This document shows, one piece after another, positions 1 through 25,740 of a stretch of 25,740 bases of DNA. The stretch is taken from positions 1-25,740 of the IMG/VR virus record IMGVR_UViG_3300002488_000070; one strand, given 5' to 3'. The translations under genes and the position numbers were made by a program. The notes beneath the pieces are model-generated. The model saw only the letters and a program-made list of their open reading frames with translations, did not search any database and was not told where the DNA came from. How positions within the stretch are numbered: position 1 is the stretch's first letter; every line of letters begins with the position of its first letter. Source of the DNA: a virus.

Positions 1-2586
1 ATCACCATCATCTGGAGGTAGAGTAAGTGTATAATTCGATGCTAAGTTATCAGGTGATTTTATTGCAGCATATTTACTATTAGTAGCATTGTATATACTA
101 ATACCTGCACCAACTGAACCATCAGCACTTAATGAAATTCCTTTATCGTAAGTGGATAATCTTAAACTATTATCATAAAATAAATCAACACCGCCATCGG
201 TTAAAGCACTTAATGCAGTTTCAGTACCACCTTTTGTTCTAAGATAAATTCCTAAAGCACTCTCTACATATAAATTTGCAGAAGCACCAGTATTTTTTAT
301 ATAACTATCATCAAAATGATAAATTTGTAATTCTCTATTATCACCCCAACTTGCTTCAATGTTGTCGAGATATCTAAATCTCATTTCTGATTTATCCCAG
401 AAAGCAGATTTAATACCTACATTACCTTTACTATCAGTACCACCAGTTCCATGAAACTCAACATCATCTTTAAATGTTGCAATGCCAGATACATATAAAT
501 CATCAACTGTAAGAGTTCCTAATCCATCAAATGTATTTGCATATACAACATCCCATCTATTTGCCGCACTACCTAAATCATTTTGATTTGGAATATTTGG
601 TATAATATCACTATCAACCTTTCCTTTAAAATCAATATTATCTGTTGTAGCATCACCTAAATTTATATCTCCATTTAGATTAGAAACACCACCAACTGTT
701 AAATTACTACTAAAATTACCAGTCGCAGCATCTAATTGTCCAGTAACAGTAACTCCTATCCCAGAAGTTTGGAATTTAAGACCAGGACTAGTACCATTAT
801 AATATAAATCTACTGATCCTAAACCATTAAATTTTGTAACTAAAGCATTTGTAGGACCAAGTACTTTAATTATACCATCATTAGCAGTATTATTTTTTAT
901 TTTTAAAGTAGCACACTTGTTAGTATCATCAAAATAAACTGAAAAATCCTGAAGTGTGCCAAATATAGTTTTTGTATCATTAATAAACTTAAGTGCATTA
1001 TCAGACTTATCCCAATAAGCTGATGTTATACCATTAACACCATGAAGTTGTACATCTCCTTTAAATGTACCAACACCTGGATTTACAAGAAGTTGTTCAA
1101 ATATTCCATCAGAAAGTACAGTATCATTTTTTACATGTAAATCCCCACCAACATAAAGATCTCCACCAGTAGTGGTAATACCACCAGCAGCAGAAAGAGT
1201 AACACCTATTCCACTTGAAGGACCAGTAAATGATACTGCACCACCAACATTTAAATTTTTCTCAATTCCCACACCACCTTTAACTATTAAAGCACCATTA
1301 TCTTTAGTATGTGATTCAGTAGGATAATTTAAATATATTCCAGCATTTACTTGTACTGTATCACTATAAGCATCTAAAGTTAAATTACCAGTTGATGTTC
1401 TAATTTCATTAGTATCAACAATTACATTACCTATAGTTGAAATTCCAGTAACTTTTAAGTTTGCAGATGTAGTAGTTCCAACAACATTAACTCCTAATGG
1501 TCTAAGAGTGTAATCATCAAATGTTAAATTAGTACTATCAACTAATTCACCATTAGTTCCAACATAAACAACACGATCATTTGTTAAATCTGTAACTTGT
1601 GCTGTGTTTGCCTTTACTCCACCTTGAGCATCAATAAGATTGAGTGCTGTAGTAATACCAGTAATATATAAATGATCAACAGTAACTCCACCCCTGAATG
1701 TAGACAATCCAATTACATCTAATAAAGAGGTTGGTTGAGTACTTCCAATACCAACTCTATCATTAGTTGCATCATAATAGAAGAGATCTGCACCATCTAC
1801 TAAACCTGCAGTATTATGGTATTGTAATTGCCCAATATCTCCACCAGCACCAGAACGAACAGCAGAAGCATTTGTCCATTCAAGACCAGTAAGACCCCTG
1901 GTTAAAAGTTCTCCTTGATCTCCACCTTCATTATTATAATCATATATCGTTCCTCTTATTCTAACATCACCATTAACATCTAATTCTTGTGATGGAGCTA
2001 TAGTTCCTATACCTACCGACGCAATACCACTTGCACCAGAAAAGGCAGTTATAATGGTTCCACCAATTCCAATATTAATTCCATTTCCTACAGTAAGAAT
2101 ACCAACTGCACTATTGAATACTAAATCAGAAGATGTATTAAAATCATTACGATGAGTTCCTACTCCACTATTTCCTTTTGGATCAAATATTCTTTCCTTA
2201 AATAAAACACTTCCAACATCACCTGGAGGAGTTACTGTAATGGTTGCACCAACTCCTAAAAGAGCAGCATCAGCAGTAAGACCTACTCCTACAAAATTAA
2301 GTTGAGTTATACTACTTACTGATCCTACTAATGATCCCTCATCATATACACTAATAGAACCTGGAATTAAACCACCACCAATTGGAATCCAATACCTTTC
2401 TCCAGGATTAGAAAGAACAGATACTAATTGATATTGTTGACCTGCAGGAATACCAGGAGTTCCAGAAGCAGTTGGTGGATCACCAATATTAGGTTCTGCT
2501 TGACTTAAATCAAGATATTGATATCTATCATCCGTTAATCTATTTTGTGGGGTTCTTTTAACCCTTCCACTTAAATACTTAGGCAT
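1..2586 (-). CDS. Tail fibre-like structural protein (C-terminus off the left edge)
   Basis: The frame is open from the ATG at 2586 to base 1, giving 862 codons with no stop, so the 3' end is outside the window. The N-terminus begins MPKYLSGRVKRTP. The rest is rich in Gly, Thr, Asn and Val with short beta-strand motifs such as VGIGSTQPTSLLDV, ITGITT and TGQLDAATGNFSSNLTVGG, as in collar and fibre proteins of marine T4-like phages. About 75 residues are duplicated (two copies of a TFK-D-V ... WDKS block), and one NGALIVKGGVGIEKNLNVGG unit is shared with the 1103-aa protein. The visible end (TLTLPPDDGD) is a motif I recall from cyanophage fibres. The start overlaps the preceding stop by 8 bases (ATGCCTAA) and there is no clear Shine-Dalgarno, so translational coupling is likely. 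A role in host binding is inferred; the receptor is unknown. Confidence 0.75.
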   Translation of the reverse strand, partial: MPKYLSGRVKRTPQNRLTDDRYQYLDLSQAEPNIGDPPTASGTPGIPAGQQYQLVSVLSNPGERYWIPIGGGLIPGSISVYDEGSLVGSVSSITQLNFVGVGLTADAALLGVGATITVTPPGDVGSVLFKERIFDPKGNSGVGTHRNDFNTSSDLVFNSAVGILTVGNGINIGIGGTIITAFSGASGIASVGIGTIAPSQELDVNGDVRIRGTIYDYNNEGGDQGELLTRGLTGLEWTNASAVRSGAGGDIGQLQYHNTAGLVDGADLFYYDATNDRVGIGSTQPTSLLDVIGLSTFRGGVTVDHLYITGITTALNLIDAQGGVKANTAQVTDLTNDRVVYVGTNGELVDSTNLTFDDYTLRPLGVNVVGTTTSANLKVTGISTIGNVIVDTNEIRTSTGNLTLDAYSDTVQVNAGIYLNYPTESHTKDNGALIVKGGVGIEKNLNVGGAVSFTGPSSGIGVTLSAAGGITTTGGDLYVGGDLHVKNDTVLSDGIFEQLLVNPGVGTFKGDVQLHGVNGITSAYWDKSDNALKFINDTKTIFGTLQDFSVYFDDTNKCATLKIKNNTANDGIIKVLGPTNALVTKFNGLGSVDLYYNGTSPGLKFQTSGIGVTVTGQLDAATGNFSSNLTVGGVSNLNGDINLGDATTDNIDFKGKVDSDIIPNIPNQNDLGSAANRWDVVYANTFDGLGTLTVDDLYVSGIATFKDDVEFHGTGGTDSKGNVGIKSAFWDKSEMRFRYLDNIEASWGDNRELQIYHFDDSYIKNTGASANLYVESALGIYLRTKGGTETALSALTDGGVDLFYDNSLRLSTYDKGISLSADGSVGAGISIYNATNSKYAAIKSPDNLASNYTLTLPPDDGD

Positions 2587-4795
2587 TACTATTTTCTAGA
2601 ATACTTGCAAGAAATTCCATTTGAAGTGGAGCAACAAGTCCACCTTGAGTTGATATTCCAACATTAACTGTAATGCTATTTGGGTTTGCTTCAATAATAC
2701 CTAATGTTGCTCCTGATGCAGGATCACCTGGACGTGGGTATGAATGCTCAGATCCAAATCCATCTTGACTACAAGAGAATATTAATGAATTATTAGCTAT
2801 TGTGATTGAATCAGTTGCCCTCTTCATACCATTTGTAACAGCACTAACAAACTCATGCTGATAATCACCACCTTGCTTTACAACTGATCTAGTTATACCC
2901 GCTTTTGACCTTACAAAAGTATGGGCATCTCCAGAAGCAGCTCCTGCACTTCCAACATTAACACTAAAATTATTTGCATCAATATATGTAATTGGTATCC
3001 AAGCATCAGCAGCAGGATCAGTTGCTCTAGGATAACTATCTTCACCACCTCCACCATATCCACAGGAGAAAGTTATACTATTATTATCAATTTTAATTGC
3101 ATCTCCTTGTTCAAATCCATGACCAGTAATAGTTAAAGTCATTACACCAGTTGATGGGTTATAAGAAGCACTTTCTGGTTTCTGTTTAGTTGCTGGTACA
3201 AATGTATGGATTCCAACATCAGAATTATCTGCTGTTCCAATACCCAAAGATACTGTCGTATCTGTTCTTCCAACAATTGGAATTGATGTATTATAATAAG
3301 GATCAGATGTACGAGGATAATCATGATTAGTAGCATGAGCATCCTTAGCACAAGTAAATCTAAGAGATTCTTTTCCAATTTTAACTGTTTTAGTTGCTCT
3401 ACTTAAACCATCCTCTGCCCAAGATACAAAAGTATGAGCATTAGTGTTTGTAGATGGAGTAGTATTTAATACCTGAACAGTAAATGTGTTTGTAGTAACA
3501 TTAGAAATAGGAAGCCATGTACCAAATGCTTTATCACCTTCTCTTGGATATGTTTTTTTAGCAGCATCACCACTTGCACCATTATAATTACAACTCATAG
3601 TCAGTGCATTAGGTGCAATATTAATCCAATCACCATTATTAAATCTATGATTATTAAGAGTAACAGTAACTACACCCGTAGTTGGATTATATGCTGCATT
3701 AGTTGGAGTATGCTTTGATGGTCCTTTAAATGTATTTCCACCTACACTAAGAGTAGCAATACCAACTCTAGGATCATAAACTGCAGCAGCTACTGAATAA
3801 AATGAAATAGGAGATGTTCCTACATTCAAATTAAATTTAGTAGCATTTTCTACTGTAATAGATTTCCATACTTGAGAAACTGGATCAGTAGGTCTTGGAT
3901 AAGTATGAATTGTAGTTTTACCATCCATACTACATTTAAAACTTAATGCATAATCATCAAATTTTACAAGATTTCCAGTAGAATATCCATGAGCAGTAGC
4001 AGTAGTAATTGTTAGTATTCCTACAGAAGCATCATATTCAGCACCATTTGGTGTTTTTGAAGTTGATGATGTAAATAAAGTATTATCAATAAGAGTTAGA
4101 TCTAATTTTCCAGTCTTAGCATCATATGCAGCATTTGATGGAGTAACTGTAGCACTACTTGAAGATATTGTTACACAATTTTGATTACATCTAATAAATT
4201 TATGGTTTGCAGGATTATAAAAATGCAATATTCCATTAGCACTACCAATATCTGCAGTAAATTCTGTAGTAGTTGGTGCAGTATTTACAATATATGATGC
4301 TTGTGGATCTGGGAAAATAGTAGTAGTTATACCTGAAGTATTATTAGCACAGGTAAATGCTATTCCTCCCATTGTTATTTGATCACCAGCAGAGAATCCA
4401 TGAGGACTCATTGTTATTACAGTTACAATTCCTGTAGGTTCATCATATTCAACCTTAGTAACTGTAGATACACCACTTTGTGTTCCTTGAATAAAAACTT
4501 TATCTATAATTAATGGTGTTTTTTCTAACACCATTCTACCATCAATTAAAATAACACCATCATTAGGTGGTATTTCTACATCCTTTATAACTCTTATATC
4601 TCTCTCAAGACCAGTACTTCTAGATTCTCTTCTTTGAGTAAAAGTAACTGTTGGATATGTGCCTACACCAACATTTGCTACCTGTGCATACAACACCAAA
4701 GCAGAAGTTCCTGTTGGTACTTCATACAATTTTTGCAATCCTGGTGCTACAGGAACGGCAATTGATATAAACTTATTAACTGGTGCTATTGCCAT
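2579..4795 (-). CDS. Repeat-containing virion structural protein (738 aa)
   Basis: The first ~110 residues (MAIAPVNKFISIAVPVAPGL...) form a conserved-looking N-terminal domain rich in beta strands, as in a family of marine T4-like phage structural proteins. The rest is about six diverged repeats of roughly 80-115 residues. Each has a beta-hairpin start (Y-P-TG-V-T-T), an H-G/N-G-D turn, a single Cys in a (F/M)(S/T)C context, then a (S/T)YPRxxDP signature. Repeated Ig-like or beta-sandwich modules in a fibre or baseplate decoration protein are the likely reading; this is inferred. The gene lies between two fibre genes. Its ATG at 4795 follows the upstream TAA by one base, with a weak GAGAT ribosome site. 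Enzymatic motifs are absent. The exact virion position is unknown. Confidence 0.7.
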   Translation of the reverse strand: MAIAPVNKFISIAVPVAPGLQKLYEVPTGTSALVLYAQVANVGVGTYPTVTFTQRRESRSTGLERDIRVIKDVEIPPNDGVILIDGRMVLEKTPLIIDKVFIQGTQSGVSTVTKVEYDEPTGIVTVITMSPHGFSAGDQITMGGIAFTCANNTSGITTTIFPDPQASYIVNTAPTTTEFTADIGSANGILHFYNPANHKFIRCNQNCVTISSSSATVTPSNAAYDAKTGKLDLTLIDNTLFTSSTSKTPNGAEYDASVGILTITTATAHGYSTGNLVKFDDYALSFKCSMDGKTTIHTYPRPTDPVSQVWKSITVENATKFNLNVGTSPISFYSVAAAVYDPRVGIATLSVGGNTFKGPSKHTPTNAAYNPTTGVVTVTLNNHRFNNGDWINIAPNALTMSCNYNGASGDAAKKTYPREGDKAFGTWLPISNVTTNTFTVQVLNTTPSTNTNAHTFVSWAEDGLSRATKTVKIGKESLRFTCAKDAHATNHDYPRTSDPYYNTSIPIVGRTDTTVSLGIGTADNSDVGIHTFVPATKQKPESASYNPSTGVMTLTITGHGFEQGDAIKIDNNSITFSCGYGGGGEDSYPRATDPAADAWIPITYIDANNFSVNVGSAGAASGDAHTFVRSKAGITRSVVKQGGDYQHEFVSAVTNGMKRATDSITIANNSLIFSCSQDGFGSEHSYPRPGDPASGATLGIIEANPNSITVNVGISTQGGLVAPLQMEFLASILENSNA
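2650..4460 (-). repeat. Six diverged ~80-115-residue protein repeats in the 738-aa protein
   Basis: At protein level the repeats are marked by YPRPTDP, YPREGD, YPRTSDP, YPRATDP and YPRPGDP, plus one degenerate first copy with FPDPQ. A (F/M)(S/T)C-type Cys lies 10-20 residues before each. The DNA copies are clearly diverged, so this is an old domain amplification and not a recent tandem duplication. Boundaries are approximate. Confidence 0.75.
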
Positions 4796-4796
4796 A

Positions 4797-7700
4797 TTAT
4801 CTCAACGCTAGTATTAAGGGTGTTAATTGTGCTTGAATTGCTCGGTTAAAATCTCTTCCTCGAATAGTAGATGTAGTTTGATCAACAGTTAAACCATCGC
4901 CAATTCTAAAATTACCCTTTTGATCTGTACTTGTAAATGGACATTGACCTCCATTTATTGCAACTACTTCATTAGCAGTAATAGGTTCACCACCTTGGAA
5001 GGGGTTCGCTTTATTTATATCGGTACCAGCACCGATATATTCAAATGAATGAGAACTGGTAATAATTCTACTGAGTCTAACTAATTCTATCTCAGTTCCA
5101 GCATTAATAGAATATGGAATAAACTGATCAAATGTTACAGTCGTTAGTCCAACAGTATCTGTTGGTTCAGTAGCAACACTTACAGTATATAGAATAGGAT
5201 CTGTATCTGCAACTAATTGTGCAGATCCACCACCACTAATACTAACTTCAAATGATTGATTTGGTAAGAAATTTCTACCACTTGCAATAACATCAATCGA
5301 AGTAATGGTACCAGCAGCACTTACATTTGCAGAAAATTCTGCACCAATAGATTCTGGTCCTAAAGGTCTTGGAACAGTAACAACTGGAGGTGCTGCAGCA
5401 TTATATTCTCCTGGTATTCCTCCATCTACAACAGTAATACCTCTAATTAATTGTAGAGGTGCAGTTAAAATACCAGTTACTGAAGTATCAAGATAATCTG
5501 CTAAATTAATCTTAAAGAATAAACCTTGCCCATCAAATGGTTTTCTAAATCTATCAAATTTATCAGTAACATCAATAAGCTCAAAAACATCACTATCAGC
5601 AGGAGCAGTAGTAAATAATTCTCCTGTAAATTCTGTTGCACCAACACCATTAGAATATAAACCAAAATTACCAAATGATGAATTTGAGTTTGTTAAATCA
5701 CATTGCCCTCCAGTATCACAATAAATTGCAATATCACAAGCAATAGTAAATATAGAAACTAATTGAGCATATCCATTATTTGTAATTGATACACCAATAC
5801 CATTCTGATTGTATTGTGTAAAGGCATCACAAACAAAGGATTTAAAGTCTTGTCCTAGATTATTAGTACCACTGAAATCTGCATTAGCATGATTACCATC
5901 AATCCTCATACCAACACTACCTGACATAAAGTTAGTACAGTTCCTAATATATGGAGATTTCCATCTACCAGTAGAACCTTCATTTGCTGGTCCCAATGCA
6001 ATATATCCAGTGCTTGCCTGATCTGCTGTAACTAATGGAGGGAAAGCAACTGCTGCACCAGTATGATTATATGAAACTCCACCTTGATTATCAGTAGGAG
6101 GACCAGAGAAGTTAAGATTCTGAATCAAACATCCTCGTCTAACATGAAATACATCCTTATCTCTATTTGAAGGGATAATAGTTACCAATCTTAAATCCTC
6201 ACCAGATACAGAAACATCAGTTCTTAATCCAATTGGATTATTTTCAGTATAACTACCAGATCTAACAATAATAGTATCTCCTTCTTTTGCTATAGATGCA
6301 GCAGCACCAACAGTTCTCTTTGCATCACCTTCCAATAATCCAGTGTTACTATCATTACCATCCATAGTAACCCAAATAGCATTATCAGTCTCAACACCAG
6401 ATGGTCTCCAAGATACACCAGCACCAACTGCAGATAATCTATAATCATTCTTACTTTTACTAACATCAAATCCAACACTGTTTAACTTATCAATAACAGA
6501 ATTTTCTAACTCTAATGTTCCTTCAATTCTTGCATTATTACCAACATTTAAATTCTCTTCAATACCAACACCACCTTCTTGTACTACAAGAGCACCAGTA
6601 TCCTTATTAGTTGATGATTGATTAGAACCTATCCTTACATTACCACCAACATTTACATTTTCTTCAACACCAAGACCACCTTCTTCTACTACAAGAGCAC
6701 CAGTATCTTTATCAGTTGATGATGTATTTTTCCCAATATTAACATTTCCTGCAACACCAATACCACCTACTTCTACTAGTAGAGCACCAGTAGTGCTATT
6801 TGTTGATTCTAAGGCAGATTGTAATTTAGTTTGTCCACCAACAATTAATTTTTTAACAATACCAACACCACCATCCATTTGCACAGAAGCAAATGTTTTT
6901 GTTGATGCATCAGTAGTATCATTAAATGTAGTCTTTCCATCTACATCTAGAGTATTGTTAAGTGTTGTAGCACCATCTACATCTAAAGTATTATTTAAAG
7001 TTGTAGCACCATCTACATCTAGAGTATTGTTAAGTGTTGTAGCACCATCTACATCTAGAGTATTGTTAAGTGTTGTAGCACCATCTACATTTAATGTAGA
7101 ATCTAAATCAGTTGCTTGATTTACAGTTAAAGTTCCTTTAAGTAAAGTATTACCATCAACTGTCAATAATGAATCAAATTGTACATTACCAGTAGCATGA
7201 AGAGTTCCTGATATATCTAAATCATATGTTGGATTAGCATTCTTAATACCAACCTTAGTCATCCTAAAGATTGGAGAAGTATTAGTATTATTAGTGAATC
7301 CCCATAAATCTTGAGATTGTATCCTAGCAATCATTGTAGGATTATCTGGATCTGGTATAGGAAGTATAGTATCAGTACCTAAACCTAAACTATTAATTTG
7401 CACATAATTCATTGTTGCAAATGTTTGTGCAGTTCCAGGATTTGGTATATAAACACCTTCATCTTGAACAAAAATACCATGTAAATCAATTGGTGATGCC
7501 TCAATCCATCGGACACCATCAACATCCATATTCAAGTAGTATCCATTAACACCAGGAGATTCTGCAGAGTCATATAAATGACCATCCAATCTCATTGGTC
7601 CTAATACATCAAGTTTTACTTCACCAGTAAAGGAGGTATTCATACCCCCAAATGTAGCAGGGTCAGTTGTTCCAATACCAACTGTACCTAGTCCAGTAAT

Positions 7701-8108
7701 TACAACAGCTCTATCATCTGTTTCAAGAGAATTGCCAATTGTATTTGGACCACCAACTTGGAATCTTTGGAATGGTGCTGTATTTGCTATACCAACTCTA
7801 CCAGGAAAATGTCCAGTATTAATACCAGTGAATACAGTTCCACCAACACCAACATCTAACCTACGTCGAACTAATAAATTATAAACATCTAAATCTGCTT
7901 CAATAAAGACATCATCTTTAAAGGTAGCAATACCACCAAACCAAGAATTCTCTAAAACCTTTAAATTTTTTACTACTAGATTATCAGGAAGTGTTAAATC
8001 TTGTCCTGCATAATCATAATATAATTTTCCATAGATATAAACATTTTCAAATACAGAATCTCCAATATGCGAATTTTCATTTCCTATAGGTAAATTGGTA
8101 TCAGACAT
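4797..8108 (-). CDS. Tail fibre / baseplate-associated protein with beta-helix domain (1103 aa)
   Basis: This is the first gene of the fibre block, with a strong ribosome site (TAGGAGGATAAT before the ATG). The domain order seen is as follows: a conserved N-terminus (MSDTNLPIGNENSHIG, roughly residues 1-80) likely to anchor to the virion; fibre-type strands with VGIGTTDPA motifs; five 12-residue TTLNNTLDVDGA repeats (about residues 330-390); three TGALVVEEGGxGVEENVNVGG units (about 430-520); and from about residue 575 (AIWVTMDGNDSNTG) to 830 a segment resembling a pectate-lyase-like right-handed beta-helix, with DxGNDxNTG and a stacked V/I ladder. The C-terminal end (GNFRIGDGLTVDQ ... FNRAIQAQLTPLILALR) is a motif I recall from cyanophage structural proteins. 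The likely role is a long or short tail fibre, possibly with glycan-binding or glycan-degrading ability. No catalytic residues can be assigned by eye. Confidence 0.7.
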   Translation of the reverse strand: MSDTNLPIGNENSHIGDSVFENVYIYGKLYYDYAGQDLTLPDNLVVKNLKVLENSWFGGIATFKDDVFIEADLDVYNLLVRRRLDVGVGGTVFTGINTGHFPGRVGIANTAPFQRFQVGGPNTIGNSLETDDRAVVITGLGTVGIGTTDPATFGGMNTSFTGEVKLDVLGPMRLDGHLYDSAESPGVNGYYLNMDVDGVRWIEASPIDLHGIFVQDEGVYIPNPGTAQTFATMNYVQINSLGLGTDTILPIPDPDNPTMIARIQSQDLWGFTNNTNTSPIFRMTKVGIKNANPTYDLDISGTLHATGNVQFDSLLTVDGNTLLKGTLTVNQATDLDSTLNVDGATTLNNTLDVDGATTLNNTLDVDGATTLNNTLDVDGATTLNNTLDVDGKTTFNDTTDASTKTFASVQMDGGVGIVKKLIVGGQTKLQSALESTNSTTGALLVEVGGIGVAGNVNIGKNTSSTDKDTGALVVEEGGLGVEENVNVGGNVRIGSNQSSTNKDTGALVVQEGGVGIEENLNVGNNARIEGTLELENSVIDKLNSVGFDVSKSKNDYRLSAVGAGVSWRPSGVETDNAIWVTMDGNDSNTGLLEGDAKRTVGAAASIAKEGDTIIVRSGSYTENNPIGLRTDVSVSGEDLRLVTIIPSNRDKDVFHVRRGCLIQNLNFSGPPTDNQGGVSYNHTGAAVAFPPLVTADQASTGYIALGPANEGSTGRWKSPYIRNCTNFMSGSVGMRIDGNHANADFSGTNNLGQDFKSFVCDAFTQYNQNGIGVSITNNGYAQLVSIFTIACDIAIYCDTGGQCDLTNSNSSFGNFGLYSNGVGATEFTGELFTTAPADSDVFELIDVTDKFDRFRKPFDGQGLFFKINLADYLDTSVTGILTAPLQLIRGITVVDGGIPGEYNAAAPPVVTVPRPLGPESIGAEFSANVSAAGTITSIDVIASGRNFLPNQSFEVSISGGGSAQLVADTDPILYTVSVATEPTDTVGLTTVTFDQFIPYSINAGTEIELVRLSRIITSSHSFEYIGAGTDINKANPFQGGEPITANEVVAINGGQCPFTSTDQKGNFRIGDGLTVDQTTSTIRGRDFNRAIQAQLTPLILALR
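6535..6810 (-). repeat. Three TGALVV-EGG-VEEN units in the 1103-aa fibre
   Basis: The protein units have the pattern S-T-(K)-D-TGAL(V/L)V-E-GG-G-(V/I)-EN(V/L)NVG. They are spaced 29 and 35 residues apart, and the DNA copies are recognisably similar on the minus strand. A related single unit lies in the downstream fibre gene near 1245-1310. Confidence 0.75.
6937..7116 (-). repeat. 36-bp tandem repeat, five copies (12-residue TTLNNTLDVDGA unit)
   Basis: Copies start at 6937, 6973, 7009, 7045 and 7081 with an exact 36-bp period. Copies 1, 3 and 4 are essentially identical, copy 2 differs at several bases, and copy 5 is degenerate. Each unit adds 12 residues, so the fibre can change length in frame by slippage or recombination. 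Confidence 0.9.
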
Positions 8109-8117
8109 ATTATCCTC

Positions 8118-8861
8118 CTAATTCTGCGATTGATTAACTGCTGATTCTACAGCTGCACCTGCAACAGGACCACCATAGGCAGTAGCAACACTTCCAGCAA
8201 GAGAACCAGCATCTAAACCTTCACCACTAAGTAATTGTCCAGCAACGGCACCTGCAACAGGACCACCATAGGCAGTAGCAGCAGCTTGAGCTAACCCACT
8301 AAGACTTAAATCTCCACCCATTGCTCCACCAAATCCACCAAGCAAACTACTACCACCAAGATAACTACTAGCAAAAGCCTTAAACATACTAGTTTTTTTA
8401 AGCAATTCTGCTATATTTCCCTTTTTAAGACCTTTCTCATCAACATGAACCTTAGTACCATAAATTAAAACCTCATCAGTAGATCCTGGTTGATCATAAC
8501 CAATGCGAATTTTAGGTGCTTGTAATACTATTTCTTCTGATGCCTGTAAAGTAATCTGTTTTGCTTTCTGTAAAAGTTTTCCTCTGTCTGCATTAAAATC
8601 ACAATTACCTTTATGAACAACTAATTTATAACTATGCTCATTTTCTTTATTTTTAAATCCACACTCTACTTGTAGTGTTTTTTCAGCATAAACTCTTGAT
8701 AAACCACTACCTTCAGCAAGAGTTTGATTATATTTTACACCATCTTTCGTCTGAGACAGTAAAGAATATGCAACCTTTCCTGGCAATCCAACAACATGCC
8801 CAGAAGCTTCAATAATTAACTGTTGATTAAATATTTCCTGAGTATAATTTTCTTGACTCAT
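8118..8861 (-). CDS. Putative baseplate spike / tail-tip protein with beta-prism-like segment (247 aa)
   Basis: I chose the ATG at 8861 (MSQENYTQEIFNQ), which has a strong GGAGGA ribosome site encoded in the last codons of the upstream gene and starts just after that gene's stop. A longer in-frame extension would lie wholly inside the upstream gene. The middle of the protein (about residues 95-150) has short alternating strands, AKQITLQASEEIVLQAPKIRIG followed by GSTDEVLIYGTKVHVDEKG. These resemble the strand-turn repeats of phage spike or VgrG-like C-terminal prisms. The C-terminal third is Gly/Ala-rich with a duplicated TAYGGPVAGA motif. Its position after the gp27-like and gp5-like genes supports a central spike or tip role. 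That is an inference; I see no enzymatic motif. Confidence 0.5.
   Translation of the reverse strand: MSQENYTQEIFNQQLIIEASGHVVGLPGKVAYSLLSQTKDGVKYNQTLAEGSGLSRVYAEKTLQVECGFKNKENEHSYKLVVHKGNCDFNADRGKLLQKAKQITLQASEEIVLQAPKIRIGYDQPGSTDEVLIYGTKVHVDEKGLKKGNIAELLKKTSMFKAFASSYLGGSSLLGGFGGAMGGDLSLSGLAQAAATAYGGPVAGAVAGQLLSGEGLDAGSLAGSVATAYGGPVAGAAVESAVNQSQN
8155..8280 (-). repeat. Exact 33-bp direct repeat pair near the 3' end of the spike-like gene
   Basis: The same 33 bases occur at 8155-8187 and 8248-8280, with a 93-bp period. They encode the repeated ATAYGGPVAGA element. Identity at DNA level suggests a recent duplication or ongoing gene conversion, because the flanking bases differ. Confidence 0.85.
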
Positions 8862-8862
8862 A

Positions 8863-10734
8863 TTAATTATTTCCTCCAGTAGGGAAATTACCAACACAAT
8901 CAACAACTTCAAGTGTTTGAGCAGGTGCAACTGGTTTGTTCAATGTCATAATTACTCTGAAAACAGCACCATATCCAGGATTTTCAATCAATTCTTCTAT
9001 TTTAGGTAATGATGAATATGGTTTTTGACAAATAACATCACAACTAACACATTGTCCATCAGTAACATTAAGTTTTATGCATTCATCAGATATAGTTGCA
9101 TTCTGATATCCAGAACCAGGATTCTCTATTATAATCTCTTTAATATAAACTTCATCAACTTCCCCTGGAAGATCAACAGGGTAATTTTCACCCTCACTTA
9201 AAATCGCAATATTAGTTATTTGTCCAAAAGTAGGAGAATTTATATTTTTATCAACAATTGCCTTACCAAAAGCACCAACTCCTTGATCACAACTATCAGT
9301 AAAAGTTACAAGAGGTTCTTCACTATATCCTTCACCAGGATCAGTTATTTCAACACCAACAATACTAGCAGTTCTCTTCACGTCTCCAAAAATATCATCA
9401 GGGTCAAGTTTATCTATAAAGTTTCCAAATAAAACTTTTCCTGCTCCACCAATACCATTACCACCAAATATCTCAATCTTAGGTGATCCACACTTAAATA
9501 TATTTCCAGTATAACAATCAGTTCCTACAGTATCTCCTGCCTCACTTACTTTGGAACCAAATATTGAGAACTTACCATATGCTTCTTCAAAATCACTTAA
9601 ACCAGAAGGAAGACCTTTTAAAATATTATTTTTACCTTTTTCAATATTAGCAGCAACTTCATTCGCAGATTCAAATGCTTTATCCATGAAATTTTGTTGC
9701 TCATTACTACCCATTGGTTTTGAATCTAATTTATCAATAACGAATTTATCAGTATCAACAGGTTTTGATGTTTTACCTCCACAATCAAATAAATCTTTTA
9801 CTTTACCCATTATATTAATTCCCTTACTAATAAAACTTTTTACATTAAAAGCCTTTACTCCAAATTTTTCAAGTAATCCTGATACTGCATTTGTTGCAGG
9901 AGAAACCATAGTATCAACCATTTCTGTAATTTTATTGGTTATAGCACCTACCATTTGTTGAACAGCACAAGTACCAGCATTTAATACATTCTTTACCATA
10001 CCTGTCAACATATCTTCAATAGAACCACCTAAAGCACCAGATATTTTATTTACTAAGCAATCTGTTGAACCTAACATTTTACCAATAGGTCCAATCATAC
10101 TTGTTTGTAATGAAGTAATTTGGGATAGTGATGTGTTAAAAGGAAGATTTTTAGCAAACACACTTGAAGCAATACCATCCAATCCACCCTTAGCATAATC
10201 AATCAATCCATCAGTAAGTGAATTTCCAATTTGACCAATAAAAGTTTGAGACGAACTACTAATCATATTAGATACACTTTTTATCTCACCAGGAAGATCA
10301 AGACTAAAATTACTTGCTTTACTTGCTATATCCATAAAATTACCCAATTGGGTTTGGGTCTCTGCAAAGAAATTATTTTTATCTGGATTTGCAGTCAAAA
10401 TCTTCATACCAGAAGTTAAAGATACTGGATCTACATCTGGAAGATCTATTTTTTTAAATTCTTCAACTTTTTTTTCAAAATCCTTAAAAGCATCCTTAGA
10501 TAAATTTTCTATCTGACTGGAATCAAATGGAACTATATCTTTTAATTCATCAGGATATTGATTCTTAATATTCTTAATTGCACTCTGCCATTTTTCACCA
10601 GAAGGATTGACCTTTATAAGATCTCCATATGCTTTAATCTGCTGGAAAGAAGGAAATTCTGTCGGTATAGCAGGAATAAATTCCTTCTCTACCTTTTCAT
10701 TAATTTTTGGTAAGGGACCACCTATTATGCTCAT
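8863..10734 (-). CDS. Virion structural protein of unknown role in the baseplate hub cluster (623 aa)
   Basis: I do not recognise a T4 counterpart. The N-terminal ~120 residues are helical and charged. Residues ~130-330 are a Gly/Ser/Ile-rich helical stretch with amphipathic segments (for example MLTGMVKNVLNAGTCAVQQMVGA cut here for length into repeated G-x3-G-type helices). Residues ~455-560 contain two copies of an E-x-G-x-G-Y motif (ITDPGEGYSEEPLVTF and IENPGSGYQN), a beta motif common in marine T4-like structural proteins. A Cys cluster CVSCDVIC follows near residue 563. The gene lies between gp5-like and the spike-like gene and has its own late-promoter motif and an AAGGA ribosome site. 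A tail-tip or hub-associated role is inferred from position only. Confidence 0.6.
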   Translation of the reverse strand: MSIIGGPLPKINEKVEKEFIPAIPTEFPSFQQIKAYGDLIKVNPSGEKWQSAIKNIKNQYPDELKDIVPFDSSQIENLSKDAFKDFEKKVEEFKKIDLPDVDPVSLTSGMKILTANPDKNNFFAETQTQLGNFMDIASKASNFSLDLPGEIKSVSNMISSSSQTFIGQIGNSLTDGLIDYAKGGLDGIASSVFAKNLPFNTSLSQITSLQTSMIGPIGKMLGSTDCLVNKISGALGGSIEDMLTGMVKNVLNAGTCAVQQMVGAITNKITEMVDTMVSPATNAVSGLLEKFGVKAFNVKSFISKGINIMGKVKDLFDCGGKTSKPVDTDKFVIDKLDSKPMGSNEQQNFMDKAFESANEVAANIEKGKNNILKGLPSGLSDFEEAYGKFSIFGSKVSEAGDTVGTDCYTGNIFKCGSPKIEIFGGNGIGGAGKVLFGNFIDKLDPDDIFGDVKRTASIVGVEITDPGEGYSEEPLVTFTDSCDQGVGAFGKAIVDKNINSPTFGQITNIAILSEGENYPVDLPGEVDEVYIKEIIIENPGSGYQNATISDECIKLNVTDGQCVSCDVICQKPYSSLPKIEELIENPGYGAVFRVIMTLNKPVAPAQTLEVVDCVGNFPTGGNN

Positions 10735-10755
10735 AGTTCTATCATTTCCTTTTAT

Positions 10756-10763
10756 TATTTATC
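10756..10763 (-). promoter_or_regulatory. Late-promoter-like motif GATAAATA
   Basis: GATAAATA on the minus strand lies 21 bases upstream of the ATG of the 623-aa gene, in the 37-bp gap after the gp5-like stop. It matches the T4 late -10 element TATAAATA at seven of eight positions, and fits the (N)ATAAATA late motif described for marine T4-like phages. Confidence 0.55.
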
Positions 10764-10771
10764 ATGGATAC

Positions 10772-11689
10772 TTAAAACAATTCCAATGCTTCATCAAGTT
10801 CTTCTTGACTTGCGTTCATTGCATCATCAAAATCAGCATCACTACCAACATTACTATATTGCTGCTTTACCTTCTCATCATATTTTCTTGCAAAAGTTCT
10901 CTGAGCTTGTAAAACTTCTTTATCATCAGCAGGTGCCTTAAAATCCAAAACTTCTCTAGTATTGTTTATATTAGCTTCTCTATTCATATCTGCTATTATC
11001 TCATCTCTTTGGTTTGAATCTAATGCACTTTCCCCAACTTCCATATCCCATAAATCTTTTCCTCTTTTTGCATCAGTTAATTTTGGTTGATATGCTGCAT
11101 CAACAGCATTTTCATTGGGATCATTTCCACCATTAACATCTGATAATTTTTCAGTAGGAACTGCTTTAGATTTTCCATTACCTTTCTCTGTAGCTTCTCT
11201 AATTCTAGGAGTAACTATTTGATCCTGTCCAGTATGTTCTTGATCCTGTGTTAACCCTGCTTGTTGCTCATCAGTAAACCCAGATAAGGGTGCTAATTTA
11301 CTGTTATCATTTGATTCTTTAGCCTTCTTTGCTTTATCACTAGATTCTTTTGTTCTACCCAAAGCACCAAGAATTACTGGGAAATTATTATTGGGTGATA
11401 AAAATGCACCAAAAACAATATCTCCTTGTGTTAATTTAATCGTAGCTTTTTTACCAGCACCACCAGTTCCACCAGTAGTTGGAATCAATGCAACTGCTGT
11501 ATGAACTTCTTGATCTTCAATACTATCTAAATTTGAATAATCACCTATAATACGAACTTTATATCTCCAACCCCATCCCATACCAGCTGTTTGACTTTTC
11601 TGTTTATCAAATTTTACAATCATTCCTAACCAGAATTCTACACCCTTTCCAAAAAATGATTGATTGTCTAAATTTACTTTAGTTTCCAT
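10772..11689 (-). CDS. gp5-like baseplate hub/spike protein, OB-fold N-terminal domain
   Basis: Residues ~10-110 (FFGKGVEFWLGMIVKFD ... GWGWRYKVRIIGDYS ... KLTQGDIVFGAFLS ... FPVILGALGRT) follow the pattern of the gp5/VgrG N-terminal OB-fold: a K/R-V-R-I-IG-xY strand, a Q-G-D-x-V-x-G-x-F strand, and a P-V-I-LG-x-L-G end. In T4 this domain links the gp27 trimer to the spike. The remaining ~190 residues are polar, helical and low in hydrophobics. No lysozyme domain and no VxGxxxxx beta-helix repeat is visible, unlike T4 gp5 (575 aa). The gene follows the gp27-like hub gene, with five bases between them, consistent with a hub complex. Confidence 0.65.
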   Translation of the reverse strand: METKVNLDNQSFFGKGVEFWLGMIVKFDKQKSQTAGMGWGWRYKVRIIGDYSNLDSIEDQEVHTAVALIPTTGGTGGAGKKATIKLTQGDIVFGAFLSPNNNFPVILGALGRTKESSDKAKKAKESNDNSKLAPLSGFTDEQQAGLTQDQEHTGQDQIVTPRIREATEKGNGKSKAVPTEKLSDVNGGNDPNENAVDAAYQPKLTDAKRGKDLWDMEVGESALDSNQRDEIIADMNREANINNTREVLDFKAPADDKEVLQAQRTFARKYDEKVKQQYSNVGSDADFDDAMNASQEELDEALELF

Positions 11690-11694
11690 ATTTA

Positions 11695-12945
11695 TTATTT
11701 ACCTGTATGTAATCCATAAGTATCACGAGCAAGAGTCATAGATGTAAATGATCTTTGGGGATCAAAATGATGACAAAGATGTAATATTAAGTATTTACCA
11801 CTTTCCTGTTGATCTAAACCACCCATTGCCTTATCACCCTGACGTTCAATCTCCACTTTAATAACATTCCCAGCTCTTAATTTTAAATTGCAAGGGACTT
11901 GGATTTCTATTATTTGAGAATGTAAAAGATTATATCTCATAGGAGATTTTGCTTGCCATTCTCTTGGATCATTATTTGGAACTATATTATTAGCATCTAA
12001 ACTACCAATATCCAAAATATGATAATTAGTTTTGCTATAATTCTGAACCTTCTCTTTAAAGGGAACTATTTTTTTACCCAACGTTTTCAAGTTTTCAAGA
12101 TCTATTTTATAAATTTTTTCTTCGGTTTCAAATGTTAAAGGATTGAAAAATACATTACGACTACTATAAGTTCCAGACTCCAATGCTTTTGTTACATTTT
12201 GATCCTTAATCATATTGGGTGGCAATACAATTTTAAAATCATTCTCTTTACCTTGCAATGCACCAGAAAATGTATATGTTTCTACTGGTTCTTCAGTAAT
12301 GAGATTATCTATTGCTTTAAAATTAAGTCCATCTTGTGTTTCATAGAAGAAAAATCCAGGATCACCATTCTCAGGAATAGATCTTCTACATAAATCATTT
12401 ATCAAATCCAATCCACCTTTTCCTTTTGAAATAAAATCATAACTATTACTTGTAGCATCTATTGTATATTTTTTGATATTTAAATCTTTCAATATCTGTT
12501 CAACAGTATTGCTAATCCTACCTTTATATTTTTTACATGGATCTTTAATATCATAATTTTCAATAGCAGGACTTGATTTAAGACTTAGAAAAACAGATTG
12601 TCGATTTGATTCCTGAGATACAATTGGAGCACTAATAATCTTTAATGGATTTTTTGTATAATTTAAAGTTCCAGATTTAGATTCTATTTTTACTTCAAGA
12701 TCTTCATATCCAGTAATAGGTAATGAATTTTTAATACTTCCTTTTCTATTTTGTGTATCTTGATCCTTACCTGCTTCTATAGAATCAGCAGCATCGAAAA
12801 ATACTAAAGTAGCAGTTACTTCTGGAGAATACACACTCTCATAAAAATCAAAAGATGTAGTTTTTCCTGCAATATTAGCAGTTTTACCATCTTTATTAAT
12901 AACCATTTTAGCATACTTAGATGCTCTTGCTGCACTTCCTGACAT
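11695..12945 (-). CDS. gp27-like baseplate hub protein (416 aa)
   Basis: The order of features suits the gp27/gpD hub family. There is an N-terminal beta domain (NIAGKTTSFDFYESVYSPEV ... LVFFDAADSIEAG) and a strand-rich first barrel. A helical insert follows (TVEQILKDLNIKKYTIDAT ... LDLINDLCRRSIPEN ... FFFYETQDGLNFKAI), which in hub proteins is a typical 'one-week-old' loop reading Y-E-T-x-D-G-F-F. A second barrel ends in GNVIKVEI and GKYLILHLCHHFD. The length is close to T4 gp27 (391 aa). The ATG at 12945 has a strong TAGGAGGATATAA site. The gene lies between the tape-measure candidates and the gp5-like gene, which is the usual hub position. Family assignment is from motif pattern and synteny, not from a search. 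Confidence 0.65.
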   Translation of the reverse strand: MSGSAARASKYAKMVINKDGKTANIAGKTTSFDFYESVYSPEVTATLVFFDAADSIEAGKDQDTQNRKGSIKNSLPITGYEDLEVKIESKSGTLNYTKNPLKIISAPIVSQESNRQSVFLSLKSSPAIENYDIKDPCKKYKGRISNTVEQILKDLNIKKYTIDATSNSYDFISKGKGGLDLINDLCRRSIPENGDPGFFFYETQDGLNFKAIDNLITEEPVETYTFSGALQGKENDFKIVLPPNMIKDQNVTKALESGTYSSRNVFFNPLTFETEEKIYKIDLENLKTLGKKIVPFKEKVQNYSKTNYHILDIGSLDANNIVPNNDPREWQAKSPMRYNLLHSQIIEIQVPCNLKLRAGNVIKVEIERQGDKAMGGLDQQESGKYLILHLCHHFDPQRSFTSMTLARDTYGLHTGK

Positions 12946-12955
12946 TTATATCCTC

Positions 12956-13807
12956 CTATACTGGTACTGGTACTTCAACAACTTGTCTTTGAACAATCAC
13001 AGTTTTATGTCCAGTAGAAGTTCTTTGATTTAATTTAGCTAAATCCTGATTGTTATTTATGCGTTTAAACTGAGCTTTTTGTTGAGTAGATAAAGATAAA
13101 TTTTTTGGATCTGGTTTTACTAGTTTAATAATATCTTCTACCTCGTCAGATGATGATGATGTTGTTACTTCATCCCTTCTCATTTTAGGTGCAGTCCTTT
13201 CACCAGGATCTCCTTCTTCTCTATCTAATATTGGTTCTGGTGGTTCTTCACCTTCAACTTCTCCTTTTTTAGTATCTGTTACATCCACATCAGAATCTTT
13301 TTTTAATTCTTTAAGATCCTTTTCTATTTCTTTCTTTGCTGAATCTATTTTCTTTTTATCTACATCATGTCCAACAAAACCTTGTACAGATTCAGTAATA
13401 CCATCAAAGAAATCAAACATATTTGTAATAGCAGAATTAAGAGTCTTAATCATAGGCTCAATACCCTCCCATATCTCATTAAACTTTTTGATAAATCCAG
13501 GTAATGCATTAACAAGAATTCCACCCAACATAATAGATCCAAAAGACAATATCTTATCAATTATATTGCCATCTTGATTACCAGTTTTTTCGGAAAAACT
13601 AGTAAGTGGTGAAGATTTTTTAACTGCTTCTACACTCTTTTCTTTTCCTTCTTTTCTTGCTAATTGTAAATCAGCATTATCTAATCGTTTTTTGGATAAT
13701 TTAACTTTGTTCAATTCTTTTTGCTTTTCAAGCAAAACACTCTTGATATTAGTTACAGTTATCTTAAGTTTTTTGATTTCCCTATCTTGGAGTTTAACAG
13801 TTGCCAT
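12956..13807 (-). CDS. Second tape-measure-position structural protein (283 aa)
   Basis: The N-terminal ~75 residues are Lys/Glu-rich with heptad-like spacing (a likely coiled coil). A hydrophobic stretch follows near residues 85-105 (IIDKILSFGSIMLGGILVNALPG), shown here as its core ILSFGSIMLGGILVNALP. A further helical segment comes next, then an acidic/Pro linker (EGEEPPEPILDREEGDPGE) and a C-terminal tail ending QRQVVEVPVPV. It shares a motif with the upstream 449-aa protein: KLKITVTNIKSVLL here, NIKLNVTNMKTIF there, each ending its own short N-terminal segment, and a DKI-x-F-x-x-I-x-LG hydrophobic block. It may act with the 449-aa protein in setting tail length or in the hub (T4 gp28/gp29 positions). 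The function is inferred from position. Confidence 0.55.
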   Translation of the reverse strand: MATVKLQDREIKKLKITVTNIKSVLLEKQKELNKVKLSKKRLDNADLQLARKEGKEKSVEAVKKSSPLTSFSEKTGNQDGNIIDKILSFGSIMLGGILVNALPGFIKKFNEIWEGIEPMIKTLNSAITNMFDFFDGITESVQGFVGHDVDKKKIDSAKKEIEKDLKELKKDSDVDVTDTKKGEVEGEEPPEPILDREEGDPGERTAPKMRRDEVTTSSSSDEVEDIIKLVKPDPKNLSLSTQQKAQFKRINNNQDLAKLNQRTSTGHKTVIVQRQVVEVPVPV

Positions 13808-13811
13808 AATA

Positions 13812-15161
13812 TTATACTATCCCGTGTAATGCTGGTGTTAACATCATATATTCATTCAAAGGATTGATAGAACTAATATAAGCAACTTCTGTTGATTCTG
13901 GTAATGAGACTTTCTTTTCTGGTGGTTTAACTTTAACAGGTGGTAAATCTTCTACTATTACTTTTGTTTCATCAACTTCTAAATTAGGGAGTCCGTCCTT
14001 AGACCCAGTTAGTTGGTTTTTATTAAATTTAGCCTGTGATGCTAGTGCAGCTACAGTTAATGGGATTGATGTAGCTGAACCCCAACCTGGTAGGAAACTT
14101 GCTGCAGCACTAGCAAAAAATAAACCAGCACTTGTTTTATCTCCCTTTACTAGGCTTTTAATACCTTCAAATCCATCAACAACAGCACCAATGATAGGTA
14201 AAGAACCTGCTAAGATTCTTTTTGTAGTTACCTTTGTCGCTACCTTTGTTCCTGTTCCTGTCAATACATCTCCAGTAATCTGACTAGTTGCTTTACTTTT
14301 AACACCTTGATTGAACATTCTTTTCCACCAAGGTCCCTTTAAATTCTTTACAACTTTACCACCTGTTGTAGTTATTTTAGTTCCTGTTGATACGGTTTTA
14401 GCTCCTTTAAATAATCCAAAACCTGAACCTACAAACTTTATTGCTTTCCATACACCATATATTTTTCTTACAAAACTTGATAGAAGAAATATACCACCTA
14501 TTCCAGCAAGCCATTTCCAATTTTTTGCCGTAAATGACAAAGTATCTTTAATCTTATCTTTCGTCTTTGGATCTAAATTTTTCCACCAAGTAAGAGCAGC
14601 ATTACCAGCAATACCAGCACCCAATATTGTGACAAAATTAATTATTTTATCAAAAACATTTTTAAATGGAGAAACAACACTAGCTGCTACTCCTTTAATA
14701 CCTGCACCTAAACCTTTACCTATACCCTTTAATCCTTCTATACTCTTCTCTTTAAGATTTCTCTTTCTTTCTTCATTTGCTTTTTTCTTCTTTTTATTTT
14801 CTGCATCTTGTTCACTAATTCTATTACTAAAATCTAATGCAAGTGCATTACCAATATCTTCAAGAGTAGAACTTATTTCTGCTAACTTATCTTCATTACC
14901 ACCAAAAGGTTTTTGTGCCTTTAAAACATTCTTCAAAAGAGTAATCTTCTTTTCGTTCGCAGCAACCCTTTTCTCCAAAGGATCAAAATCATTTAATGGA
15001 AATATTTTTTCAGTACTAAGAGCACCACCACTACGAGCAAGAGCACCACCTTTCTTCGGAACTATGGCACCACCCTTTCCACCACCATTAAAGATGGTTT
15101 TCATATTGGTGACATTTAGTTTTATGTTAGAAGGTATTACTTCTGGGTTAATTGCTGGCAC
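13812..15161 (-). CDS. Tape measure candidate (449 aa)
   Basis: The start is GTG at 15161, overlapping the end of the 57-aa frame by 14 bases; the next in-frame ATG is 19 codons in. The protein has a Gly-rich N-terminus, a charged coiled-coil-like region (about 55-145, with a KKKKKANEERKRN stretch), then Gly/Ala-rich hydrophobic segments at about 170-190, 215-240 and 365-390, and a Pro/Lys-rich end. Long helices plus membrane-prone segments are typical of tape measure proteins, which fill the tail tube and may insert in the host membrane. The gene follows the tail chaperone genes directly and precedes the hub, the classic tape-measure slot. It is shorter than T4 gp29 (590 aa). An alternative is that it shares that role with the 283-aa protein. 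Confidence 0.55.
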   Translation of the reverse strand: MPAINPEVIPSNIKLNVTNMKTIFNGGGKGGAIVPKKGGALARSGGALSTEKIFPLNDFDPLEKRVAANEKKITLLKNVLKAQKPFGGNEDKLAEISSTLEDIGNALALDFSNRISEQDAENKKKKKANEERKRNLKEKSIEGLKGIGKGLGAGIKGVAASVVSPFKNVFDKIINFVTILGAGIAGNAALTWWKNLDPKTKDKIKDTLSFTAKNWKWLAGIGGIFLLSSFVRKIYGVWKAIKFVGSGFGLFKGAKTVSTGTKITTTGGKVVKNLKGPWWKRMFNQGVKSKATSQITGDVLTGTGTKVATKVTTKRILAGSLPIIGAVVDGFEGIKSLVKGDKTSAGLFFASAAASFLPGWGSATSIPLTVAALASQAKFNKNQLTGSKDGLPNLEVDETKVIVEDLPPVKVKPPEKKVSLPESTEVAYISSINPLNEYMMLTPALHGIV

Positions 15162-15321
15162 TTTGTTTGAGATTCTCTTCGTCGATATACTGTTTTAATA
15201 AAGTCACATAAACTTCCTTTTCCCAAGGCATCATATTTTCTATCTCTGTTAATGAGTATTTATGGTGTTGCATCAAGGCAAAGTTAACCTTATAGTATGA
15301 CTCAAGACTGGTATGAGCCAT
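15148..15321 (-). CDS. Short ORF, T-domain-like part of a tail assembly chaperone (57 aa), probably expressed by -1 frameshift from gp26
   Basis: This 57-residue frame runs from the ATG at 15321 to TAA at 15148, two bases after the gp26 stop. It reads MAHTSLESYYKVNFALMQHH, KYSLTEIENMMPWEKEVYVT, LLKQYIDEENLKQSASN. The pattern Y-S-L-x-E-I-x-x-M-x-W-E-x-x-V-Y-x-x-LL is like the C-terminal T part of GT-type tail chaperones and gp51-position proteins of marine T4-like phages. The ATG lacks a nearby Shine-Dalgarno and sits inside a small hairpin. The frame is open upstream into the slippery site in gp26, so a fusion of about 299 residues is possible. It overlaps the tape-measure start by 14 bases. 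The coding call is strong; expression by frameshift is inferred. Confidence 0.75.
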   Translation of the reverse strand: MAHTSLESYYKVNFALMQHHKYSLTEIENMMPWEKEVYVTLLKQYIDEENLKQSASN

Positions 15322-15351
15322 ACTTAGGTGAAAAAACTTGCCAATCCCTCC
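15311..15351 (-). promoter_or_regulatory. Putative programmed -1 ribosomal frameshift signal
   Basis: In transcript order the elements are: GGAGGG at 15351-15346 (Shine-Dalgarno-like, inside gp26 codons), 9 nt, the heptamer T TTT TTC at 15336-15330 in the correct phase for gp26 codons TTT and TTC, 6 nt including the gp26 stop, then a hairpin GTATG-GCT-CATAC at 15323-15311. An alternative stem pairs AGTATG with CATACT further downstream. These are the three element types of the E. coli dnaX -1 frameshift site. Shifting by -1 gives ...ASFF-HLS-MAHTS..., in frame with the 57-aa ORF and with no stop between. Confidence 0.65.
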
Positions 15352-16046
15352 AAGACCACTTCTGATTCAACTCCAGTTGTTGGATTTGTAACTTTGACTT
15401 TATGAGAAAGTTTAGGCATTGTCTCAAAGAACTTTTCAATAGTTTTAAATTGCTTACTATTTAATCCTTCTATAAACTCTTCTAATTCCTTTTTAGTTGA
15501 ATCAGAAGCATCCCAACTCTCTTCTTCATCATAAATCATTTCAATAGAATTAGTAATCATATTTAATGACCTATCAACCTCACTATTATCACTACCAGTA
15601 TCAAAATTACTTTCAATAAACTGATCAAATGATGGATACTTAAGTTTCATAGAATATTGATCATCAAGTTTGATAGTATTCTTATGTCCTCTGGTTTTTT
15701 GAACTTTAATAGCATCAATGTTAATTTCCATCTCAACAGATGTTTTATCATCATCAGGACAAGTCAAATTAACTTCAACAGTTTCACCAACTGACTTTGA
15801 ACGAACATTTAAGAATAAGTATTCAATATCAAAAGTAGCAAGTTTAGTAACATCAATTCCTTTTGTAATAATACATTCATTTAAAATTTGAACCACAGCA
15901 TTTGCTATCTGCTTAGTATCTTCAGTTTCTAATGCAAGTATAAGTATCTTCTCTTCTCTTACAAGAAAAGGACGATATTTAATTTTTTTTCCAGTAGAAG
16001 GAATAACTAACTCATAAGTTGGAGTATTAATCTTTGGTAATGGCAT
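15324..16046 (-). CDS. 26: gp26-type baseplate hub subunit / tail assembly chaperone (240 aa)
   Basis: The sequence starts MPLPKINTPTYELVIPSTGK with KIKYRPFLVREEKILILALE, the signature opening of the T4 gp26 baseplate family (a Y-E-L-x-x-P-S-T/G-x-x-x-x-x-R-P-F-L-V-K/R-E-E-K-x-L-L pattern). LFLNVRSKSVGE and L-T-C-P follow. The length is near T4 gp26 (208 aa). The C-terminal ~90 residues are helical and acidic, ending VVLEGLASFFT. The gene has its own TATAAATA late promoter. In T4, gp26 is needed for hub assembly. The position directly before a small T-like frame and a tape-measure candidate, with a slippery site in its last codons, suggests it acts as a G-type chaperone. Confidence 0.8.
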   Translation of the reverse strand: MPLPKINTPTYELVIPSTGKKIKYRPFLVREEKILILALETEDTKQIANAVVQILNECIITKGIDVTKLATFDIEYLFLNVRSKSVGETVEVNLTCPDDDKTSVEMEINIDAIKVQKTRGHKNTIKLDDQYSMKLKYPSFDQFIESNFDTGSDNSEVDRSLNMITNSIEMIYDEEESWDASDSTKKELEEFIEGLNSKQFKTIEKFFETMPKLSHKVKVTNPTTGVESEVVLEGLASFFT

Positions 16047-16070
16047 AATGTTTTCACACTTCAGTAATTT

Positions 16071-16078
16071 TATTTATA
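16071..16078 (-). promoter_or_regulatory. T4-type late promoter TATAAATA upstream of gp26
   Basis: An exact TATAAATA on the minus strand lies 24 bases before the gp26 ATG, in the 41-bp gap after the tube-fold gene. This is the consensus T4 late -10 element recognised by gp55-RNA polymerase. Initiation about 6-7 bases downstream would leave a short leader. Confidence 0.65.
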
Positions 16079-16087
16079 GGGGTAATT

Positions 16088-16696
16088 CTAACTTCTTGAT
16101 ACAGTATATCTATCATAGTTAAAGCTGACTGTAACTTTCATTAAATCTGCTGTTCCATATGTAACAGGTAAAGATGTAATAGATTTAGGAAAAGCATTCT
16201 TAAATTCATACATCAATGTTCTTTCAATATTCTTTTCAAACTTAGTAATAGTCATTGTATTAGCTTTATAATCATCTGGATATCTAAATCTTCTATAAAA
16301 TGCCTTTTCGTCAAGATTAATATTTGCACCACTAGAAATATAATCCATCCATCCTTCAAAAATACTTAAAGAGGTATAATCTTCATCAACATAAAAAGTA
16401 AAATCAATATCAGTATATAAACGAGTATGTGCAAACTCTTGCGGTACTCCCATAAAATTATCCTTTACTTCCCCTGTTGCGAATGCACTAGCAGGTAATG
16501 ATGCTTCCGAACAAAGTATCCCTGCATTTCTAGATAGAAAAATATCAACATTATCAAGTCCAGATCTTTTAAGATAATCAGTTATAGTTTTATTCAAAGT
16601 TGAAAAATGAACTTGATATTGATTTGTTAACGACAGCTTGCCAAGTTTTTCCTTGACCTCATCCATCGTGATTCTTTGTACTATACCCTTTGCCAC
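16088..16696 (-). CDS. Tail-tube-fold baseplate protein, gp54-like (202 aa)
   Basis: The start is GTG at 16696 (GTG GCA AAG) with an AAGG site. The C-terminal 100 residues show the gp19/gp54 tail-tube pattern: IDFTFYVDEDYTSLSIFEGW (an F-x-V-x-x-D-x-x-S-L-x-x-F-x-x-W helix), DEKAFYRRFRYPDDYKA, a strand pair, then YEFKNAFPKSITSLPVTY and LMKVTVSFNYDRY. The last block is the typical 'F-P-x-x-I-x-x-x-x-x-x-Y ... V-x-F-x-Y-D-x-Y' end of tube proteins. At 202 aa it is shorter than T4 gp54 (320 aa) and about tube-protein size. The context (gp26 downstream, gp4 and gp48 divergent) favours the baseplate-tube initiator over the main tube protein. The exact T4 number is uncertain. Confidence 0.65.
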   Translation of the reverse strand: MAKGIVQRITMDEVKEKLGKLSLTNQYQVHFSTLNKTITDYLKRSGLDNVDIFLSRNAGILCSEASLPASAFATGEVKDNFMGVPQEFAHTRLYTDIDFTFYVDEDYTSLSIFEGWMDYISSGANINLDEKAFYRRFRYPDDYKANTMTITKFEKNIERTLMYEFKNAFPKSITSLPVTYGTADLMKVTVSFNYDRYTVSRS

Positions 16697-16697
16697 T

Positions 16698-16704
16698 CTA
16701 AATA
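16698..16704 (+). promoter_or_regulatory. Late-promoter-like motif CTAAATA upstream of gp4
   Basis: CTAAATA on the plus strand ends 30 bases before the gp4 ATG, inside a 38-bp divergent gap. It resembles the NTAAATA-type late element of marine T4-like phages and forms an inverted pair with the CTAAATA on the other strand at 16728-16734. Confidence 0.5.
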
Positions 16705-16727
16705 CCTTACGAGTCTTATATTATTTC

Positions 16728-16734
16728 TATTTAG
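16728..16734 (-). promoter_or_regulatory. Late-promoter-like motif CTAAATA upstream of the tube-fold gene
   Basis: CTAAATA on the minus strand ends 31 bases before the GTG start of the tube-fold gene, mirroring the gp4 motif and directly abutting the gp4 ATG. Two back-to-back late promoters in one 38-bp gap would drive the two late clusters. Confidence 0.5.
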
Positions 16735-17172
16735 ATGGCTTATAAAGGAAAATTCAGACCAAGCATTCCTAAGAAGTATAGAGGTGATTATACAAATATA
16801 ATATACCGTTCTTTATGGGAACTTAAATTTATGAAATATTGTGATAGTAATCAAAATATTTTAGAATGGGGAAGTGAAGAATTCTTTATTCCTTATATGT
16901 CTCCTATTGATAATAGATACCATAGATACTTCCCAGACTTCTATATAAAAGTTAAAGAAAGTACAGGACAAGTTAAAAAATATGTAATTGAAATAAAACC
17001 AAAGAAACAATGTATAGAACCAAAAGTCCAAAAACAAAAAACTAAATCATATATTCGTGAAGTATGTGAATATGCAAAAAACCAAGCAAAATGGGAAGCA
17101 GCATCAGAGTATTGTAAGGATCGTAAATTAGAATTTAAAGTCTTAACAGAGAACGAACTAGGTATTAAGTAA
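16735..17172 (+). CDS. 4: Head completion protein gp4, PD-(D/E)xK nuclease-like (145 aa)
   Basis: The opening MAYKGKFRPSIPKKYRGDYT and YRSLWELKFMKYCDSN with W-G-S-E-E and IPYMSPIDNRYHRYFPDFY are the pattern of the T4 gp4 head completion family; the length (145 aa) matches T4 gp4 (about 150). A nuclease-like triad is visible: E29 in SLWELKF, D68 in YFPDFY, and E86-I-K88 in YVIEIKPK. This is the layout of PD-(D/E)xK enzymes. In T4, gp4 acts late in head maturation before tail joining, together with gp50 and gp2. It heads the plus-strand late cassette and overlaps the next gene as TAATG. Confidence 0.85.
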   Translation: MAYKGKFRPSIPKKYRGDYTNIIYRSLWELKFMKYCDSNQNILEWGSEEFFIPYMSPIDNRYHRYFPDFYIKVKESTGQVKKYVIEIKPKKQCIEPKVQKQKTKSYIREVCEYAKNQAKWEAASEYCKDRKLEFKVLTENELGIK

Positions 17173-17519
17173 TGGATAGAATCGCAGAGATATCAAATAA
17201 TTTAATTGGAGCTGAAAGTCCTGATGATTTGATGTTAGAAATACTAGAAGCATTACCAGAAGCAGAAGGAGCTCCTGAAGCAGGAAATTATTATACCTTT
17301 GTGTATCAACCAAAAACACCTGGTATTAGATATGATGAATTTCCATTAGTCGCAGTCACAGATGTATTTAATTGGGGTTTTAGAGGATTGAATTTTCACT
17401 GGGGAAATGTAAGACAATATACATGGCAAGAGATGGTTGGAAATCTACATATTGTTAATTCAGAAGAGATAGAATCTTTACGTTCTATTCCTTATGGAAA
17501 AATACGTCTAAATAGTTAA
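17172..17519 (+). CDS. Conserved-looking protein of unknown function (115 aa)
   Basis: I do not recognise a named family. The N-terminal 40 residues are acidic and helical (an Asn/Leu/Glu-rich start with EALPEAEGAPEAG). The rest is a compact aromatic-rich domain with YTFVYQPKTPGIRYDEFPLV, NWGFRGLNFHW and R-Q-Y-TW. The F-x-Y-x-P-x-T-x-x-x-x-Y-D-x-x-P-L-V and G-x-N-F-H pattern resembles a small domain I recall from various T4-like structural proteins. The gene is coupled to gp4 by TAATG and followed by gp48, so a role in the virion or in head-tail joining is plausible but unproven. Confidence 0.6.
   Translation: MDRIAEISNNLIGAESPDDLMLEILEALPEAEGAPEAGNYYTFVYQPKTPGIRYDEFPLVAVTDVFNWGFRGLNFHWGNVRQYTWQEMVGNLHIVNSEEIESLRSIPYGKIRLNS
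17508..17514 (+). promoter_or_regulatory. Late-promoter-like motif CTAAATA upstream of gp48
   Basis: CTAAATA overlaps the last codons of the 115-aa gene and lies 28 bases before the gp48 ATG, about the same distance as for gp4 and the tube-fold gene. A ribosome site (AAGG) lies between. Confidence 0.45.
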
Positions 17520-17542
17520 AATTAATATATAAGGTCGATAAA

Positions 17543-18811
17543 ATGTTAGGTGGAAAATTATTTGATAGTAAAGATAGTGGTGGATTTACTGTAGACAAAG
17601 CTAAAGAAGCACAAAAGAAATATAAAAAAACAAAAGTAATAAATGATAGAAAAAAAGCAATTGAAGATCGTGCTAAAAAATTAGGTGTTACTAGTACTAG
17701 TAAAACTTGGAAAGAGGATGCAGCAGAGAATAGACAATTACAACTAGATAGTGGAGTTGATAAAAATAAACTTTCAGGTAAGCCTGGTGATATAACATCA
17801 CCTGGTTATGGTAAAAATGATAGTGGTTCAACAGAAGCACATAAAAAATCTAGTATAAGAGATAGAGGTGGTTTATTAAGATATCCGTTAGAAGCAATGA
17901 CGGACTCCACTGATTATCTGCAAATTGATATTACAAAATACGTTCCAGTAAAACAAGTAAGTGAATTTGGTGGTATAGTAGGTTCTACTGGTAGTAGACG
18001 ACTTTCTGAAAGATCTCCAATTCGTGGTTTTACAACAACCCAATCCTTAGTTAATAAAGGAACTGTATTATTACAAATACCATCTCAAATTCAAGATGGT
18101 AATTCTGCTTCTTATGGTGAAGATAAATTAAACAGTCTTGTTGGTGCTGCTGCTGGTGGAGCAGTTGATCTTATGAAAAATGCAGGTGAGGAACTAGGTA
18201 AAGGTGATGTGAAAGGTGCAATCGATGCTGGTGGAGATGCGTTTAAAAATGCACTAAAAAGTTCTGGTGTTGATATAAATAGAGCAAAATCATTAGTTAC
18301 TAAAAAATTAGCAGCAAGTGCAGTTAGTGTATTTGGTGGTAACGTAACAGTTGATCAATTATTAGCAAGAGAAGAAGGACAAATATTAAATCCTAATATG
18401 GAACTATTGTTTAATGGTCCTACATTAAGAAACTTCAGATTCTCATTCAAAATGACTCCTAGAAGTAAAAAAGAAGCAGAACAAATAAAACTAATAATAA
18501 GAACATTCAAAATGAATATGGCACCCAAAGTAACTGGTTCTGGTGCAAATTTATTTCTAAATACTCCAAACGTATTTGAATTGAGATATAAGAGTGGATT
18601 TAGAAATCATCCATTCTTACACAAATTTAAACAATGCTTCTTAACTGATATATCAGTTAATTATACTGCCGAAGGTGTATATGCAACATATGAAAATAAA
18701 GAACCAATATCTATGACTATGGATTTAACATTTAAAGAACTTGAACCAATTTATGATAATGATTACTTTGATGAAAGAGGTTATGATTCAGATAGCACAG
18801 TAGGGTACTAA
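17543..18811 (+). CDS. 48: Baseplate tail-tube cap gp48 (422 aa)
   Basis: The protein has a charged, disordered N-terminal ~100 residues. The recognisable baseplate block follows: LRYPLEAMTDSTDYLQIDI with TKYVP, which opens the conserved core. An Ala/Gly-rich insert (SLVGAAAGGAVDLMKNAG and onward) follows, then the tail-tube-like domain: NPNMELLFNGPTLRNFRFSF, KMTPRSKKEAEQIKLIIRTF and a final VNYTAEGVYATYENKEPISM with MTMDLTFKELEPIY. The 'NP-x-E-x-L-F-x-G-P-x-L-R-x-F-x-F' and 'S-K-K-E-A-E-x-I-x-x-I-I-R-x-F' motifs are typical of gp48 of marine T4-like phages. In T4 it joins baseplate to tube with gp54. It is followed at once by gp53. Confidence 0.8.
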   Translation: MLGGKLFDSKDSGGFTVDKAKEAQKKYKKTKVINDRKKAIEDRAKKLGVTSTSKTWKEDAAENRQLQLDSGVDKNKLSGKPGDITSPGYGKNDSGSTEAHKKSSIRDRGGLLRYPLEAMTDSTDYLQIDITKYVPVKQVSEFGGIVGSTGSRRLSERSPIRGFTTTQSLVNKGTVLLQIPSQIQDGNSASYGEDKLNSLVGAAAGGAVDLMKNAGEELGKGDVKGAIDAGGDAFKNALKSSGVDINRAKSLVTKKLAASAVSVFGGNVTVDQLLAREEGQILNPNMELLFNGPTLRNFRFSFKMTPRSKKEAEQIKLIIRTFKMNMAPKVTGSGANLFLNTPNVFELRYKSGFRNHPFLHKFKQCFLTDISVNYTAEGVYATYENKEPISMTMDLTFKELEPIYDNDYFDERGYDSDSTVGY

Positions 18812-18813
18812 AC

Positions 18814-19881
18814 ATGGGATATTTTAGAGAACTTCCAAATTTATTATATCAATCATTTTTACCATCCAAAAATTCTTCTTTAGATTATGTTGAAGTAAAG
18901 AATTTATTTCGTAGAACAAAATTAAGAGATGATTTACAAAATATTTTTACAATATTCACAAGATATGAAATACCTGAAGGATATCGACCAGAAAATGTAG
19001 CAGAAGACTTTTATGGTAGTGATGAACTAGATTGGGTTGTCTTAATGAGTGCAAAGGGTCCTCAAAATACTAGTGGAATATTAAATGTTAGAAATGATTG
19101 GCCAATCTCAAGTAATGACTTATATGGATATGCATTAAATAAATATGGAAATAACTTAAATGCTACTCGTTTTTATGAAACAAAAGAAATCAGAGATAGT
19201 AAAGGACATTTAATTTTAAATGCAGATCAAGTTGTTGATGAAACATTTAAATCTCCAATACCAACACTATTGGATAAACCAGTTACTGAAAAAATAAAAA
19301 ATAGTTCTTTTATATTTGAACAACCTTCTGGAGAATTAAATGGTTTTGTGAAAGGTGATATAATAGAACCAATTTCGACTGATACTAAAAGTCAAGGTCT
19401 TTATTATACAAAGACAGAAAATTATGGAAATTGGGAATTAAATTTACCAAGTAAAACGTGGACATATAGAAAAATTATTACTGCACCACCAGAAGAAGTA
19501 TTTGATACATTATCATATACCACTACTGATGGTAATAAAAGAACAATTACTGTTAGAATAAAAACTGATGGTACTTATGAAGACACTGTACCAGATTTAG
19601 ATAAAGGATCTGGATTTGTTGCCCAATCTTATATACAATATTGGGATGAAACACTAGGATATAATGTAGTAAAATATGGAACTGATGTTAGATCAGGAGT
19701 ATCAAATTGGATATATGAAACTAAATTAAATGATAAGAAGAGAAGTATATATTTACTTAAACCAGAATATTTACAACAATTCTTGAATGATTTTAGAGAT
19801 ATAATGGTATATAACGAATCTTCAGAATATATAAGAGATGATTTAATAAAAACAGAAAATACAAACATTACAATGCCATAA
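18814..19881 (+). CDS. 53: Baseplate wedge subunit gp53 (355 aa)
   Basis: The start MGYFRELPNLLYQSFL with VEVKNLFRRTKLRDDL, YEIPEGYRPENVAEDFYGS and LDWVVLMSA is the diagnostic N-terminal block of gp53 (Y-F-x-x-P-x-x-Y ... F-R-R-x-K-L-R-D ... Y-x-I-x-x-x-x-R-P-x-x-V-A-x-x-x-Y-G-x-x-x-x-x-W-V-V). The C-terminal block (KKRSIYLLKPEYLQQFLNDF) is also typical. At 355 aa it is much longer than T4 gp53 (196 aa), the extra length being a middle region of about residues 160-300. In T4 it closes the wedge ring around the hub. It ends just before a two-way terminator. The ribosome site is TAGGG, 2 bases after gp48. Confidence 0.85.
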   Translation: MGYFRELPNLLYQSFLPSKNSSLDYVEVKNLFRRTKLRDDLQNIFTIFTRYEIPEGYRPENVAEDFYGSDELDWVVLMSAKGPQNTSGILNVRNDWPISSNDLYGYALNKYGNNLNATRFYETKEIRDSKGHLILNADQVVDETFKSPIPTLLDKPVTEKIKNSSFIFEQPSGELNGFVKGDIIEPISTDTKSQGLYYTKTENYGNWELNLPSKTWTYRKIITAPPEEVFDTLSYTTTDGNKRTITVRIKTDGTYEDTVPDLDKGSGFVAQSYIQYWDETLGYNVVKYGTDVRSGVSNWIYETKLNDKKRSIYLLKPEYLQQFLNDFRDIMVYNESSEYIRDDLIKTENTNITMP

Positions 19882-19883
19882 AA

Positions 19884-19907
19884 AAAGGGGTTCGTTAGAA
19901 CCCCTTT
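19884..19907. terminator. Bidirectional terminator between convergent gp53 and gp32
   Basis: A perfect 10-bp stem (AAAGGGGTTC with GAACCCCTTT) closes a 4-nt loop. It is flanked by an A-run at 19881-19886, giving a U-tract for the minus-strand transcript, and by TTTCTT on the plus side. It fills the 32-bp gap between the two convergent stops. Confidence 0.85.
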
Positions 19908-19913
19908 CTTGTG

Positions 19914-20807
19914 TTATTCAGCAGCGAGTTTCGCAAAATACGAAAGTGCTTCATCATCGTCATCCGTACTAGACGGAGTAGGTGTTGATGTAACAGCAGC
20001 AGTTACTAACTGTTCTGCTTCACCTCTATCATTATCTTCATCAATAGTCTCTACATCTTGAGTAACTTTCTTATTACCAAGAACATAACTTAAACGAGTC
20101 TTAAGTTCATCATAGGACTTAAACTGATCGTTAGCAACAAGTTCTGCAAGAGAATACTCTTTCTTCCATAATGCTTCTAGTGCATCATCATCATCCAATA
20201 ATGGAGTAACAGGAGTGAACTCAGAAGAGTCATAATTTCTATAACCAGCAACGTTCTTTGCTTTCAACTTGAAGTTGGCACCTTGCCAGAAATCAAATGG
20301 ATCAATTGCTTCCTCATCCTCAAACTCAGGTTGCATTGCTGCAGTAAGTTTGTCAAAGATTTTCTTCCCATACTTGTATAAGAATACTTTACCTTCGTTC
20401 TCAGGATTAGTAGGATCCTTTACGACATAGATGTTACTAATGTATGTAAGCTTACGCTTCTGCTTACGTGCGGTCTCTTTACCTGCATCTGTTCCATTGT
20501 TCCATAGAGTAGTATTAAACTCAGAAACTGGATCTTTCTGACCAAGAGTGGTTAGAGAGTTTTCAATATACCAACCACCAGGACCTTGGAAGGCATGGGA
20601 GTATAGTTTTACAAATGGCAAATCTTCACCATCTGGTGCAGGTAGAAAACGGATAACGGCATAACCATTACCTGATTTATCACATTCTAATTTCCATAGA
20701 CGGTCATCACCTTGACCACCTGTGTTATTCATTTTTTCGACTTCTTTCACAAGTTTTTGTGTAAGAGAGCCTAGTTTTGATTGCTTTTTAAGTTTAGCAA
20801 ACGACAT
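19914..20807 (-). CDS. 32: Single-stranded DNA-binding protein gp32 (297 aa)
   Basis: I chose the ATG at 20807 (MSFAKLKKQSKLGS), with a GAGG site 7 bases before; this matches the LAST-type N-terminus of gp32 family proteins, whereas a longer in-frame extension runs through the promoter region. The core has DKSGNGYAVIRFLPAP, FVKLYSHAFQGPGGWYIEN and IDPFDFWQGANFKLK. The C-terminal ~50 residues are acidic (DEDNDRGEAE and a DDDDEALSYF end), which in T4 binds gp59 and other replisome proteins. It coats ssDNA in replication, recombination and repair. The T4 zinc ligands are mostly absent: H71 remains, but Ser84 replaces the first Cys and no other Cys lies nearby. It is last in the gp33-gp59-gp32 module, with its own promoter. 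Confidence 0.9.
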   Translation of the reverse strand: MSFAKLKKQSKLGSLTQKLVKEVEKMNNTGGQGDDRLWKLECDKSGNGYAVIRFLPAPDGEDLPFVKLYSHAFQGPGGWYIENSLTTLGQKDPVSEFNTTLWNNGTDAGKETARKQKRKLTYISNIYVVKDPTNPENEGKVFLYKYGKKIFDKLTAAMQPEFEDEEAIDPFDFWQGANFKLKAKNVAGYRNYDSSEFTPVTPLLDDDDALEALWKKEYSLAELVANDQFKSYDELKTRLSYVLGNKKVTQDVETIDEDNDRGEAEQLVTAAVTSTPTPSSTDDDDEALSYFAKLAAE

Positions 20808-20850
20808 TAGATTTCCTCGGATTAATTTGGATTTAATTGGATTTGGTTTT

Positions 20851-20879
20851 ATTATAACAAAAAAACTCTTATGGGTCAA
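20851..20879 (-). promoter_or_regulatory. Sigma-70-type promoter upstream of gp32
   Basis: In the minus-strand direction TTGACC (20879-20874) is followed by a 17-bp spacer and TATAAT (20856-20851). The -35 matches consensus at five of six and the -10 at six of six, with optimal spacing. It lies at the end of the preceding gene; the -35 overlaps its last codons. It would let host sigma-70 RNA polymerase express gp32 separately and early. Confidence 0.7.
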
Positions 20880-21201
20880 CAACCTGTTTGAGTTTATCAA
20901 TAGTGTTATTCATACCATTGAACAAAACAGAAATATCAGTTCCTGCAGGGAAACCCATTAGTTCTACTGATTTTTCTAATTGTTTTTTCATTTCAAGTGC
21001 TTTTGGATCATCTGATAAAGATAATCGAGTATACATAACCCTTTGTTTTTCTAAAAGAGTTGAGAGCATCTCAATATGATCTATTTGATCTTCACGATCC
21101 ATGTCTCCAAAAGAAATCATGGAACCGTAAACATCCTGTTGTAATTGATTAATTTCCTTTAATTCGTTCCGAATGATTTCAGACTCGAAGAATTCAGACA
21201 T
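20869..21201 (-). CDS. Small DUF1825-like protein (110 aa)
   Basis: The protein starts MSEFFESEIIRNELKEINQL and continues with GDMDREDQIDHIEMLSTLL, EKQRVMYTRLSLSDDPKA. The pattern FF-x-S-E-I-(I/V)-x-x-E ... D-R-E-x-x-x-x-x-I-E-x-(M/L)-x-x-L-(M/L)-E-K-x-R-x-x-x-x-R-L-x-L-S-D-D matches the cyanobacterial DUF1825 family as I remember it (about 100 residues, mostly helical, function unknown). The match suggests a gene shared with cyanobacteria. It lies between gp59 and gp32, replacing the usual adjacency, and its start overlaps the upstream stop (TAATG). It is not the T4 gp33 homologue, which I place at 22628. Function unknown. Confidence 0.55.
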   Translation of the reverse strand: MSEFFESEIIRNELKEINQLQQDVYGSMISFGDMDREDQIDHIEMLSTLLEKQRVMYTRLSLSDDPKALEMKKQLEKSVELMGFPAGTDISVLFNGMNNTIDKLKQVVDP

Positions 21202-21416
21202 TAACCTTCTTCCACTGGGAGTTCTTCTCCACCACCATCAACTGGTGCTTCTTCAGTAGCTTCAGTAGTTTCTTCTTTACTTTCTTCAATTTGACTAAGC
21301 ACATCAATTGCACCTTGAAGTCTCAATACAGTTGCCTGACCAGTTGCGACTTGTTGTTGAACTGTAGTCAATTGTTCCTGTAAGTTCTTGAGAACTTCAC
21401 TATTATCAAGAGCCAT
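21201..21416 (-). CDS. Small coiled-coil protein of unknown function (71 aa)
   Basis: A 71-residue protein with a clear heptad pattern in the first 45 residues (NSEVLKNLQEQLTTVQQQVA ... TVLRLQGAIDVLSQIEE) and an acidic Glu/Thr-rich end. The ATG at 21416 has the strongest ribosome site in this module (AAAGGAGGT 8 bases before), overlapping the end of gp59. It has no recognisable enzymatic motif. Small Gln/Leu coiled-coil proteins at this position are common in marine T4-like phages; the role is unknown. Confidence 0.6.
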   Translation of the reverse strand: MALDNSEVLKNLQEQLTTVQQQVATGQATVLRLQGAIDVLSQIEESKEETTEATEEAPVDGGGEELPVEEG

Positions 21417-22008
21417 TACTAATAACCTCCTTTAGAATTTTTTTGTAGTTGTATACATTGATATTTATGAAGGGAATATATTTTCTGATTTTAAGACTTA
21501 CGGTTTCCCACACAGGGTCTGTAAGTTTATTATCGAAATCTTTTACGAAGGAAAAAACTTTTTCCATAATCGTAAGTGTTTCTAGCGAAATCTCTCCACC
21601 CAGATATTTTTTTAGGATAACTGGATGTCCCTTCGAGCAATCGAATACTGTTTCTAATTCGTTCTCTGAGAGCAATTTCTCTGACTGTTCCTTGAATAAG
21701 TACGTCAAACTCTGTTTCCGTCTCATCCAGTCGGCGTAATTTCTTTCGCCAGAATTGATAATTTCTCCAATCCATAGATTTTGTGGGTTGTCTGCAATAA
21801 CGAAATTTGATAATAGAAAATCCAATATTTGTTGATCGGAATATTTCCTAGATGTTTTTTCAAACCAATACTTATCCTTTCGTTTATTAAAGGATGTCAT
21901 GGTTGCCCTTGACTTACCACCATACTTAAAAAAGTCAAATTTAGGATTAGTAAAATGACTTTTCATTGATAAGTATGTTCTATAAGTTTCAAATGGAGTC
22001 ACTTTCAT
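21406..22008 (-). CDS. 59: Helicase loader gp59 (200 aa)
   Basis: The N-terminal block MKVTPFETYRTYLSMKSHFT, KFDFFKYGGKSRATMTSFNK and RKDKYWFEKTSRKYSDQQIL with LLSNFVIADNPQNLWIGEI follows the order of T4 gp59: Y-x-x-Y-x-x-x-K-x-H-x-x-x-x-x-x-D-x-x-K-Y ... K-R-x-D-K-Y-x-F-x-K-x-x-x-K-Y ... (L)-x-S-N-x-V-x-x-x-x-x-x-W-I-G-(E/D). The length matches (T4 217 aa). In T4 it loads gp41 helicase on gp32-coated ssDNA at forks. It lies in the gp33-gp59-gp32 module, with the oxygenase stop overlapping its start (TAATG). Confidence 0.85.
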   Translation of the reverse strand: MKVTPFETYRTYLSMKSHFTNPKFDFFKYGGKSRATMTSFNKRKDKYWFEKTSRKYSDQQILDFLLSNFVIADNPQNLWIGEIINSGERNYADWMRRKQSLTYLFKEQSEKLLSENELETVFDCSKGHPVILKKYLGGEISLETLTIMEKVFSFVKDFDNKLTDPVWETVSLKIRKYIPFININVYNYKKILKEVISNGS

Positions 22009-22628
22009 TAAAATTTTATCATTTTATTATTGAAAAAATTAGAGATACAATATCTCCCATAACCATCATAATAATCAGAATTACTGATCTTCACTTCTTT
22101 GACTCCATGTTGAACCCAACCTGGTAATATTATAATTGAATTATTCTCACATGTCAATTCATATTCGTATTTCGGAAAATAAATCTCACCACCTTCAAAT
22201 TTTTTAGGTTCTTTATAAAAATAAGAAAATGCTAAGAAATTAAAACATGTATCAGTATGTGGCTCATAATACTCTCCATTATGATAATATCTTACTTTTG
22301 TATAATCTTCATCACAAGAAGGTGCATGAGAGCAACAATCATGTATTTTAGCAAATACCTCAAGAGCACTTGAAGTAAATAATTTTCTATTTACAGTTAA
22401 AATATTAGATAAAGATCTATACCTCTCATAAACATCATCTAAAGATAATGCATGAGAATTTGTCTTTCCTACAACTCCACCAAAATCTTTTGCTTCAAGC
22501 AATTTACCTGGTTTAGTATAAAACTTAAGTTCTTCCCAAATTAAATCAAGTTCTTCATCATTATAAAAATTTTCTATAATTAAATGAGGGAATGGTTCTG
22601 AAAATACAGTTCCTTCAATTTCTTTCAT
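22008..22628 (-). CDS. 2OG-Fe(II) oxygenase, prolyl 4-hydroxylase-like (206 aa)
   Basis: The double-stranded beta-helix oxygenase motif set is present: H124 and D126 in YYEPHTDTC, H174 in GWVQHGV, and R192 in GYGRYCISNFF. These are the HxD...H iron ligands and the Arg that binds 2-oxoglutarate. FEGGEIYFP and NSIIILPG are typical strand motifs. Such enzymes hydroxylate proline, other residues or nucleobases; the substrate here cannot be read from sequence. It is inserted between gp33 and gp59, joined to each by TAATG overlaps, so it is co-expressed with the replication/late-transcription genes. Confidence 0.8.
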   Translation of the reverse strand: MKEIEGTVFSEPFPHLIIENFYNDEELDLIWEELKFYTKPGKLLEAKDFGGVVGKTNSHALSLDDVYERYRSLSNILTVNRKLFTSSALEVFAKIHDCCSHAPSCDEDYTKVRYYHNGEYYEPHTDTCFNFLAFSYFYKEPKKFEGGEIYFPKYEYELTCENNSIIILPGWVQHGVKEVKISNSDYYDGYGRYCISNFFNNKMIKF

Positions 22629-22888
22629 TATAAAGGTAATTTTGCCTTAGATGTTGCTTTCATAAAGTTAAGACGGGTTGCATCCCATTTAAGTCTTTCT
22701 TTAAGTGGTTTTGAAATTAACTTTGTAATTGATTCTATCTCTAAACTATTTGAATCACAATAATGTAATATTGCATCAATATAATTCAACTCCTCTTCTA
22801 CCACAATCTTTTCAATCTCTATGGCAAATTTTTGAGGTGTTAAAAACTTACTTTCAATTACCTTTTCTAATTCTTTACTAGGTTCCAT
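22628..22888 (-). CDS. 33: Late transcription coactivator gp33 (86 aa)
   Basis: I chose the ATG at 22888 (MEPSKELEKVIESKF), with GGAG five bases before; a longer in-frame extension would overlap the upstream gene by over 100 bases. The core KFAIEIEKIVVEEELNYIDA with ILHYCDSNSLEIESITKLIS and KPLKERLKWDATRLNFM follows T4 gp33: F-x-I-E-I-E-K-x-V-x-E-x-x-x-x-Y-(I/L)-(D/E)-A ... I-x-x-x-I-x-x-K-(I)-x-x-x-A. The C-terminus (AKLPL) is short and hydrophobic, as needed for sliding-clamp binding in T4 gp33. It bridges polymerase and clamp at late promoters, in line with the TATAAATA motifs here. The gene overlaps the exonuclease end by 11 bases. Confidence 0.7.
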   Translation of the reverse strand: MEPSKELEKVIESKFLTPQKFAIEIEKIVVEEELNYIDAILHYCDSNSLEIESITKLISKPLKERLKWDATRLNFMKATSKAKLPL

Positions 22889-23558
22889 AGAGCTCCAGTT
22901 TATCGTTAACAAATTTTCTAATATATTGTTGGAGCAATTTAATGTACTTTGCTTTGTCCCTTTCTTCATAGATGACACATTCTCCATTTTCACAAGCCAT
23001 AATAATTACTAATTTTTTAACGGATATTCCCGTTAGTTCATATAACATACAACCATATGCCATACACTGCACAAAATAGTGCTCTACCCAATTTCTTGGT
23101 TTAGGTTTTTTTGATGTTTTAAAATCTATTATCGCTAACTCGCCATCATATTCAGCAATACAATCAACAGTTCCAGCAATACCTAATTCTTTACTATATA
23201 GGGCACCTTCCAGAGCATGAATATTATCTATTTTATTCAGTTTACCCTTTGATATCTTAAAAAGAAAATCTGATATAGGTGGAACTTCAGGAAGTTCTTC
23301 ATTCTTTAAATAATTCTCAGTAAGAGTGTGCATATCAGTTCCACGTCTGGTTGCTGCCTTAGTGATTCTTTCTGCTTCCTCATTACCTACCCTCTTTCTC
23401 CAATTAACAAAGATTTCTTTATTAAAATGACTAGTAACAGAAGTAATAGAAACTAACTTAAGTAACTCATCTTCATCTGGAACAGAATAATAACGAACTC
23501 CATCTATAGTCTCCCTTGATAATTTAGGGAGTTTCACATCAACATGATTAAATTTCAT
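22878..23558 (-). CDS. PD-(D/E)xK exonuclease, RecB/MGME1-like (226 aa)
   Basis: Motifs of the PDDEXK_1 nuclease group are in order: G73-T-D-M-H helix, E117 in HALEGALYS, D132 in GTVDCIAEY, D145-F-K147 in LAIIDFKTSKKPK, and Q164-x-x-x-Y168 in YFVQCMAYGC. This is the E/D...DFK...QxxxY set of the RecB and MGME1-like exonucleases. It likely degrades or trims DNA ends during phage recombination or host DNA breakdown; exact polarity unknown. It follows the unknown 233-aa gene with an ATGA overlap and overlaps gp33. Confidence 0.8.
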   Translation of the reverse strand: MKFNHVDVKLPKLSRETIDGVRYYSVPDEDELLKLVSITSVTSHFNKEIFVNWRKRVGNEEAERITKAATRRGTDMHTLTENYLKNEELPEVPPISDFLFKISKGKLNKIDNIHALEGALYSKELGIAGTVDCIAEYDGELAIIDFKTSKKPKPRNWVEHYFVQCMAYGCMLYELTGISVKKLVIIMACENGECVIYEERDKAKYIKLLQQYIRKFVNDKLELYGT

Positions 23559-24256
23559 TTAAATAAAAAACTCACAGGACATTTACTTTTTGAGTCAGTT
23601 TTAGAAAATAATCTATTAATTACAGATTCTTCAGATTGTTTTTGACTATACATTTTATCATAAGCACCTTGTACTTTTGAAATAACATTAGAATTTCTTT
23701 CTTCTTTTAATGTAAAAGAATCATTTGGATTTTGAGAATGAAATGCAATTCTAAAAAGAGGATCTCCCTTTTTTATTACAACTGGTTTTGATTCATCTAC
23801 TATTGTCATTCCCAAATTACTCATTCGTGACCAGTTTGATAGATTAAACCAACCACTTACAGCAATAAAGTTATTACTATAAGAAGTAATTGGATGATCA
23901 TACATTTCAAACCATATATCATCATCGGTAGTCCAAAACATATGTTTTGGAAACTTTAGTTGAACAACAGGATGAGGTGAAAGAAGGTGTTCATTATCAT
24001 AAACCAATAAATGAGAAATTGATTCATCACAATGAACTTTAATTGGATGTGATGGTTTTCTCTCAATCATGAAAGAAAAATCAATTGGAGATACACCTAT
24101 AAAAACCCTACTAGTTCTATGATTAAAAACAGGGCATTTTGTATAATTAAATTCTTGATTTATAAGATCAGATTCTTTAATTAAAAGATTTGTTGAGGTA
24201 CGGTATGTGATAGAGGAAACAGTATCAATTGTATAATAATTTATTGTCCTATTCAC
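23555..24256 (-). CDS. Conserved-looking phage protein of unknown function (233 aa)
   Basis: The start is GTG at 24256 (GTG AAT AGG) two bases after the phoH stop, with an AGG site in its end. I do not recognise a named family. The middle has PVVQLKFPKHMFWTTDDDIW, FEMYDHPITS and IAVSGWFNLSNWSRMSNLGM, which look like a beta-sandwich. The part KGDPLFRIAFHS ('I-x-K-G-D/T-P-L-x-x-x-x-F') is a motif I recall from hypothetical proteins near phoH or nrd genes in cyanophages. Enzyme motifs and membrane segments are absent. It is translationally coupled to the exonuclease by ATGA. Confidence 0.6.
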   Translation of the reverse strand: MNRTINYYTIDTVSSITYRTSTNLLIKESDLINQEFNYTKCPVFNHRTSRVFIGVSPIDFSFMIERKPSHPIKVHCDESISHLLVYDNEHLLSPHPVVQLKFPKHMFWTTDDDIWFEMYDHPITSYSNNFIAVSGWFNLSNWSRMSNLGMTIVDESKPVVIKKGDPLFRIAFHSQNPNDSFTLKEERNSNVISKVQGAYDKMYSQKQSEESVINRLFSKTDSKSKCPVSFLFK

Positions 24257-24258
24257 TT

Positions 24259-25020
24259 TTACATACCTGCTTCCAATTTAGCAATAAGATACTCTTTAAC
24301 TAGTCCAGAACGAACGATATCATCAATACCAAATTCAATAAGTTCAAAAGATGGCATTGCACGAATTACTTTCATAAAGTCAACAATACCATTTCTCTCA
24401 TTGGTTTTTGTAAGATCTGTTTGAGATGCATCACCACAAAATACAATTTTAGTATTTTCACCAACTCTGGTTATTATACTATCTAATTCATGAAAATTCA
24501 AGTTTTGAAATTCATCAACAATTATAATAGCATCATCAAGTGTAGTTCCTCTTAAGAATGAGGTACTCCAAAACTTAATTGTTTCCTGTGCTCTAAGATT
24601 ACCATAAAGCATCTCAAAGTCTGCATCAGATGGCATCTGGAACATATACTTCACCATATGCTTATATGGTATCTGATAATATGAAGACTTATCTTCATGA
24701 TCACCAGGAAGGAAACCAATTTCACGAGTAGCAACCAAAGATCTAACAATGTAAATCTTATCATAGGGTGTATTTTCACTTAATACATCTTTAAGAGCAT
24801 TATAAAGAGTAATAAATGTTTTTCCTGTTCCTGCAGCACCATAAGCAATTATATGCTTACCTTCATCATAAGAATCAAACAGTCTTTTCTGATTATCAGT
24901 TATTGGTGTGATATCTACCAGATAATCAGTATTTACTGGTTTTTTTCTTTTCATCTGCTTTGCAGTTAGACCAACTCCTATAGGTTGGTCTGTAGATGTT
25001 GCTCTTTTCTTCCTTGCCAT
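24259..25020 (-). CDS. phoH: PhoH family ATPase (253 aa)
   Basis: Walker A is GAAGTGKT at residues 61-68, Walker B is IIIVDEFQN at about 165-173, and GDASQTD follows at about 196; these and AREIGFLPGD (R-E-x-G-F-L-P-G) are the PhoH signature. The length and a basic N-terminal extension (KKRATSTDQ ... KRKKP) fit phage PhoH proteins. PhoH is very common in marine phages. It has been linked to phosphate stress in E. coli, and to RNA or phospholipid metabolism by other lines of work, but its phage role is unresolved. It follows the 94-aa gene directly. Confidence 0.92.
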   Translation of the reverse strand: MARKKRATSTDQPIGVGLTAKQMKRKKPVNTDYLVDITPITDNQKRLFDSYDEGKHIIAYGAAGTGKTFITLYNALKDVLSENTPYDKIYIVRSLVATREIGFLPGDHEDKSSYYQIPYKHMVKYMFQMPSDADFEMLYGNLRAQETIKFWSTSFLRGTTLDDAIIIVDEFQNLNFHELDSIITRVGENTKIVFCGDASQTDLTKTNERNGIVDFMKVIRAMPSFELIEFGIDDIVRSGLVKEYLIAKLEAGM

Positions 25021-25023
25021 TAT

Positions 25024-25308
25024 TTAATCTTCCACAAAAGCATTACCAGTCATACCAACACCCTTTCTAGCTAATCTTCCCGAAATACCACCAGCTTTTT
25101 CAGATTTCTTTAAAACATCAGTCCATCCTGGATGAGTTTTGGCTAATTTATCTTGAAATTCACCAACTTCTCCAACTCCAGCAACTCCCTTTGACCAATC
25201 TTTATCCCAATCAGGATTTTCCTTTCGCCAATCATCATAAGCTTTCATTGTCATTGAAAGTTCTTTTTCTTCACCAGTTTTTAAATTCTTAACAGGATAT
25301 GTAGGCAT
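25024..25308 (-). CDS. Small conserved-looking phage protein (94 aa)
   Basis: It begins MPTYPVKNLKTGEEKELSMT with a MKAYDDWRKENPDWDKDW segment and a Gly/Lys-rich end. The first 45 residues look like FmdB-type zinc ribbon openings (M-P-T-Y-x-x-x-x-x-T-G-E) but have no Cys, so no zinc site is predicted. I recall similar small proteins near phoH in T4-like cyanophages; the function is unknown. It sits between thyX and phoH. Confidence 0.6.
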   Translation of the reverse strand: MPTYPVKNLKTGEEKELSMTMKAYDDWRKENPDWDKDWSKGVAGVGEVGEFQDKLAKTHPGWTDVLKKSEKAGGISGRLARKGVGMTGNAFVED

Positions 25309-25329
25309 AACTCTAAAATTGTGTAAAAT

Positions 25330-25336
25330 TATTTAG
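25330..25336 (-). promoter_or_regulatory. CTAAATA late-promoter-like motif at the end of thyX
   Basis: CTAAATA on the minus strand overlaps the thyX stop and lies 21 bases before the ATG of the 94-aa gene. The motif matches those before gp4 and gp48, but the spacing is shorter and the downstream genes are not obviously late, so chance is possible in such AT-rich DNA. Confidence 0.25.
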
Positions 25337-25740
25337 ACCCATTCAAGGGCTTCTGAGACTGCAGGGAATTGTTCGGTAAATACCTTTCTACATCCTTCTG
25401 CTATTACCATATGCTCTTTTTGAGTACCATGAGCAGATCTTAGATTAATATAATGTATCCAAGAACGACAAGAACCAGTCATATAGATTCTTGTAGGAGT
25501 TGCAAGTGGTAATACCATTCTAGCACACTCTTTTGCAACACCTGCTTCTAACATCTGATTATAAAGATTTGTAGATGCAGTAAATAAAGTTTCAATCTGA
25601 CGATTTAATGTTTCTACAACTTTAGGGTCTAAATCATCAATAGAATTTTGACGATTCTTTTCATCTTGTCTGCGAAGTTCTGGTAAATCAATTTTTCCCA
25701 ATGCAGTACTTGCAGCATATCTTTGAGAAAACTCTTGATA
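25333..25740 (-). CDS. thyX: Flavin-dependent thymidylate synthase ThyX (N-terminus off the right edge)
   Basis: The frame is open to the right edge, so the N-terminal half is missing. The visible part starts YQEFSQRYAAS, the end of the ThyX signature (RHRxxSxNEQSxRY type), with the S-x-R-Y present. The C-terminal part has the conserved TGSCRSWIHYINLRS and AHGTQKEHMVIAEGC (R-x5-6-A-Q-x-E-I-like). ThyX makes dTMP from dUMP with FAD and methylenetetrahydrofolate, supplying thymidine for phage DNA. It is the first gene visible in the minus-strand block that continues with phoH. A TTG at 25701 could be misread as a start but lies inside the gene. Confidence 0.9.
   Translation of the reverse strand, partial: YQEFSQRYAASTALGKIDLPELRRQDEKNRQNSIDDLDPKVVETLNRQIETLFTASTNLYNQMLEAGVAKECARMVLPLATPTRIYMTGSCRSWIHYINLRSAHGTQKEHMVIAEGCRKVFTEQFPAVSEALEWV

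Follow-up and report, generated by a model that had tools for sequence, protein, structure and literature searches.

Very probably, gene gp26 of a marine T4-like phage encodes the short form of a chaperone, a -1 slip near its end gives a long form of 299 aa, and the pair would chaperone the tape measure protein. The analysis shows the sequence signals, the selection acting on them and, in several relatives, a T domain with no start of its own at the usual codon; we infer the slippage, its rate and the chaperone role.

The gp26 locus

The window, i.e. the whole stretch of DNA analysed, is the 25,740-base IMG/VR record IMGVR_UViG_3300002488_000070. The features of the locus are:

16088..16696, minus strand: tail tube gene, upstream of gp26 (phrog_45, 4.3e-43)
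15324..16046, minus strand: gp26, putative short chaperone form (TAC-N, 'G'-like), 240 aa (PF12322, 1.8e-73; phrog_150, 1.7e-81)
15346..15351, minus strand: GGAGGG, SD-like putative stimulator; 10 nt lie between its GGAGG core and the heptamer
15330..15336, minus strand: slippery heptamer T TTT TTC, in X XXY YYZ phase; identical in 58/58 non-redundant marine relatives; distant phages carry either this form or T TTT TTT
15294..15324, minus strand: stem-loop of 11 bp, a candidate stimulator that begins 5 nt past the heptamer (z -4.5 at -18.1 kcal/mol for the 55-nt segment)
15148..15330, minus strand: -1 frame of 60 codons, C-terminal 'T' domain, gp51-like (phrog_634, 8.2e-28; phrog_150 positions 239-278), open in readable relatives
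15148..15321, minus strand: the small ORF as it would be annotated from its ATG, 57 aa, without a ribosome site (SD-like motif in 0/58, no start codon in 7/58)
13812..15161, minus strand: probable tape measure (client) ORF, 449 aa, overlapping the end of the T frame, assigned by position and hydrophobic segments

The 3' end of gp26 reads GGA TTG GCA AGT TTT TTC ACC TAA, with the heptamer in the codon context AGT TTT TTC ACC TAA. A sequence-only reading of the window had proposed a frameshift here, and we confirm TTTTTTC in the correct phase at 15336-15330 (minus strand), the GGAGGG at 15351-15346, 9 nt before it, and a -1 frame with 60 open codons between the slip site and the stop at 15148-15150. 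The fusion, estimated there at about 299 aa, is 299 aa when computed. The TTT of the heptamer, described as four codons before the gp26 stop, is the third codon before it. Across the 26 window genes scanned there are 51 in-phase slippery-type heptamers, and among these only the gp26 site has a long -1 extension at the gene end (2 codons left, 60 open).

According to our model, the SD-like GGAGG would pair with the 16S rRNA 10 nt upstream of T TTT TTC, the 11-bp stem, 5 nt past the heptamer, would sit at the mRNA entrance, and a fraction of the ribosomes would slip back one base on T TTT TTC. The slipped ribosomes would then read ...ASFF-HLSMAHTSLESYY... to 15148, resulting in the 299-aa long form, gp26 plus the 'T' domain, with the predicted junction peptide ...ASFFHLSMAHTSLESYYK; ...FFRISMAHEDLESYYK.

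The gene order is tail tube, G, T and presumed tape measure. The tube is clear, and the 449-aa ORF is probably the tape measure. It resembles the annotated tape measure of HTVC008M only weakly, and comparing its profile with T4 gp29 and with annotated tape measures yielded nothing firm. In loci L002-L033 the length of the ORF 3' of the T frame varies widely, e.g. 368, 480, 546, 614 and 710 aa; some of these lengths may be clipped by locus ends. If this ORF is the tape measure, close relatives may differ in tail length.

Elsewhere, the gp26 family is annotated as baseplate hub, and the best isolate relatives of gp26 are cyanophages and marine single-cell viruses. The structure model of gp26 has a mean pLDDT of 86. 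Compared with 350,542 chains of known structure, the model comes closest to 2ob9, the HK97 tail assembly chaperone; with E 0.77 and probability 0.82 over 62 columns the match falls short of significance and no more than suggests a chaperone fold. Searching the sequences of solved structures with gp26 profiles yielded chance matches only.

Two other genes of the window deserve mention. The gene at 21406-22008 (minus strand) has an in-phase A AAT TTC at 21808, followed by 90 open -1 codons that overlap an ORF at 21530-21775, and 4797-8108 (minus strand) encodes a long tail protein in which 'TLNNTLDVDGAT' recurs in tandem.

The T domain and its start codon

In phrog_634 ('baseplate hub assembly catalyst', gp51) it is the C-terminal half that the T frame matches, and in the gp26 profile itself it matches positions 239-278; both parts are therefore one protein in some phages.

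For the comparison with relatives, the IMG/VR loci with a readable gene end, the window and three isolate records were reduced to 58 sequences with less than 85% nucleotide identity (mean pairwise identity 70%). The sequence-only reading had suggested checking whether relatives keep the heptamer, the SD-like site and the -1 frame. All are kept, the SD-like GAGG at its spacing in 51/58.

The main alternative, which we consider very improbable, needs no frameshift: the small ORF would be a gene in its own right (gp51), and ribosomes terminating on gp26 would re-initiate at its ATG. Databases annotate it as its own gene. In the window the gp26 stop is followed 2 nt later by this ATG, and the T domain alone could therefore also arise by coupled re-initiation. 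This codon is ATG in 51/58 sequences, and TAATG or TGATG overlaps exist in some distant phages. However, no SD-like motif is present 5-16 nt before it in any of the 58 sequences, which bears out the earlier remark that the ATG lacks a near ribosome site. In the other seven the codon is CTG, CTA, CTT or GTC, and since there is no start codon at that position the T domain needs the shift in these relatives. The junction ATG is also absent in several distant phages, e.g. HTVC008M, PX29 and IC12. Further, re-initiation leaves unexplained the fixed TTT-TTC, the SD-like site 10 nt upstream and the in-frame fusion in T4 gp51. Given the missing SD-like motifs and start codons, an independent start of the small frame was rejected as a general mechanism. 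Relatives that had lost the heptamer and kept the small ORF with its own ribosome site had been named as the case against frameshifting; several relatives instead lack the start codon.

In S-CAM1 (L093 1993-2176) the T domain is unannotated and the junction offers no start codon that could be used. It is also unannotated in the S-H9-1 and S-WAM2 records.

The heptamer, ending in TTC or TTT, is kept in Pelagibacter, Caulobacter, Aeromonas, Stenotrophomonas, Vibrio KVP40-type and Rhizobium phages. HTVC008M, PX29, IC12 and three IMG/VR loci (L103, L105, L107) have it in phase, ending in C or T, and lack an ATG close to the junction. In Cr30, Ps15, V09 and L110 the heptamer is accompanied by an ATG overlapping or adjoining the stop. 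The run is shortened in three Vibrio phages of or near Ackermannviridae (VAP7 G TTT TTC, Kuja C TTT TTC, K469 C TTT TTG). Vibrio phage YC (L089 2700-2720) has no slippery run before the T frame and a TAATG overlap is present; this phage may have switched to re-initiation. Scans with proteins of the Pelagibacter, Caulobacter, Aeromonas and Stenotrophomonas phages gained few new loci.

Signals around the heptamer

A GGAGG or GAGG ends exactly 10 nt 5' of the heptamer in 51/58 sequences, and the others have a nearby AGGG or AGGA. The Glu codon at this site is GAG in 51/57 cases, compared with 368/1305 (28%) elsewhere in gp26 (binomial 5e-22, if the sequences are independent). Pairing with the anti-SD is stronger than after synonymous resampling, mean -8.2 versus -6.0 kcal/mol, and exceeds the null mean in 48/58.

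On the downstream side, the sequence-only reading had placed a GTATG-GCT-CATAC hairpin. This hairpin can form, but with only -2.3 kcal/mol, and the same arm pairs into an 11-bp stem (15324-15314 with 15304-15294, 9-nt loop) of -14.7 kcal/mol for the stem alone. As the weaker fold, competing with the 11-bp stem, the 5-bp hairpin was replaced as the candidate stimulator. The folding z of the downstream segment is on average -2.6 over the 58 sequences. At least 9 of the 11 stem pairs form in 45/58 relatives, and the stem is lost or altered in 13/58. In the stem register 84% of the cells are paired, compared with 26-41% when one arm is slid by 1-3 bases. Covariation is modest, because most pairs hardly vary. 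The dnaX-type spacing, 10 nt for the SD-like site and 5 nt for the stem, is found here and both are kept in most relatives.

Slippage of the RNA polymerase on the T run, giving edited mRNAs that fuse the two frames, is even less probable than re-initiation. The T run that it needs is present and reaches 8 T in HTVC008M, but in the window and the 58-sequence set it is limited to 6 T and an invariant C comes next, and the conserved phase, the SD-like spacing and the stem fit ribosomal slippage.

Conservation of the terminal Phe codons

T TTT TTC is in phase in all IMG/VR loci with a readable gene end. All sequences have TTT as the penultimate and TTC as the last Phe codon (58/58 each), whereas Phe elsewhere in the 58 genes is TTT 415 and TTC 135 times, and the inner Phe-Phe pair 206/207 of gp26 varies (29:29 and 51:6). 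For TTC in 58/58, log10 P is about -35 if the sequences are independent and P is 2e-7 with 11 independent lineages; shared ancestry makes these values overstate the strength, and the inner Phe pair is a fair control. Because these terminal codons are conserved across relatives, the heptamer is far beyond chance.

A chance heptamer in an AT-rich Phe-Phe ending, conserved for its amino acids only, is thus the least probable explanation, close to negligible, and was rejected: the genome is indeed AT-rich and the window has many slippery-type heptamers, but the synonymous codons are fixed at the terminal pair and free at the inner one, and against the view that the sample holds few independent lineages stands the heptamer in distant phages.

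T4 genes 26 and 51

T4 gp26 (208 aa) matches phrog_150 at 14-235 and T4 gp51 (249 aa) at 13-280. T4 gp51 is therefore paralogous to gp26 and carries the T domain as an in-frame fusion. The two T4 genes, 26 (short) and 51 (long), are separate and located on opposite strands. They are homologous to both parts of the window's gene (PF12322, phrog_150, phrog_634) and also provide a short and an in-frame long form; however, T4 uses two separate genes without a slippery site, while the window has one gene with a -1 site. The heptamer is absent from both T4 genes. Full copies number two in T4 and a single one in thirteen other phage genomes searched, thus the frameshift and the two-gene arrangement look like alternatives. 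We lean towards a single-gene frameshift with three signals (SD-like, T TTT TTY, stem) as the ancestral state in T4-like phages, with T4 26/51 as a later duplication replacing it.

Discussion

Phage lambda makes gpG and gpGT by a -1 frameshift at the heptamer GGGAAAG, in the gene order tube, G, T, tape measure. The window resembles it in having a short form and a predicted long form in the -1 frame, and its order would be the same if the 449-aa ORF is the tape measure; it differs in its heptamer, TTTTTTC, and in its G part, which is 240 aa. Judged from the sequence, the locus most likely encodes a chaperone pair of the lambda G/GT type, and by analogy with gpG and gpGT the short and long forms would jointly chaperone the tape measure protein. 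E. coli dnaX has an SD-like site about 10 nt upstream, an X XXY YYZ heptamer and a stem about 5 nt downstream, i.e. the same three signals at similar spacing. In dnaX, however, the heptamer is A AAA AAG and the shift shortens the product, while in the window it lengthens it.

Vladimirov, Gautam and Davidson (Virology 2022, 566:9-15) reportedly found frameshifting conserved in several T4-like groups, with T4 using genes 26 and 51. The papers citing this work mention one short and one fused long gene in place of frameshifting in some T4-like phages (PMC10885494) and poly-T slippery signals in TAC-N genes of T4-like phages (PMC12846349). As far as can be told from them, the TAC-N and TAC-NC of Vladimirov et al. 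2022 are the same gene family with the same proposed two-form output. The sequence-only reading knew of no established G/GT shift in T4-like phages; by these accounts, Vladimirov et al. 2022 had identified such genes. With this precedent, the locus is a well-supported further case of a known chaperone type. The conservation of the SD-like site and the stem measured here may or may not already be part of that study. Pseudomonas phage Adele and other Vandenendeviridae also have a conserved -1 shift at the TAC-N end with a T-rich motif, but there the motif is GTTTTT and the phage family is different (PMC12846349).

For the annotation of marine T4-like phages, this means that the 'baseplate hub gp26' and the 'gp51 catalyst', the latter sometimes unannotated, most likely belong to a single gene whose two products are the chaperone pair for the tape measure. 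The locus shows how T4 may have come to divide the job between genes 26 and 51.
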